Source: Promicromonospora sp. AC04 (GTDB lineage Bacteria; Actinomycetota; Actinomycetes; Actinomycetales; Cellulomonadaceae). Taken from it: 64,000 nucleotides of DNA. A model generated the notes under the pieces. The model saw nothing but the letters and a program-made list of their open reading frames with translations, was not told where the DNA came from and did no database searches. Shown in pieces: positions 1 to 64,000 of the stretch. Where the stretch lies: NCBI RefSeq assembly GCF_003058225.1, contig NZ_QBUG01000009.1:62001-126000 (forward strand). The letters are read 5' to 3'. Numbering within the stretch: position 1 is the first letter of the stretch; every line of letters begins with the position of its first letter. The position numbers and the translations under genes are program-made.

Positions 1-504
1 TTCGCCGCCGGCGACGTCGGCATGGCGGTCATGGGCTCCTGGACGCCGGGCGCGATCGTCGACGCCAACGCGGACATGGAGGGCAAGTTCGCGGCCGTGC
101 CGATCCCGGGCAAGGACGGCGGCATCGCCCCCTCGGTCCTGGGCGGCTCGCACCTGAGCATGTTCGAGACGGCCGAGGACAAGGACCTGGCCTTCGCGTT
201 CATCGAGATGATGACCACCGGCGAGTTCGCGCAGCAGTGGGGCGAGCAGTCCGGGTACTTCCCCGGCCAGGTCTCCCTCCTGGACGAGACGCTCAAGAGC
301 ACCGACCCGCTCGTGGCGCCGTTCGCCGAGCAGTTCGTCGACGGCGGCGCGTCCGTGCCCGCCGCGGCCACCTACGGCGCGGTGCAGGCCAAGCTCACGA
401 CGAGCACGATGATGCAGTCGATCCTCTCCGGAGACGCAGACGTCGCAACGGCGAGCAAGGCCGCCGCCGAGGAGATGACCAGCATCCTGAACGGGTCCGA
501 GTGA
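1..504 (+). CDS. ABC sugar transporter substrate-binding protein, C-terminal part
   Basis: The reading frame is open from the first base, so only the last 167 residues are present; the start lies outside the window. The fragment looks like the C-terminal lobe of a family 1 extracellular solute-binding lipoprotein: it has the ligand-cleft stretch MAVMGSWTPGAI, the hinge-side GGSHLSMF, and a helical tail with FIEMMTTGEFAQQW. Such proteins capture sugars outside the membrane and deliver them to the permease pair. Two permease genes follow 4 bases later, and nagZ-like and murQ genes come after those, so the ligand is probably a cell-wall amino sugar such as MurNAc or GlcNAc-MurNAc. The ligand is inference. 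No ATPase gene is visible; actinobacterial CUT1 systems often use a shared distant one. Confidence 0.85.
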   Translation, partial: FAAGDVGMAVMGSWTPGAIVDANADMEGKFAAVPIPGKDGGIAPSVLGGSHLSMFETAEDKDLAFAFIEMMTTGEFAQQWGEQSGYFPGQVSLLDETLKSTDPLVAPFAEQFVDGGASVPAAATYGAVQAKLTTSTMMQSILSGDADVATASKAAAEEMTSILNGSE

Positions 505-508
505 CTTC

Positions 509-1429
509 GTGACGGAGACACTCCCGCGGCTCGGCCGGGCCAGGGCCGCCCTCGTGCGGCCCTGGCTCCTGCTTGCCCCCGCGCTGGCGGTCCTGGCGGT
601 GCTGCTGCTGTGGCCGCTGGTCCGGGTGTTCCTCTTCTCCCTGCAGGACTACGGGCTGCGCGAGATCACCACCGGCGAGCCGAACTGGATCGGCACCGCG
701 AACTACGCCGAGATCCTGGCCTCGCCGGAGCTGTGGACCGTGGTGCTGCCCAACACCGTCGGGTTCGCAGTGCTGTCGGTGGCGGGCACCGTCGCGTTCG
801 GCACCGGCGTGGCGGTGCTGCTCGCGTCGCTCGGGACCTTCTGGCGCACCGTCACCTCCAGCGCGATCATGGCGGCCTGGGCCATGCCCGCCGTGACCGG
901 CACCTACGTCTGGGTGTGGATCTTCGACGCCGACCGCGGCGTCTTCAACGACGTCCTGATGGGCCTCGGCCTGCTGGACGACCCGACCAACTGGTTCACA
1001 AACCGGTGGACGTTCTACGCGATAGTCCTGCTCAACGTGATCCACCACGGCTTCCCGTTCGTCGCGGTCACCGTGCTCGCGGGGCTGCTCGGCGTGCCCA
1101 AGGAGATGCTGGAGGCCGCCGAGATGGACGGCGCCGGGTCGTTCCGCCGGTTCTTCTCGATCGTCGTACCGCAGCTGCGGCAGGTGTTCGCCGTCGTGAT
1201 CATCCTGTCGACCATCTGGGACTTCAAGGTGTTCGCGCAGGTGTACCTAATGCCCGGCGGCGCGGGATCGAACCGGTCGGTGCTCAACCTGGGCGTGTGG
1301 TCGTACGTGGAGTCGTTCGGGCAGAACAGGTACGGCTTCGGCTCGGCGATCGCCGTGCTGCTGACGCTGCTGCTGCTCGTGGTCACCGCCGTCTACGTCC
1401 GCACCGTGCTGGCGGAGGAGGAACGATGA
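509..1429 (+). CDS. ABC sugar transporter permease (MalF/UgpA type)
   Basis: A 306-residue inner-membrane protein with about six hydrophobic segments. It carries the CUT1 permease EAA loop around residues 198-215 (EMLEAAEMDGAGSFRRF), which docks onto the ATPase. I chose the GTG start 4 bases after the preceding stop codon. The gene overlaps the next permease by ATGA, so the pair is translationally coupled. With the upstream binding protein it forms a carbohydrate importer, and the downstream glycosidase and etherase point to MurNAc-containing substrates. The family is clear; the substrate is inferred from neighbours only. Confidence 0.9.
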   Translation: MTETLPRLGRARAALVRPWLLLAPALAVLAVLLLWPLVRVFLFSLQDYGLREITTGEPNWIGTANYAEILASPELWTVVLPNTVGFAVLSVAGTVAFGTGVAVLLASLGTFWRTVTSSAIMAAWAMPAVTGTYVWVWIFDADRGVFNDVLMGLGLLDDPTNWFTNRWTFYAIVLLNVIHHGFPFVAVTVLAGLLGVPKEMLEAAEMDGAGSFRRFFSIVVPQLRQVFAVVIILSTIWDFKVFAQVYLMPGGAGSNRSVLNLGVWSYVESFGQNRYGFGSAIAVLLTLLLLVVTAVYVRTVLAEEER

Positions 1430-2328
1430 GCACCACCCGCCCGCTGGTCCGTCCGGAGGTCAGCACCGGCCGGCGTCCGCTGCGCCGCTCCGGCCGGCGC
1501 TCCTCGCGGAGGTCGCCGCTGCGCCAGCTCGGCAAGGGCGTGCTCGTCGCCCTGCTGCTCGTGTTCACGCTGTTCCCCGTCTACTGGATGCTGAACAGCT
1601 CGCTCGACGCCCAGGCCGGGCACACCAGCAGCTTCTGGCCGGCCGAGCCCACCCTCGACCACTACGTGTTCGTGCTGACCGAGGGCGGGTTCGGCACGTT
1701 CCTGCGCAACTCCCTGCTCGTGGCGCTCGGCACCGTCCTGATCTCGTCGGCGCTCGCGCTGCTGGCGTCCGTCGCGGTGGCCCGCTTCCGGTTCCGGATG
1801 CGCACCCAGATCCTCATGCTGGTGCTCATCGTGCAGATGGTGCCGCTCGAGGCGCTCGTCATCCCGCTGTTCGTCCAGGTCCGCGACCTGCAGCTGCTCG
1901 AGACCCTGACGGGCCTCATCGTGGTGTACGTCGCCCTGGCCCTGCCGTTCGGGATCTGGATGCTGCGCGGGTTCGTCGCCGCGGTGCCGGTGGAGCTGGA
2001 GGAGGCCGCCTACCTCGACGGCGCCAGCTGGGGCCGCATGTTCTGGTCGGTCCTGCTGCCCCTCGTGGCGCCGGGCCTGGTCGCGACGAGCATCTTCAGC
2101 TTCATCACCGCGTGGAACGAGTTCATCTTCGCCATGACGATGCTCGGCGGCGCCACGGAGAACTACACCGTGGCGATCGGCCTCCGCTCGTTCTTCGGCG
2201 TCCACTCCAACGACTGGGGCGCCATCATGGCTGCCTCCACGATCATCACCGTGCCCGTGATGATCTTCTTCATCCTGGTCCAGCGCCGGCTCGCCTCAGG
2301 TCTCACCGCGGGGGCCGTGAAGGAATGA
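1426..2328 (+). CDS. ABC sugar transporter permease (MalG/UgpE type)
   Basis: A 300-residue second permease subunit. It has a basic N-terminus rich in Arg and Ser, six hydrophobic segments, and the EAA loop near residues 188-205 (VELEEAAYLDGASW). The start ATG overlaps the preceding stop as ATGA, which fixes the start well downstream of the longer open frame. The stop also overlaps the ATG of the GH3 gene by four bases, so permeases and glycosidase are coupled in one operon. This is the usual MalG half of a CUT1 importer. Confidence 0.9.
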   Translation: MSTTRPLVRPEVSTGRRPLRRSGRRSSRRSPLRQLGKGVLVALLLVFTLFPVYWMLNSSLDAQAGHTSSFWPAEPTLDHYVFVLTEGGFGTFLRNSLLVALGTVLISSALALLASVAVARFRFRMRTQILMLVLIVQMVPLEALVIPLFVQVRDLQLLETLTGLIVVYVALALPFGIWMLRGFVAAVPVELEEAAYLDGASWGRMFWSVLLPLVAPGLVATSIFSFITAWNEFIFAMTMLGGATENYTVAIGLRSFFGVHSNDWGAIMAASTIITVPVMIFFILVQRRLASGLTAGAVKE

Positions 2329-4265
2329 CCGGAGCGCCCACGGCCGGGCCGTCCAGCACCGGGCCGTTCGGCACCGGGCTCTTCAGCACGGGGCCGACTC
2401 GGACGGAGCGCGCCGTCAACGGCGTGCTCCTGCCCGGCTTCGAGAGCGCTGGACCGAACGGCAGCGCTGGACAGGACGGGAGCGCTGGGCAGGTCGAGGG
2501 CATCGGGCACGACGGCGGCGGCGTGCCGGGCTGGTTGGCCGACGCCGCCCGGGCCGGCCTGGCCGGCGTCGTCTACTTCGCGCGGAACACACCCGACGTC
2601 GCCACCACCGTGGCGCTGTCCGACGCGCTGCACGCGATCTCGCCCGACCTGGTGATCGCCGTCGACGAGGAGGGCGGCGACGTGTCGCGGCTGGAGGCGA
2701 CAAGCGGCTCGTCCCTGCCCGGGGCGGCGGCGCTCGGCGTCCTGCCCGGTGCCGCGATCTCCCTGGACGCGGGGCGGGCACTGGGCCGGCTGCTCGCCGC
2801 GACCGGCATCGACCTGCTCCTCGGCCCGGTGCTCGACGTCGTCTCCGAGCCCGACAACCCAGTGATCGGCGTGCGCGCCTTCGGGACCACGCCCGACGAC
2901 GTCGCCCGGCACGGCATCGCGTTCGCCCGCGGCGTGCGCAGCGCCGGCGTCGGCGTGTGCGGCAAGCACTTCCCGGGGCACGGCGCCACCACCGTGGACT
3001 CCCACATCGGCCTGCCGGTCGTGGACGAGCCGCTCGACGTCGTCCGGGCGCGCGACCTCGTCCCGTTCGCGCGGGCCCTGTGCCCGGAAGGGGACGCAGG
3101 CCGGCCAGATCCTGACCGGTTCCGGCGCGACCAGTCCCGGCTCGACGCCGTCATGACCGCCCACGTGCTCTTTCCCGCCGTCGGGCCGGCACCCGCGTCC
3201 ATCGAGCCGGCGGCGACACGCCTGCTGCGCGAGCTCGGCCACGACGGCCCGATCATCACCGACGCCCTCGACATGGGCGCCCTGCGCGAGCTCACCGGTT
3301 CCGTGGGGGAGGCCGCAGTTCGCGCCGTCGAGGCCGGTGCCGACCTGCTCTGCCTCGGCCTCGACCCCGCCCTGTACACGGAGTCGTACCACGCCCTGAG
3401 GCGGGCCGTGGCCTCCGGCCGGCTGACCGTCGAGCGGCTCGAGGAGTCCGGGGCCCGCACGCAGGCGCTCGTCGCCGTGCTCCGCGGACGGCGGGCAGCC
3501 GCGGGAGCCGTGACCGGCGTCGACGCCGCGAAGACGGCGCTCGCGGAGCTGACAGTCATCGGGGCGAGCATCGCGGACGCCGTCGTGCACGTGCGGGGCG
3601 CCCGGCTGGTGCCGCTCGCGCCCGACGCCGAACCCGACGTCATCGACCTGCGCACCCGGCTGGACCATGCCGCCGGCCGGAAGGCCCGGCATGTCCAGGT
3701 GGCCATCGCGGCCGCATGGCCCGGGGCGAGGCTGTTTCCCGAGGACGACGCGGGACGTTCCGGGGCTGGTCACGAGGCCGATCACCCGGCCGACCACCGC
3801 GCCGGCGACGAGGCCGGCGACGGGCTTGAGGACGGGTCCGGTTACGGAGCCGGCTCGGAATCCGTGGAACTTGGTCTGGACGATCGTGGACTTGCAGTGC
3901 TTATTGCCCGATTCACCCGGTACGGTGTACCGGCGGATCTCGACAGAGCCGACATGAAACGTGGCGCAGAATTTCCTGCACCGCTTGTCGTGATCACTCG
4001 TGAGCCCGTCCCGGGTTCGGCCGAACGCGCCCGGCTGGAGCAGCTCTGGGCCGTGCGCCCGGATCTCATGGTGGTGCACACGGGTCTTCCCGGGCCGGTC
4101 GACGACTGGTTCGGGGCGTTGAGTGGTGGAGGCCCGGCCGTCGTGGTGGCGTGCGGGACAGGACGGGCGAACGCGGCGGCCGCCGTCGAGCGCCTCCGGA
4201 GGCCTGAGGGCGACCAGCCCGATGGTGTCGGGCAGGGCGGTGCCGGGCAGGACGGCATCCGGTAG
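2325..4265 (+). CDS. nagZ: Glycoside hydrolase family 3, NagZ-like beta-N-acetylglucosaminidase
   Basis: A 646-residue protein with no signal peptide, so probably cytoplasmic. The catalytic barrel has the NagZ signature KHFPGHGATTVDSH at residues 214-227, whose Asp-His pair is the acid/base dyad of NagZ-type GH3 enzymes, and the nucleophile Asp in PIITDALDMGAL near residue 313. The length, with a C-terminal domain of about 270 residues, matches two-domain NagZ proteins such as that of Bacillus subtilis rather than the short proteobacterial form. It probably cleaves imported GlcNAc-MurNAc, giving MurNAc for the MurQ route. The N-terminus (residues 1-60) and the segment around residues 480-510 are low-complexity Gly/Ser/Thr/Asp tracts built from short DNA repeats. 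The ATG overlaps the permease stop. Confidence 0.88.
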   Translation: MTGAPTAGPSSTGPFGTGLFSTGPTRTERAVNGVLLPGFESAGPNGSAGQDGSAGQVEGIGHDGGGVPGWLADAARAGLAGVVYFARNTPDVATTVALSDALHAISPDLVIAVDEEGGDVSRLEATSGSSLPGAAALGVLPGAAISLDAGRALGRLLAATGIDLLLGPVLDVVSEPDNPVIGVRAFGTTPDDVARHGIAFARGVRSAGVGVCGKHFPGHGATTVDSHIGLPVVDEPLDVVRARDLVPFARALCPEGDAGRPDPDRFRRDQSRLDAVMTAHVLFPAVGPAPASIEPAATRLLRELGHDGPIITDALDMGALRELTGSVGEAAVRAVEAGADLLCLGLDPALYTESYHALRRAVASGRLTVERLEESGARTQALVAVLRGRRAAAGAVTGVDAAKTALAELTVIGASIADAVVHVRGARLVPLAPDAEPDVIDLRTRLDHAAGRKARHVQVAIAAAWPGARLFPEDDAGRSGAGHEADHPADHRAGDEAGDGLEDGSGYGAGSESVELGLDDRGLAVLIARFTRYGVPADLDRADMKRGAEFPAPLVVITREPVPGSAERARLEQLWAVRPDLMVVHTGLPGPVDDWFGALSGGGPAVVVACGTGRANAAAAVERLRRPEGDQPDGVGQGGAGQDGIR

Positions 4266-4381
4266 GACAGTGAAGAGCAGCACACCGATGACCCCAGCAG
4301 TGAGCAGTGATGAGCAGTCATGAGCAATGAGCAGCACAGCGTCCAAGAGCACAGAGCAAGCAGAGCGAAGGGGGCTCGCCG

Positions 4382-5341
4382 ATGATCGCGGAGGCGGGAT
4401 TTGAACGGCACGCACAGTCGGCGCCGCGCCCGGTCTCACCCACCGAGGAGCGCAACCCGCGCACACGTGACATCGACGTGGTCTCCACGGTGGACATGGT
4501 GCGCATGATCACCGACGAGGACGCCCTCGTCATCGCCGCGGTACGTGCGGCGCACCCGCGCATCGTGGAGGCGATCGACCTGGCGGTGGACGGGATCCGC
4601 GCCGGTGGACGGGTGCACTATGTGGGCTCGGGCACGTCGGGCCGCATGGGCCTGCTCGACGCCGCGGAGCTGCTGCCCACCTTCGGCGTGGGCGAGGAGA
4701 TGTTCGTACCGCACCTGGCCGGCGGGCTGGGCGCCTTCAAGAAGGCGGCAGAGGGCGCGGAGGACGACGTCGCGGCGGGCGGTGCGCTCGTGTCCGACGT
4801 CGGGCCGGCCGACATCGTGTTCGGCATCGCTGCCTCCGGCGGCACCCCGTACGTCGGGGGAGCGCTCGACATGGGCCGCTCCCGCGGGGCGCGGACCGTG
4901 CTGCTCGCGTCCAACCCCTTCGCTGCGCTGGCGCCGAAGGCAGACGTCCCGATCCTGGTGAACACGGGACCCGAGGCCATCACGGGATCCACCCGCATGA
5001 AGGCGGGCACCGCCCAGAAGATGGTGCTGAACACCTTCTCGACGGCGGTCATGGTGCGGCTCGGGAAGACCTACTCCAACCTCATGGTCGAGGTGCTCGC
5101 CACCAACGAGAAGCTGCGCCTGCGCCTGGTGCGCCTGCTCACGCAGGCCACGGACCTGGAGCCGGACGTGTGCGAGAACGCGCTCGCGGCGACCGACGGC
5201 GACCTGCGGGCCGCCCTCGTGATGCTCGTGGCGGGCGTGGACCGGTCCGCGGCGCTGGCGGCGCTGGCGGTCGAGCCGGGACGGTTCAGCGGCCCGTCGG
5301 TCCGCGAGGCCCTGGCGACGCTGGGCATCGACCCGTCCTGA
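4382..5341 (+). CDS. murQ: N-acetylmuramic acid 6-phosphate etherase
   Basis: A 319-residue SIS-domain enzyme that removes the D-lactyl ether from MurNAc 6-phosphate to give GlcNAc 6-phosphate. Diagnostic stretches are HYVGSGTSGRMGLLDAAELL near residues 80-99 and the strongly conserved block ending TGSTRMKAGTAQKM. The start ATG at 4382 is preceded by AAGGGGG at suitable spacing. A 116-base gap after the GH3 gene contains short repeats of the type TGAGCAGT. No MurNAc kinase is seen in the window, although MurQ needs phosphorylated substrate; that function must be encoded upstream or elsewhere. Confidence 0.95.
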   Translation: MIAEAGFERHAQSAPRPVSPTEERNPRTRDIDVVSTVDMVRMITDEDALVIAAVRAAHPRIVEAIDLAVDGIRAGGRVHYVGSGTSGRMGLLDAAELLPTFGVGEEMFVPHLAGGLGAFKKAAEGAEDDVAAGGALVSDVGPADIVFGIAASGGTPYVGGALDMGRSRGARTVLLASNPFAALAPKADVPILVNTGPEAITGSTRMKAGTAQKMVLNTFSTAVMVRLGKTYSNLMVEVLATNEKLRLRLVRLLTQATDLEPDVCENALAATDGDLRAALVMLVAGVDRSAALAALAVEPGRFSGPSVREALATLGIDPS

Positions 5342-5352
5342 GGCCCGACATT

Positions 5353-5415
5353 GGTTGTGGGCGTGACCGTTGCGACCGTGTGTCCGACTTGGGCGCAACG
5401 ATCACGCCCACAACC
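5353..5415. repeat. Intergenic inverted repeat, family A copy 1
   Basis: Two 22-base arms (5353-5374 and 5394-5415) pair at 21 of 22 positions around a 19-base loop. It lies between the converging murQ and acetyltransferase genes, so it may act as a bidirectional terminator, although there is no T-run. The arms closely match those at 25577-25645, so it belongs to a dispersed family. Confidence 0.9.
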
Positions 5416-5421
5416 GAGGGG

Positions 5422-5943
5422 TCAGGACCGGACCGGGGTGACGTCGGCTGTGAGCTTCGCGACCAGGACGTCGCCGCCCTTGGTGAGCTGCTGACCGCGC
5501 TCCTCGAACCCGAGGCGGCCGTGGAAGCGCATCGAGCCGGGGTTCGGCGGGTTCAGGTTGACCTCGCAGGTGACGACGTCGTGGCCGGCGGTGCGGGCGG
5601 CGTCGAACACGGCGTCGTAGAAGAGCTTGCCGATGCCGCGGCCGCGGGCGCCCTCGCCCACCACTATGCGGTCCACGTACAGGTGGTCCAGACCGCGCTC
5701 CTCGAACCAGGCGTAGTTCTCGCCGGACCAGTCCTCGCCGCCCTCGAGCGCGACGACGAAGCCGAGGGGATCCGCGGGCGTCTCCGGGTCGACGGCGACC
5801 AGGGCGAGCGTCGAGGCGTCGAGGAGCTCGGACATGTCGTCGGCGGGAGTGTCCGGGACGGCGGGGATCGCGGCGTTGTTCAGGCTGACGAGGCGAGAGA
5901 TGTCGGCGTCAGTGGCGGGGCGCAGCAGGGTGGCCGTGGGCAT
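5422..5943 (-). CDS. GNAT-family N-acetyltransferase
   Basis: A 173-residue single-domain GNAT protein. Its acetyl-CoA loop is visible as VVGEGARGRGIGKLFYDAVF near residues 95-115, a close match to the Q/RxxGxG/A pattern, followed by NPPNPGSMRFHGRLGFEERG, typical of the family's C-terminal half. The start ATG has GGAG about 11 bases upstream. The acceptor substrate cannot be told. It converges on murQ across the inverted repeat and is not obviously in an operon with the PLP-protein gene upstream of it. Confidence 0.85.
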   Translation of the reverse strand: MPTATLLRPATDADISRLVSLNNAAIPAVPDTPADDMSELLDASTLALVAVDPETPADPLGFVVALEGGEDWSGENYAWFEERGLDHLYVDRIVVGEGARGRGIGKLFYDAVFDAARTAGHDVVTCEVNLNPPNPGSMRFHGRLGFEERGQQLTKGGDVLVAKLTADVTPVRS

Positions 5944-6070
5944 GGCGCGATCACTCCAGGAAGTTGGTAGGGGAACCCGAAGACGGTAGTCCTCCGGCCG
6001 CCCGTACGTCTGTGACCTGGCTCAAAGAGTGGTGGCGGTCACCTCGCGGCGCGGCGCTCGACGCGCGCGA

Positions 6071-6880
6071 TCAGGGCACGGGCCGGGGGCCGAAGACCGC
6101 CGTGCCCACCCGCACGATCGTCGCGCCCTCGGCGATCGCGAGCTCCAGGTCGCCGGTCATGCCCATCGAGAGCTCGGTCGCGGAGCCGGTCCCGGGTGCG
6201 CCCGACGCCAGGACCTCGTCCCGGATCGCGCGCAGCCGGGCGAACCCGGCGCGGACGGTCTGCTCGGTCGCGGGCTCGGCCGGCCCCAGGTGCGCTCCGA
6301 TGGTCATGAACCCGGTCAGGCGGAGGCCGGGGAGGGCGGCGACGGCGGTGGCGAGCGCGACGGCGTCGTCGGGCCCGACGCCGGACTTGCTCGCCTCACC
6401 CGTCACGTTGACCTGCACCATCACCTCCAGGGCGCGGGTGCCGGTGCGGCCGTCGCGCACGCAACGGCCCGAGATCGCCTGGGCGAGGTCCAGCGAGTCG
6501 AGCGTCTCCAGACCCGTGGCAGTGCCCAGCACCTGGTTGATCTTGTTGCGCTGCAGGTGACCGATCATGTGGACCTGCAGCGCGCCGGCCGCGACCCGGC
6601 CTGCCACCGTGGGCGCCTTCGCGACGAGCTCCTGCACGCGGTTCTCGCCGATCAGGTCGACGCCCGCGGCCAGCGCCTCGAGCACGGCGTCCGGCGTCTG
6701 CGTCTTCGTCGCGACGAGGAGCCGCACGTCGCCCGGGTCACGCCCGGCGGAGTCGGCGGCCGCGGCGATGCGGTGGCGGACGACCGCGAGCCGTTCCGCG
6801 ACCGAGCCGGGTGCCGGCGCGGCCGCTGCTGGATCGGCGGCCGGGGGCTGGGATGCGGAGGGCTGGGACTGGTCGGGCAC
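6071..6880 (-). CDS. yggS: YggS/PROSC-family pyridoxal phosphate homeostasis protein
   Basis: A 269-residue alanine-racemase-fold protein that binds PLP in the cytoplasm and affects vitamin B6 and amino-acid balance; it is not known as an enzyme. The PLP lysine is K60 in LLVATKTQTPDAV. Other family marks are GENRVQELVAKAP, HMIGHLQRNKIN and the phosphate-binding tail MGMTGDLELAIAEGAT. The first 25 residues are Ala/Pro-rich and not conserved. Start chosen at GTG 6880 because TAGACT lies exactly six bases upstream, the leaderless arrangement repeated across this window. In many actinobacteria the homologue sits in the division cluster; here it stands alone. Confidence 0.92.
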   Translation of the reverse strand: MPDQSQPSASQPPAADPAAAAPAPGSVAERLAVVRHRIAAAADSAGRDPGDVRLLVATKTQTPDAVLEALAAGVDLIGENRVQELVAKAPTVAGRVAAGALQVHMIGHLQRNKINQVLGTATGLETLDSLDLAQAISGRCVRDGRTGTRALEVMVQVNVTGEASKSGVGPDDAVALATAVAALPGLRLTGFMTIGAHLGPAEPATEQTVRAGFARLRAIRDEVLASGAPGTGSATELSMGMTGDLELAIAEGATIVRVGTAVFGPRPVP

Positions 6881-6886
6881 GGGGCG

Positions 6887-6892
6887 AGTCTA
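6887..6892 (-). promoter_or_regulatory. -10 element of a leaderless transcript (yggS)
   Basis: TAGACT on the minus strand, six bases before the GTG start; no ribosome-binding site fits between them. Confidence 0.6.
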
Positions 6893-6996
6893 TTTCCGCA
6901 TGGCGATGCGGTTGCGCGTTCGCCCGCGGAGTCTCAGGGTCGGATCAGGGAGGTTCCGGGTACCGCGGGCCCGCCGCACTACGGAAGGATGGACCC

Positions 6997-7410
6997 ATGA
7001 AGACGCTGCTGAACATCATCTGGGTCATCTTCGCGGGTTTCGGGCTGTGGCTCGGATACGTGCTCGCGGGGATCATCTGCTGCCTGCTCATCGTCACCAT
7101 CCCGTTCGGCATCGCCTCCTTCCGCATCGCGGGATACGCCCTGTGGCCGTTCGGGCGCGAGGTCGTCGAGAGCCCGCGTTCCGGGGTGTTCGCCCTGATC
7201 GGCAACGTGATCTGGGTGATCGTCGCCGGCTGGTGGCTCGCCCTGGGGCACATCATCACCGCGATCCCGCTGGTGATCTCGATCATCGGTATCCCGATGG
7301 CCTGGGCGAACCTCAAGCTCATCCCGGTCTCACTCATGCCGCTCGGCAAGCAGATCGTCCCCAGCGACGCCCTGCTGCCGACCTACCGCAAGCAGGTCGC
7401 CGCGGCCTGA
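6997..7410 (+). CDS. YccF-domain integral membrane protein
   Basis: A 137-residue protein with two copies of a hydrophobic YccF-type repeat: NIIWVIFAGFGLWLGY with the following CLLIVTIPFGIASFRIA in the first half, and NVIWVIVAGWWLALGH with IISIIGIPMAWANLKL-like sequence in the second. Each ends in a re-entrant Pro-Phe/Met-Gly/Ala segment typical of the family. Function is unknown; members are inner-membrane proteins. The ATG at 6997 follows GGAAGG at 6982-6987, which decides against the longer frame. Downstream lies a strong inverted repeat shared with the converging ybaK gene. Confidence 0.85.
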   Translation: MKTLLNIIWVIFAGFGLWLGYVLAGIICCLLIVTIPFGIASFRIAGYALWPFGREVVESPRSGVFALIGNVIWVIVAGWWLALGHIITAIPLVISIIGIPMAWANLKLIPVSLMPLGKQIVPSDALLPTYRKQVAAA

Positions 7411-7422
7411 TCCAGGCGGCGA

Positions 7423-7450
7423 GCCCGAGCCCTGAGTCGAGGGCTCGGGC
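7423..7450. terminator. Bidirectional hairpin terminator
   Basis: Eleven-base arms GCCCGAGCCCT and AGGGCTCGGGC separated by six bases, between the converging YccF and ybaK genes. There is no T-run, which is usual in such GC-rich genomes. Confidence 0.75.
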
Positions 7451-7483
7451 CGTTGCCGCGGCCGTCGACGGTCGGGCCGGCGT

Positions 7484-7984
7484 TCAGTCCCGCGCGATCG
7501 GCGCCGTCGTCCCGCCCGTCAGGGTCAGCAGGTCGGCCGGCGCGAGGCCGACGTCGAGCCCGCGCCGGCCCCCGGACACGTAGACGACGTCGTACGCCTC
7601 AGCGGACTCGTCCACCACTGTCGTGTGCCGCGTCTTCTGCCCCAGCGGCGAGATGCCGCCCACCACGTAACCGGTGGCGCGCTCGGCCGCCGCGGGCTCG
7701 GCCATCGCCGCCTTCTTGCCGCCCGCGGCCCGGGCCAGGGCCTTGAGGTCCAGCTTGCGGTCGACGGGGACGATGCCGACCACGAGCTTCCCGTCGACGT
7801 CGGCCAGCAGCGTCTTGAAGACCTGCGGCGCGTCGACGCCGATCGCCTCCGCCGCCTTCATGCCGTAGCCGATGCCGCTCGACGGGTCGTGCTCGTACGG
7901 GTGCAGCGTGTGCGGCACGCCCGCCCGCTCCAGGGCCACGACTGCCTGGGTGCCGCCGTGCGCGGACTTGCTCTTCTTGGTCAC
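7484..7984 (-). CDS. ybaK: Cys-tRNA(Pro)/Cys-tRNA(Cys) deacylase YbaK/EbsC
   Basis: A 166-residue YbaK/ProX-fold editing protein that hydrolyses mischarged Cys-tRNA(Pro) in trans. Family features are HPYEHDPSSGIGYGMKAAEA near residues 29-48, PQVFKTLLADVDGKLVVGIV, the conserved lysine in VDRKLDLKALARAAGGKKA, and GYVVGGISPLGQK. It is the right length for YbaK. The GTG start at 7984 is preceded by CAGAAT six bases upstream, a near match to the leaderless pattern. Confidence 0.92.
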   Translation of the reverse strand: MTKKSKSAHGGTQAVVALERAGVPHTLHPYEHDPSSGIGYGMKAAEAIGVDAPQVFKTLLADVDGKLVVGIVPVDRKLDLKALARAAGGKKAAMAEPAAAERATGYVVGGISPLGQKTRHTTVVDESAEAYDVVYVSGGRRGLDVGLAPADLLTLTGGTTAPIARD

Positions 7985-8130
7985 CGCTTCATTCTGGCGG
8001 GTCCGCGGCCGCGCGCCGCCTGATTTTCCGCGCTCCTTCCCGGCTTGTCCTCGCCCGGCGTCCTGTCCGGCACTTCCGCCCCGTACTCCCGGCCCGTATT
8101 CCCGGCCCGAACGGTCGGGTTCGGTTCACG

Positions 8131-8136
8131 TACCGT
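8131..8136 (+). promoter_or_regulatory. -10 element of a leaderless transcript (TauE-like gene)
   Basis: TACCGT, six bases before the GTG start at 8143. Confidence 0.6.
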
Positions 8137-8142
8137 GAGGGC

Positions 8143-8898
8143 GTGCTCGCGCTCCTCGTCCTCGCAATCCTGGTCGGCGGCGTTCTCCAGCGGGTGGCGG
8201 GGATGGGGTTCGGCCTCGTGGCGGGCCCGTTCATCGTGCTGCTGCTCGGGGCGCGAGAGGGCGTGCTGTTCGTCAACGCCGTCGGTGCCGTGATGGCGCT
8301 GGTCGTGCTGTGGCGGATGCTGCGCGGCGTGGACTGGCGGCGCTACGCGTGGCTCGCCGCTGCGTCGGTCACGACGAGCGTGCCCGCGGCGCTCCTGATG
8401 CGGGACGCGAGCTCGGCCGCGCTGGAGGTCACCGTCGGGCTGGTCGTCGTGCTCGCGATGACGCTCGCCCTGGTCACCAGCCGGCTGCGGGGCGCGCGCA
8501 GGCCGTTCTCGGAGAACGCCAGGTGGCCCCTGCTGGTGACCGGCGTCGCGAGCGGGTTCGGCAGCGTGGCCGCTGGCATCGGCGGACCGCCGCTGGCCGT
8601 CTACTCGGTGCTGGACCGCTGGGACCCCAGGCGGTTCGCCGCCACCGCGCAACCCTTCTTCATGACCAACGCCCTCGCCGCGATCGCGGCAAAGGTGACC
8701 GTGGGCGACGTCGTGCTGCCGGCCTTTCCCTGGTGGGCGTGGCTGATCGTGGCCGCGGCCCTGTTCGGCGGGGTCTGGCTGGGCGAGCTGCTGGCCGGGC
8801 GCGTCTCGGCGAGCGCGACGCGCAAGGTGCTAGTGGCGCTCGCCTATATCGGTGGCCTCGCGACCCTGGCCCGCGGTCTGGCCGGCCTGGCCGCCTGA
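8143..8898 (+). CDS. TauE/SafE-family sulfite/organosulfonate exporter-like membrane protein
   Basis: A 251-residue integral membrane protein with about eight hydrophobic segments and the paired TauE/SafE repeats: an N-terminal half starting LVLAILVGGVLQRVAGMGFG and a C-terminal half with VASGFGSVAAGIGGPPLAVY. The GxGGPP-like motif is characteristic. Members export sulfite, sulfoacetate or related anions, but substrates are rarely known. GTG start chosen from the TACCGT six bases upstream. The gene stands alone and converges on the SGNH hydrolase across a long inverted repeat. Confidence 0.85.
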   Translation: MLALLVLAILVGGVLQRVAGMGFGLVAGPFIVLLLGAREGVLFVNAVGAVMALVVLWRMLRGVDWRRYAWLAAASVTTSVPAALLMRDASSAALEVTVGLVVVLAMTLALVTSRLRGARRPFSENARWPLLVTGVASGFGSVAAGIGGPPLAVYSVLDRWDPRRFAATAQPFFMTNALAAIAAKVTVGDVVLPAFPWWAWLIVAAALFGGVWLGELLAGRVSASATRKVLVALAYIGGLATLARGLAGLAA

Positions 8899-8939
8899 CC
8901 CCCAACCCGGCTGCCGAGTGCAGACTTCACAGCGCCCGA

Positions 8940-9006
8940 TTCGGCGACTGCAGACCTGGTTGCGGTTACAGGGTGTTTATCCGCATCAAGGTCTGCAGTC
9001 GCCGAA
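8940..9006. repeat. Long intergenic inverted repeat (family B)
   Basis: Arms of 26 bases at 8940-8965 and 8981-9006 match at 24 of 26 positions around a 15-base loop. A second, weaker pairing outside it (GCAGACTTC near 8921 with GAAGTCTGC near 9019) extends the stem. It sits between converging genes. The sequence is unrelated to the family A repeats but has the same architecture. Confidence 0.85.
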
Positions 9007-9029
9007 CCGGGGTGTGGCGAAGTCTGCGG

Positions 9030-10364
9030 TCAGCCCTTGTCTAGGGGGCTCAGGAGCATGGACGGCTCGCCCGTCGGGGTGAGCTTGGCCGCTCCGAGGT
9101 TGCCGACGGTGCAGCTCCCGCTGCGCGGGGTCCCGCCGTTCCAGACCTGGCGCAGGCAGTTGCGCATCGCGAGCTGCCCCCAGTAGCTGGGGTGCAGCGA
9201 CTCCTGGACGTAGTACGGCGAGTCGCCGATCGTGGTGACCGTCCGGATCTGGTTGACCCACTCGGTCCGGTCGACGGCGCCCGCTGACTGCCAGCTCGCG
9301 AGCCCCACCTCCTCGTACAGCCCGACGCCGCTCTCGCAGAGCCGCTTGCCGTCGAACGCGTGCGTCATGTCGAGGGTGCGGACGTTCGGCAGCCCGACGT
9401 CGGACGCGGCGCCCAGCAGCGCGCCGTTGATGGTGGGCAGCGCGGTCGAGTTGGCCCAGTCGGCGTCCTGGTTCCACAGGCCGCACCCGCCCGTGGACTG
9501 GCGGGTGTACCCGGACTCGGAGTACCGGATCCCGGAGCCGTTCGGCACGGGTGACGGGTAGGTCTGGACCACGAGCGTCCACTGGGAGGTGCTGTACCCG
9601 GCGTTGCTCATGGCGGTGGCGACGTTGCGGAGCGCGCCGACCACCCGGGACCGGACGGCGGCGACGTTGGCGGCGGTGAAGTTGTCCTCGACCGAGTCGT
9701 CGTCGTGGCAGTAGTTCTTCCACCAGGACGGCGAGGTGAGGAAGTTGACCACGCAGGACTGGACGACGCTCGCGAACTCGAAGTCGTTCCCGCCGATCGA
9801 GACCACGACCATGCGGACGTTCCTGGTGGTGGCGGCCTCCTGGAGCATGAGTGCCTGGCCCTTGTTCCCGCCGCTGGCGTAGAAGTCGATCCCGGGCTTG
9901 AAGCTCGAGCCGGCCGAGGTGGCGGTCGTTGCCCCGCTGCAGGCAAGGTTGAGGCCGTTCACGCCGCCGCCGATGTGGGCCTCGGCCGACGACGCGCGGT
10001 GACAGCCGGCGATCGTCTCGCCCGTACCTGCGGGGTTGTCGTGATAGGCGTGCGAGCCGAGCGCGTCGGCACGGCGGTAGTCGGCGTTCGAGCTGCCGGC
10101 CCAGCGGCCGGCCTCCCCGGAGATGTACGAGTCGCCGAGGGTGACAACCCACGGCGTCCCGACGCCGGGGCCGTCGGCGGCCGTTGGTGCGCTGGTCGAT
10201 GGTGCGTTGACTGCCGGCGCGTCGGCCGACGGCGCCGCGGACGCCGGGGCCGCGGTCGCAGGGGCCGCGGTGATCAGGACGCCGGCGAGCAGGCTGAACG
10301 CGCTGAGGCCGGCGGCGATGAGGGGGTTGAGGCGGTGGTCGGGATAGCGCAGGTGCGTCGTCAT
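9030..10364 (-). CDS. Secreted SGNH/GDSL-family hydrolase (esterase/lipase-like)
   Basis: A 444-residue exported protein. An N-terminal signal peptide ends in an Ala-rich region near residues 35-42, followed by a Pro/Ala/Ser/Thr linker to about residue 64. The catalytic domain has all four SGNH blocks: VVTLGDSYISGEAG (Ser 79), ACSGATTAT, VVSIGGNDFEFA and, near the C-terminus, ESLHPSYWGQLAMRNC with the catalytic His. Many Cys residues suggest disulfides. ATG at 10364 is preferred over GTG at 10370 because AGGAG lies five bases before the ATG but touches the GTG. Probable roles are deacetylation or esterolysis of extracellular lipids or polysaccharides; substrate unknown. Confidence 0.9.
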   Translation of the reverse strand: MTTHLRYPDHRLNPLIAAGLSAFSLLAGVLITAAPATAAPASAAPSADAPAVNAPSTSAPTAADGPGVGTPWVVTLGDSYISGEAGRWAGSSNADYRRADALGSHAYHDNPAGTGETIAGCHRASSAEAHIGGGVNGLNLACSGATTATSAGSSFKPGIDFYASGGNKGQALMLQEAATTRNVRMVVVSIGGNDFEFASVVQSCVVNFLTSPSWWKNYCHDDDSVEDNFTAANVAAVRSRVVGALRNVATAMSNAGYSTSQWTLVVQTYPSPVPNGSGIRYSESGYTRQSTGGCGLWNQDADWANSTALPTINGALLGAASDVGLPNVRTLDMTHAFDGKRLCESGVGLYEEVGLASWQSAGAVDRTEWVNQIRTVTTIGDSPYYVQESLHPSYWGQLAMRNCLRQVWNGGTPRSGSCTVGNLGAAKLTPTGEPSMLLSPLDKG

Positions 10365-10506
10365 TGGCACTCCTGTGTCCAGGCAGCGCCCATGCGGGCG
10401 CTGCTGACCGGAACTCTAATAACCGGAGTTTATGCCAAAGCCGCAATAAGGTAAATAGACGGTAAATCGGAGGTGTGGATCCAGGACCTGACGGGATTGA
10501 CCGGCG
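10365..10506 (-). promoter_or_regulatory. AT-rich promoter region of the SGNH hydrolase gene
   Basis: Markedly AT-rich for this genome. Read on the minus strand, it has ATTTACC twice exactly 11 bases apart (plus-strand GGTAAAT at 10450-10456 and 10461-10467), a possible -35 TTGCGG and a possible -10 TTATTA with an 18-base gap. Direct repeats one helical turn apart are typical of response-regulator sites, for example PhoP-type boxes, but the regulator is unidentified. Confidence 0.5.
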
Positions 10507-10587
10507 AGGCCCGACGAACGACCCCAACACAGTGCACGCTGTCGTCGGCGTGTCGCGTGCACTGTGTTGGGGTCGTTCGTCGGGCCT
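10507..10587. repeat. Perfect 32-base-arm inverted repeat
   Basis: Arms 10507-10538 and 10556-10587 are perfect reverse complements over 32 bases with a 17-base loop. It sits in the gap of about 350 bases between the SGNH gene and the end of the helicase gene, so it may terminate helicase transcription. It runs directly into the tandem repeat at 10580-10717, whose first units repeat its last bases GTCGGGCCTGG. Confidence 0.95.
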
Positions 10588-10717
10588 GGCCGTCGGGCCT
10601 GGCCGTCGGGCCTGGCCGTCGGGCCTTGTCGGTGGGCCTTGTCGGTGGGCCTTGTCGGTGGGCCTTGTCGGTGGGCCTTGTCGGCGGGCCTCGTCGGCGG
10701 GCCTCGTCGGCGGGCCT
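10580..10717. repeat. 13-base minisatellite, about 10-11 units
   Basis: Tandem units with a 13-base period: three GTCGGGCCTGGCC-like units, five or six GGTGGGCCTTGTC units, then GGCGGGCCTCGTC units. The last unit provides the helicase stop codon. Apart from this, the adjoining inverted repeat and the SGNH promoter, I see nothing in the 10365-10715 gap. Confidence 0.9.
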
Positions 10718-13505
10718 AGATCTGACCGACGTCGACCACCGTCAGCACGACCTCCCCGGCCTCGTCGCTCGCCGGCAGGTCGATGCGCGCGGTGATGGCC
10801 CAGTCGTGGTTGCGGTCGGCGTCGTCTAGGACCTGACGCACCCACCAGGTGCCGGGCTCGACGCGGCCGGTCTCGCCGTCGCCCGTCTCGCCGTCGTTCG
10901 CGCGACCCGGCAGCTCCGCACCCGGTTCGAGGATCGTCAGCAGCCCTGCGGACCGTGCCTCCGGGCCGAAGCCGACGGCGTCGTCGCCCTGCTCGTCGAA
11001 CAGCGGGTCCAGGGCATCGGCCCAGGTGTCGGCGTCCCAGCCGCCGCCCAGCGAGGCCAGGCCGCCGTAGGCCTCTCGGGCGACCAGCTCGACGCGGCGG
11101 AACATCGCGTTGCGGACCAGGCGCCGGAACGCGCGCGGGTTGCCGGTGACGGGCCGGGCGGGCGCCTCGGCACCGGCGTCGGCCAGCTCGCCGTCCGTCA
11201 CGAGGTCGGCGTCGTCGTCCACGGGGTTGGCCAAGCGCTCCCACTCGTCGAGCAAGGAGGAGTCCACGCCGCGCACGAGCTCGCCGAGCCACTCGATGAT
11301 CTCCTGCACCTCCTCGGTGCGGTGTTCGTCGGGGACCACCTGGCGCACGGCCCGGAACGCGTCGGCGAGGTAGCGCAGCACCACGCCCTCGGTGCGCTCC
11401 AGCCCGTACACGCTGACGATCTCGGCGAACGTCATGGCCTTCTCGACCATGTCGCGCACCACGGACTTGGGCGACAGCTCGGCGTCCGCGACCCACGGGT
11501 TGGTGCGGCGGTAGGTCTGGAACGCCGGCTCCAGGAGGTCGGCCAGCGGCTTGGGCCACGTGACCTCCTCCAGCAGCTCCATGCGCTCCTCGTACTCGAG
11601 CCCCTCGGCCTTCATGGCGGCGACCGCCTCGCCGCGTGCCCGGTTCTGCTGGCCCATGAGCACCTGGCGGGGGTCGTCGAGGGTCGCCTCGATGACGGAG
11701 ACGACGTCGAGGGCGTGCGTCGGGCTCTCGACGTCGAGCAGGTCCATGGCCGCCAGGGCGAACGGGGACAGCGGCTGGTTCAGCGCGAAGTCGCGGGGGA
11801 GGTCCACCATGAGGCGGGCCGACGGGCGGAGCCGGCCGTCGCCGTCGGGCACCCGGACCTTCTCCACGACGCCCGCGAGCCGCAGCGAGCGGTAGATGCG
11901 GAACGCCTGCCGCACGTGCTCGGCCTGCTGCGTCTCCGAGTCGTGGTTGGCGGTCAGGAGGTGGCGCATGGCGTCCACGGGGTCACCCGCGTCGCCGCCC
12001 GAGCGCGCCGAGGCGCGGGCCAGCACGTTGAGCACCATCGCGTGGTTCACGCGGAACTGGGAGACCAGGGGCTCGGGATCGGCGTCGCGCAGGCGCTCGA
12101 ACGTGGCGTCGGTCCAGTTCACGGAGCCCGACGGCGCCTTCTTGCGCACGATCTTCTTGAGCTTCTTCGGGTCGTCGCCGGCCTTGGCCAGGATCTTCCG
12201 GTTCTCGATGACGTGCTCGGGCGCCATGACGAGCACCTCGCCCACGGTGTCGTACCCGGCGCGGCCCGCACGGCCCGCGATCTGGTGGAACTCGCGCGCG
12301 CTGAGGTGGCGCATGCGCTCGCCGTCGAACTTGACGAGGCTGGTCAGGAGCACGGTGCGGATCGGCACGTTGATGCCGACGCCGAGCGTGTCGGTGCCGC
12401 ACACGACCTTGAGCAGGCCCTTCTGCGTGAGGCGCTCCACGAGGCGGCGGTACTTGGGCAGCATGCCCGCGTGGTGCACGCCCACGCCGTGCCGCAGGAA
12501 CTTGCTCAGGATCTTGCCGAACCCGGTGCCGAACCGGAAGGCGCCCATCTCCGCGATGATCGCCTCCTTCTCGGACTTGCTGGAGACGTTCATCGACAGC
12601 AGCGACTGCGCCCGGTCGACGGCGTCCTTCTGCGTGAAGTGCACGACGTACACCGGGGCGCGGTGCGTGGTCACCAGCTCCTGGATCACCTCGGTGAGCG
12701 GCTCCACCACGTAGGAGAAGGTGAGCGGCACGGGGCGCTCGGCGCCCGCGACCTCCGCGACGGGCCGTCCGGTGCGCTCCTCGAGGTCCTCGCGCAGGCG
12801 GGTGGTGTCACCGAGGGTGGCGCTCATCAGGATGAACTGCGTGTTCGTGAGCTCCAGCAGCGGCACCTGCCAGGCCCAGCCGCGCTGCGGGTCGCCGTAG
12901 TAGTGGAACTCGTCCATGACGACCTGCGCGATGGCGTCGTCGTCCGCGGCGGTGTCGGTCTCGTCCGCGGCGTCGCCGCGGCGCAGCGCGAGGTTCGCGA
13001 GGATCTCCGCGGTGCAGCAGATGATCGGGGCGTCCGGGTTGACGGCGGAGTCACCCGTCATCATGCCGACGTTCTTCGAGCCGAAGGCGGCGACCAGGTC
13101 GAAGAACTTCTCGCTGACCAGGGCCTTGAGCGGGGCCGTGTAGTAGGTGCGACCGCCGCGCCCGGACCGGTGGGCGGCCAGAGCGGCGAACTGCGCCCCC
13201 ATCGCGACCATCGACTTGCCGGAACCCGTGGGGGTCGCGAGCACCACGTGGGAGCCCGTCATGACCTCCAGGAGGGCCTCCTCCTGGTGCGGGTAGAGCG
13301 CGCGCCCGCCCGCCGCGGCCCACTCGCCGAACTTCTCGAACAGGACGTCCGGGTCGGGGTCCTTGCCCGTGGGCGCGGGTAGGTACGGGATCAGGGTCCC
13401 GGCGGGCTTCGGGGCGCCCGACGACGAGGCGGGCCGGTCGGTGGCGGAGGGGGCGGTCGAGGTTGTCGACGTTGTCGAGGAGGGCGCGGTCATGGTGCTG
13501 CCCAT
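10716..13505 (-). CDS. DEAD/DEAH-box helicase with DUF3516-type C-terminus (Ski2-like)
   Basis: A 929-residue superfamily 2 helicase. After a Ser/Thr-rich N-terminus come ATPTGSGKS (Walker A, residues 90-98), the Walker B box VVMDEFHYYG, SATLGDTTRL (motif III), GVGVHHAGMLPKYRR, VVCGTDTLGVGINVP and HQIAGRAGRAG (motif VI). The C-terminal 400 residues correspond to the actinobacterial DUF3516 region. Such proteins are presumed RNA or nucleic-acid helicases; the exact role is unproven. Two in-frame ATGs, 13505 and 13493, are four codons apart and neither has a strong ribosome-binding site, so the exact start is uncertain. It ends inside the 13-base minisatellite. Confidence 0.9.
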   Translation of the reverse strand: MGSTMTAPSSTTSTTSTAPSATDRPASSSGAPKPAGTLIPYLPAPTGKDPDPDVLFEKFGEWAAAGGRALYPHQEEALLEVMTGSHVVLATPTGSGKSMVAMGAQFAALAAHRSGRGGRTYYTAPLKALVSEKFFDLVAAFGSKNVGMMTGDSAVNPDAPIICCTAEILANLALRRGDAADETDTAADDDAIAQVVMDEFHYYGDPQRGWAWQVPLLELTNTQFILMSATLGDTTRLREDLEERTGRPVAEVAGAERPVPLTFSYVVEPLTEVIQELVTTHRAPVYVVHFTQKDAVDRAQSLLSMNVSSKSEKEAIIAEMGAFRFGTGFGKILSKFLRHGVGVHHAGMLPKYRRLVERLTQKGLLKVVCGTDTLGVGINVPIRTVLLTSLVKFDGERMRHLSAREFHQIAGRAGRAGYDTVGEVLVMAPEHVIENRKILAKAGDDPKKLKKIVRKKAPSGSVNWTDATFERLRDADPEPLVSQFRVNHAMVLNVLARASARSGGDAGDPVDAMRHLLTANHDSETQQAEHVRQAFRIYRSLRLAGVVEKVRVPDGDGRLRPSARLMVDLPRDFALNQPLSPFALAAMDLLDVESPTHALDVVSVIEATLDDPRQVLMGQQNRARGEAVAAMKAEGLEYEERMELLEEVTWPKPLADLLEPAFQTYRRTNPWVADAELSPKSVVRDMVEKAMTFAEIVSVYGLERTEGVVLRYLADAFRAVRQVVPDEHRTEEVQEIIEWLGELVRGVDSSLLDEWERLANPVDDDADLVTDGELADAGAEAPARPVTGNPRAFRRLVRNAMFRRVELVAREAYGGLASLGGGWDADTWADALDPLFDEQGDDAVGFGPEARSAGLLTILEPGAELPGRANDGETGDGETGRVEPGTWWVRQVLDDADRNHDWAITARIDLPASDEAGEVVLTVVDVGQI

Positions 13506-13552
13506 TCTTGCAGGCGGGTGAAGCGGGGCGGCGATGTCCGCCGGTCGTCCGG

Positions 13553-14632
13553 CTACGCGCGGGTCGTCCGGGCGACGGCGTCCGGCTCGTCGTCCGCGGG
13601 GGCGGCGTCGACCCGCTTCTCGCCGGCCTGGACCGCGATCACGCCGGCGAGGATCAGCACGCCGCCCACGAGCTGGACCGGCTGCGGCAGCTCGCCGAGC
13701 AGCAGCCAGGCGAAGCCGATGGCGGAGACGACCTCGAAGAGCCCGACGAAGGAGGACAGCCGCGGGCCGAGGAGCCGTCCCGCCGCGATGCCGGCGACGT
13801 AGGCGAACGCGGCGGTGACGACGCCGAGGCCGACCAGCGGCAGCCACCACGGCACCGCCGTGCCCGCGTAGACCGGGGAGGCCGTGCTGTACTCCAGCGG
13901 CATGAGCCCGGTCATGCCGAGCAGGCCCAGGGCCACGGTCGCGGTCGTCAGGCCGCCGGCCGCCAGGGCGAGCGGCGGCAGGCCGGTGTCGACGTTCGCG
14001 TTGATGACGAAGTACGTCGAGACGCCGAGCATCGCGACCAGGGCCCAGGCGATGCCGACCGGGTCGACGGCCGTGGCGCCCGGGGCGCCCGAGACCAGGT
14101 TCAGCACGAGCACGAGGCCGACGGCGGCGAGCAGCGTGCCGCCGATCGTCGCCCTCGTCGGGCGCTGACCGTGCCGGAGCCAGAACCAGAGCACCACGGC
14201 GGCCGGCGCCGTGTACTCGATGAGCAGGGCCGGCCCGACGGGCATGTGCTGCACCGCCGAGAAGTAGGCGAACTGGCAGCCCGCGACGGACACCGCGCCG
14301 TAGACCGCGATGAGCCCGAGGTTGCGGCGGACCGGCCGCCAGTCGCCGCGCAGCGACACGATGCCGAGCGGCAGCACCACCAGCGTGGCGATCGCCACGC
14401 GGACCAGCACCATCGCGCCGGGGCTCCAGCCCGTGTCCAGGAGTCCGCTGGCGAACACCCCGGACAGGCTGAACGCCACGGCCGAGGCGCCGGCGAACAC
14501 CAGGCCCAGGGCGAGGTGGCGCGACGGTCCGGACCGGACGGCACGGAACCCGCGGAACCCGCGCGGCGCCGGCCCGCCGAGGCTCGGCCCGCCGGGGACC
14601 GGCCCGTTGATGTCAGGTGTCACAGCGCCCAT
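13553..14632 (-). CDS. EamA-family (DMT superfamily) transporter, RhtA-like
   Basis: A 359-residue membrane protein with ten predicted hydrophobic segments in two EamA repeats; the first includes ASAVAFSLSGVFASGLLD, the second FVGLFEVVSAIGFAWLLLGE. The family exports amino acids, metabolites or drugs. An Arg/Gly/Pro-rich N-terminus of about 40 residues precedes the first helix. The ATG at 14632 is eight bases after a TAGCGT -10-like element. It is divergent, with a 39-base gap, from a CGNR zinc-finger gene that may control it. Confidence 0.88.
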   Translation of the reverse strand: MGAVTPDINGPVPGGPSLGGPAPRGFRGFRAVRSGPSRHLALGLVFAGASAVAFSLSGVFASGLLDTGWSPGAMVLVRVAIATLVVLPLGIVSLRGDWRPVRRNLGLIAVYGAVSVAGCQFAYFSAVQHMPVGPALLIEYTAPAAVVLWFWLRHGQRPTRATIGGTLLAAVGLVLVLNLVSGAPGATAVDPVGIAWALVAMLGVSTYFVINANVDTGLPPLALAAGGLTTATVALGLLGMTGLMPLEYSTASPVYAGTAVPWWLPLVGLGVVTAAFAYVAGIAAGRLLGPRLSSFVGLFEVVSAIGFAWLLLGELPQPVQLVGGVLILAGVIAVQAGEKRVDAAPADDEPDAVARTTRA

Positions 14633-14659
14633 GGGTCCTGACGCTACGGGTGGAGCGAG

Positions 14660-14665
14660 TAATGT
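14660..14665 (+). promoter_or_regulatory. -10 element of a leaderless transcript (CGNR gene)
   Basis: TAATGT, six bases before the GTG start at 14672, in the 39-base gap to the divergent EamA gene. Confidence 0.6.
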
Positions 14666-14671
14666 GTCAAC

Positions 14672-15220
14672 GTGGTTTTCACTCATGACACCGAGGAGTC
14701 GCTCCAGGCCGCCGTCGTGCTCGTGAACGCGGGCGAGCCGCCGGTCACGATCGAGACGGTGGCGGACCTCGACGCGTTCTTCGTCGGGCAGGGCTACACG
14801 GGGCGGCACGACCGCACCGAGGCCGAGCTCGACGAGGTGCTGGGGCTGCAGCCGCGGCTGCGTGAGCTGCTCACCGCCGACCGGGACTCGGCCGTCGGCC
14901 TCGTCAACGAGATGCTGGCCGCTGCCGGGGCGGTACCGCAGCTCGTGCGGCACCCGCCGGCCGACTGGCACATCCACGCCGTGCCCGCCGACGCGCCGCT
15001 CGCCACCCGCATCCTGGTCGAGACGGCGATGGCGATGGTCGACGTGATCCGGGACGACGAGCTCTCCCGCCTCGCGGTGTGCGCCGACAGCGACTGCCAG
15101 GGGATCGTCCTGGACCTGTCCCGCAACAGGTCGCGCCGCTACTGCTCCACGACCTGCAGCAACCGCAACGCCCAGGCCGCCCACCGAGCCCGTCGCGCGG
15201 ATCAGGCGGCGACGGTGTAG
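14672..15220 (+). CDS. CGNR zinc-finger/ABATE-domain putative regulator
   Basis: A 182-residue protein with an N-terminal ABATE-like stress-sensing domain (FTHDTEESLQAAVVLVNAGE) and a C-terminal CGNR-type zinc finger: CADSDCQGIVLDLSRNRSRR then YCSTTCSNRNAQAAHR. Here the CGNR signature reads CSNR, with four Cys retained. Proteins of this group are thought to be DNA-binding regulators. The position, divergent from an EamA exporter with a very short shared gap, suggests control of that exporter. GTG start chosen from TAATGT six bases upstream. Its 3' end overlaps the converging kinase gene by 19 bases. Confidence 0.85.
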   Translation: MVFTHDTEESLQAAVVLVNAGEPPVTIETVADLDAFFVGQGYTGRHDRTEAELDEVLGLQPRLRELLTADRDSAVGLVNEMLAAAGAVPQLVRHPPADWHIHAVPADAPLATRILVETAMAMVDVIRDDELSRLAVCADSDCQGIVLDLSRNRSRRYCSTTCSNRNAQAAHRARRADQAATV

Positions 15221-15807
15221 CGGGTCCGACCCGAGGCCATGGCCGCGATGATCGCGTCGGCCACCCCGGCGACGTCGTCCGGCAGGTCGGTCAGCACGGC
15301 GCCGGGCGGGTCGGACGCCGTCTCCCGGACGAAGTCGTCGTGCATGTGCCGGGCGGCGTCGAGGTCCGTGAACCCGTGGCCCGTGCGCGTCTCGACGCGC
15401 TTGAGACAGGTCTCCACGGGCGGCAGCAGCACCACGTAGTCGATCACGTCGACGCCGGTCAGCCGCGCGAAAGCCGGCAGGAACCACGGGCCGATCACGC
15501 CGTCGTACACGACGGCCATGCCGCCGGCGGCGAAACCGCCCGCCGCGGCCGCGGCCGCGCGGACCGTCGTGTCGTTCTGGGCGTGCGACTCCGGGAGCCA
15601 GGGCTGGATCATCCCGCGCCGCAGGAACCGGAAGAAGGCGTCGCCTTCGACGAGGACGCTCGGCTCCCAGCGGTCGGCCAGGGCCTCGGACACCGTGGAC
15701 TTGCCCGAGCCGGGCGGCCCGGTCACGACCAGCAGTCTCGGGGTCCTGGGCATCTCAGCTGCGTGCATATCAGCGCCGTTCGTCTCAGGCATCCCGGTCG
15801 TGCTCAC
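15202..15807 (-). CDS. P-loop AAA/kinase-type ATPase, small-molecule kinase-like
   Basis: A 201-residue single-domain P-loop protein. Walker A is LLVVTGPPGSGKSTVSEALA near residues 32-51, followed by a nucleoside/shikimate-kinase-like lid and CLKRVETRTGHG. It resembles the chloramphenicol-phosphotransferase/gluconokinase-like group; substrate unknown. The GTG start at 15807 overlaps the stop of the upstream phosphotransferase gene as GTGA, indicating translational coupling; a shorter form could start at one of the ATGs within the first 20 codons. The two genes may act on the same compound. Confidence 0.8.
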   Translation of the reverse strand: MSTTGMPETNGADMHAAEMPRTPRLLVVTGPPGSGKSTVSEALADRWEPSVLVEGDAFFRFLRRGMIQPWLPESHAQNDTTVRAAAAAAGGFAAGGMAVVYDGVIGPWFLPAFARLTGVDVIDYVVLLPPVETCLKRVETRTGHGFTDLDAARHMHDDFVRETASDPPGAVLTDLPDDVAGVADAIIAAMASGRTRYTVAA

Positions 15808-16604
15808 CCCAGGTCCCACAGGAGGCGGTAGTAGGCGACCCGGTCCGGGTCCTCGTCGATCCCGTACCCCTCGTAGACCAGGTGGTCGTACCCGGGGCCG
15901 TAGTTCCACCCGAGGCTGTAGGTCGCGACGGCGAGGTCGGCCCAGCGGTCGGCGACGCCGAGCCCGCCGAGGTCCACGTGCCCCGCCCACGCGCCGTCGT
16001 CGTCCAGCAGCGTGTTGGGCGCGCAGGCGTCGCCGTGGCAGACGACGAGCCGGTCGTGCTCCGGTGCGTCCGCGAGACGCGCCCGCGCCTCGGGTGACCA
16101 CCCGTCGGCGGCGTGGCCCCGGGCCGCGCGGTCGTCGGCGACGGCGATCCGGTCCTCGATGCTCCAGGTCCACGGGCACTCGTCGACCGGCAGCACGTCG
16201 TGCAGCGCTCGGAGCCCGGCCCCGATGGCCCGGGCCGCGGTCTCGGGTTCGGCCAGCCATCGAGGGTCGACGGCGGAGCGCGCGGGCATCGCGGTCGTGA
16301 CCAGCCACTTCGCCGTCTCGTCGGAGCCGACGTCGAGGACGTGCGGCACCGGCGTCCAGGTCTCGGCCCAGCGCATCCGCGCGGCCTCGTTCGCCAGGTC
16401 GACCCGCTCCGTCGTGGCCCGGTCCGAGAAGGGCATCCACTTCACGAAGTACGCGCTCTCCTGCGCCGCCGCGGGGCCGGTGCTCGGTTCGACTCGGAAC
16501 GTGAGGCCGCCCAGCTCGTTGCGCCAGGCCGGCGTGATGAGCCCGTCGCCGGCCAGCTCGCGTACGACGTCGGGCACCGTGACCGCTTCGGTGGGGATCG
16601 TCAT
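15804..16604 (-). CDS. Aminoglycoside phosphotransferase (APH)-family protein 1
   Basis: A 266-residue kinase-fold protein. The catalytic loop is CHGDACAPNTLL (Asp 192, Asn 197) and the metal-binding loop is GHVDLGGLGVADRWADLA (Asp 211), close to APH(3') enzymes. The N-terminal lobe has YFVKWMP, giving the ATP-binding Lys. It could inactivate an aminoglycoside or phosphorylate a metabolite; resistance is not shown. It is paralogous to the next gene, sharing the GVADRW block and a YYRALW/YYRLLW tail, and is coupled to the downstream P-loop kinase. Confidence 0.85.
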   Translation of the reverse strand: MTIPTEAVTVPDVVRELAGDGLITPAWRNELGGLTFRVEPSTGPAAAQESAYFVKWMPFSDRATTERVDLANEAARMRWAETWTPVPHVLDVGSDETAKWLVTTAMPARSAVDPRWLAEPETAARAIGAGLRALHDVLPVDECPWTWSIEDRIAVADDRAARGHAADGWSPEARARLADAPEHDRLVVCHGDACAPNTLLDDDGAWAGHVDLGGLGVADRWADLAVATYSLGWNYGPGYDHLVYEGYGIDEDPDRVAYYRLLWDLG

Positions 16605-16877
16605 GGGGCCAGGGTGTCAGAACGAGCTGCGCAACCACGAGGTGAATTCCGTGTTCGTGAGGCAGGCGTGCTCGGCTGGACCTCCTCCGAACGATGTACG
16701 TGACTCGCAGGAGATCGCCCATATGGCCGACGACGCCGTGGGTCTGCCACGGCAGGGTCGGAACATGCCCGCCAACACGCCAGCGAGTACGTCCCTACCT
16801 GCGAAGACGCCGGAGTCCTCGACCGCGGACCCGACCGAGCTCCTAGGGGTACGTCGTCGCGGCCAGGACAACCATGG

Positions 16878-17936
16878 TCAGCTCGATGCTCCGCGTCGTG
16901 CGCGGACTGCTTCCTCGGCATCCCAGAGGGCTCGGTAGTAGGTGGTGCGCTCGGGGTCCGGCGCGACGCCGTACGCGGCAAGCACCAGCGGCTCCAGGCC
17001 GGGGCCGTAGCGGCGGGTGACGCTGCGCGTGGTGACCGCGATGTCGGACCAGCGGTCCGCCACGCCCAGGTCGCCGACGTCGACGTGGGCCGCGAACCGG
17101 CCGACATGGTCGAGGAGCGTGTTCGGCACCGTGGCGTCGCCGTGACACACGACGAACCGGTCGACCGGCGGCGGGCTCCCGAGGGCCGTGCGGATCGCGG
17201 CGCGCTCCGTCGCGGCCAGCGGAGCCGTCGGGTCGGTCGCGAGCGCGGTGACGCGCATCTGCGCCGTGCGGACGAACGGGCAGGTGTCCGTGGGAAGCGC
17301 ATCGTGGAAGCGGCGCAGCCCCACGCCGACGGCGATCGCCGAGCGTTTCGCCAGGGCGCGCCACCGGGGCTCGATGGCCGACGTCGCCACCGCACCGTCG
17401 ACCTCCACGGCCTCGGTGAGCAGCCAGGAGCCGCGCGCGTCGCGTCCGACGTCGAGCACACGCGGGACGTCGGTGAACGAGCCGGCCCAGATCAGACGGT
17501 CGGCCTCGGCGACCGGATCCGGGCAGGCCGCGGCGTGGGGGACCCACTTGAGGTACGAGCTCGGGCCGTTCGGCTTTGCCGGGTTCCGACTCACGGGGCT
17601 GGGCCCCGCTGTGCTGGGTCTAGCGGTGCTCGTCCCCGCCGTGCCGGGTCTTGTGGTGCTGGGCCTTGCGGTGTTCGGTTCGGCCGAGCTGCGCTGCGCC
17701 GCGTTCAGCTGGGACAGGCGTCGAGCATGCGCGGGATCGGACCAGCGCGCGGACCTGCCCACCGGATCGGGGCCTGGAACTCGTCCTCGACCCTCGAGCC
17801 GGACCGTGAGACCGCCGTACTCGTTGCGCCACACGGGAACCACCGTCGCCCCGGACCGTAGCCTTCCGGCCAGGGTATGCACGACGGGCGGTACTTCGAC
17901 GGGCGTCGGACCGATGCCGACGAGCGCGCTCGACAC
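16878..17936 (-). CDS. Aminoglycoside phosphotransferase (APH)-family protein 2, with repeat insert
   Basis: A 352-residue paralogue of the previous protein. Active-site loops are VVCHGDATVPNTLL (Asp 267, Asn 272) and HVDVGDLGVADRW (Asp 286). It is longer because residues 78-125 are an inserted low-complexity run of five-residue units such as ARPST and AGPSP, encoded by 15-base repeats; this lies between the first N-lobe strands and the ATP-binding SSYLKWVP. The GTG start has GGAGG seven bases upstream. Substrate unknown. The gap of about 270 bases to the next gene shows no supported gene. Confidence 0.82.
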   Translation of the reverse strand: MSSALVGIGPTPVEVPPVVHTLAGRLRSGATVVPVWRNEYGGLTVRLEGRGRVPGPDPVGRSARWSDPAHARRLSQLNAAQRSSAEPNTARPSTTRPGTAGTSTARPSTAGPSPVSRNPAKPNGPSSYLKWVPHAAACPDPVAEADRLIWAGSFTDVPRVLDVGRDARGSWLLTEAVEVDGAVATSAIEPRWRALAKRSAIAVGVGLRRFHDALPTDTCPFVRTAQMRVTALATDPTAPLAATERAAIRTALGSPPPVDRFVVCHGDATVPNTLLDHVGRFAAHVDVGDLGVADRWSDIAVTTRSVTRRYGPGLEPLVLAAYGVAPDPERTTYYRALWDAEEAVRARRGASS

Positions 17937-18083
17937 AGGAATATCCTCCCATAGAGCGGGTGAAAAAGTGCTCCTGATTCGAGGCGCTCGCGGGCACTGG
18001 GCAACACGGCGAGGCCGGGCACCCGGCGCGCGGATCGGCGTCGGGCACCCGGCCTCGGCCAGAGCTGGTCGGCCTGAGCTGGG

Positions 18084-18707
18084 TCAGACGGCGCTGAAGG
18101 TGCCCCGCGCGCCCAGGACGGTCGGAAGCTGCTCTGCGTCCGCGTCCGCCGCGGCGGCGCCGGTCACGGTGACGTCGACGCACTGGTAGAAGGCGTTGAC
18201 GGTGTTGGCAATGTTCCAGCGGGCGAAGATCGTGTGGTCACCGGCGGGCAGGCCGGTCAGGGTGTGCTCGACGGTCGCGCCGGGCTGGGCGCCGCCGTCG
18301 TCCACGGTCTTGAAGAGCTGGCCGTCCACGAAGTACTCCCACGTCGATGTGGCGTGCTGTGCCGTGAGCTGCCAGCGGAAAGTGGTGTCGCCGCTGATGG
18401 TGGTGCGCGGCCACGGGAGCGAGTCGTTGTCGACCACGGTGAAGGAGCTGCCACCGGAACACTCCATCGAGCCCTTCGGGGCTTCGACGCTCTGTGGCTC
18501 GTACTGGAGGCCGCCGCAGTCGAAGCTGACGGTGCCCTTGGCGCAGTGGTCCGCGCGGCTCGGCGGGCTGGTGATCCAGCCGTGGGCCTGTGCCTGCGGG
18601 AGCAGCGCGCTCGGGGTGGCGACGAGGAACGCCGCCACAAGTGCCATGGTCGCGAGGGCGGAGAGCAGGAGTCGGGTCTGCGGGCTGGCTGAGCGTGCAC
18701 GATTCAC
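18084..18707 (-). CDS. AA10 lytic polysaccharide monooxygenase 1 (secreted)
   Basis: A 207-residue exported copper enzyme that oxidatively cleaves chitin or cellulose. The signal peptide ends AQA before H42, which becomes the N-terminal His of the copper brace (HGWITSPPSR); the second brace His is H118 in LTAQHATSTWEYFV. Family cysteines and PQSVEAPKG are present. It is a lone catalytic domain without a binding module. The GTG at 18707 is preferred because GGAAGG lies eight bases upstream and the signal peptide then has normal length. It is closely related to the next gene, a tandem duplication. Confidence 0.92.
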   Translation of the reverse strand: MNRARSASPQTRLLLSALATMALVAAFLVATPSALLPQAQAHGWITSPPSRADHCAKGTVSFDCGGLQYEPQSVEAPKGSMECSGGSSFTVVDNDSLPWPRTTISGDTTFRWQLTAQHATSTWEYFVDGQLFKTVDDGGAQPGATVEHTLTGLPAGDHTIFARWNIANTVNAFYQCVDVTVTGAAAADADAEQLPTVLGARGTFSAV

Positions 18708-18892
18708 GGTTGTTGCCTTCCGTCTTGCGGGCGTGGGCTCGCGGTGCGGGTTCGGCCCGAAGGTGTGGGCCGGCCGCGCCGGGTGAAATTTGCTGTGGTC
18801 ATCGAACCTAGGAAATGTTCGCTTTGCTGACAATGAGGGTGAATTCGTACGCGGTTCCCCGTATTTCTCGGCTGGACGCTCCGCTCAGCCTT

Positions 18893-19010
18893 CGAGTCGG
18901 CCCCCGAGTCGGCCCCCGAGTCGGCCCCCGATTCGGCGTCGCAGTCGGCTCAGACGGCCTCGGAGCCAGCCTCGGAGTCGGACTCCAGGTCGGCTTCGAA
19001 GCCGGCCTCG
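18893..19010. repeat. Degenerate 12-base tandem repeat tract
   Basis: At least three exact copies of GTCGGCCCCCGA in tandem, decaying into GTCGG/CTCGG-spaced sequence toward the palindrome. Noncoding. Confidence 0.8.
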
Positions 19011-19017
19011 GAGAACG

Positions 19018-19059
19018 CACGAACGGCTGGTGTCCGACGTCGGACACCAGCCGTTCGTG
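19018..19059. terminator. Perfect 42-base palindrome downstream of LPMO 2
   Basis: Arms of 21 bases meet with no unpaired loop base. It lies about 60 bases after the stop of the second LPMO gene and upstream of LPMO 1, so it probably terminates LPMO 2 transcription; as DNA it could also be a protein-binding dyad. Confidence 0.8.
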
Positions 19060-19117
19060 TTGCCTGCGTGTTGCTCACGGGCTGCCGAGGCAGCCCCTCA
19101 CAGGTGTGCGCCAGCCC

Positions 19118-19753
19118 TCACAGGTGCGCCGCCAGCAGGCGTCCTCCTGCGTTCGATTGCCGCTCGGCGTCGACCGCGGTCGTGCCCGCGCTCGCGCTGC
19201 TGCCGCCGCCGACGTTCACGTCCATGCAGGCGTAGAACGCCATGGCGGTGTCGTACACGTTCCACCGGGCGAGGATCGTGTGATTGCCGCTCGGCAGGCC
19301 CGACAGCGTGTGGGTGACGGTCGCGGGCGGCGTGGCGCCGTTGTCGTTCACCGTCTTGAAGAGCTGCCCGTCCACGAAGTACTCCCAGCTGAGAGTGCGG
19401 TGGAAGGCCGTGAGGGTCCACTGGAAGGTGTGGGTGCTGCTGATGCTCGTGCGCGGCCAGGCGAGCGAGCCGTTGTCGAGCGTGGTGAAGCGGCTGCCTC
19501 CTGAGCAGAGCATGGACCCCTTCGGAGCCTCGACGCTCTGCGGCTCCCATTCGACGCCGTTGCAGGTCCAGCTCACAGTCCGCTTGGCGCAATGGTCCTG
19601 CCGGCTCGGGGGAGAGACGACCCAGCCGTGGGCCTCGGCCGTGGGCGTCAGGGCGCTCGGTGCGGCGACCAGCGCCGCCAGGGTCAGGGCCAGGACGGCG
19701 AAGACGCCGAGTACGACTCTGGCGGCGGGCGTACGCAGTGCGGTGACTCTCAT
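19118..19753 (-). CDS. AA10 lytic polysaccharide monooxygenase 2 (secreted)
   Basis: A 211-residue paralogue of the preceding LPMO. Signal peptide ends AEA before H42 (HGWVVSPPSRQDHC); second copper His is H118 in LTAFHRTLSWEYFV. Residue spacing is identical to that in LPMO 1 through residue 130, so the pair arose by duplication. The ATG at 19753 has GAGGTGAG upstream. After the catalytic core it has a short Gly/Ser/Ala tail and no binding domain. Separate promoters and a strong palindrome between the genes suggest independent transcription. Confidence 0.92.
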   Translation of the reverse strand: MRVTALRTPAARVVLGVFAVLALTLAALVAAPSALTPTAEAHGWVVSPPSRQDHCAKRTVSWTCNGVEWEPQSVEAPKGSMLCSGGSRFTTLDNGSLAWPRTSISSTHTFQWTLTAFHRTLSWEYFVDGQLFKTVNDNGATPPATVTHTLSGLPSGNHTILARWNVYDTAMAFYACMDVNVGGGSSASAGTTAVDAERQSNAGGRLLAAHL

Positions 19754-19893
19754 GGGGCTCACCTCGTGATGTGAAGTTGGAAATTTCCTGGAGTACTCCT
19801 GTGTGCTGGGTGTGGCCGTGCTGAAGTGCTGTCTCGACGCTAGAAAGCGGAGGTCCTGGCGACAAGTAGGGCAACTACGTACGCGCAGGGTCC

Positions 19894-21000
19894 CTAACGG
19901 GCGGTGGTGAGCGCCGTGTCGCAGACCTCGACGAGCCGATGACGGAGACCGTCGGACCGCCTCGCGTAGTCGCGCTGCCGCCGCACGTACTCCGCCTTGC
20001 CCCGCGGCGTCTCGATCTCGATGGCCGCGACGCCGTACCCGGACACGTCGTACGGGGAGGCGGCCATATCGGTCCACCGGATGTCGCGAGCCAGCTCGAA
20101 CGCGTCGAGCAGCAGATCCCCGGGCACGGCGGGGCCGAGCTTGAGGCACCACTTGTAGAGATCCATGTTGGCGTGCAGGCAGCCGGGCTGCTCCATGCCG
20201 ACCTGCGCGGCGCGCGTGGGCTGGAGCTCGTTGCGCGACGTCGCCTCCGGCGTGAAGAACCGGAACGCGTCGAAGTGCGAGCAGCGGACGGGGTTCGCCT
20301 CGACGACGGCGTCGGTGCCGGCGTGCCCGAGCCGTAGCGGCAGCGGGTGCCGCTGGTCGCGGCCCGCCTCCCGGTCTCGGTAGACCATTGCCCACTCGTG
20401 CAGCCCGAAGCAGCCGAACGTTCCCGGGCGCGACACCGTCGCCGACAGCAGGTCGCGCACGTACCGCACGGCGTCGCCGCGGTCGACGAGGAACGCCTCG
20501 GTGTCGAGCGTGACGGTTTCGAGCGCGCCGGCGTCCGGCCTGACCGTGTCCAGCGGCCCGGTGTCGAGCGCGCCGGTGTCGAGCGCGCCGGTGGTGGGCG
20601 CGACGGCGTCATGCGCCGTGCCGCCGGACCGGGTGGTCCTGTGCCACCGCCACGAGGTGCGGTCGTCCGGATCGGGTCCGTCGGCGGCAGCTCCGGCGTC
20701 GGACGCTCCCGCGCCGGGCACGTCCCCGCCGTCGGGCAGCGCGAGGGCGACGCCCACGCCCGGGTGCCAGCGGCGCAGGTGGGCGATCCGCGTGGGGTAG
20801 TAGGTGAAGAGGAAGTCCTCGATCGCGTGCTTGCGGCCGGCCGCGCGGGCCGCGCGCCAGACCGCGGTGAGCGCATCCGCACGCTCGGCGTGCGCCGCCG
20901 CGAGGGGCAGCCACTCCTCGGGGAGCAGCGCGTCACCGGTTCGGCGCAGGACGGCGCCGCGCGCACCGGGCGCGGTCGGCCCACCGAGGACTGTGCTCAC
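19894..21000 (-). CDS. Conserved actinobacterial protein, often labelled 3-methyladenine DNA glycosylase
   Basis: A 368-residue protein. The visible conserved parts are IEDFLFTYYPTRIAHLRRWH near residues 59-78, GCFGLHEWAMVYR, and PGCLHANMDLYKW near the C-terminus. I recall this family as commonly annotated 3-methyladenine DNA glycosylase, but I see no HhH-GPD or AAG signature, so the name is doubtful. Residues about 125-170 carry an inserted repeat (GALDTGALDTGPLDT) from 15-base DNA repeats. The GTG start at 21000 is leaderless (TACCCT six bases upstream). Divergent from an aldo/keto reductase. Confidence 0.7.
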   Translation of the reverse strand: MSTVLGGPTAPGARGAVLRRTGDALLPEEWLPLAAAHAERADALTAVWRAARAAGRKHAIEDFLFTYYPTRIAHLRRWHPGVGVALALPDGGDVPGAGASDAGAAADGPDPDDRTSWRWHRTTRSGGTAHDAVAPTTGALDTGALDTGPLDTVRPDAGALETVTLDTEAFLVDRGDAVRYVRDLLSATVSRPGTFGCFGLHEWAMVYRDREAGRDQRHPLPLRLGHAGTDAVVEANPVRCSHFDAFRFFTPEATSRNELQPTRAAQVGMEQPGCLHANMDLYKWCLKLGPAVPGDLLLDAFELARDIRWTDMAASPYDVSGYGVAAIEIETPRGKAEYVRRQRDYARRSDGLRHRLVEVCDTALTTAR

Positions 21001-21006
21001 CGGTCC

Positions 21007-21012
21007 AGGGTA
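21007..21012 (-). promoter_or_regulatory. -10 element of a leaderless transcript
   Basis: TACCCT on the minus strand, six bases before the GTG at 21000. Confidence 0.6.
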
Positions 21013-21074
21013 CGGCGGGCGCGGCCCGCTCCCCGGTGAGCGACCGGGTGGCGGAAGCCCTCCGGGAGCCGTCG

Positions 21075-21080
21075 TAAGGT
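21075..21080 (+). promoter_or_regulatory. -10 element of a leaderless transcript (aldo/keto reductase)
   Basis: TAAGGT, six bases before the ATG at 21087; with the element at 21007 it makes a divergent leaderless pair. Confidence 0.6.
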
Positions 21081-21086
21081 GCGGGC

Positions 21087-22052
21087 ATGTCCGACCTTCC
21101 TCTGCGCCGCCTCGGGCGCTCCGGCCTGTCCGTTCCCGTCGTCGGCCTGGGGTGCAACAACCTCGGCCGCACCGGCACCGCCACCGAGACCGGGGAGGGT
21201 GCGACGGCCCTGGTCGACGCCGCGATCGACGCCGGCGTGACCTTCTTCGACACCGCCGACCGGTACGGCGTCCGTCCCGGCCTGTCCGAGGAGCTGCTCG
21301 GCGCCGCGCTCAAGGGCCGGCGGGACGACGTGCTGGTCGCCACGAAGTTCGGGCTCGACATGCGCGGCGTGAACGGGGCGGACTTCGGGGCCCGCGGCTC
21401 GCGCCGGTACATCGTGCGGGCCGCGGAGGAGTCGCTGCGCCGGCTCGGCACGGACTGGATCGATCTGTACCAGCTGCACACGCCCGACCCGGCGACCCCG
21501 ATCGACGAGACGCTCGCCGCGCTCGACGACCTGGTCCGTTCCGGCAAGGTCCGCTACGTGGGCCACTCGAACTTCAAGGGCTGGCAGGTGGCGGACGCCG
21601 AGCACGTGGCCCGGTCGATGGGTTCCGGCACCCGGTTCGTCTCCGCGCAGAACCACTACTCGCTGCTGGCCCGCGGCGTGGAGCATGAGGTGCTGCCCGC
21701 GGCGAAGGCGTACGGGATCGGCGTCCTGCCGTACTTTCCCCTGGCGAACGGCCTGCTCACCGGCAAGTACTCGGGCGGCGCCCGGCCCGACGGTTCCCGC
21801 CTGGTGACCTCGAAGCGCGACCTGCTGGAGACCGCGCCGTGGGCGGCGCTGGACCGGTTCGGCGAGTTCTGCCGGGAGCGCGGCGTGACCGAGACGACCG
21901 TCGCGTTCTCGTGGCTGCTGTCCCGGCCCGAGGTGACGTCGGTGATCGCGGGGGCCACCCGGCCCGAGCAGGTGCGGGCCAACGCCAGCGCCTGGTCGTG
22001 GACGCCGACGGCGGAGGACCTCGCGGAGCTGGACGAGATCTTCCCGGCCTGA
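21087..22052 (+). CDS. Aldo/keto reductase
   Basis: A 321-residue (beta/alpha)8-barrel NADPH-dependent oxidoreductase. Visible motifs include GLGCNNLGRTG, the catalytic Asp-Tyr pair in FFDTADRYG, the Lys in VLVATKFGLDMRG, the His in IDLYQLHTPDPAT, GHSNFKGWQVADAEH, and the C-terminal cofactor stretch VIAGATRPEQVRANASA. It resembles the group of general aldo/keto reductases related to auxin-induced-protein homologues. Substrate unknown. The ATG is leaderless. It is followed on the same strand, after about 90 bases, by a PhzF-family gene. Confidence 0.92.
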   Translation: MSDLPLRRLGRSGLSVPVVGLGCNNLGRTGTATETGEGATALVDAAIDAGVTFFDTADRYGVRPGLSEELLGAALKGRRDDVLVATKFGLDMRGVNGADFGARGSRRYIVRAAEESLRRLGTDWIDLYQLHTPDPATPIDETLAALDDLVRSGKVRYVGHSNFKGWQVADAEHVARSMGSGTRFVSAQNHYSLLARGVEHEVLPAAKAYGIGVLPYFPLANGLLTGKYSGGARPDGSRLVTSKRDLLETAPWAALDRFGEFCRERGVTETTVAFSWLLSRPEVTSVIAGATRPEQVRANASAWSWTPTAEDLAELDEIFPA

Positions 22053-22145
22053 AGCCCGGCGGAGGTTCGGCTCGCTCGGCTCGGGCTCGGGATCGGCCGA
22101 AGCCCGGGCGGAGCCACCCGCTCCGCGTAGGTAGCGTTGGTCGGT

Positions 22146-23033
22146 ATGAGCCTCCCGTTCCGCCAGGTCAACGTCTTCTCACCGCTTCCGACGGGCGGCA
22201 ACCCCGTCGCCGTCGTGCACGATGCGGAGGGTCTCACCGACGACCAGATGGCCGCGTTCGCCCGGTGGACCAATCTCTCGGAGACCACGTTCCTGCTCGA
22301 CCCGACGGACGCCGGGCGGGCCGCCGGCGCCGACTACCGCGTGCGGATCTGGACGCCTGGCGGCGAGCTGCCGTTCGCCGGGCACCCGACGCTCGGCACC
22401 GCGCACGTCTGGCTGGAGGCCGGGGGCGAACCCGGCGGGCAGGACGTGGTCCAGGAGTGCGGGGTGGGCCTCGTGCGGCTGCGGCGCGACGCCGTCGGCG
22501 ACGGGCACCGGCTGGCCTTCGCGGGCCCGCCCCTGATCCGGTCGGGTGCGGTCGCCGACACCGACGTCGCGCAGATCGCGCGGTCGCTGCGCATCGAGGT
22601 GTCCGACGTCGTCCGCTCGGCCTGGGTCGACAACGGCCCCGGCTGGGTGGCGGTCCAGCTGCGCGACGCCGAGACCGTGCTCGCGCTGGAGCCCGACCTC
22701 GTCGCGATGGGGGACCTGAAGCTCGGCGTGGTCGGCGAGTACGGCGTCGGTGTCGTGGGCGAGTACTCGGCTTTCGACGCCGGGGTCGAGCCCGCCGTTG
22801 AGGTGCGCGCGTTCGTGCCGTCGATCGGCGTGGGGGAGGACCCGGTGACGGGCAGCCTCAACGCAGGCCTCGGGCAGTGGCTCGCCGGGGACGTGCTGCC
22901 GTCGTCGTACATCGCGTCGCAGGGGACGGCGCTGGGCCGCCGCGGCCGTGTGCACGTCGAGAAGCGGCCCGACGGCCAGGTGTGGGTCGGCGGCGACACC
23001 GTCACGACGATCGTCGGTCGGGTGGAGTTCTGA
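22146..23033 (+). CDS. PhzF-family isomerase
   Basis: A 295-residue PhzF/diaminopimelate-epimerase-fold protein. The N-terminal signature FRQVNVFSPLPTGGNPVAVV carries the usual GNP motif; NLSETTFLL provides the conserved catalytic Glu; the C-terminal half has GEDPVTGSLNAGLGQWL. Only PhzF itself has a known role in phenazine synthesis, and no phenazine genes are near, so the substrate is unknown. ATG 22146 is preferred; it lies eight bases after TAGCGT. The last 32 bases overlap the converging membrane protein gene. Confidence 0.88.
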   Translation: MSLPFRQVNVFSPLPTGGNPVAVVHDAEGLTDDQMAAFARWTNLSETTFLLDPTDAGRAAGADYRVRIWTPGGELPFAGHPTLGTAHVWLEAGGEPGGQDVVQECGVGLVRLRRDAVGDGHRLAFAGPPLIRSGAVADTDVAQIARSLRIEVSDVVRSAWVDNGPGWVAVQLRDAETVLALEPDLVAMGDLKLGVVGEYGVGVVGEYSAFDAGVEPAVEVRAFVPSIGVGEDPVTGSLNAGLGQWLAGDVLPSSYIASQGTALGRRGRVHVEKRPDGQVWVGGDTVTTIVGRVEF

Positions 23034-24360
23034 GCGGGTGGTCTGACGTCGGTTCCGGCGCGGTGTCCGGCGTGGTGTCCGGCGCACGTTCCGGTGTCGG
23101 GAACGCCGTCCGCGTGATCCGCGCGAACACACGCTCCAGCGGGCCACGCCCGAACAGCGCCCGCCACAGCGTGGCCGCGGCCAGGGCGCTGAGCACCATC
23201 ACGCCGAGCGGTTCGTTGCTCGGGTAGGTGAGCAGGTCCACGCCGGTGCGGGCCCACCACCAGATGACGACGAGCTGCGCGGAGTAGACCGTCAGCGCCA
23301 TGGCGCCCACGGCGGCCAGCGGGGCGGTCACCGCGAGCACCACCCGCCGCGCGACCTGCCGGGTGCCACGACCGTCGCCCCAGGCACCAGCCGTGCCGCG
23401 GCCCCCGACGAGGAGGCACAGCCCGAGCACGCCGAGGGCGAACCCGCCGGACCCCAGTGCCTCGAACATCGTGTCGTCGTGCGGCCCTTCCAGGTACAGG
23501 CCCGCCAGCGGTGGCCAGGGGTCGGACCACGCGGGGGGCTCCGCGAGGTTCTGGGACAACGTCATGCCGAGCAGCCTGTCGATGGCCTCGAGGCCTCCGG
23601 CGTCGGCGACCAGGGCTGCCGAGGCGACCGAGCTGACGGCGGCGAGCCCGAACCCGCCGGCGACCAGGCCCAGGCGCAGCGTCGGCGACCGCAGGTCGCA
23701 GCGCCCCACCGCCAGCCCGGCGAGCACGTACGCCATCCAGACCAGGGCCGGGTAGTGGCCGGTGAGGAGAAAGTCGGTGGCCGCGCCCGAACCGTCGCGC
23801 GGCGCCTGCAGGCCCGCCCGCGCCAGCGCCTCCGGCCCGTAGTACACGAGGAACGGGCCGATCACCGCGACGATCACCGCGGCGGCAGCGAGCCGCATGG
23901 GCGGCAGGCGCAGGAACGGCAGCGCCAGCACGAAGTACGCGGCGTAGAACCCGAGGATGAGCAGCACGCGCCCCCCGAGCAGGTCGAGCACCGCGACCAG
24001 CGCCAGCAGCAGGACGGCGCGGACGAGGATCCGGGCGCGCGCGGTGCGCATCGCGTCGCCCGTCAGCGGGTTGGCTCCGCCGGTGAACAGCGCCAGGGAC
24101 AGCCCGGCCACGGTGGCGAACAGGATCGACGAGCGGCCGTGCGCCAGGCTCAGCCAGCCCTCCAGCGTGCCGATGTCGTCGGAGGTGACGCCCACGTGCG
24201 CCGTGAACATCCCGAGCACGGCGATCCCCCGGGCGATATCCGCCCCGGGCACCCGACCGGGACCACCGAGCAGGTTGCGGCCCATCCGGTCGAGGGCTCC
24301 CCGGACGGCGCTGCGGGAGGCCGTGGACGACCTTGCTGAGGGCTGGTCAGACGTGGGCAT
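23002..24360 (-). CDS. DUF418/heparan-alpha-glucosaminide acetyltransferase-like membrane protein
   Basis: A 452-residue membrane protein with about ten hydrophobic segments. The first conserved block, GADIARGIAVLGMFTAHVGV near residues 37-56, has the Arg/Gly/His pattern of this acyltransferase-like superfamily. The C-terminal ALFGRGPLERVFARITR is typical of DUF418 proteins. The tail is Pro/Thr/Asp-rich. Acyl transfer is predicted by family resemblance only. The ATG at 24360 is chosen because upstream codons do not look like protein. Its 3' end overlaps PhzF by 32 bases. Confidence 0.75.
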   Translation of the reverse strand: MPTSDQPSARSSTASRSAVRGALDRMGRNLLGGPGRVPGADIARGIAVLGMFTAHVGVTSDDIGTLEGWLSLAHGRSSILFATVAGLSLALFTGGANPLTGDAMRTARARILVRAVLLLALVAVLDLLGGRVLLILGFYAAYFVLALPFLRLPPMRLAAAAVIVAVIGPFLVYYGPEALARAGLQAPRDGSGAATDFLLTGHYPALVWMAYVLAGLAVGRCDLRSPTLRLGLVAGGFGLAAVSSVASAALVADAGGLEAIDRLLGMTLSQNLAEPPAWSDPWPPLAGLYLEGPHDDTMFEALGSGGFALGVLGLCLLVGGRGTAGAWGDGRGTRQVARRVVLAVTAPLAAVGAMALTVYSAQLVVIWWWARTGVDLLTYPSNEPLGVMVLSALAAATLWRALFGRGPLERVFARITRTAFPTPERAPDTTPDTAPEPTSDHPLRTPPDRRSS

Positions 24361-24499
24361 GCGCGAATCATTCCGTGTCGCCGACGCCGATGCGCGCGGG
24401 CCACGCCGTCGGGCCGATCGCCGTCGATATGCCAGGCTACCGCCGGACTGACCGTCCCGAGGGATGAGAACGCAGATGTGCGGCGCCGTGCGGCCCACA

Positions 24500-24505
24500 T
24501 ACAGT
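24500..24505 (+). promoter_or_regulatory. -10 element of a leaderless transcript (methyltransferase)
   Basis: TACAGT, six bases before the ATG at 24512; this favours 24512 over the upstream ATG at 24464. Confidence 0.55.
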
Positions 24506-24511
24506 GCGGCC

Positions 24512-25570
24512 ATGACCGGCAGCGCCAACGAGCACGACATGGCCCGCAGTGACACGCCCAGCCACAAGCTCGGCGACAGGTTCACCGACGCGCCCAGCGA
24601 CAGGCTCAACGACACCGCGAGCGTGGGGACCAGCGGCACGGCCCGCGACCGGGCCAAGCCCGCGGGGACCGACCCGATCGACGCGGTCGACGCGCCGAGC
24701 AGCCGGTCGAGCCTGAACAGCCACGACCAGAACAACCCGGGTGCGGTGAAGGACCTGACCAAGGAGTCCGAGTCGTACACGCACGGGCACCACGAGTCCG
24801 TGCTGCGCTCGCACCGGCGCCGGACGGCGGCCAACTCCGCCGCGTTCCTGCTGCCCCACCTGCTCTCCGACATGACGCTGCTCGACGTCGGCTGCGGGCC
24901 CGGCACCGTCACCGTCGACCTCGCCGAGCGGCTGACGCAGGGCAGCGTCGTCGGCGTGGACGCGTCCGACGACGTGCTGGAGTCCGCCCGCGGCCTGGCC
25001 GACGCGCACGGCACCAAGAACATCAGCTTCGAGCACGCCAACGCGTACGAGCTGCCGTTCGAGGACAACTCGTTCGACGTCGTCTTCGCCCACCAGCTCC
25101 TGCAGCACCTGTCCGACCCGGTCGCCGCCCTGCGCGAGATGAAGCGCGTCGCCAAGCCGGGCGGGTTCGTCGCGGTGCGCGACGCCGACTACGAGGCCAT
25201 GGCCTGGTACCCGGAGTCCGCGGAGCTCACCGAGTGGAACATGCTGTACCACGAGGTCACGCACACCTACGGCTTCGAGCCCGACGCCGGCCGCCGCCTC
25301 GCCTCCTGGGTGCGGGACGCCGGGTTCGACCCCGCCGCCATCGAGCCCGGCGCGAGCGTCTGGTGCTACGCCACCCCCGACGACCGCACCTGGTGGGGCG
25401 GCCTGTGGGCCGAGCGCTGCACCCAGTCCAACTTCGCGGTGCAGGCCAAGGACTCGGCGCTCGCGGACGACGTCGCCCTCGAACAGCTCGCCCAGGGCTG
25501 GCGCGAGTGGGCGGCCGCCCCGGACGGCTGGTTCGCGGTCCTCAACGGCGAGGTCCTGGCCCGCGCGTAA
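24512..25570 (+). CDS. Class I SAM-dependent methyltransferase
   Basis: A 352-residue protein. The first 75 or so residues are hydrophilic and low-complexity. The methyltransferase domain starts near TKESESYTHGHHESVLRSH, with motif I LLDVGCGPGTVTVDLAERL and motif II/III SFEHANAYELPFEDNSFDVV, as in UbiE/Methyltransf_11 enzymes. The following FAHQLLQHLSDPVAALREMK is typical. Acceptor unknown. The start at 24512 is based on the leaderless pattern; the N-terminal extension is unusual, and 24539 is a further possible start. A family A inverted repeat lies seven bases past the stop. Confidence 0.85.
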   Translation: MTGSANEHDMARSDTPSHKLGDRFTDAPSDRLNDTASVGTSGTARDRAKPAGTDPIDAVDAPSSRSSLNSHDQNNPGAVKDLTKESESYTHGHHESVLRSHRRRTAANSAAFLLPHLLSDMTLLDVGCGPGTVTVDLAERLTQGSVVGVDASDDVLESARGLADAHGTKNISFEHANAYELPFEDNSFDVVFAHQLLQHLSDPVAALREMKRVAKPGGFVAVRDADYEAMAWYPESAELTEWNMLYHEVTHTYGFEPDAGRRLASWVRDAGFDPAAIEPGASVWCYATPDDRTWWGGLWAERCTQSNFAVQAKDSALADDVALEQLAQGWREWAAAPDGWFAVLNGEVLARA

Positions 25571-25576
25571 CCCGCT

Positions 25577-25645
25577 CTTGGTTGTGGGTGCGATCGTTGC
25601 GCCTAAAACGGACGGGCAGTCGCAACGATCGCGCCCACAACCAAG
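25577..25645. repeat. Intergenic inverted repeat, family A copy 2
   Basis: Arms of 25 bases (25577-25601 and 25621-25645) pair at 24 of 25 positions around a 19-base loop. The core GGTTGTGGG...CGTTGCG is shared with copy 1. Copy 2 lies just after the methyltransferase and its right arm ends only four bases before the -10 element of the next gene, so it also occupies that promoter. Confidence 0.92.
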
Positions 25646-25649
25646 CGGT

Positions 25650-25655
25650 TATGTT
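25650..25655 (+). promoter_or_regulatory. -10 element of a leaderless transcript (FAH-family gene)
   Basis: TATGTT, six bases before the GTG at 25662. The -35 position falls inside the right arm of the inverted repeat. Confidence 0.6.
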
Positions 25656-25661
25656 GAGCAC

Positions 25662-26444
25662 GTGCGCATCGCGAGATTTACCACCGGAGACGACCCCCGC
25701 TTCGCCCTCGTCCAGCAGGAGGGCGACAAGACCTTCCTCGCCGTCCTGGGCGGCGACCCCATGTACATGCCGGCCATGCCGACCGGCGAGCGCATCGAGC
25801 TGGGCGACGGCGTCCGGCTGCTCGCCCCGGTGATCCCCCGCTCCAAGATCGTGTGCGTGGGCAAGAACTACGCCGACCACGCCAAGGAGATGGGCGGCGA
25901 CGTCCCGACCAGCCCGCTGCTGTTCTTCAAGCCGAACACCGCGGTGGTCGGCCCGGACGACCCGATCGTGCTGCCGGACTTCACGCAGGAGGTCTCGTAC
26001 GAGGCCGAGCTGGCCGTCGTCATCTCGAAGGTCTGCAAGGACGTCACGCCGCAGAACGTGGGCTCGTACATCCTCGGGTACACGGTCGCGAACGACGTCA
26101 CCGCGCGCGACGCCCAGCGGACCGACGGGCAGTGGGCCCGCGCCAAGGGCTTCGACACCTCGTGCCCGCTGGGCCCCTGGATCGACACGGACATCGACCC
26201 GGAGGACGTCGGCGTGCGCTCGCGCGTCAACGGCGAGCCGCGCCAGGACGGCCGGACCAGGGACATGGTGTTCGACGTGCCGTTCCTCGTGTCGTACATC
26301 TCCGAGGCCATGACGCTCCTGCCCGGCGACATCATCCTCACGGGAACGCCGGCGGGCGTCGGCAAGATCGACCACGGCGACCGGGTCGAGTGCGAGGTCG
26401 AGGGCCTCGGCGTCCTGTCCAACCCGGTGGTGCGGCGTAACTGA
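25662..26444 (+). CDS. Fumarylacetoacetate hydrolase family protein
   Basis: A 260-residue FAH-fold enzyme. Metal- and substrate-site motifs are visible: VGKNYADHAKEMG, SPLLFFKPNTAVVGPDDPIV, YEAELAVVISK with the metal Glu residues, GYTVANDVTARDAQ and ILTGTPAGVG. It acts on a 2-hydroxy-dienoate or acylpyruvate (isomerase, hydrolase or decarboxylase); this group is often annotated as 2-hydroxyhepta-2,4-diene-1,7-dioate isomerase. Position a few genes upstream of gltX is common in actinobacteria. GTG start chosen from the leaderless promoter. Confidence 0.92.
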   Translation: MRIARFTTGDDPRFALVQQEGDKTFLAVLGGDPMYMPAMPTGERIELGDGVRLLAPVIPRSKIVCVGKNYADHAKEMGGDVPTSPLLFFKPNTAVVGPDDPIVLPDFTQEVSYEAELAVVISKVCKDVTPQNVGSYILGYTVANDVTARDAQRTDGQWARAKGFDTSCPLGPWIDTDIDPEDVGVRSRVNGEPRQDGRTRDMVFDVPFLVSYISEAMTLLPGDIILTGTPAGVGKIDHGDRVECEVEGLGVLSNPVVRRN

Positions 26445-26445
26445 G

Positions 26446-27102
<657 letters not shown>

Positions 27103-27109
27103 TCGTCGC

Positions 27110-27397
27110 ATGATCATTCGATCCTCCACCGCGTTGGTACGGCCAGGAATGCTCGATGAGTTCCGTGCCTTCATCGAGAGCGGGACCAAGGAGTTCGCGA
27201 CGCTCGACGGTTTCCTGGGCGACGAGATCGTCGTCGGGCCGGACACCCTGACGTACGTGAGCCGATGGCGGGACGAGGCGGCGGTCGCTGCCTTCGCCGG
27301 GCCGGGCTGGCGCACCGAACCCGTGACGTTCGAGGACGAGGACCGCTTCCTCGTCGAGCCCCTCCGTGTGCGGCACGACGAGCTTCCGGGGAGCTGA
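27110..27397 (+). CDS. Small antibiotic-biosynthesis-monooxygenase-like (ABM fold) protein
   Basis: A 95-residue protein whose pattern (MIIRSSTALVRPGMLDEFRA, then GFLGDEIVV and TYVSRWRDEAAVAAF) matches the dimeric alpha-beta barrel of ABM-type small oxygenases or heme-degrading relatives. It begins eight bases after the NUDIX gene and is probably co-transcribed. No catalytic residue can be assigned, so the function is open. Confidence 0.7.
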   Translation: MIIRSSTALVRPGMLDEFRAFIESGTKEFATLDGFLGDEIVVGPDTLTYVSRWRDEAAVAAFAGPGWRTEPVTFEDEDRFLVEPLRVRHDELPGS

Positions 27398-27485
27398 CCT
27401 GCGGAGATACGTGGGCGCCCCGGCCGCGGCTGGCCCGCGCCGCGGTATTCGTGGCCGTTCCGGCGTGTACCGGTCACCATGAGTC

Positions 27486-27941
27486 ATGGAGACCATGCGG
27501 CGGTTCCGCGTTCTGACGCCGATGGCGGTCGGCGTCAGCGCCGTGGTGTACCTGATCCTGTACCTGGTGTTCGCCACCGGTAGCGGCGTCGGGGTGATCG
27601 AGGTCGGCGTCGCCCTGCTGGTGGTCCTCCTGGCGGCACTCGTGGCGACGGCCGTCGTGCTCGCGGTGCTTCTCATCGCCGTCGGCCTGCTCCGTCTGCT
27701 GGGCGTCAACAGTGCCTGGGCCGCGCTGGGCCTGGCCTTCGGCCTGACCGTCGTCGTCCTGGGGATCATCTACGCCGGCATCGCCGCGTCCATGCAGCCG
27801 GGCGACCCGGGGTTCAACATGCTCATCCTCCTGGAGGCCGCCGGCGTGCAGATCCCCGTCTGGCTGACCTTCGCCGTCGGGCTCCTGGTCGGTGATCGGC
27901 GGGAACAGGCTGCGCGGAGCCGTGTCAGTCCCACGCCGTAG
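27486..27941 (+). CDS. Hypothetical integral membrane protein
   Basis: A 151-residue protein with four hydrophobic segments (about residues 13-31, 36-57, 58-100 in two passes, and 118-138) and a charged C-terminus. I do not recognise the family. ATG at 27486 or 27495 could be used. It sits directly upstream of gltX, 10 bases before its start, but gltX has its own leaderless promoter inside the 3' end of this gene. Confidence 0.65.
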
Positions 27942-27944
27942 GCT
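27939..27944 (+). promoter_or_regulatory. -10 element of a leaderless transcript (gltX)
   Basis: TAGGCT overlapping the end of the upstream gene, seven bases before the GTG at 27952. Confidence 0.6.
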
Positions 27945-27951
27945 TGGTCCC

Positions 27952-29409
27952 GTGACCTTCCCCGCTCTTGGCAGCTCTCCCGTCCGTGTCCGCTTCGCGC
28001 CGTCCCCGACCGGCATGTTCCACGTGGGTGGCGCCCGCTCCGCGCTGTTCAACTGGGCAGTGGCGAAGCAGCAGGGTGGCACGTTCGTGCTGCGCATCGA
28101 GGACACGGACGCCTCGCGGAACCAGCCCGAGTGGGTGGACGGGATCCTGTCGGCCATGGAGGCCCTGGGGATCAGCAAGGACGACCCGGCGTTCGAAGGG
28201 CCGCACTTCCAGTCCGAGAACGCGGGCATCCAGCAGGAGGCCGCCCAGCGGCTCTTCGCCGAGGGCAAGGCGTACTACTGCGACTGCACCCGTGAGGACC
28301 TGACGGCGCGGATCGGCACCAAGCAGACCGGCTACGACGGCTTCTGCCGCGACCGCGGCCTGGAGTACGCCGAGGGCCGGGCGCTGCGGTTCCGCACGCC
28401 CGACGAGGGCGAGACCCAGGTCGTGGACCTGATCCGCGGCAACCCCACGTTCCCGAACAGCACCCTCGAGGACTTCGTCATCGCGCGCGGCAACGGCTCG
28501 CCGGTCTTCCTCCTGGCCAACGTCGTGGACGACATCGACGAGAACATCACCCTCGTCATGCGTGCCGAGGAGCACCTGCCCAACACACCGAAGCAGCAGC
28601 TGCTGTGGGAGGCCCTGGGCCAGACCCCGCCGCAGTGGGCGCACATGCCGGTGATCGTCAACGAGAAGCGCCAGAAGCTCTCCAAGCGCCGTGACAAGGT
28701 GGCGCTGGAGGACTACCTCGCCGAGGGCATCCTGCCCGACGCCATGGTCAACTACCTGATGCTGCTCGGCTGGGCACCCGGCAACGACGAGGAGATCCTC
28801 CCGTTCGAGGAGCTGGTGCGCCGGTTCCGCGTCGAGGACATCAACTCGTCGTCGGCCTTCTTCGACATCAAGAAGCTCACGGCCTTCAACGGCGAGTACA
28901 TCCGCGCCCTGAGCGTGCCCGAGTTCACCGAGGCGTGCGGCCCCTGGCTGCACGCACCGCGCGCCCCGTGGACCGAGGAGCAGTTCGACCAGAAGGTCTT
29001 CGACGCCGTCGCGCCGCTGGCCCACTCCAGGGTGGCCCTGCTGTCCGAGATCACGGACAACGTCGACTTCCTGTTCCTCGACGAGCCCTTGATCGACGAG
29101 GACTCCTGGAACAAGGCCTTCAAGGCGGGCGCCGGCGAGCTCCTGGCCGACGTGCGCACCGCGTTCGCCGACGCCGCCTGGGACGCCGAGTCCCTCAAGG
29201 ACACCGTCCTGGCGGTCGGTGAGAAGCACGGCATGAAGCTGGGCAAGGCGCAGGCTCCCGTGCGCGTAGCGGTGACGGGCCGTCGGATCGGCCTGCCGCT
29301 TTTCGAGTCGCTCGAGGTGCTCGGCCGGGAGCGTACGCTCGCCCGTGTCGACGCGGCGCTGGCGCGCCTCGCCGAGACCGCCACCGAGGTGGCCGCCGGG
29401 GCGGAGTGA
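27952..29409 (+). CDS. gltX: Glutamyl-tRNA synthetase
   Basis: A 485-residue class I aminoacyl-tRNA synthetase that charges tRNA-Glu, and in organisms without GlnRS also tRNA-Gln for amidation. The HIGH-equivalent is [18 protein letters not shown] near residues 13-30, followed by [10 protein letters not shown]; the KMSKS-equivalent is [17 protein letters not shown]. The length and C-terminal anticodon-binding helical domain are normal. Start GTG 27952 follows the leaderless promoter. Two tRNA-Glu genes and one tRNA-Gln gene lie 2.3 kb downstream. Confidence 0.97.
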
Positions 29410-29423
29410 GTCCTGGCGTGAGC

Positions 29424-29459
29424 CGGAGCGCCGCCGACCGGCTGGTCGGCGGCGCTCCG
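29424..29459 (+). terminator. Strong hairpin terminator after gltX
   Basis: Sixteen-base perfect arms (CGGAGCGCCGCCGACC and its complement) with a four-base GGCT loop, 15 bases past the gltX stop. Confidence 0.85.
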
Positions 29460-29499
29460 TTCGTGCGGGACGCTCGCCGCACCCGTCCGGGGTCTGGAC

Positions 29500-29505
29500 T
29501 AGCGT
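29500..29505 (+). promoter_or_regulatory. -10 element of a leaderless transcript (CPBP protease)
   Basis: TAGCGT, seven bases before the GTG at 29513. Confidence 0.6.
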
Positions 29506-29512
29506 GTCGGGC

Positions 29513-30655
29513 GTGACCGACGCCATGACGCCTGACGCCGCGCCGCCCTCCATGAGGACAACCCACGCCCCGCGCGAGTACCCACAGGCCCTGCGTGGGC
29601 CGTGGCACCGGTGGTGGCGGCCGCTGCTTGGGGTGGGCGTGATCGCGGCCGGCACGGTCCTGCTGTTCGGGGCGATGCTGGTGTACGCGCTCGTCGTTGT
29701 CGTGGCGCAGTCGCTGGGCGTGCAGCTGCCGGACCCGTCGTCGGTCACCGACGCCTGGTTCGCCTCGCCGGCCGGGCTCCTCGTGACCAATCTCGGGCTC
29801 GCGCTGGGGATCCCGCTCGCCCTGGTCGCGACCTGGGCGCAGGCCAAGCGGGCGGGGCTGGTGTCGTCGGTGGCCGGGCGCGTGCGCTGGCGCCTGCTGC
29901 TCGGTGGGCTCGGCGTCGCGCTGCTGCTCCTGGTGCCGCTCACCCTGGGCAGCGACCTCCTCCTCACGCAGCTGGGGCTACCGGCCGACGACGGCTCCGG
30001 CGCGGGCTCGGGCGCCGACGAGTCCGGCTGGTGGCCGCTCACCCCGGCGTCCGACTGGCTCGCGCTCGCTGTCGTGATCCTGCTGACCACGCCGCTGCAG
30101 GCGGCCGGTGAGGAGTACTTCTTCCGGGGCTGGCTGTCGCAGTGGATAGGGAGCTGGCTGCGGTGGCGGTGGCTCGCCGTCGTCGTCCCCGCCGTCGTGA
30201 CGGGGCTCCTGTTCGCGCTGGCGCACGGCACGCAGAACCCCTGGCTGTTCGCTGACCGGCTCGTGTTCGGCCTGATCGCGAGCCTGCTCGCGTGGCGGAC
30301 GGGCGGGCTGGAGTGCGCCGTCGCGCTGCACGTGGCGAACAACCTGCTGGCGTTCGGCCTCGCGATCGCCTACGACACGCTCGAGGACTCGCTCCTGATC
30401 ACCGAGGTGGCGCCCGTCGACGGTGCGGTCAGCATCGGCGTCACCGTCGTCACCGCAGCCGCGCTCCTGTGGTGGGCACGACGGCGCAGGCCCGCCCTGG
30501 TGGTGACGGACCCAGTGGTGACAGATTCAGTGGTGATGGACCCGGCGGGAATGGGTCCGGCGGCGATGAACCCGGCGGTGATGGACCCGGCGGTGACGGA
30601 CTCACCGGTGATGAACCCGGCGGCCGCCGGCCCGGCAGAGGGAGAGACGGCATGA
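29513..30655 (+). CDS. CPBP-family intramembrane metalloprotease
   Basis: A 380-residue membrane protein with about eight hydrophobic segments. The three CPBP (Rce1-like) motifs are present: AAGEEYFFRGWL with the EExxxR glutamates, FALAHGTQN, and ALHVANN. Some relatives act in bacteriocin immunity or protein processing; the target here is unknown. The last 50 residues are an added tail of five-residue units around DP or NP (VTDPV, VMDPA, AMNPA), encoded by 15-base repeats. The stop overlaps the next ATG (ATGA). Confidence 0.87.
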   Translation: MTDAMTPDAAPPSMRTTHAPREYPQALRGPWHRWWRPLLGVGVIAAGTVLLFGAMLVYALVVVVAQSLGVQLPDPSSVTDAWFASPAGLLVTNLGLALGIPLALVATWAQAKRAGLVSSVAGRVRWRLLLGGLGVALLLLVPLTLGSDLLLTQLGLPADDGSGAGSGADESGWWPLTPASDWLALAVVILLTTPLQAAGEEYFFRGWLSQWIGSWLRWRWLAVVVPAVVTGLLFALAHGTQNPWLFADRLVFGLIASLLAWRTGGLECAVALHVANNLLAFGLAIAYDTLEDSLLITEVAPVDGAVSIGVTVVTAAALLWWARRRRPALVVTDPVVTDSVVMDPAGMGPAAMNPAVMDPAVTDSPVMNPAAAGPAEGETA

Positions 30656-31572
30656 CGATGGACGGCATCCTGTTCGACGTCGACGACACCCTCGTCGACA
30701 CCAAAGGGGCCTTTGCGCGGGCGCTCGCGGCCGTGCGGGCGGAGCACCTGCCGCACATCTCGCCCGAGCGCGATCCGGAGATCCTGTCGCACTGGCGCAC
30801 CGACCCGGGCGGCTACTACAGCCGCTACACGCGAGGCGAGATGGACCTTCTGACGCAGCGCCGGCACCGGGCGGCGCTGCTGCACGAGACGTTCGGCGCC
30901 GCGCCCGTCACGGAGTCGTCCTTCGAGGCGTGGGACGCGCTGTTCTGGGGCACGTTCGAGCAGTCCTGGACCGCGCACGACGACGCCCGGGCCGCCATCG
31001 ACGCCGTCGTCGCCGCGGGTATCCGCGTCGGTGTGGTGACGAACGCCGCCGTGGAGCTGCAGGAGCGCAAGCTCAAGGTGGCCGGGCTGGCCGACCTGCC
31101 CGTGCTGGTCGGGGTCGACACGCTCGGGTTCGGCAAGCCGGATCCCCGCGTGTTCCTCGAGGGGGCGCGGAGGTTGGGCACGGAGCCGTCCCGGACCGCA
31201 TACGTCGGCGACGAGCCGACGGTGGACGCGCTGGCGGCCCACGACGCGGGCCTGACGGGCGTCTGGCTGGACCGGGCGGGTCACCGGAGGGGTCCGGGCT
31301 ACGGCGGCCCTGCGCAGTCCGGCTCTGCGTCGTCCGGCTCTGCGCAGTCCGGCCTTGCACCGTCGAGCCTTGCGCCGTCGGGCCCTGCCCGGTCGGGCTC
31401 TGCGTCCTCGGGCTCCGCGCTGCCCGACGACGCGCTGCGTGCTGCCCTGCAGCGTGACCCGCAGGACCCGAACGCCTTGCGGGCGGCGGGCGTCGTGGTG
31501 ATCGAGACGCTGGCGGACCTCCCGGCTGCCCTGGGCTACGGCGCGATCACCGACCAGTTCGGAAGCGCGTGA
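30652..31572 (+). CDS. HAD-superfamily hydrolase with repeat insert
   Basis: A 306-residue phosphatase-like protein. Motif I is ILFDVDDTLVDTKG (nucleophile Asp near residue 8), motif II VVTNAA, motif III/IV FGKPDPRVFLEGARR and YVGDEPTVDALAAHDAG. It resembles phosphoglycolate-phosphatase/pyrophosphatase-like HADs. After motif IV, about residues 220-258 are an inserted Ser/Gly/Ala/Pro repeat (units like AQSGS, APSSL) from 15-base DNA repeats, before a normal C-terminal helix. Coupled to the CPBP gene by ATGA. Confidence 0.87.
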   Translation: MTMDGILFDVDDTLVDTKGAFARALAAVRAEHLPHISPERDPEILSHWRTDPGGYYSRYTRGEMDLLTQRRHRAALLHETFGAAPVTESSFEAWDALFWGTFEQSWTAHDDARAAIDAVVAAGIRVGVVTNAAVELQERKLKVAGLADLPVLVGVDTLGFGKPDPRVFLEGARRLGTEPSRTAYVGDEPTVDALAAHDAGLTGVWLDRAGHRRGPGYGGPAQSGSASSGSAQSGLAPSSLAPSGPARSGSASSGSALPDDALRAALQRDPQDPNALRAAGVVVIETLADLPAALGYGAITDQFGSA

Positions 31573-31603
31573 CGGACAGCACCCCCATTCCGTTTTGCCC
31601 ACC

Positions 31604-31632
31604 GTCCGAGGTCAGGTAGTGTTCTCCAGCGG
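31604..31632 (+). promoter_or_regulatory. Probable promoter of the tRNA cluster
   Basis: TTTGCC, 17-base spacer, TAGTGT, ending 58 bases before the first tRNA. Confidence 0.5.
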
Positions 31633-31690
31633 TAAGGCCTCCACGGAAAGCCTGTCGGAGACAGGTGTATTCCGGGCGGTCATACCCCCT

Positions 31691-31762
31691 TGGGGTATGG
31701 TGTAATTGGCAGCACGAGTGATTCTGGTTCACTTAGTCTAGGTTCGAGTCCTGGTACCCCAG
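31691..31762 (+). tRNA. tRNA-Gln (anticodon CUG)
   Basis: A 72-base cloverleaf: acceptor stem TGGGGTA/TACCCCA, anticodon stem AGTGA/TCACT around the loop TTCTGGT (anticodon CTG), and a T arm with GGTTCGAGTCC. The 3' CCA is not encoded. The ten bases before it can pair with its 5' acceptor strand (CATACCCC with GGGGTATG). Confidence 0.95.
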
Positions 31763-31853
31763 CGCAGAACGCAGCGCACCCAAAGTCGACGCGAGTCGGC
31801 CGCCTGGTGCGCTACGGTTTTCACCGGCAACCGGTCCGTAACCGGTAGTTCAG

Positions 31854-31926
31854 GCCCCCATCGTCTAGCGGCCTAGGACGCCGCCCTCTCACGGCGGTAA
31901 CGCGGGTTCAAATCCCGCTGGGGGTA
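31854..31926 (+). tRNA. tRNA-Glu (anticodon CUC), copy 1
   Basis: A 73-base cloverleaf: acceptor GCCCCCA/TGGGGGT with a terminal G-U pair, anticodon stem CCGCC/GGCGG around CTCTCAC (anticodon CTC), T arm GCGGGTTCAAATCCCGC. CCA not encoded. Confidence 0.97.
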
Positions 31927-31962
31927 CGCAGTCCACCGGCTCCGGCCGGAGGATTCGTTCAG

Positions 31963-32035
31963 GCCCCCATCGTCTAGCGGCCTAGGACGCCGCCCTCTCA
32001 CGGCGGTAACGCGGGTTCAAATCCCGCTGGGGGTA
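31963..32035 (+). tRNA. tRNA-Glu (anticodon CUC), copy 2
   Basis: Identical over its full 73 bases to copy 1, 36 bases downstream; the preceding TTCAG is duplicated too, suggesting a recent tandem duplication. Confidence 0.97.
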
Positions 32036-32042
32036 CAGCAGA

Positions 32043-32070
32043 AAGGCCCGGTCCACGTGGACCGGGCCTT
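32043..32070. terminator. Terminator after the tRNA cluster
   Basis: Perfect 28-base palindrome AAGGCCCGGTCCAC and its complement, followed by TCG; eight bases after the last tRNA and also downstream of the converging PH-domain gene. Confidence 0.85.
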
Positions 32071-32095
32071 CGCCGTTCCTGCCCTCGGCCTCGGG

Positions 32096-33082
32096 TCAGC
32101 GGATCTTCGGGTCCTTGCCGCCCTCGATGAACGGACTCGGCCGAACCTCGGCGGCGTCCAGGTCGGCGGTCGGCCCGCCGGGCACGTGCTCGCTGCCTGC
32201 GCCGTCCTTGGTCCGGCCGGCCAGAATGCCGCTGGTGCCCGACGCCGCGGCCGTCGCCCCGGCCCCTGTCCTCGACCAGGTGACACGAGCGGCGTCCTCG
32301 CTGTCCGGGACCTTGCTTTCCGGGGCGATACTGCCTAGGGCTGCGCTGCCTGGGGCTGCACTGCCCTGGCCGGCACTCCCCGGGCCAGTGCCGCCCGGAA
32401 CTGCGCCGTCCCGCACCATCGGAATCGCGATGCGCTGCGTCGGGGGGTTGCTGCGCCGCCCGATCCTTGGCATGAGGGCGGGCGGCGGGGCGGAAGCCGG
32501 CGACTCGGCCGACGGCGCGGCCTGCGGCCGGATGTCGGGATTGGACTGGGCGGCAGCCTCGGCGTCGGCGGCGTCCGGGTGGAAGAGCGTCGCAATGATG
32601 AGGCGGTACCGGGCGTCGGGCCGGGGGATCCAGGTGACCCGGTCGAGTGCCTGGTCCTGCCCGGCGGTCTCGAAGATGAAGGTGCCGTAGCCGAACAGCT
32701 GGCCCATCGGGGTGCGCTCGTAACCGAGGTCGGTCACCTTCTCGGACGGCATCATCGCCACCCGGTGGACCACGAAACCGGTGAGCAGCATCAGCCGGCG
32801 ATCGGTCATGACGAACCACTCGGCTCGCCAGTTCAGCCACTTGACCAGCAGCCGTCCGCCCAGGACGAGGAACGGGAGCCACAGCCACGCCAGCCCGTCG
32901 CGGACGCCGGGGTCCACCGTCACCAGGATGGAGATGGCCAGCACGAACGCACCCGCGGTCGTGAGGATCGGCTCCCACAACATGGCCCAGTGCCGGTGCG
33001 TGGCGATGACGATCTTCTCGTTCGCGAGGATGTACCGCTGCAGGGCGCGGTTGCGGATCATGAAGTCCGCGGTGGCGCTCAT
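32096..33082 (-). CDS. Bacterial PH-domain (DUF304-like) membrane protein
   Basis: A 328-residue protein. Two hydrophobic segments near residues 33-70 are followed by the bacterial PH core: EWFVMTDRRLMLLTGFVVHR, MMPSEKVTDLGYERT and the GYGTFIFETAG strand pattern. The C-terminal 170 residues are low-complexity, including five-residue units such as GSAGQ, GSAAP and GSAAL, again 15-base repeats. Start ATG 33082 has GGGGAGA before it. Function of this family is unknown; many are membrane-associated. Confidence 0.82.
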   Translation of the reverse strand: MSATADFMIRNRALQRYILANEKIVIATHRHWAMLWEPILTTAGAFVLAISILVTVDPGVRDGLAWLWLPFLVLGGRLLVKWLNWRAEWFVMTDRRLMLLTGFVVHRVAMMPSEKVTDLGYERTPMGQLFGYGTFIFETAGQDQALDRVTWIPRPDARYRLIIATLFHPDAADAEAAAQSNPDIRPQAAPSAESPASAPPPALMPRIGRRSNPPTQRIAIPMVRDGAVPGGTGPGSAGQGSAAPGSAALGSIAPESKVPDSEDAARVTWSRTGAGATAAASGTSGILAGRTKDGAGSEHVPGGPTADLDAAEVRPSPFIEGGKDPKIR

Positions 33083-33143
33083 GCGGGTCTCCCCGGGGTG
33101 CGGTCGGATGGGTGCGGTCGTCCTCGCCGCCGACCCTACGTGG

Positions 33144-33326
33144 TCAGCGGCCGAAGGTCCCGGTGAAGAGCTCCTCGAAGAACCGGCCGATGTTCGCGAT
33201 GGCTCCCCAGATAACGTCCCAGAGGGCAAGCACGACGTCAGCGGAGCGTTCGGGGTCGTTGATGATCGAGTACAGCAGGAAGATCACCACGAGCCAGATG
33301 ATGATGAGCCTTACCCTAGGCGGCAT
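33144..33326 (-). CDS. Small single-pass membrane protein
   Basis: A 60-residue protein with one hydrophobic helix (residues 6-20, LIIIWLVVIFLLYS) and an aromatic amphipathic second half (VVLALWDVIWGAI, then NIGRFFEELF). ATG 33326 has GAGG upstream, which decides against the longer frame. It lies 61 bases upstream of the PH-domain gene on the same strand and may be co-transcribed. Family not recognised. Confidence 0.65.
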   Translation of the reverse strand: MPPRVRLIIIWLVVIFLLYSIINDPERSADVVLALWDVIWGAIANIGRFFEELFTGTFGR

Positions 33327-33507
33327 CGGATTCCTCACGGCATGGGCGCGTGCGCCCCTGGTGTGCACACGTCTCGCAAAAGAGTACTTTCAGGACCGGG
33401 AGCAGGGGAATCACCTGGCCCGGCGTGGCGACGCAACGCTCACGGACCGCTCACCGGCCGCACACGCCGCGCGCACCGCTCCGACGTTTCCGGGTGGCGG
33501 ACGAAGG

Positions 33508-34227
33508 CTACTCACCCGAACGATGCAGCACCTCGGTGAGCTTGTTCGCAGCGGCGACGACGGCGGCCGAGTGCAGCCGGCCGGGCTGCCGGGAGAGGCG
33601 CTCCACGGGCCCGGACACGCTGACGGCGGCCACCACACGGCCCGACGGGCCACGCACCGGCGCGGAGACCGACGCCACACCGAGCTCACGTTCCGAGACC
33701 GACTGGGCCCAGCCCCGGCGTCGGACGCCGGAGAGGATCGTGGCCGTGAAGGTCGCGTCGCGCAGACCGCGGTGCAGGCGGTCCGGCTCCTCCCAGGCGA
33801 GGAGCACGTGGGCCGCGGAGCCGGCGCTCATGCTGAGCGTCGCGCCGACGGGGATCGAGTCGCGCAGGCCTACCGGACGCTCGGCGGCGGCGACGCACAC
33901 GCGGTGGTCGCCCTGCCGGCGGTAGAGCTGGGCGCTCTCGCCCGTGTGGTCGCGCAGCGCGATGAGCACGGGGTTCGCAGCCGCCAGCAGGCGGTCCTCA
34001 CCGGCGGCCGTGGCCAGCTCGTTGAGGCGCGGACCCAGCACAAAACGGCCCTGCATGTCCCTTGCCACGAGGCGGTGGTGCTCGAGTGCCACGGCCAGGC
34101 GGTGCGCCGTCGGGCGAGCCAGGCCGGTGGAGGAGACGAGCTGCGCCAGGGTGGCCGGGCCGGCCTCGAGTGCCCCGAGGACGGACGCCGCCTTGTCCAA
34201 GACGCCGACTCCGCTAGTATCGTCCAT
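33508..34227 (-). CDS. ndgR: IclR-family regulator, NdgR/LtbR-like
   Basis: A 239-residue IclR protein: N-terminal winged HTH ([35 protein letters not shown]) and a C-terminal effector domain ([20 protein letters not shown], then [20 protein letters not shown]). Divergent placement from leuCD is the hallmark of actinobacterial NdgR/LtbR, which controls leucine and related amino-acid synthesis; the assignment rests on this and the family. The ATG is six bases after a CAATAT -10, so the transcript is probably leaderless, and an operator dyad covers its promoter. Confidence 0.85.
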
Positions 34228-34233
34228 ACCGCG

Positions 34234-34263
34234 ATATTGCCGTCTCGGAACGTGAGATTGCAA
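34234..34263 (-). promoter_or_regulatory. ndgR promoter (-35 TTGCAA, -10 CAATAT)
   Basis: On the minus strand, TTGCAA at 34263-34258, an 18-base spacer, and CAATAT at 34239-34234, six bases before the start codon. Confidence 0.6.
34237..34263. promoter_or_regulatory. Probable NdgR/IclR operator dyad in the ndgR-leuC gap
   Basis: A 27-base interrupted dyad: TTGC, two bases, TCTC, seven bases, GAGA, two bases, GCAA; all eight paired positions match. It spans the ndgR promoter from -35 to -10 and lies about 55 bases upstream of leuC, well placed for autorepression and leuCD control. Confidence 0.75.
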
Positions 34264-34316
34264 GTCGAGGCCCAAAGTTGTTTCTGACAGAGGTAGTTAC
34301 AGGGAGGCGAACCGCA

Positions 34317-35858
34317 ATGGCCGGCACGCTGGCGGAGAAGGTCTGGGAAGCGCACCTGGTGCGTCGAGGCGAGGGTGGCTCGCCTGATCTTCTCTACATC
34401 GACCTGCACCTTGTGCACGAGGTCACGAGCCCCCAGGCGTTCGAAGGACTACGCCTCGCCGGACGGCAGGTGCGGCGACCCGACCTCACGATCGCGACCG
34501 AGGACCACAACACGCCCACGCTCGACATCGATCGGCCGATCGCCGACGCGACGAGCCGCACGCAGATCGAGACGCTGCGCGCCAACGCCAAGGAGTTCGG
34601 CGTCCGGCTGCACAGCCTCGGTGACGCGGACCAGGGCATCGTCCACCAGGTGGGACCGCAGCTGGGGCTGACCATGCCCGGCCTCACCGTCGTGTGCGGC
34701 GACTCGCACACCTCCACGCACGGCGCGTTCGGCGCGCTCGCGTTCGGCATCGGCACGTCCGAGGTGGAGCACGTGCTCGCCACGCAGACGCTGCCGCTGG
34801 CGCCGTTCAAAACCATGGCGATCACGGTGAACGGGACGCTGCCCGCGGGCGCGACCTCCAAGGACATCATCCTGGCGATCATCGCCAAGATCGGCACCGG
34901 CGGCGGGCAGGGCTACGTGCTCGAGTACCGCGGCGAGGCCATCCGGGCGCTGTCCATGGAAGCCCGCATGACCATCTGCAACATGTCGATCGAGGCCGGC
35001 GCGCGCGCCGGCATGATCGCGCCGGACCAGACCACGTTCGACTACCTCAAGGGCCGCCCGCACGCGCCCGAGGGCGAGGACTGGGACGCCGCCGTCGAGT
35101 ACTGGAAGACCCTGCGGTCCGACGACGACGCGCAGTTCGACGCCGAGGTGGTGCTCGAGGCGGCCGACCTGGAGCCGTTCGTCACCTGGGGCACCAACCC
35201 GGGCCAGGGCCTGCCGCTGTCGGCGTCCGTGCCCGTCCCGGCGGACATCGCCGACGAGGGCGAGCGCGAGACCGCCGCCAAGGCCCTGGAGTACATGGGC
35301 CTGACCGCCGGCACGCCGCTGCGCGACATCCACGTCGACACGGTGTTCATCGGCTCCTGCACCAACGGGCGCATCGAGGACCTGCGCTCGGTCGCGAAGG
35401 TGGTCAAGGGCCGGCACAAGGCCGAGTCCCTGCGGGTCCTGGTGGTCCCGTCCTCGGCGCGCGTGCGGCTGCAGGCCGAGGCCGAGGGCCTCGACGTGAT
35501 CTTCAAGGAGTTCGGCGCCGAGTGGCGCAACGCCGGTTGTTCGATGTGCCTGGGCATGAACCCGGACCAGCTCGCACCGGGGGAGCGTTCGGCGTCGACG
35601 TCGAACCGCAACTTCGAGGGGCGGCAGGGCAAGGGCGGGCGCACCCACCTGGTCTCGCCGCTGGTCGCCGCGGCGACGGCGATCCGGGGCACGCTCTCCA
35701 GCGTCAGCGACCTGGACCTGCCCGAGGCCATCGACATCACCACGTTCGACGGCTCGCCGCTCGACGGCGTGGGCGCGTCCCCGCTGGGCGAGTCCGTCGT
35801 CGACCTGCCGATGCCCGTTGCGATCGGGTCCGGCGCGAGCCGGCCCGCGCTGGGCTGA
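34317..35858 (+). CDS. leuC: 3-isopropylmalate dehydratase large subunit
   Basis: A 513-residue aconitase-family enzyme subunit for isomerisation of 2- to 3-isopropylmalate in leucine synthesis; it forms a heterodimer with LeuD. [4Fe-4S] cysteines are C348 in [14 protein letters not shown] and C408/C411 in [18 protein letters not shown] 34317 has AGGGAGG nine bases upstream. The terminal 20 residues are an extra tail. Followed after 14 bases by leuD. Confidence 0.98.
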
Positions 35859-35872
35859 GAGGAGCACTGATC

Positions 35873-36508
35873 ATGGAGAAGATCACCACCCACACCGGCG
35901 TCGGCGTTCCGCTGCGGCGCAGCAACGTGGACACCGACCAGATCATCCCCGCCGTGTACCTCAAGCGGGTCACGCGCACCGGGTTCGAGGACGCGCTGTT
36001 CGCGGCGTGGCGGGGCGACCCGTCGTTCGTGCTGAACCAGGAGGCGTACTCCGCGGGGTCCGTGCTCGTGGCCGGGCCGGACTTCGGTACGGGCTCCTCG
36101 CGCGAGCACGCCGTCTGGGCGCTCAAGGACTACGGCTTCCGGGTAGTGCTGTCCTCCCGGTTCGCCGACATCTTCCGCGGGAACTCGGGCAAGCAGGGCC
36201 TCGTGGCGGGCGTCGTCTCGCCCGAGGACATCGAGATCCTGTGGAAGATCCTGGAGACCAAGCCGGGTACGGAGGTGACCGTCGACCTGGAGGCGAAGAC
36301 CGCCACGGCCGACGACGTCACGGTGCCGTTCCAGATCGACGACTACACGCGGTGGCGGCTCATGGAGGGGCTCGACGACATCGGGCTCACCCTGCAGCAG
36401 GCCGACAAGATCGCCGCGTTCGAGGAGACCCGGGAGTCGTGGCGCCCGAAGACCCTGCCGGCCAGGCACCTGCCGGCCGTCGAGATCGAGGCTGCGCGCC
36501 CGGTCTGA
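35873..36508 (+). CDS. leuD: 3-isopropylmalate dehydratase small subunit
   Basis: A 211-residue LeuD with the swivel-domain signatures [36 protein letters not shown] and [20 protein letters not shown]. It completes the LeuCD dehydratase. ATG 35873 follows GAGAGGAG. A hairpin terminator begins 24 bases after the stop, so the operon ends here. Confidence 0.98.
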
Positions 36509-36531
36509 TCGTCGCGGTCTGATCTTTGGTG

Positions 36532-36568
36532 GTCGAGCCTGTCGGGACCTGGTCCCGGCGGGCTCGAC
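36532..36568 (+). terminator. Terminator after leuCD
   Basis: Eighteen-base arms (GTCGAGCCTGTCGGGACC paired with GGTCCCGGCGGGCTCGAC, one mismatch) with a one-base centre, followed by TCTTGTG. Confidence 0.8.
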
Positions 36569-36618
36569 TCTTGTGCGGGCGCAGGTTGGGTGTGCTCAGG
36601 ACCGCTTGCCTATGTTGG

Positions 36619-36704
36619 GTGCGCTCAGGTCTGGTGTGGTCGGACCCGGTGTGCTCAGTTGTGTGCGTTCAGGTCTGGTGTGGCCGGACCCGTTGTGCTC
36701 AGGT
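36619..36704. repeat. 44-base imperfect direct repeat, two units
   Basis: Units start at 36619 and 36663; each reads GTGCG[CT]TCAGGTCTGGTGTGG-like sequence with few differences. Noncoding, just past the acyltransferase stop codon at 36715. Confidence 0.75.
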
Positions 36705-36714
36705 CCAGGCGTGT

Positions 36715-38991
36715 TCAGGCTCCGGCCTGCCGCAGGAGCGGCGTGATCGCGTCCGCCACGTACGGGGCCAGGGTGCCGGCGAAGGTGTCGGTCAGGTGGT
36801 TGTCGTCGCGGTAGACCGTGACGCCGCCGATCACCGGAAGGCACTCGCGGGCCTCGCAGTAGACGTCCGTGAAGTCGATGAGGGTGACGTCCGGCCGGCT
36901 CAGCCGCTCGACGGCGCCCGGCTGCGGGTCGAACGGCCGCGTCGCCCCGGCACGCGGCGCGCGGCAGTCCGCGGCGAGGTCGACGTCCGGGGCGGTCAGG
37001 CAGTCGATCACCGTCGGGTCCGGCTTGGGTACGTCGGCGATCGCCGCGACGGGCAGGCCCTGGTCGGCAAGTCGCGCCCAGAGCGATGCGAGGCCGTCCT
37101 CGGCGTACGCCTCGGGTGTGGCGCCTGGGTTGGTGCCCGGCGTCGTGCCGGCGGGCGCCTGGTCGGCGGGCGGCACCCAGTCGACGCCGCTCAGCTGCGA
37201 GGTCACCACGAGGTCGTAGCCGGCGTCGGCGAGCACCTGCTGGGCCCGGTCGACCCACCCGATGCACGCGGTGGTCAGGACCTCGTCCTGGACCCGCATG
37301 ACGTCGGAGAACGGGCAACCGGCCTTGATGTAGATGTCCAGGGCCCAGCCGTTGGCCTCCGCGGCCTCGACGAATGCGGTCGAGTAGTGCGCGGCGTGCG
37401 AGTCGCCGACGAGCGCGATCCGGACGTCGCTGCCCCGGTCGCCGCGTTCGCACGCCACCGGGTCCACGCCCTCGCGCCTCGTTCCCGGGCACTTGTCCGT
37501 GCCCTCCGAGAACGGTGCGGGCATGTCGTCGCCGGCCACCTCGGGGGCGGGGACAGCTGTGCCCACCAGGTCGGGGTTGGTGCACGGTTCGCCGTGCGGT
37601 GGGCGGGCGGCGGCGCCGAAGCACTCGGCGGCAGTCGCCTCGGCGGCGGCCGCGAGCTCGGTCTGTACGTGCTCCCGGGCGGTGTGCACCCCGAACAGCG
37701 CCGCGCCGACGACGAGGGAACCGACCACCGCGGCGCTGGTGAACGTAGCCCAGGGCTTGAATCGGTGCCGGTGTCGGAGCACGGGCTTCTCGATCCAGCG
37801 GCGGGTGGCCCACGCGAGCAGGATCGTGACCGCCAGGATCGCCAGCTTGTCGAGGGTGCGCAGGTCGTGCCCGGTGGCGTGCGGGACCAGCACGACCAGC
37901 GGCCAGTGCCAGAGGTACACGGCGTAGGACACGTCGCCCAGGAACTGCACCGGCGCCAGGCCGGCGAGCTGGGTGGTGAGCCGGTCGGTGGCCTGCGCCC
38001 AGATGACCAGGACGGTGCCCAGCACAGGTACGGCCGCCCAGGCCCCGGGGAACGGGGTGGCCCCGGTGAAGACGACGGCGGAGACGACGATGAGGGCCAG
38101 CCCTGCCCACGCTGTGACAGCAGCCTTGTGGCCGGGAACAGCGGCGCCCGAAGCCTTGGTCGTGCCTGAAGTCTTGGCTGTGCCTGAAGTTTTTGCTGCG
38201 CGGGACGTCGCGGTGCGGCCCCGGCCCAGAGCGGGCACGAAGGCCAGCAGCGCTCCCACGCCGAACTCCCAGGCCCTGGTCGGGGTGATGAAGTAGGCGT
38301 AGGCCTGGTCAGTGCTGGTCCAAACCACCGACGTGACCAGCGAGGCAACCACGACCAGGGCGAGCACGCCGGCCGCCGCGGGCCGCCACGACGCCCGTCG
38401 TCCCGCCCGGCTCCAGCTACGAGGCACGCGCTCGGTCCTGGAGCTGGTCCCGGAGCCGGTCCTGGACGCGGACCACGGGGCGGGACTGAGCCGTCGTCCG
38501 ACCAGCAGGGACAGGCCGATGAGCAGCGGCCAGACGAGATAGAACTGCTCCTCGACCGACAGCGACCAGTAGTGCTGCACCGGCGAGGCCACGTTCTCGG
38601 CAGCCATGTAGTCCACGGCGTCACCGGCCAGCACCCAGTTCTGCGCGTACAGCCCGGCGGCCGCGATCTCGCGGAACCACTGCTCCCAGTGTTGCAGCGG
38701 GGCCAGCGCCCAGACGCCGATGGCGGTCACCGCGAGCACCAGCAGCGAGGCGGGCAGCAGCCGCAGCATTCGGCGGGACCAGAACTCGGTCACCGAGAAC
38801 CGGCCGGCCTCGACGTCCCGCACGATGTGCGAGGTGATCAGGAAGCCCGAGATCACGAAGAACACGTCGACGCCCACATATCCGCCCGCGAGCCGGTTGG
38901 GCCACAGGTGGAACAGCACGACGGCCAGCACGGCCACCGCCCGCAGGGCCTGGATGTCGGCCCGCTGGGCGGTTCGCCGGTCGTTCGTCAC
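36715..38991 (-). CDS. Acyltransferase-3/SGNH O-acyltransferase (OafA-like) 1
   Basis: A 758-residue fusion. The N-terminal membrane acyltransferase-3 domain (ten or eleven helices) starts DIQALRAVAVLAVVLFHLW with the conserved His, then GVDVFFVISGFLITSHIVRD, and YWSLSVEEQFYLVWPLL. The C-terminal half is an SGNH-like periplasmic domain with IALVGDSHAAHYSTAF. Such proteins O-acetylate cell-surface polysaccharides or peptidoglycan. Between helices, a Lys/Thr/Ser repeat (AKTSGTAKTSGTTKASG) comes from tandem 15-base DNA repeats. GTG start has GGAGA upstream. Closely paralogous to the next gene. Confidence 0.92.
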   Translation of the reverse strand: MTNDRRTAQRADIQALRAVAVLAVVLFHLWPNRLAGGYVGVDVFFVISGFLITSHIVRDVEAGRFSVTEFWSRRMLRLLPASLLVLAVTAIGVWALAPLQHWEQWFREIAAAGLYAQNWVLAGDAVDYMAAENVASPVQHYWSLSVEEQFYLVWPLLIGLSLLVGRRLSPAPWSASRTGSGTSSRTERVPRSWSRAGRRASWRPAAAGVLALVVVASLVTSVVWTSTDQAYAYFITPTRAWEFGVGALLAFVPALGRGRTATSRAAKTSGTAKTSGTTKASGAAVPGHKAAVTAWAGLALIVVSAVVFTGATPFPGAWAAVPVLGTVLVIWAQATDRLTTQLAGLAPVQFLGDVSYAVYLWHWPLVVLVPHATGHDLRTLDKLAILAVTILLAWATRRWIEKPVLRHRHRFKPWATFTSAAVVGSLVVGAALFGVHTAREHVQTELAAAAEATAAECFGAAARPPHGEPCTNPDLVGTAVPAPEVAGDDMPAPFSEGTDKCPGTRREGVDPVACERGDRGSDVRIALVGDSHAAHYSTAFVEAAEANGWALDIYIKAGCPFSDVMRVQDEVLTTACIGWVDRAQQVLADAGYDLVVTSQLSGVDWVPPADQAPAGTTPGTNPGATPEAYAEDGLASLWARLADQGLPVAAIADVPKPDPTVIDCLTAPDVDLAADCRAPRAGATRPFDPQPGAVERLSRPDVTLIDFTDVYCEARECLPVIGGVTVYRDDNHLTDTFAGTLAPYVADAITPLLRQAGA

Positions 38992-39162
38992 GTCGTCTCT
39001 CCGTCTTCGCCAGGTGCCTCACCTGCACGACAGGGTGAACTATCGGGTGAAGCGAGGGTGAAAAGCGATGCGGACGGAGATGCTACCTGCTAAAAGGACG
39101 GCGGCCCGGGGGTGCTCTTCGAGTGGGTCGCCGAGCTCGCCGAGCTCGCCGTGACGCACGAA

Positions 39163-39193
39163 CGCCCGGACACCCTCATGGGTGGTCCGGGCG
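39163..39193 (-). terminator. Terminator between the two acyltransferase genes
   Basis: Arms CGCCCGGACACC and GGTGGTCCGGGCG (one bulged base) around six bases, just downstream of the second acyltransferase gene's stop at 39216. Confidence 0.75.
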
Positions 39194-39215
39194 CTCGCGG
39201 GTTCCTTGCGTGTCG

Positions 39216-41264
39216 CTAGGTCGCGTCGACCAGCAGGGGGCCAAGGACAGCCTCGAAGTATGGCGAGAGGGTGCCCGCGAAGGTGTTGGTGAGATGGTTC
39301 GAGTCGCGATAGACCGGCACCCCACCGATCACGGGCAGGCACTCGCGTTCGTCGCAGTAGATGTCCGTCATATCGATCAGTGTCACGTCCGGTCGGGCGA
39401 GCTGAGCGACGGCTCCCGGCTGCGGATCGAACAGCATCGCGTCGGTACGCGGGGCACGGCACGCGGTGGACACGTCTCCGGAAGCCTTGAGCAGGCAGTC
39501 CAGCACACCCTTCTGGGGTCGCGGGACGTCGGCGATCGCCGCCACTCGGATGCCGACGTCGGCGAGGCTGGTCCACAGCGAGACGAGGCCGCCCTCGGCG
39601 TAGTCGTCCGGGGACTGTCCGGACGGAGGCGACCAGGCGACGCCACTGACCTGGGACGTCAGGACGAGGTCGTAGTCGCCCTCGATCAGCATCTTCGTGG
39701 CCCGCTCGACCCATTCGGTGCATGCTGCGTGCAGAACGGCGTCCTGCTCGCGCCGCACGTCCGAGAAGGGGCATGCGCCCTTCGAGTAGCCGTCGAGCGC
39801 CCAGCCGTTCCGGCTCGCGATCTCGTCGAGCATCGCCGAGTACTGGACGGCGTGCGAGTCACCGATGAGCGCGATCCGGACCGGGCTGTCCTGGTCACCC
39901 ACCTGACAGGGCTTGGGAATCGCATCGGTCTTGCTGGTCCCGTCACACCGGTCGTGGAAGAGCGCGGGAGTGTCCGCTGGGGCGACGTCGAGCGGCGGGG
40001 TCAGACCGGACGGTAGATCCTCGGCGGCGCAAGCTTGCCCGTCCAGGGGGCGGGCAGCGGCGCCGAAACAAGCCTGCGGATCGGCAACCAGCCCGGCGGC
40101 GGCGCGCAGCTCGTTCTCGTTGCGGTGCGTGGCGGTATACGTACCCGCAAGCGTGAGTGCCAGGACGAGAGCACCCGCGACCGCGGCTGCCGTGAACGTG
40201 ACCCAGGTGCGGATCTTGCGGCGACGCGTCAGGATCGGTTGCTCGACCCACCGGCGCGTTGCCCACGCCAGGAGAATCGTGGCGCCGAGGATCGTCACCT
40301 TGTCGAAGGTGCGCAGGCTGTGGCCGGTCCAGAAGGGGACGAGAACGATCAGGGGCCAGTGCCAGAGGTAGATCGCATAGGAGACGTCGCCGAGGAACTG
40401 CACCGGGCGAACGCTCATAAGTCCGAGCGTTGCCCGGTTCTGAGTTCGTCCGGCGATCACCAGCGCGGTGCCGATCACCGGAACCGCTGCCCACATCCCG
40501 GGGAAGGGTGTGCCCGGCGTGAAAGCCACTGCCGATACCGCGATCAGCACCAGACCGACCCACACCGCTGCCGTGCGCCAGACGCGCAGCGCCGGGGAGA
40601 ACGCGAGAAGGGCCCCGGCCCCGAACTCCCAGGCGCGCGTGGGTGTGACCAGGTATGCCGTGGGCTGGTCGATCGAGGTCCAGACCATGCTCGTGACTGC
40701 GGAGAGGACTGTGACCAGCGCGAGCGTCGTGACCGCAGTGGGGCGCCAGCCTGATCGGCGATAGCGGCCCACCCCGAGAGCAAGGGCCAGCAGGAGAGGC
40801 CAGACCAGGTAGAACTGTTCCTCGGTGGACAGCGACCAGTAGTGCTGGACGGGAGAGGCGACGTTCTCGGCCGCCATGTAGTCGACGGTGTCCGCGGCGA
40901 GTATCCAGTTCTGGGCGTACAGCGTCGATGCGGCGATCTCGCGGAACCATTGGGTCCACAACGGCATCGGGGCCAGCGCCCATACGCCGACGGCGGTTAC
41001 TGCCAGCACCAGCAGCGAGGCCGGCAGCAGTCGGAGCAATCGCCGTGCCCAGAACGCCGTGACGGAGAACGACCTCATTTCGGCGTCCCGCACGATGTGC
41101 GAGGTGATCAGGAAGCCTGAGATGACGAAGAAGACGTCGACGCCCGTGTACCCACCGGTGAGCCGGTTCGGCCAGAGGTGGTAGAGCACCACAGCCAGGA
41201 CGGCAACCGTTCGCAGCGCTTGGATATCTACGCGCACGCGCTGGCTGGTGAATTGGTTGGTCAA
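39216..41264 (-). CDS. Acyltransferase-3/SGNH O-acyltransferase (OafA-like) 2
   Basis: A 682-residue paralogue of the previous protein with the same order: DIQALRTVAVLAVVLYHLW, GVDVFFVISGFLITSHIVRD, YWSLSTEEQFYLVWPLL, and the SGNH domain IALIGDSHAVQYSAML. It lacks the Lys/Thr/Ser repeat. I place the start at TTG 41264 (LTNQFTSQRVRVDIQALR) because it aligns with the paralogue's MTND start and has GGAGAA upstream; GTG 41291 would add nine residues. Substrate and acyl acceptor unknown; probably a cell-envelope glycan. Confidence 0.9.
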   Translation of the reverse strand: MTNQFTSQRVRVDIQALRTVAVLAVVLYHLWPNRLTGGYTGVDVFFVISGFLITSHIVRDAEMRSFSVTAFWARRLLRLLPASLLVLAVTAVGVWALAPMPLWTQWFREIAASTLYAQNWILAADTVDYMAAENVASPVQHYWSLSTEEQFYLVWPLLLALALGVGRYRRSGWRPTAVTTLALVTVLSAVTSMVWTSIDQPTAYLVTPTRAWEFGAGALLAFSPALRVWRTAAVWVGLVLIAVSAVAFTPGTPFPGMWAAVPVIGTALVIAGRTQNRATLGLMSVRPVQFLGDVSYAIYLWHWPLIVLVPFWTGHSLRTFDKVTILGATILLAWATRRWVEQPILTRRRKIRTWVTFTAAAVAGALVLALTLAGTYTATHRNENELRAAAGLVADPQACFGAAARPLDGQACAAEDLPSGLTPPLDVAPADTPALFHDRCDGTSKTDAIPKPCQVGDQDSPVRIALIGDSHAVQYSAMLDEIASRNGWALDGYSKGACPFSDVRREQDAVLHAACTEWVERATKMLIEGDYDLVLTSQVSGVAWSPPSGQSPDDYAEGGLVSLWTSLADVGIRVAAIADVPRPQKGVLDCLLKASGDVSTACRAPRTDAMLFDPQPGAVAQLARPDVTLIDMTDIYCDERECLPVIGGVPVYRDSNHLTNTFAGTLSPYFEAVLGPLLVDAT

Positions 41265-41394
41265 GAAGGAGTTCTCCGTTCGCGCCGACACGGCGTCGCA
41301 ATCGGATGCTAGGTCGGGAAAGAACTCCGGGCGCGTTGAAATCTTGGGCCTCCGCGGGCGATCCGCGGAAAATCTCCCGTGCGTCGGCTGCGCG

Positions 41395-42240
41395 CTACAA
41401 GGTCGGCGGCCCCTGGCGGACCTTCTTGAGGAGCTCCTCCGGGGTATTGGTCTTGGGGTCCCACCAGGAGTCGATCCACCAGGTGGCCCCGGCGTCGGCC
41501 ATGGCGCGGGCCTGCTCGGCGGCCTCGGCGGGGTCGGGGGAGAGCTTGCCCTGCGCGACGACGTCGAACGGCTTGTCGCCGTCCCGGTTGGTGTTCAGCC
41601 AGTCGACCAGCGCGGCGACCTTGTCCGCCGTCGGCTCGTCCGCGGTGCCGCGTAGCTGCGGGACGATCCCGTCCCAGCGCAGGGCGCGTTGCAGGTTCTT
41701 GACGGGCGGACGCTCGGCGTCCCAGACGCCGACCGGCCACACCGGGATCCTGCCGTTGACCGGCCGCTCGGGATAGCGGAACGGGCCCGTGCTGATCTGC
41801 TCGCCCCGGAACTCGAATTCTTCGCCCGACCAGGACCGTTCGAGCCAGGCGAGGGTCTCGTCCAGCAGTCCCGCCCGGTCCTTGAGGCCCGTGGCCTGGC
41901 CCGGGACAGAGGTGAAGCCGCGGTCGTCGGTCACGCCGACGCCGACGGGCAGCACGAGGCGTCCGCCCGAGAGCCGGTCCACGGTGAGCGCCCGCTGCGC
42001 GAGCTCCCACGGCCGGTGCCGGGGCACGGCGAACACCATCGCGCCGAGCGTGATGCGCTCCGTCACGGCCGCGGCGGCCGCCAGGACGCCGAACGGGTCG
42101 TAGACCGGCATCGCCCATTCACCGCTCATGCTGATGGCGTCCCAGGTGAAGAAGCCGTCCCAGCCGTGTGCCTCGCACTCCCGCGCGAGCGCAACGTGCT
42201 GCTCTATCGAACCGAAGCTGCTGATGAACCCGAACTTCAT
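41395..42240 (-). CDS. LLM-class flavin-dependent oxidoreductase
   Basis: A 281-residue luciferase-like monooxygenase barrel using reduced flavin. Features: [20 protein letters not shown] near residues 13-32, [36 protein letters not shown] and the flavin-site region [16 protein letters not shown]. The length is slightly short of F420-type relatives. ATG 42240 follows a perfect AAGGAGG. Divergent from rnhA. Substrate unknown. Confidence 0.87.
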
Positions 42241-42353
42241 CGTTCCTCCTTGAGCGTGGCAGTCGAGCATGGCCGTCCCGGGCCGTCTCACACGCTATGT
42301 CGGACCACTGACACTCGGCCCGGCCTACGGCGCGCGCGGCCTGGAGCGCCGGT

Positions 42354-42359
42354 TAGGGT
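42354..42359 (+). promoter_or_regulatory. -10 element of a leaderless transcript (rnhA)
   Basis: TAGGGT, seven bases before the GTG at 42367. Confidence 0.6.
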
Positions 42360-42366
42360 GAGGCCC

Positions 42367-42822
42367 GTGACCAGCGCAACCGCAACGAATCCAACCGTCG
42401 AGATGTGGACAGACGGCGCCTGCAAGGGCAACCCGGGTCTGGGTGGGTGGGGTGCCCTGCTGCGCTCCGGCGAGCACGAGAAGGAGCTGTTCGGCGGCGA
42501 CAAGGCCACGACGAACAACCGCATGGAGCTGACCGCCGTCGTCGAGGGCCTGCGTGCGCTCAAGACGTCCACGAAGGTCACCATCCACGTCGACTCCTCG
42601 TACGTGATGAACGGGATGAAGACCTGGATCGTCGGCTGGAAGCGGAACGGCTGGAAGACGGCGAGCAAGCAGCCCGTCAAGAACGTCGACCTCTGGCAGG
42701 CGCTCGACGCTGAGGTCGCCAAGCACGAGGTCAGCTGGGTCTGGGTGAAGGGCCACGCGGGCGACCCGGGCAACGAGCGTGCGGACGCGCTGGCGAACAA
42801 GGGCGTCGACAGCGTGCGCTGA
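42367..42822 (+). CDS. rnhA: Ribonuclease HI
   Basis: A 151-residue RNase HI that degrades RNA in RNA-DNA hybrids. The four catalytic carboxylates are visible: Asp in [11 protein letters not shown], Glu in [13 protein letters not shown], Asp in [11 protein letters not shown] and Asp in [12 protein letters not shown], plus the basic handle region [20 protein letters not shown]. Start GTG 42367 is leaderless. Stand-alone gene, 77 bases upstream of the dihydrolipoyl dehydrogenase gene. Confidence 0.96.
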
Positions 42823-42887
42823 CACGGGGCCGGGCACGTCGCAACCAACGAGACCGAACTCACGTCACCGCGATTCGCGCGCACTAA

Positions 42888-42893
42888 TACCCT
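42888..42893 (+). promoter_or_regulatory. Possible -10 element of a leaderless transcript (lpd)
   Basis: TACCCT six bases before the ATG at 42900; an overlapping TAATAC at 42885 is an alternative -10. Confidence 0.5.
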
Positions 42894-42899
42894 TGACCC

Positions 42900-44303
<1,404 letters not shown>

Positions 44304-44340
44304 TTGGTCGCTCGGCCGCCCTTGGGCGGTCGGCCTGGTC

Positions 44341-44380
44341 AGAGGCCCGGATCCGTGGAATTTCGCGGGTTCGGGCCTCT
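44341..44380 (+). terminator. Terminator after lpd
   Basis: AGAGGCCCG and CGGGCCTCT arms around 22 bases, then TTTGCG; a smaller GGCCGCCC/GGGCGGTC hairpin lies just before it. Confidence 0.7.
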
Positions 44381-44488
44381 TTGCGTCCTGGGGTGTCGTG
44401 GACACCTATGGACGTGAACGGTCCGAAATTGCCGCCACTTATGGCACGGGGGTGGCACGACGACGGACACGAACCAGGAGGTTGACCG

Positions 44489-45802
44489 ATGGGAATGACC
44501 AGGAGCGATACGACGACCAGGCAGCGTCGCGAGGCGTGGGGGAGCCTGCGGAAGCTGCCCTCGAAGCGCTGGCAGGCTCGCTACACGGGACCGGACGACA
44601 AGACCTACTCGGCGCGGACCGAGGACGACAAGCCGCTGACGTTCCTCACCAAGGGCGACGCTCGCGAGTGGCTCAACGGGGTGCACGCGGCCATCAGCCG
44701 AGGGGAGTGGCTCCCGCCCGACGAGGCTGTCCGACGGCGTCGGGCAGCCGCTGAGGCCGCAGCCGCGCGGGACGTGACCTTCCGTGAGTACGCCGAGCGG
44801 TGGCTGGAGCGCATCGCGACCGAGCCCGGCAAGGGCGGCAAGCTCCGCCGGCCGGGGACCGTGATCGCGTACCGAGGGCGGGTGCGCAACTACCTCATGG
44901 CGCCGCTCGGGGACGTGAAGGTCCGGGAGATCGACACCGAGCGGGTGCGTGCGCTCGTGATCAAGCTCGTCGCCATGCCTTCGGTACTCAAAGAGGACGC
45001 CAAGCACAACGGGATCGCGGGCGACGCCGTCGACGTGCTGAAGATGATCCTCCGGGCGGCGGTGCGTGACGGGCTGCTCGCGAAGATGCCGGACGTGCCG
45101 ACGCCGACCCGCAAGTCGGTGCGGCACGACGACGCCCACACCCCCGAGGACGACGTCGCTACGCCGACTCAGGTCGACGCGCTCTACGAGGCCGTGCCGC
45201 AGCCCTGGCGGATCGCCGTGCTGTTCGCGGCGTGGTGCCAGCTCCGGCGCGGGGAGGTGCTCGGTCTGCAGCGGCACGACATCGTCTGGAACGGCGACCG
45301 GACCGCGGCGACGCTGTATGTGCGGCGGCAGAAGAACGGGAGCACGGGCAAGCTCACGGATCCGAAGTCGGACAGCGGCCTCCGGTCGATGTCTGTCCCG
45401 CCGCTCATGATCGAGCGACTGCGCGAGCACCTCGACCAGCACGTGGGGCGAGCACGGACGGCGCCGGTGGTGCCGGGTGAAGCGCGGGGTAACCAGTACC
45501 TGTCGGCGTCGCGGTGGAACGGCATCTGGGCGGCCGCTCGGGGCACGGTCGCGAGACTTCCGAACGGCTACCGGTTCCACGACCTGAGGCACACGGGGCT
45601 GACCCGGATTGCGCAGGAGGGAGCGACCCTGGCCGAGCTCATGCGTCGTGGCGGGCATGCCGACGTGAGTGTGGTGCTGCGGTACCAGAAGGCGACGATG
45701 GCACGGGACATCGAGCTCGCCGCGCGGATGAGTGTGACTGCGGGGGAGGAGATCCGGCTGGAGAAGGAACGCATGAACACACCGGAGGGCGACGCTGCCT
45801 GA
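44489..45802 (+). CDS. Tyrosine-type site-specific integrase
   Basis: A 437-residue phage/ICE-type integrase. An AP2-like N-terminal arm-binding region (WGSLRKLPSKRWQARYTGPD) and SAM-like core-binding domain (FREYAERWLERIA) precede the catalytic domain, with the first Arg in WCQLRRGEVLGLQ, HDLRHTGLT, GGHADVSVVLRYQ giving the remaining His/Arg and nucleophile Tyr. AGGAGG lies just before the ATG. It begins 185 bases after lpd and faces a convergent excisionase-like gene, marking one end of an integrated element. No attachment repeat was found by eye. Confidence 0.94.
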   Translation: MGMTRSDTTTRQRREAWGSLRKLPSKRWQARYTGPDDKTYSARTEDDKPLTFLTKGDAREWLNGVHAAISRGEWLPPDEAVRRRRAAAEAAAARDVTFREYAERWLERIATEPGKGGKLRRPGTVIAYRGRVRNYLMAPLGDVKVREIDTERVRALVIKLVAMPSVLKEDAKHNGIAGDAVDVLKMILRAAVRDGLLAKMPDVPTPTRKSVRHDDAHTPEDDVATPTQVDALYEAVPQPWRIAVLFAAWCQLRRGEVLGLQRHDIVWNGDRTAATLYVRRQKNGSTGKLTDPKSDSGLRSMSVPPLMIERLREHLDQHVGRARTAPVVPGEARGNQYLSASRWNGIWAAARGTVARLPNGYRFHDLRHTGLTRIAQEGATLAELMRRGGHADVSVVLRYQKATMARDIELAARMSVTAGEEIRLEKERMNTPEGDAA

Positions 45803-45812
45803 CGCATGAACA

Positions 45813-45840
45813 GCTGGGCCCGCGCCGGTGCGGGCCCAGC
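45813..45840. terminator. Bidirectional terminator between integrase and excisionase genes
   Basis: Eleven-base arms GCTGGGCCCGC and GCGGGCCCAGC with a six-base loop between the converging genes. Confidence 0.8.
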
Positions 45841-45870
45841 GGTTTCCGCAGTCGTTGGCCAGCGGGTGTT

Positions 45871-46083
45871 TCACGCGGAGTGTGCTGAGGGGATCGTGAC
45901 CACCAGGCGTTGGGTCAGCTCGTTGAGATCTACCCGGATGAGACGGCCGACACGGTATCCAGTGATAGTGCCGTCTGCGATGCGGCGGCGCAGCGTCTTG
46001 GTGGACACGTGGAAGTGCGCAGCGGCCTCGGCGAGCGGGACTAGCTGGGCATGATGCGCTGAATCCAGGTTTGTGGGCTGCAT
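45871..46083 (-). CDS. Excisionase-like MerR/AlpA-type HTH protein
   Basis: A 70-residue protein with a winged HTH: VPLAEAAAHFHVSTKTLRRR then IADGTITGYRVGRLIRVDLN. This is the excisionase/AlpA pattern used for directional control of integrases or small DNA-binding roles. AGAGGAG lies before the ATG. It converges on the integrase gene across a shared terminator, an unusual but known arrangement for such modules. Confidence 0.8.
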   Translation of the reverse strand: MQPTNLDSAHHAQLVPLAEAAAHFHVSTKTLRRRIADGTITGYRVGRLIRVDLNELTQRLVVTIPSAHSA

Positions 46084-46166
46084 GATCGCTCCTCTGGTCG
46101 TTCCGGCTTCACGCCATAGGTGAGAAGCGGCCCCCGGAACTCAGCGGACCGATGGTTCGCGGGTAG

Positions 46167-46811
46167 TCAGCCCTCAAGCACCGGGATCGTCACAATGTCG
46201 CGCTGGGCGCACTCGCTACCCATCAACTCGGCGAGCCATCCGAGTCGGCGCAGTTCGCGTTCCGTTGTCGCTACCTCGTGCTCACCGAGGGCCGAGGTGA
46301 CGTGTTCGAGTGCGAGTCCAAACTCGGCGACTGCGAGGTACTCCCTGATCGCGTCGCGGTCGGGCGCCGGGATGTGTTCGCCTTGCACGCGCAGGATGCG
46401 TTGGATCTCGCGCTCCAGATAGGCGTAGTACTCGGGGCGCCACTCGTTGTCGCCGTCGCTCTCTTCGAAGAGCTCACGGGTCAACAGCATCGGGCTGGCC
46501 CAGCGAAGGAAGTAGGCGGTGACCGCGTTCGGGTCCGAGACGTCGGTCGCTAACCACTCACGGGCAACCAGCTTGGTCAGTGCGGCCGCCAGTTTCGGCG
46601 CGCTCAGTCGTGGGGCGTCATCGATGTCGGTGAGTTCTGCCCAGAGGATGTAAGCCGCATCCGCGTGTGTCGCGGTGGCGGGGACGCGGCGATACACGTC
46701 ACCCAACGTATCCATCCCGATGTCATAGGTATCGCACCCTGGCGCCAAGACTCGTACCGCCACGTCTGTCATGAGGGTGTTGAGCACGCTGTCCGGATCG
46801 AGTGAAGCCAC
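46167..46811 (-). CDS. Hypothetical protein, mainly helical
   Basis: A 214-residue acidic, mainly helical protein; not recognised. It has no signal peptide or membrane segment. The GTG at 46811 is leaderless (TAGCGT six bases upstream on the minus strand). It lies between the excisionase gene and a decayed repeat unit, so it belongs to the accessory island. A defence, immunity or regulatory role is possible but nothing in the sequence shows it. Confidence 0.65.
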   Translation of the reverse strand: MASLDPDSVLNTLMTDVAVRVLAPGCDTYDIGMDTLGDVYRRVPATATHADAAYILWAELTDIDDAPRLSAPKLAAALTKLVAREWLATDVSDPNAVTAYFLRWASPMLLTRELFEESDGDNEWRPEYYAYLEREIQRILRVQGEHIPAPDRDAIREYLAVAEFGLALEHVTSALGEHEVATTERELRRLGWLAELMGSECAQRDIVTIPVLEG

Positions 46812-46817
46812 GTCCCA

Positions 46818-46823
46818 ACGCTA
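46818..46823 (-). promoter_or_regulatory. -10 element of a leaderless transcript
   Basis: TAGCGT on the minus strand, six bases before the GTG at 46811. Confidence 0.55.
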
Positions 46824-46879
46824 TCCGCGATGTTGATGGTCCCTGACCTCAGTGCGGACGGGACGTCGTCGGCCTTGTG

Positions 46880-47039
46880 TTCGGCGATCGTCGGCAGCGC
46901 CGAGCCGCAGCGAGGAGCGTTTGTGATGCCAAGGACCGGGCGCGTCTTCTCTCCAAGCGGTCGTGGGCCGCAATTCGCTCGGTCCTATACGGTGAGCTCG
47001 ATGAGCGCGCATCGAGCTGCGCGTTTCCTGCCGGCTTAG
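46880..47039. pseudogene. Decayed copy of the divergent HEAT-gene/77-aa-gene promoter unit
   Basis: This stretch aligns with 53065-53200. Shared exactly are AAGCGGTCGTGGGCCG (46955-46970 and 53133-53148) and GTGAGCTCGATGAG (46992-47005 and 53170-53183), with the same 21-base distance between them. On the plus strand it keeps a TACGGT -10 and ATG at 47001, but the frame stops after MSAHRAARFLPA, against MSRRDARFTAGP in the intact copy. On the minus strand a segment matching the start of the HEAT gene (28 of 39 bases by hand count) has lost its start codon. Confidence 0.8.
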
Positions 47040-47100
47040 GTCCGAACGGTATCGGTCACCCTCGACACGACGGCCGAGGTGAGCCCTAGACTCCCGGCAC

Positions 47101-48084
47101 ATGGCTGACGTCGTTGAACTCGGGAAGACCACCTGCCCCTCGGGCCAACTCGTGCTGACCGACGGCGGCTACCTCAGCCAGTGGTCGGGTGACCGGCGTC
47201 CCGAGGACGTCCCGGCGCGGCCGGGTCCCGCCGTGGACATGGAGATCGGCGGACCCGATGCCAATGCCGCGGCACGGTCGTTCGATCGGCAGCCCGGGAC
47301 CAGGCTCTATGACATCCCGACCCACGGCGTCGAGGAGATCACTGATGCATTCGCCAAGCATTGCAAGAAGGCGGGGCTCGATGCCGACCTCCAGGTCTTG
47401 CCGCACCAGGTCCCGCATCGCGAGCGGGTTCGGCACGCGATCGCCAGCGGTGATCCCACCTTCCTGAACTTCGGAGTGCCGGTGATCTCCGTCGGCGGAA
47501 TCTCCACCAGCAGCGCGCTTCACGTGACCGCGACCGCCGGCGACTGGGGCTGGGCACAGACCCGCATCGTGCTCAGCGACGCACCGACCGCCCAGACCCG
47601 GGAGCTCGGCCAACTGCGCGTCGATCATGCCCGCCTCGTGATCGGCGACGCGGACGCCCTCAGCTCGTGGGTGCACGAGGACCCGATCGATGGCCTGGCC
47701 GACGTCGTGTTCTGGGGTCGGGACGAGGCGCAGCTCGCGGTCGAGCTCGACGCCCTGCGCCTGACCGGCCCGGGCGACGTCGGCTACGGCTGGGTGGACC
47801 TGCCGTTCCAGGACGCGCTGAACCGGGCGCTCGACCTGGAGTCGCGACGGCGATCGAGCGGGCAGCCGAGGTTCAATTTCGACTTCCGGCCGCATTCGCA
47901 CCACTGGCAGGTTATGGCCAAGGTCCGCGCGGACGAGCACGAGGTAGGCACGATCTCGGTCGGCGGCGCCGACATCATGATGGCGATGACATCGGTGGGC
48001 GACGGTGAGTTTCCCGTGCGCCTGGAACTCGACGCCGCCGGGACGCCCACAGCGATCGTGGTCGTGATCGACACTGAGTCGTAG
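47101..48084 (+). CDS. Conserved hypothetical protein
   Basis: A 327-residue soluble protein, family not identified. Striking segments that look like a conserved core are CPSGQLVLTDGGYLSQWSGD at the N-terminus, ADVVFWGRDE in the middle and FDFRPHSHHWQVMAKVRA near the C-terminus. The His-rich last motif could bind metal. ATG 47101 is eight bases after TAGACT, a nearly leaderless arrangement. It stands alone on the island between the decayed repeat and another unknown gene. Confidence 0.7.
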   Translation: MADVVELGKTTCPSGQLVLTDGGYLSQWSGDRRPEDVPARPGPAVDMEIGGPDANAAARSFDRQPGTRLYDIPTHGVEEITDAFAKHCKKAGLDADLQVLPHQVPHRERVRHAIASGDPTFLNFGVPVISVGGISTSSALHVTATAGDWGWAQTRIVLSDAPTAQTRELGQLRVDHARLVIGDADALSSWVHEDPIDGLADVVFWGRDEAQLAVELDALRLTGPGDVGYGWVDLPFQDALNRALDLESRRRSSGQPRFNFDFRPHSHHWQVMAKVRADEHEVGTISVGGADIMMAMTSVGDGEFPVRLELDAAGTPTAIVVVIDTES

Positions 48085-48181
48085 CACCCGACGCATCACT
48101 TAGCTCGAGCGAGTGCTGCCGCTGCTGGCTCCGAACAGGCGCTACGGCATCCAGACCCGGACTGACGTCACCCCCCGCTGT

Positions 48182-48187
48182 TACGCT
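48182..48187 (+). promoter_or_regulatory. -10 element of a leaderless transcript
   Basis: TACGCT, seven bases before the GTG at 48195. Confidence 0.55.
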
Positions 48188-48194
48188 CGGCGCC

Positions 48195-48758
48195 GTGCGG
48201 AGCGGAGAATGGTGGCGAGTGCACGGCCTGTATGTCGGAGGCCGCACGCGAGAAAACAGTCATCCGACGTTCGTTGCGGTCGCGCCTGAGTCGTTCTACG
48301 ACGGGACCGATGAGTTTGCGCCGTTCGGCAACGACCACGGCAGCGACATCCTGGGCGCGCTCGAGGACTGGTACACAACGGGTGGCCAGGATGATGGCGT
48401 GCCGCAGTTCCTGATCGACACGCTTGCTGGATACGGGTATTCGCCGTCGGCCCACCTCTGGTCTGCAGACTCCGACGCGGCTCGTGCTTGGGCCCGTGCC
48501 GCCGGTGACGATGACCATTTCGTTCAGTCGACGGCGCAGACGGCGGTCGGTGTCGCCGTCGGGCAGTTCAAGATCCGAGGGCATGTCACGTCCGCGGTGC
48601 GTCGTATCGGATGGCAGGCAGTCACGTTGCAGCGGACACTCCTCGAAGACGCGTCGACGCGTTATCCCCACTGGGCGCACGCCGACGCGGCGGCGGAGGG
48701 AATCGGCGACGTCGTGCGAGTGCTTTCTGTGGCGCCGTCAGCACCTGCACGGGCCTGA
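48195..48758 (+). CDS. Hypothetical protein
   Basis: A 187-residue acidic protein, not recognised. The N-terminal half (WWRVHGLYVGGRTRENSHPT) looks like beta structure and the rest helical. No export signal. The start is set by the leaderless promoter. It is one of several isolated single genes in this island. Confidence 0.6.
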   Translation: MRSGEWWRVHGLYVGGRTRENSHPTFVAVAPESFYDGTDEFAPFGNDHGSDILGALEDWYTTGGQDDGVPQFLIDTLAGYGYSPSAHLWSADSDAARAWARAAGDDDHFVQSTAQTAVGVAVGQFKIRGHVTSAVRRIGWQAVTLQRTLLEDASTRYPHWAHADAAAEGIGDVVRVLSVAPSAPARA

Positions 48759-48887
48759 CACGCGAGGCTCGCTGGCGGGATCCAGCAGCCCAACAGTCCG
48801 AGGCGGCCCGACTTTTTGCACGCCTCGGGCCGAAAGGTCGGGCGCCCAGACCTCGCTATATGGCACCCTCGGCGGGTGCCCCGGACG

Positions 48888-49664
48888 ATGCTGTTTCCTT
48901 CTCGCATGACGGCATCGGCGGACGCCGTCCGCACGGCCGCCGACGCGCGTGGCCTGACGACGGTGCAGCCCGCGGCGGTCCAACTCCCCGAAGACCTGGC
49001 GGCCGACCACCTCCATGCCGGCCCGACGTTTGCCGACACGGTCGCGCCGGCCTCAGGCATAGCGTGCCTCGAAGCACCGCCGACCTGGCTCGCGGACCTG
49101 CCGTACGACGTCGTCGGGCGAACTATCACCGCGATGCCCATCCGAGACGCCTGGGCCCTGCGTTACCCGGCGTTCGTCAAAGCCCCCAACGACAAGTCCT
49201 TGCGGGCCATGGTCTACACCGACGGCACCCGCCTGCCGGGCGCCGACGCCGTCGACCCGGACACGCTCATCCTGGTGGCCGAGATCGTCTCCTTCACCGC
49301 GGAGTTCCGTCTCCACGTCTTGGACGGGGTGATGCACGCCTCGAGCCAGTACGCCGCCCACGGCCGCTTGCATCTCGGGCCCTTGCCCGCCGAGGTCGTC
49401 CCCGCTGCCGCCGCGCTGATAGGCGAGGTGGTTGAGACGTTGCCGTCGGCGATCGTCGTGGATGTCGGGCTGCTCGACGACCGGCTCGTGGTGATCGAGG
49501 CCAACGCTGCATGGGCGTCAGGCATCTACGTGTCCGACGTCGACGCTGCGCTTGACGTCATCCTGCGCGCAGCCGCCCCCGCCGGTGACCTGTCGTCTCA
49601 CGACAGGGCATTTGTCCGGCCGGTTCCCACGCGGACCACCTCGATCGAAGAAGGGTTGCAGTGA
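48888..49664 (+). CDS. ATP-grasp domain protein (DUF4343-like)
   Basis: A 258-residue protein with ATP-grasp features: YPAFVKAPNDKSLRAMVY provides the ATP-binding Lys, LILVAEIVSFTAEFRLHVLD the hinge, and VVDVGLLDDRLVVIEANAAW the metal-binding Glu/Asn pair. This resembles the short ATP-grasp (DUF4343) proteins, presumed carboxylate-amine ligases with unknown substrates. ATG 48888 is chosen because the 24 upstream codons look non-coding. It overlaps a frameshifted gene at its 3' end by four bases, so the two were once coupled. Confidence 0.75.
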   Translation: MLFPSRMTASADAVRTAADARGLTTVQPAAVQLPEDLAADHLHAGPTFADTVAPASGIACLEAPPTWLADLPYDVVGRTITAMPIRDAWALRYPAFVKAPNDKSLRAMVYTDGTRLPGADAVDPDTLILVAEIVSFTAEFRLHVLDGVMHASSQYAAHGRLHLGPLPAEVVPAAAALIGEVVETLPSAIVVDVGLLDDRLVVIEANAAWASGIYVSDVDAALDVILRAAAPAGDLSSHDRAFVRPVPTRTTSIEEGLQ

Positions 49665-50073
49665 CGCCGGGATCGGCGGCGCTGTCCGTCGAAGTGGTCC
49701 TCGAGATCCACACCTCGGTCGATTTCAACCTGTGGCCGACGCAGGCATCCGGATGCGGTCCGTACCTCCGTGCGTCCGGAGAGATGCTTGAGGCCGAGGT
49801 TGGGGCGTCCTGCGGCTGCATGTCGACGACGAACGTCCCGAGGCCGGGCAGATCGTCACGTCTGAAGCAGAGATGCGCGAACGTATGGTCGATGTCGAGG
49901 GCGATCTGCGAGGCTTCCTCGACCGGCTAGCTGGCTGGGCCGACGAGTACGTCCCGGGACACCGCGCCGTGTTGGTCGCCCTGTTCAGGGCCGCGCTGTG
50001 GAGCCGCCCGTTTGGCGACGACGGTCGCTGCGCCTCGACGGCCTTTCTCAATGCGTGCAGCAGACGGCAGTGA
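49661..50073 (+). pseudogene. Frameshifted hypothetical gene coupled to the ATP-grasp gene
   Basis: A GTG overlapping the ATP-grasp stop opens a frame (TPGSAALSVEVVLEIHTSVD) that reads plausibly to about 49800. From about 49792 the adjacent frame becomes coding-like (GWGVLRLHVDDERPEAGQIV to FLDRLAGWADEYV and the stop at 50073) but is blocked upstream by a TGA at 49789. A single indel near 49785-49800 would join them into about 135 residues. It is either a pseudogene, a programmed shift or a sequence error. Confidence 0.6.
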
Positions 50074-50115
50074 CCGAGCACACCCAGGACGGGCCGCGGC
50101 GTGCATGGCCCCTGG

Positions 50116-50697
50116 TCAGCGAGGCAGTCGGCGGCGTAGCCGCGCCAACCCCGCCGACACGACGCCGCGGTTTTCGGCCGACTTGATCCAGCGGGGGAGC
50201 CGTGACGCGAGCGATCCGTTACCGCGTCCCTGCTCACGAAGGGTCGCGGAGACGTAGCGCTCCAGGAAATCGAGGTGCACTTCGTCCAGCGCCCACAGCA
50301 CGTTACCCGCGCACACGGTCTGAAGCCACAGGTCCAGGCCGTGGAAGCGAGGGGCGCCAGACTCGTGGTTTGACGTCTCATACCAGACCCTGTGCCGCGC
50401 AACCTTGCCGCATCCCAAGCACCGCACTGCGAGAGACCCAGTGCCCGCCGCCGCTGGTCGCGTCACCTTGATCCGGTGTCCGCACGCAGGACAGCGGCTC
50501 TGGACGACCACGTCGACGACGGCGCCGGGCACAAAGTTGGGTCCCTCACGTGCAAACCCGCAACCCGTGCAGGTCACCCGGTCCCGGGTCGCGACGGCCA
50601 TCGCGGCGCAGCGCGGGCAGGACACCAGGGCCCGGTGGGCACGCAGCCAGCGAAGAGGCTCCCCACGGTCGCTGAATCGGTATCCGTCTCTGGTCAT
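50116..50697 (-). CDS. Zinc-ribbon protein of unknown function
   Basis: A 193-residue protein with two CxxC...CxxC ribbons: SCPRCAAM with CTGCGF, and RCPACGHRI with CLGCGK. The C-terminal half, DLWLQTVCAGNVLWALDEVH then LDFLERYVSATLRE and LASRLPRWIKSAENR, I recall as a widespread uncharacterised type annotated TFIIB-like zinc ribbon protein. ATG 50697 is preferred over TTG 50718. It follows the 224-residue gene on the same strand after 203 bases, so co-transcription is possible. Confidence 0.7.
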   Translation of the reverse strand: MTRDGYRFSDRGEPLRWLRAHRALVSCPRCAAMAVATRDRVTCTGCGFAREGPNFVPGAVVDVVVQSRCPACGHRIKVTRPAAAGTGSLAVRCLGCGKVARHRVWYETSNHESGAPRFHGLDLWLQTVCAGNVLWALDEVHLDFLERYVSATLREQGRGNGSLASRLPRWIKSAENRGVVSAGLARLRRRLPR

Positions 50698-50899
50698 GGT
50701 CTCAGGAGTGTTGGCCAAGGTCCAGACTCCGATCGGAGTGGTTCGCCGAACCTTCGTGAGACGGTTGGTCGGCTGTACCGGACGTGGTCGGCGGCACCGG
50801 GTGTTGTGGACGCGTCATGAGCGTGAGCGGTCTGAATCTGCCCAACGCACATCACCTTCCACGGCCGGAGGGGACTGCCCCAGGCCGTCCACAATGGAT

Positions 50900-51574
50900 T
50901 CATCGGTGGGTCTCGCAGTAGGTGATGTGAAGCCTGGTAGGCGGATTGCGGCGGTCGTTCTCCCAAGTCCGTCCGATGTTGATCTCAGCGCAGCAGTGGG
51001 CGTCGGGCGTTCGGGCAATGTGAGCCGGGCAGTCCTCGGCAAGTTCCCGCACCTGGTTGGAAGCCAGCTCGAACGCGGGGCGACTCCCGATCACGAACAG
51101 CGTGTCCGCAGCCGTCTCCCACAACAGGTGGTTGCGGAACCCGTGGTGCCATCGGCGTTCATGATCTGACCGGGTGATCTCCGGGAATGGCTGCGCAGGC
51201 AGCCGCACCGTGTGCGGAGTCCATGAGGTGGCGCGGCCGCGAAGTTCTTTCCACTGCTTCACCGGGAACTGCATGCTGTGGTGCATCAGCACGAGGTCGG
51301 AGGGCTGCCCTTCGATCCAGGACCCGCACTCGCCTGTGGCTTGGCGCAGTGGGAGGTGGATCAGACTGCTCGGGGAGCGAGCGGCGAGCCACCAGGCGCA
51401 TGCGATCTCGAACGCGGAAGCTTTGTCTACGACGAGCTGTGCGGCTCCGCGCCCGGCGCCGTCGTACAGCGGGGCGTGAGCTTTCGGGGAGGCCGGCCGA
51501 AGCACGCGGTACGACTGGCCGCCCAGCGTGACGGTGTTGACGAGGGTGCGCCATTTCTGTTCAGCGAGTTTCAT
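50900..51574 (-). CDS. Hypothetical protein coupled to the HEAT-like protein
   Basis: A 224-residue soluble protein with no family I recognise. Notable stretches are QLVVDKASAFEIACAWWLAA, SDLVLMHHSMQFPVKQW and a His/Arg-rich RSDHERRWHHGFRNHLLW. Its ATG overlaps the stop of the upstream HEAT-like gene by four bases (ATGA), so the two are translated together and probably act together. Confidence 0.7.
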   Translation of the reverse strand: MKLAEQKWRTLVNTVTLGGQSYRVLRPASPKAHAPLYDGAGRGAAQLVVDKASAFEIACAWWLAARSPSSLIHLPLRQATGECGSWIEGQPSDLVLMHHSMQFPVKQWKELRGRATSWTPHTVRLPAQPFPEITRSDHERRWHHGFRNHLLWETAADTLFVIGSRPAFELASNQVRELAEDCPAHIARTPDAHCCAEINIGRTWENDRRNPPTRLHITYCETHR

Positions 51575-53100
51575 GCCTCGCCCCGCAGCCCGGCTGCGAA
51601 CGCGACGCGACTCGTGCGCCACGTCTCGGGCCACACCTGCGGGAGCAGGGTGATGAGCTGATCTCGCTGTAGCTCGGTGGGCTGAGCGAACTGCGGAAGT
51701 GTCATGTTGCGGCCGAGCGCGGCGAGAACGGGGTCGTGGTCGAGCAGGATCGCCAGGTCCGCGATCGTCTGGTCCCAACCGCTGCGGTTGCGCTTGAGCC
51801 ACCATGCCCGACATCGAAGGTCCGGGTCCGGAGACGACGCCAGCGGGAGCAGGTCGGCGTCCGACCACGCGGCAGGTATTTCGAGGAGGACCTCGGACGC
51901 GAGCCGCGCGACACGGTTGGTGCCGGTCTGCAGCGTCTCGAACAACAGCGGGGTGTCGGCAGGGGCCACGCGGCCGGTGAGCAGGCGAAGGCCTGCCTTC
52001 TTCAGCGGCGGCTCGGTGCTGCGGACCAGGTCGAGCGCCACCTCGCGGTCCACGGCGCCGCCGGCCTCGACCAGACCACGGTAGGCCCGCGCACGCACAG
52101 CCGCGGACCCCGAACCACGTGCGGCATCTTGATACACCGAAAGCGCGTTGCGGCCCTGCTCCTCGCATCGCTGCCGTGCCCACAACCGGACCAGGACGCC
52201 AGGATCGACCAGCAGCCGCTCCACGTCTGCGGCATCGAGCAGGTCAGCAGTCAGCCGGACGAGGCCGAGCACACGACTCTCGGCCGACCTGTCGCTCAGG
52301 AGGGCTGAGGCCACGACGTCGGGGGCAGCCCGGTCGGCGATGGCATGCGCCAGCAGGCTCTGGACGATGCGGTCGTGCTCGCGCGGCAGCGCGGCGACGG
52401 CGTCGCTGACACTCAGCAGCTCATTGGTCAGGCTGTGCCGGAAGGCCATACGCCGGACCGCGGGTGTGGTCGAGCCGCGCAGGCGCGACCACAGTGCGGC
52501 TTCTCCGTGAACCCCAGCGAGTGCATGCAGGTACAGGGGCAGGACTTCGGCGCCTCGCGTGCGTCCTTCGATGAGGTACAGGACGGGCACGATCTGGTCC
52601 GCTCGGGTTAGTGATGTCCTGCGGAGCACAGCCCTGGTGGCTGCGTCTCGAACGGGCCAGACATGATCAGTGAGGCGGACGGCGAGCATGCGGTCGGCCA
52701 ACGGGGCATCGGTCCGCGTGAGGATGCCGACGGCAGCTTCCCGGACTCGACCGTTGCCGTGCATGCTCGCGAGGGCAGCGCCAAGGTGGCCGGACGTGCA
52801 GAGTGTTCCGCCCTCCCAGAAGCTGGCCGTTCTGAGTGCGTCGCGGTGCCGCCAGAACCGTGCCGTTCGGTCGATCCGAAGCAGTTCACGCGCCGACGCG
52901 AGCAGCAGCCAGTCCTCGATCTCCGCAAGCGGGCCTGGGGCACGTGAGAGCACGGCAGCGGCGCCGTCTGAGAGACGGTCGGCGATCTCGGCGGTAGCTA
53001 GCACGCCGCACATGATGTCAACGACCAAGAGCGGCGGACGACCGAATAACCACCAGCGAACGTCGGCTGGGCAATCCCACAGCAAGGAGCCTTCGCGCAT
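51571..53100 (-). CDS. HEAT-repeat-like protein
   Basis: A 509-residue all-helical protein with many Ala/Leu/Arg-rich helical pairs, such as RLTDHVWPVRDAATRAVLRR and SAAVRARAYRGLVEAGGAVD, typical of HEAT/ARM solenoids that scaffold other proteins. No catalytic motif seen. ATG 53100 has no good ribosome-binding site, but the decayed copy at 46.9 kb starts homology at the same point, which supports this as the true 5' end. It is divergent from the 77-residue gene and coupled to the 224-residue gene. Confidence 0.75.
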   Translation of the reverse strand: MREGSLLWDCPADVRWWLFGRPPLLVVDIMCGVLATAEIADRLSDGAAAVLSRAPGPLAEIEDWLLLASARELLRIDRTARFWRHRDALRTASFWEGGTLCTSGHLGAALASMHGNGRVREAAVGILTRTDAPLADRMLAVRLTDHVWPVRDAATRAVLRRTSLTRADQIVPVLYLIEGRTRGAEVLPLYLHALAGVHGEAALWSRLRGSTTPAVRRMAFRHSLTNELLSVSDAVAALPREHDRIVQSLLAHAIADRAAPDVVASALLSDRSAESRVLGLVRLTADLLDAADVERLLVDPGVLVRLWARQRCEEQGRNALSVYQDAARGSGSAAVRARAYRGLVEAGGAVDREVALDLVRSTEPPLKKAGLRLLTGRVAPADTPLLFETLQTGTNRVARLASEVLLEIPAAWSDADLLPLASSPDPDLRCRAWWLKRNRSGWDQTIADLAILLDHDPVLAALGRNMTLPQFAQPTELQRDQLITLLPQVWPETWRTSRVAFAAGLRGEA

Positions 53101-53165
53101 GTTGAGGAGGACGGCGGGGCAGTCTCCTCTCGAAGCGGTCGTGGGCCGTAGCCCGGCCGATTCCC

Positions 53166-53171
53166 TACAGT
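53166..53171 (+). promoter_or_regulatory. -10 element of a leaderless transcript
   Basis: TACAGT, seven bases before the ATG at 53179; the same spacing is kept in the decayed copy at 46988-46993 (TACGGT). Confidence 0.6.
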
Positions 53172-53178
53172 GAGCTCG

Positions 53179-53412
53179 ATGAGTCGACGAGACGCACGCT
53201 TCACCGCTGGTCCGTACACGGGCAACTTCCTCGTTGTCGAAGCGAACGAGAGCGGCTCGATCACCGCGCTCGTTTGCGAAGGACAGCCTGGCTCCCTGAC
53301 CACGATTGGTGACTGGTGGTTCGCTGACATGAGTGAGTGCGAGGTCGGCGTGACTGAGGATGGCTGGGACGTTGAATGGCTCCCTTCGGGGAGCCTCGGG
53401 ACACTGCAGTGA
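53179..53412 (+). CDS. Small beta-rich hypothetical protein
   Basis: A 77-residue protein (MSRRDARFTAGPYTGN...) of predicted beta strands with Trp-rich GDWWFADMSECEVG; not recognised. ATG 53179 is leaderless; a GTG three codons upstream is an alternative. It is divergent from the HEAT-like gene with 78 bases between starts. A truncated homologue of its promoter and first dozen codons lies at 46.99 kb. Confidence 0.65.
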   Translation: MSRRDARFTAGPYTGNFLVVEANESGSITALVCEGQPGSLTTIGDWWFADMSECEVGVTEDGWDVEWLPSGSLGTLQ

Positions 53413-53460
53413 CACGGGCTGCCCTGCTGCCACGCCGGGCACGTTGAAGGGGACCATCCG

Positions 53461-53874
53461 GTGAAGCGCATCTACCGCCAGCCGACTCCTCTCGGTCGGC
53501 ATGACCTTGAGCGGGCACGAGCGGAGCGTGACGTGCCAGTCATCTGCGAAGCGGCGATCGCACTCGCTCTGACCGAGCCGGACCGGCACTGGATGGAACG
53601 TCAACTCGTCGAGTTGATGCGGGATGCAGACGGCTCGGTCCGCTCGATTGCGGCTCTGGCCGTCGGACATCTTGCTCGCGTGCACGGGCAGATTGATCTT
53701 GAGCTGGTCATGCCTGTCTTGCAGGACCTTGTCGAAGACAGCGAGGCTTGCGGCAATGCCGCGAACGCTCTCGACGACATCAGCACGTTCGTTCACTACG
53801 GCAATGCGGACGATGGGATCATGCGTGTCGTGGATGCGACGGATGTGGGCGATGAGTACGCCGACCTGGGCTGA
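53461..53874 (+). CDS. Small HEAT-like repeat protein
   Basis: A 137-residue helical protein resembling two or three HEAT repeats: VICEAAIALALTEPDRHWME and SVRSIAALAVGHLARVHGQI. The GTG start has GAAGGGGA eight bases upstream. It begins 48 bases after the 77-residue gene and is probably co-transcribed with it. Short HEAT proteins of this kind often occur as immunity or adaptor proteins; here that is only a possibility. Confidence 0.7.
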   Translation: MKRIYRQPTPLGRHDLERARAERDVPVICEAAIALALTEPDRHWMERQLVELMRDADGSVRSIAALAVGHLARVHGQIDLELVMPVLQDLVEDSEACGNAANALDDISTFVHYGNADDGIMRVVDATDVGDEYADLG

Positions 53875-53968
53875 AGCACCTGGGCTTCGCGGCTCACTTC
53901 CGGGATGCCATCGGAGCGTCTGACGTGCGCCCGACCTTGATCCTGCTGTCGGGAAGGACGGGGACTGT

Positions 53969-54463
53969 TCACGCTTGCTGCTGGGCGCGAACGCCTTCAC
54001 GGTCCGGGCCGGTCGCCAGGTTCGTCGACCGTGCGGTGGTGCGGGGCCAGGTCCAGGCGTACCGCAGGATGAGGGCGAGAACGATCAATTCCAGCACGAC
54101 GCCAAGGCCGTAGAAGTACAGCCAGAACCCGCCCGCCACATTGAATACCGTGACGGGGACGTAGAGCGCGGCCACGACGAGGTTCGCGATGCGGGTCACG
54201 CGGGCGGGCAGCGTCATCGACAGCACGACCATGAAGATCGGGATGGCCATGAGGGTCAGCGCCGTGGTCGAAAAGGTCTGGGAGAGGTCGAACTCGAAGA
54301 CCCGGCCGTCGAGGATGTCTTCGACGATGCCGGGCGTGAAGAAGCCGAGAATGTCCACGTAGGCGTACAGGAACATGAAGCTTGTCCACGCTGCGGCGAG
54401 CTTGGCTCTCACCGGGATCCGCTGGTCTTCCAGTGTGGTGGTGGGCTGACGTGCGCTCATCAT
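53969..54463 (-). CDS. DUF6326-type membrane protein
   Basis: A 164-residue protein with four hydrophobic segments and the conserved start DQRIPVRAKLAAAWTSFMFL then YAYVDILGFFTPGIVEDIL, which I associate with the DUF6326 family. Function unknown. Two ATGs in a row (54463, 54460). It is divergent from a two-component system, 159 bases away, and could be its target. Confidence 0.75.
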   Translation of the reverse strand: MMSARQPTTTLEDQRIPVRAKLAAAWTSFMFLYAYVDILGFFTPGIVEDILDGRVFEFDLSQTFSTTALTLMAIPIFMVVLSMTLPARVTRIANLVVAALYVPVTVFNVAGGFWLYFYGLGVVLELIVLALILRYAWTWPRTTARSTNLATGPDREGVRAQQQA

Positions 54464-54610
54464 GGGCTCCGGTGTTGTGGTGAGGACTGGTAGGTCCACG
54501 CTCGCTGAGCCCGGCGGCGGGCGCACCGGCCCGGAGGCCGGAGTTCACTTGGCCGATGGCACGGTCTCTCTCTCGTTCTTTCGGCCGGTACGCCGAGGCA
54601 CGCCGATCCC

Positions 54611-54616
54611 TAGGCT
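54611..54616 (+). promoter_or_regulatory. -10 element of a leaderless transcript (histidine kinase)
   Basis: TAGGCT, six bases before the GTG at 54623. Confidence 0.6.
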
Positions 54617-54622
54617 GGAGCC

Positions 54623-55762
54623 GTGGTCACCTTCCGGCGCTCCATCTGGCATGAGCCGCGGCCTGCTGACGCCCCACCCATCGGTCGGCTCGACTGGCTG
54701 CTGGTGGGCGTGTTCGCGGCCGCCGCCCTGGTCGAGGGCATCGTTCGGCCGGGCTTGGCCTGGCGACCCCTTGTGACGGTGCTCGCCCTGGTGCTGGTGC
54801 CTGCCCTGCTCTGGCGGCGGGATCGCCCCCTCATGGCCGCCCTGGTCGGGTGGGGCGTCGCCGGGCTGCTCTCGGTCCTGCAGCTGACTGCGCACGCCGG
54901 GGACCTCGGCCTCTACTCCATGATTGCCGTCCTGATCCTGCTCTACTCCCTGGTGCGGTGGGGCTCGGGCCGGGAGATGGTCTTGGGGACGGCGTTCGTG
55001 ACAGTCGTCGTCGCGCTGGGGATGTACGCCACCTCCGCGGGCTGGATCGACGTCTTCGGCGGGAGCGTCCTCTTGCTGCTCGTCGGCGCCCTCGCGGCGG
55101 TGTTCCGCTACCGCGCGGACCTCTGGCACCGCCAACAACGCGAGATCCGCAATCAGGAGCGAGTAGCGCTCGCGCGCGAGCTGCACGACACCGTGGCCCA
55201 CCACGTATCGGCCATCGCGGTGCAGGCGCAGGCGGGTGGCGTGGTCGCCGGCATCCAGCCCGAAAAGGCTGCCGAGGTCCTGGCCGCGATCGAGTCTGAA
55301 GCGTCGCGAACCCTGGCGGAGATGAGATCCATGGTGCGGGTGCTGCGTGAGGTGGAAGCCGTCGCCTACTCACCGCAGCCGGGTGTCGCGGACCTGCCTG
55401 CTCTGGCGCGCGCCGACGCGACGCCCACCGTCGAGGTCTCGCTGAACGGTTCGCTAACCCGGCTGGCACGACCCGTGGACGCCGCGCTCTACCGGCTCGC
55501 GCAGGAGTCGCTGACCAACGCCGTACGGCACGCCCGGAGCGCGACCCGCGTCGGGATCGACGTACGCCGGGAGGGCGACGCCGTCAGGCTGCGCGTCAGC
55601 GACGATGGACGGACCGAGCCGGGGCCGGCCCCGGAACCTGGGTTCGGCCTGCTGGGCATGGCCGAACGCGCCCAGCTCCTCGGCGGATCGCTCTCCGCGG
55701 GGCCGGGGCCCGAGGGTGGCTGGGTGGTCGAGGCCGTGCTGCCGGTGGAGGCGCTGGCATGA
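54623..55762 (+). CDS. Sensor histidine kinase (NarL/DesK-type, HisKA_3)
   Basis: A 379-residue membrane kinase. About five hydrophobic segments (residues 22-165) form the sensor; the phosphoacceptor His is in ARELHDTVAHHVSAIAVQAQ near residue 190; the ATP-binding domain has AQESLTNAVRHARSATRVGI and FGLLGMAERAQLLGGSLSAG. Signal unknown. The GTG is leaderless. Its stop overlaps the response-regulator start by four bases. Confidence 0.93.
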   Translation: MVTFRRSIWHEPRPADAPPIGRLDWLLVGVFAAAALVEGIVRPGLAWRPLVTVLALVLVPALLWRRDRPLMAALVGWGVAGLLSVLQLTAHAGDLGLYSMIAVLILLYSLVRWGSGREMVLGTAFVTVVVALGMYATSAGWIDVFGGSVLLLLVGALAAVFRYRADLWHRQQREIRNQERVALARELHDTVAHHVSAIAVQAQAGGVVAGIQPEKAAEVLAAIESEASRTLAEMRSMVRVLREVEAVAYSPQPGVADLPALARADATPTVEVSLNGSLTRLARPVDAALYRLAQESLTNAVRHARSATRVGIDVRREGDAVRLRVSDDGRTEPGPAPEPGFGLLGMAERAQLLGGSLSAGPGPEGGWVVEAVLPVEALA

Positions 55763-56415
55763 GCATCCGTGTTGTCGTAGCCGACGACCAGGACTTGGTC
55801 CGGACCGGGCTGGTGATGATCCTCGGCGCGCAACCCGACCTCGAGGTCGTGGGGGAGGCAGCAGACGGGCTCGCAGCGCTCGACCTGGCGACCCGGCTGC
55901 GTCCCGATGTCCTCCTCGTCGACATCCGGATGCCCGGGCTCGACGGCGTCGAGGTGACGCGGCGCCTGGCCGGGCCAGACGTGACGGACCCGATGGCGGT
56001 CGTCGTGATCACCACCTTCGACCTCGATGAGTATGTCCTCGGCGCCCTACGGGCCGGCGCCCGCGGCTTCCTGCTCAAAGACGCCGGCCCGGAGCTCCTC
56101 GTGCAGGCCATCCACGCGGCGGCCAACGGGGACGCGCTGATCGCCCCCAACGTGACCCGCCGGCTGCTGGCGACCTTCGCCGACCAGGCACCGGCGGTAC
56201 CGGTCCAGCCCATCGACCCGCTCACCCAGCGCGAGGAGGAGGTGCTCGCGCTGGTGGCACGGGGCCGGACCAACGCCGAGATCGCCACCGTGCTCTTCGT
56301 CGGCCTGAGCACGGTCAAGACCCACGTCGCATCGTTGATGACCAAGCTCGGCGCCCGCAACCGCGTCGAGATCGCGATGTGGGCATACGACACCAGACGC
56401 GTCAGAGCCGATTAG
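55759..56415 (+). CDS. LuxR/NarL-family response regulator
   Basis: A 218-residue regulator with a receiver domain (phospho-acceptor Asp 55 in VLLVDIRMPG) and a C-terminal LuxR-type HTH (LTQREEEVLALVARGRTNAE, then LSTVKTHVASLMTKLGARNR). It pairs with the kinase by translational coupling. The stop codon overlaps a transposase remnant on the other strand by three bases, but the protein ends normally. Confidence 0.95.
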   Translation: MSIRVVVADDQDLVRTGLVMILGAQPDLEVVGEAADGLAALDLATRLRPDVLLVDIRMPGLDGVEVTRRLAGPDVTDPMAVVVITTFDLDEYVLGALRAGARGFLLKDAGPELLVQAIHAAANGDALIAPNVTRRLLATFADQAPAVPVQPIDPLTQREEEVLALVARGRTNAEIATVLFVGLSTVKTHVASLMTKLGARNRVEIAMWAYDTRRVRAD

Positions 56416-56519
56416 TGGTTACAGATCGCAGCGCAGGCCCGTGGGGTTCGGAAGCCCAGCGATGAGCGCGGCCGGTCGTGGTTGTACTCCTCCCGGATGC
56501 GGAGCCCGAACGTCGGCAT
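56412..56519 (-). mobile_element. IS3-type transposase remnant (C-terminus only)
   Basis: On the minus strand, 35 codons ending in TAA read LRIREEYNHDRPRSSLGFRT followed by P, the hallmark end of IS3-group OrfB integrases (YNxxRPHSSLGYxTP). No upstream transposase domain or terminal repeats are present, so only a scar of a past insertion remains between the response regulator and argS. Confidence 0.7.
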
Positions 56520-56657
56520 AGGGGCGCTCAGAGCGGCCCTGACCGGCCCGGTCAAGAGGCGGCCCGAAGTGCGTCGTCACTGCCTGGCCTCAGCGTGGCC
56601 AGCCCGACGGGTGAGTTCCGCTGGGGTGGTGGCGACATTGCGTTCCCTACGGACATG

Positions 56658-58442
56658 TCACATCCTCTGGGGTGCCCGGATGCCGAGAAGGTCCAGGCCG
56701 GTGGCGAGGGTCTGGCCGGTGAGGTCGCACAGAGCGAGCCGGTTGGCGCGCACGGCGTCGTCGTCCGCCTTCATGACGGGGCACGCGTCGTAGAACCTGG
56801 TGAACGCGGTTGCCACGTCGTAGAGGTACCCACATAGCCGGTGCGGTTCGAGGGCTAGTGCGACGTCGCGCAGAGTGGCGTCGAAGGCGTCGAGGATGAG
56901 CGCTAGGGCCTTCTCGGTGGGGTGCGCCGGCAGCGTGATGTCCACCGGCATGACGTTGGCCGCGGCCGACCCGGCAGCCATCGGCTCAAGCTGTGCTGGT
57001 GCTGCGGCGGATGCCTTGCGGAGGATAGAGCGGACTCGGGCGTGCGCGTACTGCAGGTAGACGCCGGTGTTGCCGGTCGTGGCGACCATCTGGTCCACGT
57101 CAAACACGTAGTCCTTAGTGCGGGTGTTTGACAGGTCGGCGTACTTGATCGCGGCCATCCCGGCGGCGTGCACGACGGCGTCGAGCTCGGCGTCGGCGAA
57201 GTCGTGCTCCTTCGCCTCGAGGACGGCGCGGATGGCGGCCTCGGCGTCGTCGAGCAGGTCGGCCAGCCGCACCGTCTTACCGGAGCGGGTCTTGAACGGC
57301 CGCCCGTCGGTGCCGAGCACTGTGCCGAACGGGACGTGTTCTGCCTGGACGGTGTCGGGCAGCCAGCCTGCGCGGCGGGCGATGTCGAAGACCATGCGGA
57401 AGTGCAGTGCCTGCCAGACGTCGACGACGTAGAGGATGCGGTCGGCCTTGTAGTGGTCCACCCGCAACCGGAGCGTGGCCAGGTCGGTGGCCGCGTAGCC
57501 GAAGCCGCCGTCCTTCTTGCGCACGATCAACGGCACGGGGTCGCCATCGGGGCCGGTGACGCCGTCGGTGAAGGCGACCACGGCGCCGTCGGACTCGGTG
57601 GCGATTCCGGTGCGGAGCAGGTGGTCGACCACGTCGGACAGGGCGTCGTTGTAGCGGGACTCGCCGTCGAAGTCTCCGCCGTCCAGCAGGATCCCGAGCC
57701 GGTCGTAGATGACTTCGAATGCCTTCTCCGACTCGGCGACCAGGTCCCGCCACATGCTCAAGGTCGCGTCGTCACCGGACTGCAGGGCCACGACGCGGGC
57801 CCTGGAGCGGTCCGCGAACGCCGGATCGGCCTCGAACTCGGCCCGGGCAGTCTTGTACAGGCCGTCCAGAGCAGACATCGTCTCGGCGCCTCGGCCCTTC
57901 CAGGACACTTGCGGGTGCTCGTCGAGGTACTGGATGAGCATGCCGAACTGGGTGCCCCAGTCCCCGATGTGGTTCTGCCGGGTCACGTCCGCGCCCAGAT
58001 GGCTCAGCACCCGCACGAGCGCGTCGCCGATCACGGACGAGCGCAGGTGACCGACGTGCATCTCCTTGGCCACGTTGGGCGCCGAGTAGTCGACCACTAC
58101 CCGCTCACCCGAGCGGGGCGTAGTCAGGCCGAGCCGGTCATCGGCGAGCCGTGCCGAGACGGCCGACCACACCAGTTCGTCGGGGACGGTGATGTTCAGG
58201 AATCCCGGACCCGAGACCTCGGCGGTGAGTCCGGTCAGGCGTCCGGCGACGTCGGCCCCGATGTCACGCGGGGAGCGTGCGGCCTTCTTGGCGACGGCGA
58301 GCGTGCCGTTGGCCTGGAAGTCGGCGCGGTCGGATCGTCGGACCACCGGGTCGGTGCCGGCCAGCTCGGCCGGGAGCACCTGGGACAGGGCGGCCTGTAC
58401 GGCTGCCTCCACCTGGTCCTTGATCGCCACGACGTCAGACAC
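56658..58442 (-). CDS. argS: Arginyl-tRNA synthetase, probably an accessory copy
   Basis: A complete 594-residue class I ArgRS: N-terminal additional domain, HIGH-equivalent EMHVGHLRSSVIGDALVRVL at residues 128-147, GDWGTQFGMLIQYL, KMSKS-region PFKTRSGKTVRLADLL, and the C-terminal anticodon-binding domain. GTG 58442 follows GGAAGG. It is the last gene of a minus-strand group (decarboxylase, methyltransferase, nucleotidyltransferase, argS), 91 bases after the nucleotidyltransferase. This is not the usual argS context, so a second copy giving Arg-tRNA to a pathway, or a self-resistance copy, is inferred. Confidence 0.93.
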   Translation of the reverse strand: MSDVVAIKDQVEAAVQAALSQVLPAELAGTDPVVRRSDRADFQANGTLAVAKKAARSPRDIGADVAGRLTGLTAEVSGPGFLNITVPDELVWSAVSARLADDRLGLTTPRSGERVVVDYSAPNVAKEMHVGHLRSSVIGDALVRVLSHLGADVTRQNHIGDWGTQFGMLIQYLDEHPQVSWKGRGAETMSALDGLYKTARAEFEADPAFADRSRARVVALQSGDDATLSMWRDLVAESEKAFEVIYDRLGILLDGGDFDGESRYNDALSDVVDHLLRTGIATESDGAVVAFTDGVTGPDGDPVPLIVRKKDGGFGYAATDLATLRLRVDHYKADRILYVVDVWQALHFRMVFDIARRAGWLPDTVQAEHVPFGTVLGTDGRPFKTRSGKTVRLADLLDDAEAAIRAVLEAKEHDFADAELDAVVHAAGMAAIKYADLSNTRTKDYVFDVDQMVATTGNTGVYLQYAHARVRSILRKASAAAPAQLEPMAAGSAAANVMPVDITLPAHPTEKALALILDAFDATLRDVALALEPHRLCGYLYDVATAFTRFYDACPVMKADDDAVRANRLALCDLTGQTLATGLDLLGIRAPQRM

Positions 58443-58533
58443 GCGTGAACCTTCCAATCGGGGTTGTGTGAGGCCCCGACCTGGAATGGGTGGGGCGACG
58501 GCAAGTCTAGGGAACATGTGCAGCTTCACCTGT

Positions 58534-59298
58534 TCACAGCGGCATGGCACGGGCACGCCAACGAGCTGAGACGGTCAGGATCACGCTGCGCCGTGCGCGG
58601 TCGTTCTGCCGCCAGAGTGTGCCGTTCGAGGGAGCAGCAACGCCGTCGGAGACGAGGTCGGGCAGTGCCATCGCGATGGTGCCGTACAGGTGCGGCGCGT
58701 CCGCGTTGACGTAGCCGAGCCAGTCCTCGCCGGTTGCTCCCGTTGCCGGGTCACGCACGAGGCGCTCGACGATGTCCGCCGCGGTGAACGCACCCAGGCC
58801 GTCGACGAGGTCGAGGCCGAGGAGACACAGGGCGCGGACAGCCTCGAATCGCCACCCCTCGTAGGCAACGGCGTCGCCGGTCAGGAACGTGTGGGGGCTG
58901 GTAAAGGCGTTCAGGATCAGGCGGGCCTTGAACACCGCGGAGTTGAGGTAGCCCGGGTCGGGTGTCACGGGCGTGACGGTGAGGGCGCCGTCCACGGTCG
59001 GAGCAAAGCCTCGTAGTCCGAAGGCGTCGGTGAGTTCGCCACTGGTGACGCAGAGCTTTGCCGGGTAGGCGACCTCGTGGTCGAGTTCGAGGCCGTGCGC
59101 CGTGTGGAGGCGCTCGACATCGGTGACGAGCCGGTCCACGATCCCCGGCGCCGGATCGGCCTGCCAGGCGAAGAGCAGATCGAGGTCCGACGAGGACCTC
59201 GCTCGTCCTCGGGCATGCGATCCATAGGCGATCGCGAACAGGCCGCCCCTGGTTTGTTGGATGTTTGCTGCCGCCGCCAGGGCCTGCACCGTGGTCAC
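58534..59298 (-). CDS. Nucleotidyltransferase-domain protein
   Basis: A 254-residue protein with the polymerase-beta-like signature AIAYGSHARGRARSSSDLDL near residues 22-41, containing GS and the paired Asp residues for metal and NTP. The C-terminal part is helical. It resembles aminoglycoside- or MNT-type nucleotidyltransferases. No HEPN partner is adjacent, so it is probably a small-molecule or tRNA-modifying enzyme rather than an antitoxin. ATG overlaps the methyltransferase stop (ATGA). Confidence 0.82.
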   Translation of the reverse strand: MTTVQALAAAANIQQTRGGLFAIAYGSHARGRARSSSDLDLLFAWQADPAPGIVDRLVTDVERLHTAHGLELDHEVAYPAKLCVTSGELTDAFGLRGFAPTVDGALTVTPVTPDPGYLNSAVFKARLILNAFTSPHTFLTGDAVAYEGWRFEAVRALCLLGLDLVDGLGAFTAADIVERLVRDPATGATGEDWLGYVNADAPHLYGTIAMALPDLVSDGVAAPSNGTLWRQNDRARRSVILTVSARWRARAMPL

Positions 59299-60221
59299 GA
59301 CGTCGCCTTGCTGTCGGAGGGGAGGTGGCGGGTGCGTGGCCCGCGCCAGAAGTCGATGACGTGCACACCAGTGGGTAGGAGGACGCGCCCGGCGTCGGTG
59401 GTGTGCGTCTGTACGAAGTCCTCGATCTCAGCACGTACCTCCGGGTCGGCGACCAGGACCGGCATGGACTTCATGTGCACGACGGTGAACCAGTCGACCG
59501 CGGCGGCGGGGCTGTCGGCCAGTGAGATACCGCCGATGCGGCTGTGCGAGAGGCGACCGAGTCCGTCGTCCTCTGCCGCACGTAGCGCCGCGAGCAGCGT
59601 TTCGCGAGCAAAGCCGCGGCCTGTGCCGGGGAACGGCGCGATGCGCTCCCAGGCGCGCGTGACCAGTTGCTGCTCTGGCGCGTCACTGTCGAAGAACAGG
59701 GCCAGCAGATGCCCGCCATCCTCGACGAGGTCCACGATCTCGCGTACGAGCTGGTGTGCTTCCTCGACACCGGCGTCCAGGTCGGGGCGAATTCGGATGC
59801 CCTGAGAAGTGAGGGTCTCGAAGCAATCCCCGATGGGGTACGACAGCGACCAGAACGCGCCGACGAGGTCGTACTTCTCACCAGCAGTGTGCAGGGCATG
59901 GACAGCGGTGGTGATGTCGGTGTGGGTCGCGGTTGCCTGCGGGTACCGCGCCGTGAACTTGTTGATCATGGGCGCACCGGAGTCGATCCCGTGGAGTGCA
60001 GCGGCGTACGGGGCGATCGCTTCGGTGACACGGCCGGTACCGCAGCCGAGCTCAAGCATGCGCAGCGTGGCGGACTCCGGTACGGGTCCGTGCTGGTCAC
60101 GCATGATCCGTCGGACGAGGTCGACGTCCTCGACACCGTCGAACCAGTGCGAGAGCAGGACTCGGTCATAGACGTCGGGGGCGTGGTAGACGGCACGGAA
60201 CGGGAGTGTGGTTTCAGGCAT
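59295..60221 (-). CDS. SAM-dependent methyltransferase
   Basis: A 308-residue class I methyltransferase. Motif I is LRMLELGCGTGRVTEAIAPY near residues 53-72, followed by the acidic LHGIDSGAPMI; the later region has VGAFWSLSYPIGDCFETL. The C-terminal 60 residues are an extra segment ending in a charged tail. It starts two bases after the decarboxylase stop and is coupled to the nucleotidyltransferase, so all are one operon. Substrate unknown. Confidence 0.85.
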   Translation of the reverse strand: MPETTLPFRAVYHAPDVYDRVLLSHWFDGVEDVDLVRRIMRDQHGPVPESATLRMLELGCGTGRVTEAIAPYAAALHGIDSGAPMINKFTARYPQATATHTDITTAVHALHTAGEKYDLVGAFWSLSYPIGDCFETLTSQGIRIRPDLDAGVEEAHQLVREIVDLVEDGGHLLALFFDSDAPEQQLVTRAWERIAPFPGTGRGFARETLLAALRAAEDDGLGRLSHSRIGGISLADSPAAAVDWFTVVHMKSMPVLVADPEVRAEIEDFVQTHTTDAGRVLLPTGVHVIDFWRGPRTRHLPSDSKATS

Positions 60222-60223
60222 GA

Positions 60224-61780
60224 TCAGCGCTCCTTCGTGAAGTTGGGGTCGGCGACGACCTGACGGCCCAGGCTCTCGACGAAGTCCAGAACCCCAACGA
60301 CGTGTCGACGTTCGATGCGCCGGTTGATGCTCATGAAGCGCAGCGGCCGAAGCAGCCGCCCGCGTTCGAACCGCCCGGGATCGGGGATGGTGAACTGGTG
60401 CAGGTGCCAGCTGCCGTCCGCCAGGAGGCGTTTGTGGATCTCCGTGTTGACCGCGTTGATCCGCTCGATGTCGGGCATGGTGTGGTCCTCATCCGGCGGT
60501 ATCCACAGGAATGCCTGCGCGGTCAGGTCTGGGTCATGGAGCCGGACAAACGCGGGCCGGGCGTCCAGTTCCGCGACGAAGCCGCGCATGACCGCCATCC
60601 GTCGATCCATGATCGCTGCGAGCCCCGCGCGTCCATGGGCACGCATCATCATCCAGAGCTTGAGCGACGACCATGGCTTGGAGCCGACGAAGGGCGTGAC
60701 CTGACCGAAGGCGAAGTCCTCCTGCATGATCAGGTCGGAGTGGCTGCTGATCGCCCGCAGCGCTCCGACCTCTCGGGTGAGGACTGCGCTGACCGCGTAT
60801 GGAACGGCCATGACCTTGTGCGGGTCCACGGTGATGCTGTCGTACAGCTCGATGCCATCGACCAGATGCTTGGTCGCAGGGCTGAACGTCGCGGCGAATC
60901 CCCAGCAGGCGTCGGCATGCAGCCAGATTGACGGGTCGGCAGAGCGCACGGCGTCATGCACTGCGTGTAAGTCCTCGACCGTGTGAGCGCGGGAGTCGCC
61001 CGCGTAGGCGACTACCGCCATGATCCGTCCCTGGTGTGCTTCCAAGGCGCGGCGGAGCGCATCCAGGTCGTATCGAAAGCCGTCGGTGTCGACCTCGATC
61101 ACGGCGCTGCCGCACCCGATCCAGGCAAGCGAGGATCGAACACTGTAGTGCCCGATCCCACGCGGCACGACGACGGCAAGTTTGGACGGGTCCGTGATCC
61201 CGGTCTGCATCGATCCCGGGATCTTGTTCTCCCGAGCAAGCATCATCGCGATCGTGTTGCTCATCGTCCCGCCCGTGGTCACGACGCCACCCGCCTGCCA
61301 GACCGACGTCACGTCCGAGACTGCCGGGTTTGCAAGACCCAGCAGATCGCGCGTCCAGCGCAGGACGGCGATCTCAGCGAACGTCGCGCTGGGCGAGTCG
61401 AAGCTCTGGTTGATCAAGTTCTGCTGCGTGAACATCGACAGCAGGCCGCCAGCCAACGAGGCAGGGTCATCGCCGGTGTCGCCGAAACCGAGGAACTGCG
61501 GGCTCGCCTCGTTCTTGCACAGCGGCAAGAGCTTGGCCTTGAACTCCTCGATCAGTTCTGGAAGGGCGGTGCCGGTCTCAGGAAACTCGTCGAGAACACG
61601 GTCACGGATCGCTTCGGGAGCCAAACGCTCACCGTAAATCTGCTCCCGTCCCTTGAACTCCATCCCGGTGTCGATGACGGATCGCAGAAGGCTTCGGACT
61701 TGGTCATCCCTGGTCACCGCGGGTGCCGGCTGATAGCTGCCTATCGGGTGGATCTCTTCACGTTCTGGAGCGAGCGTCAT
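60224..61780 (-). CDS. PLP-dependent group II amino-acid decarboxylase-like protein
   Basis: A 518-residue fold-type I PLP enzyme. The PLP lysine is K322 in DSITVDPHKVMAVPYAVSAV; the cofactor-stacking region is TTGGTMSNTIAMMLARENK; the Asp/Ala site before it is WLHADACWGFAATFS. Relatives decarboxylate Glu, Tyr, Trp or diaminobutyrate. The substrate cannot be read from the sequence. ATG 61780 has GGAGG upstream. It is the first gene of the operon with methyltransferase, nucleotidyltransferase and argS, divergent from the HTH regulator. Confidence 0.9.
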   Translation of the reverse strand: MTLAPEREEIHPIGSYQPAPAVTRDDQVRSLLRSVIDTGMEFKGREQIYGERLAPEAIRDRVLDEFPETGTALPELIEEFKAKLLPLCKNEASPQFLGFGDTGDDPASLAGGLLSMFTQQNLINQSFDSPSATFAEIAVLRWTRDLLGLANPAVSDVTSVWQAGGVVTTGGTMSNTIAMMLARENKIPGSMQTGITDPSKLAVVVPRGIGHYSVRSSLAWIGCGSAVIEVDTDGFRYDLDALRRALEAHQGRIMAVVAYAGDSRAHTVEDLHAVHDAVRSADPSIWLHADACWGFAATFSPATKHLVDGIELYDSITVDPHKVMAVPYAVSAVLTREVGALRAISSHSDLIMQEDFAFGQVTPFVGSKPWSSLKLWMMMRAHGRAGLAAIMDRRMAVMRGFVAELDARPAFVRLHDPDLTAQAFLWIPPDEDHTMPDIERINAVNTEIHKRLLADGSWHLHQFTIPDPGRFERGRLLRPLRFMSINRRIERRHVVGVLDFVESLGRQVVADPNFTKER

Positions 61781-61946
61781 GGCTGGTTCCTCCGTCATCG
61801 GATCCGACGTTTCCGGTGGATTCGATTCAAGCCGCGCGTGCCTCGCGCTCCCACGGCGTACTTGTCGCAAAGATGTGGCATCTCCGTGGCGCCGTGCGCT
61901 CGGGACATGCATCACACTGATTTGCTGGCGCACCAGGGGGCTGTCC
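61781..61946. promoter_or_regulatory. Divergent promoter region, decarboxylase operon/HTH regulator
   Basis: A 166-base gap carrying both promoters. GGAGG serves the decarboxylase and AGGGGG serves the regulator GTG. It should hold the regulator's operator, but I see no convincing long dyad. Confidence 0.5.
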
Positions 61947-63491
61947 GTGACCGACCGTCGCAATGAGCTCGCTCGACGCCGGAAGGTCGCGGGCTACTCG
62001 CAGGAGCGCCTTGCGGAGGCGCTCGGAGTCGACCGAACTACGATCGCTCGTTGGGAGTCTGGCGCGTCGCAACCTCAACCAGTGCTGCGGTTGCAGCTCG
62101 CCTCTCGCCTTGAGATGACTCCCACGGAACTTGACCGCCTGCTCGACAGCGAGACTGTCCCGCTGGCCGAGGCGCCAGGGACAGGCCGGCCGAGTGCCGC
62201 GGAACGTCGCACGATGTCGCCCGGGATGCACGCTGCGCTCGGTTGGGTCGACGATGTCGCTGGTCTCGCTTCCGGCGAGGCAAGACGAAGAGTCGAGGCG
62301 CTGTCCCAAGGCAGCGACCGTCGGCCAAACGCCTTGCCGCAGGTCGTTCGGGCCGACGTTGGTCGAAGCGAGATCGTGGCTGCCCTGGGGAGTTACTACG
62401 ACTTCCGCGATGGATGGCAGGCGTACTCGGCGCGGACGGAACTTGGCACGCTGACGACGAGCATCGTGACTCGACCGGACTGGCTTGACCTTGCCCTACC
62501 AATCGGGAAAGACCTGGATGGCCTTCGGCTCGACACCGCACCGGTTCCAAGGCCGACGCTCGGCGTCGCCGAACTAGACGCGGCGCTCCGGCGGGTAGCA
62601 GAGGTCGAGCGTTTCGGAACGACGCTGGTCAACCGTGACCTGTACCGCCTCGTCGAACTGAAGATCGGCCGCGGCGGAATGACCGGGCGCCTCGCACTGA
62701 CGGACTTCGTTCACTACGCCCTCACACTGGACCTGCTCGAAAACGAACTGATCGACGCCGTCGCGAGGAAGCCTCGGCCCGTGCGCGGCGACCTACCGTT
62801 GCGTGACCGGTACCTCCCGGACCTGTCAGCGGTTCTGGATGTTGGCGCTCGGCTGTGTGCTGGTGGCGCGCTTGCGTTGACCGCGATCGCTCGCCCGCGA
62901 ACATGGAGACACGAAGGTGACTACCTGCTGTTGATCCAGGCGCGGTCGAATCAGGTACTGAACGGCAGCAGACGACTCTCAGTGATACCCAAGGGTTTCC
63001 ACGGCCCACTCGTCGACATCGCCGACGACGCGCCGATCGGAGCGACCCTCGCACGAGAGATGGAAGAGGAGCTGTTCGGCCGGACCGAGGTCGACTCCAC
63101 GATCGGAGAGTCCAGGCAGGCAGATCCCATGCACCTCAGCCGGCTCTCAGAACCCATGGCGTGGCTGATGGAGCGGACCGACGAGCAGGTCTGGCGCATG
63201 GAGTGCACCGGATTCGGCTATAACCTCCTGACCGGAAACTACGAGTTCGCCAGCCTGGTCGTCATCGACGACGAGGAGTGGTGGACCCGTTTCGGCGGAC
63301 AGATCGAGGCCAACTGGGAGTCCAACAACTTACGCCGCTACTCCAGTCGCGACCGCATCCTTCTGGATACACTCGCGCACGACCCTGCCTGGAGCACCGA
63401 AGGACTGTTTGCCCTGCTCCAAGGCTTCCGACGTCTCACTGAGATCGGAGAAGGGCGCGTCGATCTGCCCGCCGTCGAATGGGGAATCTGA
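61947..63491 (+). CDS. XRE-type HTH regulator with degenerate Nudix-like segment
   Basis: A 514-residue protein. The N-terminal XRE HTH is ELARRRKVAGYSQERLAEAL then GVDRTTIARWESGASQPQPV (residues 5-45). After a middle helical region, residues about 330-385 (GDYLLLIQARSNQVLNGSRR to LAREMEEELFGR) resemble a Nudix domain with an imperfect REMEEELF box. A sensor of nucleotide-type ligand is possible. GTG 61947 has AGGGGG seven bases upstream. Coupled to the cupin gene and divergent from the decarboxylase operon. Confidence 0.78.
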   Translation: MTDRRNELARRRKVAGYSQERLAEALGVDRTTIARWESGASQPQPVLRLQLASRLEMTPTELDRLLDSETVPLAEAPGTGRPSAAERRTMSPGMHAALGWVDDVAGLASGEARRRVEALSQGSDRRPNALPQVVRADVGRSEIVAALGSYYDFRDGWQAYSARTELGTLTTSIVTRPDWLDLALPIGKDLDGLRLDTAPVPRPTLGVAELDAALRRVAEVERFGTTLVNRDLYRLVELKIGRGGMTGRLALTDFVHYALTLDLLENELIDAVARKPRPVRGDLPLRDRYLPDLSAVLDVGARLCAGGALALTAIARPRTWRHEGDYLLLIQARSNQVLNGSRRLSVIPKGFHGPLVDIADDAPIGATLAREMEEELFGRTEVDSTIGESRQADPMHLSRLSEPMAWLMERTDEQVWRMECTGFGYNLLTGNYEFASLVVIDDEEWWTRFGGQIEANWESNNLRRYSSRDRILLDTLAHDPAWSTEGLFALLQGFRRLTEIGEGRVDLPAVEWGI

Positions 63492-63886
63492 TGTCAACGT
63501 GGTACAGCGGCAACGCCACTGACGACGCGGATCAGCACCGTGGTTGGCTCCTGGGCAACTTCATCTCCCCGGAGACTCCCGGGGCAGCTGTCCGCAACTC
63601 TGACGCACTCGAGGTGAAGTGGGGCATCCATCCGGCCGGCCAGCAACGACCCGAGTGGACTGCTGACGATCAGCGCACCACGATGCTCCTGCTCGTCAAC
63701 GGCCGGTTCCGCCTCGATCTGACCGTCAGCAGCACTGTCCTTGCGCGGCAGGGAGACTACGTTGTCTGGGGCCCCGGAATCGATCACTCCTGGCAGGCCG
63801 AGGCTGACTCCGTGGTCGTCACGATCCGGTGGCCATCCGTGAGGGAGCAGCAAGCGCCGCAAGGGCGGCCTGTGGTGAACGCATAG
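63491..63886 (+). CDS. Cupin-fold small protein
   Basis: A 131-residue protein with cupin pattern: GFR-type sheet TTMLLLVNGRFRLDLTVS, ARQGDYVVWGPGIDHSWQAE (motif 1 and its His) and SVVVTIRWPS. Related short cupins are sometimes labelled signal peptidase-like. The start ATG shares one base with the preceding stop (TGATG), so it is translated with the HTH regulator, perhaps as its ligand-binding partner. Confidence 0.75.
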   Translation: MSTWYSGNATDDADQHRGWLLGNFISPETPGAAVRNSDALEVKWGIHPAGQQRPEWTADDQRTTMLLLVNGRFRLDLTVSSTVLARQGDYVVWGPGIDHSWQAEADSVVVTIRWPSVREQQAPQGRPVVNA

Positions 63887-63952
63887 GGCCCAGCTCGCCG
63901 AACCTGACACTCGGTCACCGCCCGGACGGCGCCGGATTCACCCATACCCGCG

Positions 63953-64000
63953 TACCCTGATCCGGAGGTCTTTGTCCGGATCTGGAGGGGTGGATGGCAG
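63953..64000 (+). promoter_or_regulatory. Promoter, dyad and probable start of a following gene
   Basis: TACCCT (possible -10, 63953-63958), then a perfect dyad GATCCGGA/TCCGGATC (63959-63982, eight-base loop), then GGAGGGG and an ATG at 63994. The dyad right after the -10 is well placed as an operator. The gene itself lies outside the window. Confidence 0.45.

What the first reader, a model, noticed from the sequence alone, without database searches (positions are those of the whole stretch)
56658..63886. Divergent locus pairing a decarboxylase, methyltransferase, nucleotidyltransferase and full ArgRS with an HTH/Nudix-like regulator and cupin
Seen: four minus-strand genes with a 2-base gap, a 4-base overlap and a 91-base gap, facing two coupled plus-strand genes. 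A complete ArgRS (HIGH and KMSKS-type sites intact) in such a group is unusual. Known: accessory aminoacyl-tRNA synthetases can be resistance copies or can feed aminoacyl-tRNA to natural-product pathways, as seryl-tRNA does in valanimycin synthesis. Inference: the locus makes or modifies an amine or arginine-derived compound, or protects tRNA-Arg/ArgRS from one. It lies in an accessory region with an integrase and an IS scar.
Basis: partly seen in the sequence, partly recalled or inferred. Interest (0 to 1): 0.75.

Follow-up and report, generated by a model that had tools for sequence, protein, structure and literature searches.

The report
Decarboxylase operon carrying spare aminoacyl-tRNA synthetase
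A conserved bacterial gene set that probably makes a small nitrogen-containing molecule carries its own spare copy of a protein-synthesis enzyme, a spare arginine enzyme here and a spare methionine enzyme in gut bacteria, which suggests that the unknown product poisons such enzymes and the spare copy protects its maker.

Summary
(1) A decarboxylase–methyltransferase–nucleotidyltransferase–ArgRS operon: the full set stands in 26 of 32 actinomycete loci found by the decarboxylase. (2) A regulator–cupin-like pair, strongly matched in 3 other genomes of 394 searched, without the operon. This genome has a second ArgRS, 25% identical to the operon one. The decarboxylase–nucleotidyltransferase core also occurs in 14 Firmicutes MAG loci. 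Ten of these carry, in place of ArgRS, a MetRS of another subtype (best NCBI model PRK00133, type-2-like) than the housekeeping MetRS (PRK12267 in 5 of 5 scanned). MetRS2 is reported to be insensitive to MetRS1 inhibitors. Eight of the 14 also carry a RelA/SpoT homologue that keeps its HD domain but has Gln for the synthetase Glu in 8 of 8 copies showing the motif. Best reading: a small-molecule locus whose product inhibits an aminoacyl-tRNA synthetase, with an insensitive synthetase built in (confidence 0.5). Product, inhibition and resistance are untested. Against it: the same ArgRS type is a common second ArgRS in actinomycetes without the locus. Detoxification of an outside compound is the main rival.

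The parts
60224..61780 (-). Group II PLP-dependent amino acid decarboxylase, 518 aa; first gene of the operon
   Evidence: Pfam PF00282 147 bits; K322 (PLP lysine) and H211 invariant in 39 aligned rows; start shared with L060
59295..60221 (-). Class I SAM-dependent methyltransferase, 308 aa
58534..59298 (-). Pol-beta-type nucleotidyltransferase with a C-terminal helical part, 254 aa
56658..58442 (-). Complete second arginyl-tRNA synthetase, 594 aa ('594-type'), after a 91-base gap
   Evidence: TIGR00456 445.5 bits, cut-off 261.65; 25% identical to the genome's 553-aa ArgRS
61781..61946 (.). Divergent intergenic region between decarboxylase and regulator
   Evidence: sequence; no promoter scan made
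61947..63491 (+). Xre-type HTH regulator with a large C-terminal domain of unknown fold ('Nudix-like' not confirmed); start inferred
   Evidence: Pfam HTH_3; profile match, probability 97.8, to regulators upstream of the operon in 3 Nocardia loci
63479..63886 (+). Small cupin-like protein overlapping the regulator's end (start 63479 or 63491)
   Evidence: no profile match; follows the regulator in 3 of 3 other genomes with a strong regulator match

Best explanation
The four-gene operon is one lineage of a scattered small-molecule locus with a decarboxylase-nucleotidyltransferase core. Proposed working: the decarboxylase turns an amino acid (perhaps one with a cationic side chain) into an amine; the nucleotidyltransferase attaches a nucleotide, and the methyltransferase methylates it. 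The resulting nucleotide-like amine inhibits an aminoacyl-tRNA synthetase. The locus ArgRS, of a different subtype from the housekeeping ArgRS, is insensitive and keeps tRNA-Arg charged in the producer. In the Firmicutes loci the same logic uses a type-2-like MetRS, often with a RelA/SpoT homologue that can probably only hydrolyse (p)ppGpp and would cancel the false starvation signal. The regulator-cupin pair is a separate module that may control the operon. Shown: gene content, conservation, subtype difference, replacement of the RelA/SpoT synthetase glutamate. Inferred: every biochemical step, the inhibition and the resistance.
For: Full four-gene set in 26 of 32 actinomycete loci, 24 of 32 in the same order and strand. 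Nucleotidyltransferase and methyltransferase found only in decarboxylase carriers: the same 4 of 246 genomes. Core shared with 14 of 14 Firmicutes loci at 39-43% decarboxylase identity. 10 of those 14 carry a MetRS of one cluster; all 10 fit PRK00133 best, at 495-534 bits, below that model's cut-off of 587. 8 of these 10 genomes have a second full MetRS; 5 of the 8 were scanned and all fit PRK12267, over its cut-off. Locus and housekeeping MetRS are 25-31% identical (80 pairs). A full-length PRK00133-type match above 500 bits occurs in 2 of 60 genomes of the class of L119's genome, one being that genome itself. MetRS2 is insensitive to MetRS1 inhibitors (passages). RelA/SpoT homologues near 8 of 14 cores: HD domain over cut-off in 6 of 6 full-length copies, EVQIRT glutamate replaced by Gln in 8 of 8 copies that show the motif. 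Biosynthesis-like neighbours: PAPS-type sulfate-activation genes and a sulfotransferase (L128), HisC-like aminotransferase plus MFS transporter (L105; a Streptomyces plasmid), AMP-binding enzymes (L126, L127), radical SAM (L129). Of 23 other genomes with a locus ArgRS that could be searched, 21 have a second complete ArgRS. Two Streptomyces hosts without a locus ArgRS, typed by alignment, have a 594-type ArgRS; Streptacidiphilus, also without, has both types elsewhere. In G088 (Frankia group) the decarboxylase and nucleotidyltransferase are transposase-interrupted, yet the locus ArgRS is intact and is the only full-length one found.
Against: No product, inhibition or resistance is shown. The 594-type ArgRS is frequent without the locus: 92 of 296 class genomes have it at E<=1e-100, and 14 of 17 stand-alone carriers outside group f26 also have a second full ArgRS. 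On the ArgRS tree locus and stand-alone copies interleave (8 label changes, at least 6 forced, though fewer than in 500 of 500 shuffles), so no single resistant clade is seen. The Streptomyces pattern is confounded with ancestry. 4 of 14 Firmicutes loci show no MetRS, 3 of them ending near a contig edge, 1 (L120) not; 2 of 10 genomes with a locus MetRS show no second one (draft genomes). One core family beside two different synthetases needs different final compounds or targets. That PRK00133 equals type 2 and PRK12267 type 1 is my inference. Fold matches of the nucleotidyltransferase are weak (Foldseek E >= 2.4e-3), and RNA methyltransferases appear within 3 Z units of the methyltransferase's best rows.
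Confidence: 0.5

Rival explanations
1. Detoxification island: the host does not make the compound. Decarboxylase, nucleotidyltransferase, methyltransferase (or a phosphotransferase in Streptomyces) inactivate an outside amino acid analogue, and the spare synthetase is the insensitive target.
For: Nucleotidyl-, phospho- and methyltransferases are typical inactivating enzymes (recalled); nucleotidyltransferase fold near AadA; a gene annotated phosphotransferase follows the core on a Streptomyces plasmid; scattered distribution, 4 plasmid records with the decarboxylase.
Against: Sulfate-activation genes plus sulfotransferase, HisC-like aminotransferase plus transporter, AMP-binding and radical SAM genes beside the core look biosynthetic. 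Each of these is seen in only some loci.
Confidence: 0.2
2. Aminoacyl-tRNA supply: the locus ArgRS (or MetRS) provides Arg-tRNA (or Met-tRNA) as a substrate of the pathway, as seryl-tRNA in valanimycin synthesis.
For: Synthetase beside a decarboxylase recalls valanimycin (recalled; only a reference-list entry on seryl-tRNA was seen). Conserved adjacency.
Against: No aminoacyl-tRNA-using transferase recognised among the genes scanned (not every neighbour scanned). Six loci do without a locus synthetase. The RelA/SpoT homologue and the two-subtype MetRS pattern are not explained.
Confidence: 0.12
3. tRNA- or protein-directed system (toxin, defence or modification): the nucleotidyltransferase acts on tRNA or protein, and the spare synthetase repairs or bypasses the effect.
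Against: MntA model score 24.5 against cut-off 60 and no HEPN match among the six genes. The best fold rows of the methyltransferase are small-molecule enzymes. A conserved decarboxylase is unexpected in such a system.
Confidence: 0.1
4. Hitchhiking: ArgRS is an ordinary spare copy that travels with an unrelated metabolic operon.
For: The same ArgRS type is widespread as a stand-alone gene; interleaved tree.
Against: ArgRS present in 26 of 32 actinomycete loci of several families; a different synthetase, of a subtype rare in its class (2 of 60), in 10 of 14 Firmicutes loci.
Confidence: 0.08

Closest known systems
Type-1/type-2 methionyl-tRNA synthetase pairs in Gram-positive bacteria (drug-insensitive MetRS2)
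   Same: Two MetRS of different subtype in one genome, in 8 Firmicutes carriers; MetRS2 reported insensitive to MetRS1 inhibitors (passages)
   Different: Here the second MetRS sits in a conserved decarboxylase-nucleotidyltransferase locus; no inhibitor is known; the match of NCBI models to types 1 and 2 is inferred
Antibiotic clusters with a resistant synthetase copy (mupirocin IleRS2, indolmycin TrpRS, albomycin SerRS; recalled)
   Same: A divergent subtype of a synthetase next to small-molecule genes
   Different: None with ArgRS or MetRS in this role was seen in the listings (20 of 384, 20 of 428, 12 of 92 papers shown); two searches gave 0 papers
Small alarmone hydrolases that give self-resistance to toxic alarmone synthetases (abstract start of PMC9765508 seen)
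   Same: A (p)ppGpp-removing protein in a self-protection role
   Different: Here a longer RelA/SpoT homologue with HD, degenerate synthetase and TGS domains beside a MetRS; no toxic synthetase was looked for
Valanimycin locus (SerRS, decarboxylase; recalled)
   Same: A synthetase gene and a PLP decarboxylase together
   Different: No seryl-transferase-like or N-oxygenase gene recognised among the six genes
Diaminobutyrate, cysteine-sulfinate and glutamate decarboxylases (group II)
   Same: Sequence family and PLP lysine
   Different: Far below the cut-offs of the named NCBI models (105 of 606 bits PanP, 103 of 900 diaminobutyrate decarboxylase); Asp at 101 (37 of 39 rows) aligns with an Asp of 8zpi (titled diaminobutyrate enzyme) but not with CSAD or GAD

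Membership tests
Arginyl-tRNA synthetase (TIGR00456) | Whole-protein score over the curated cut-off, all three domains | tested here: met
   445.5 bits vs 261.65; N, catalytic and DALR domains
Arginyl-tRNA synthetase (TIGR00456) | Charges tRNA-Arg | not testable with these tools
   Indirect only: the sole full-length ArgRS found in G088 is the locus one
Group II PLP amino acid decarboxylase (PF00282) | Domain match and PLP lysine | tested here: met
   147 bits; K322 and H211 invariant in 39 rows
Group II PLP amino acid decarboxylase (PF00282) | Substrate | not testable with these tools
   No equivalog model over its cut-off; Asp101 is a hint only
Type VII toxin-antitoxin MntA | Score over the MntA cut-off and a HEPN partner | tested here: not met
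   24.5 bits vs 60; no HEPN match among the six genes
Tam41-type cytidylyltransferase | Fold over the whole protein | tested here: inconclusive
Biosynthetic cluster with resistant-target synthetase | Extra synthetase of another subtype beside pathway genes | tested here: met
   25% identity to the housekeeping ArgRS; locus conserved
Biosynthetic cluster with resistant-target synthetase | Product inhibits the housekeeping synthetase and spares the extra one | not testable with these tools
   needs enzymes and extract
Valanimycin-type aminoacyl-tRNA-dependent pathway | Aminoacyl-tRNA-using transferase in the locus | tested here: inconclusive
   none recognised in the Pfam scans of chosen genes; not every neighbour was scanned
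Nudix proteins (regulator) | NUDIX profile match | tested here: inconclusive
   no match at E<=10 in 5 members; REMEEELFG resembles but does not fit the recalled Nudix box

The most novel reading that the evidence does not exclude
A cross-phylum family of unrecognised antimetabolite pathways, built on a decarboxylase-nucleotidyltransferase core, in which the aminoacyl-tRNA synthetase gene names the target: ArgRS in actinomycetes, MetRS in Firmicutes, the latter often with a (p)ppGpp-hydrolase-only protein that silences the producer's own starvation alarm.
Probability: 0.35. Interest if true: 0.88.

Novelty: new variant of a known kind. Interest (0 to 1): 0.72.

Why it matters
I know of no natural product that targets ArgRS or bacterial MetRS (recalled; none was seen in the listings, and searches gave no paper). 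If the reading holds, the synthetase gene predicts the target of an unseen compound family in actinomycetes and in Firmicutes known mostly from metagenomes. It would also show a second layer of self-protection, a RelA/SpoT homologue reduced to (p)ppGpp hydrolysis inside the locus; one search for that in print (10 of 14 papers listed) showed alarmone hydrolases only as protection against toxic alarmone synthetases. The idea is directly testable with two purified enzymes and one heterologous expression strain.

Tried and rejected
Six-gene unit: rejected. In L034-L036 the regulator-cupin pair stands without the operon, and in L060-L063 the operon stands without the pair (stretches of 12.9 to 19.9 kb).

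'A second argS in itself means resistance': rejected as an argument, since two full ArgRS are common without the locus.

Nucleotidyltransferase-ArgRS run-on frame in L102: rejected as meaningful; against its relatives it is a 1-base difference in one isolate, judged by eye.

A single resistant ArgRS clade: not found. MntA/HEPN toxin-antitoxin: rejected on score and missing partner. Tam41 membership: left open. Nudix in the regulator: no profile match.

Rows dropped; 73 of the 76 other genomes with a match had short or partial hits (nearly all HTH only) and were not followed; 17 genomes with decarboxylase matches at 39% identity or less were not counted as orthologues; 30 loci of the matches listed were given. 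(38 rows): L063, L096, L102, L121, L126, L134, L135 left out. (22 rows): L061, L063, L096, L102, L134 left out. (39 rows): L063, L096, L098, L105, L107, L119, L121, L134 left out. L096 and L062 (G251) are one genome, counted once in the 32 loci; L063 counts although two of its genes are interrupted, and L134 although its decarboxylase is a fragment. L097 and L100 were not held and so not searched; there G432's second ArgRS is in pieces and was not counted. Housekeeping ArgRS was typed by alignment only in G000, G059, G415, G418, G424, G430 and, in pieces, G432; the second ArgRS was told by score, not aligned.

Paper searches: listings with abstract starts read; 0 papers. Passages read by term: PMC12945691, PMC7916415, PMC8165550. 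No paper was read whole.
Full report
Observation. The six genes are present with open frames. The minus-strand genes run decarboxylase (60224-61780), methyltransferase (59295-60221), nucleotidyltransferase (58534-59298), ArgRS (56658-58442), with a 2-base gap, a 4-base overlap and a 91-base gap, and purine-rich stretches before the four starts. The plus-strand genes are an Xre-type regulator and a small cupin-like protein. ArgRS scores 445.5 bits against TIGR00456 (cut-off 261.65) and has all three domains. The genome holds another ArgRS at C2 (553 aa); the two are 25% identical.

Two modules. Among 394 class genomes the regulator has strong homologues in three others. All three have the cupin-like gene next to it, and none shows an operon gene in the stretch read. 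The decarboxylase has strong homologues in four others. All four carry methyltransferase, nucleotidyltransferase and ArgRS in the same order, without the regulator-cupin pair in the stretch read. In 246 class genomes the nucleotidyltransferase and methyltransferase families each occur in four genomes, the same four, all decarboxylase carriers. Regulators related to this one at profile level (probability 97.8, E 8e-13) stand directly upstream of the operon in three Nocardia loci (L108, L113, L117), so a regulatory link is plausible.

Wider survey. A scan of one genome per species with the decarboxylase alignment gave 42 loci, 28 actinomycete and 14 Firmicutes. ArgRS stands with the core in 22 of the 28. 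Adding G059, G102, G088 and the window gives 26 of 32, recounted without the window as 25 of 31. In 24 of the 32 the order and strand are the same; in L115 the ArgRS lies upstream and in L118 on the other strand. The six without ArgRS are five Streptomyces and one Streptacidiphilus: four have decarboxylase and nucleotidyltransferase, two (L103, L105) the decarboxylase without it. Of 4 plasmid records with the decarboxylase, three were opened: one shows decarboxylase, HisC-like aminotransferase and MFS transporter, one decarboxylase, nucleotidyltransferase and phosphotransferase, one carries no annotation there.

Firmicutes. All 14 loci have a nucleotidyltransferase next to or near the decarboxylase. 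Ten have a MetRS of one cluster nearby; of the other four, L121, L124 and L131 end near a contig edge and L120 does not. Further clusters: a RelA/SpoT homologue in 8 of 14, a HisC-like aminotransferase in 8, a nucleotide-pyrophosphatase-like protein in 5, a MiaB-like radical SAM protein in 3 (families). L128 has sulfate-activation genes and a sulfotransferase immediately upstream. Eight of 14 genomes have two full MetRS; of the ten with a locus MetRS, eight. Locus and housekeeping MetRS are 25-31% identical in 80 pairs, while the groups are 52-83% and 55-85% identical within. All ten locus MetRS fit PRK00133 best, below that model's cut-off; the five housekeeping MetRS scanned of eight fit PRK12267 over its cut-off. 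In 60 genomes of the class of L119's genome a full-length PRK00133-type match above 500 bits occurs in two, one of them L119's own.

Why resistance. [quoted passage not shown] If PRK00133 stands for type 2 and PRK12267 for type 1 (my inference), the Firmicutes loci place a known insensitive subtype in a host with the sensitive one. The RelA/SpoT homologue has HD, synthetase-region and TGS domains in all six full-length copies scanned, but the glutamate of the synthetase motif is glutamine in all eight copies that show the motif, out of ten ORFs of the cluster. That this abolishes synthesis is recalled, not tested. A protein that only removes (p)ppGpp makes sense where uncharged tRNA would otherwise raise a false alarm. 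The actinomycete loci mirror this with ArgRS: 21 of 23 other genomes with a locus ArgRS have a second complete ArgRS, of the 553-type where I aligned it (G000, G059, G430). Of the hosts that lack a locus ArgRS, two Streptomyces have a 594-type ArgRS (G415, G424) and Streptacidiphilus (G418) has both types elsewhere. This is confounded with ancestry.

The ArgRS is a working type. In G088 (same genus group as Frankia tisae, L096) two identical DDE transposase genes split the decarboxylase and the nucleotidyltransferase, a third ArgRS-like gene is also split, and the locus ArgRS is the only one over the TIGR00456 cut-off.

Results against the reading. The 594-type ArgRS is frequent without the locus: 92 of 296 class genomes at E<=1e-100, and 14 of 17 stand-alone carriers outside group f26 have a second full ArgRS too. 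The ArgRS tree mixes locus and stand-alone copies, though the label is more clustered than in any of 500 shuffles. No chemistry is known. A detoxification island explains much of the same evidence.

Verdict. Not an oddity of one genome but a conserved locus family, with a repeated pairing of a small-molecule core with an alternative-subtype synthetase. The self-protection reading is the best single explanation at about even odds.

Noticed in passing
L063 (G088, Frankia group): Two identical 396-aa DDE transposase genes interrupt the decarboxylase and the nucleotidyltransferase; ArgRS and methyltransferase are intact.
   Followed up: partly
L136 (G088): A third, very divergent ArgRS-like gene in two parts about 2 kb apart.
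   Followed up: partly
L128 6184-9952: PAPS-reductase-family gene, fused GTPase/APS kinase and sulfotransferase directly upstream of the decarboxylase in a Bacilli MAG.
   Followed up: partly
L119, L126, L128, L129, L130, L133: RelA/SpoT homologues of 478-495 aa with HD and TGS domains but Gln in place of the synthetase glutamate.
   Followed up: partly
L120 9122-9949: Zeta-toxin-family kinase gene directly upstream of the decarboxylase in a Clostridia MAG.
   Followed up: no
L108, L113, L117: Regulator followed by an HTH-less paralogue directly upstream of the operon in Nocardia.
   Followed up: partly
L036 7703-11570: Two convergent copies of the HTH regulator with the cupin-like gene between them.
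   Followed up: no
L063, L094, L095, L101, L102, L107, L109, L134: One cluster of genes beside the decarboxylase; the member scanned (L094) matches cytidine/dCMP deaminase.
   Followed up: partly
L112 13860-16949: Large nSTAND1/caspase-like/solute-binding protein near the core in a Streptomyces locus.
   Followed up: no
window 45161-45700: Tyrosine recombinase domain (41 bits), about 11 kb from the operon.
   Followed up: no
L037 10995-15426 (at and beyond the window end): Response regulator, cytochrome P450, small protein, ferredoxin-reductase-like and short-chain dehydrogenase genes in a row.
   Followed up: no
window 31691-32036: Three tRNA genes in a row: Gln(ctg), Glu(ctc), Glu(ctc).
   Followed up: no
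G415, G417, G423, G424, G426; G111, G198, G017, G173: Partial ArgRS-like matches (anticodon part, often N-terminal part; perhaps the NrtL model seen) in genomes with a single full ArgRS.
   Followed up: no
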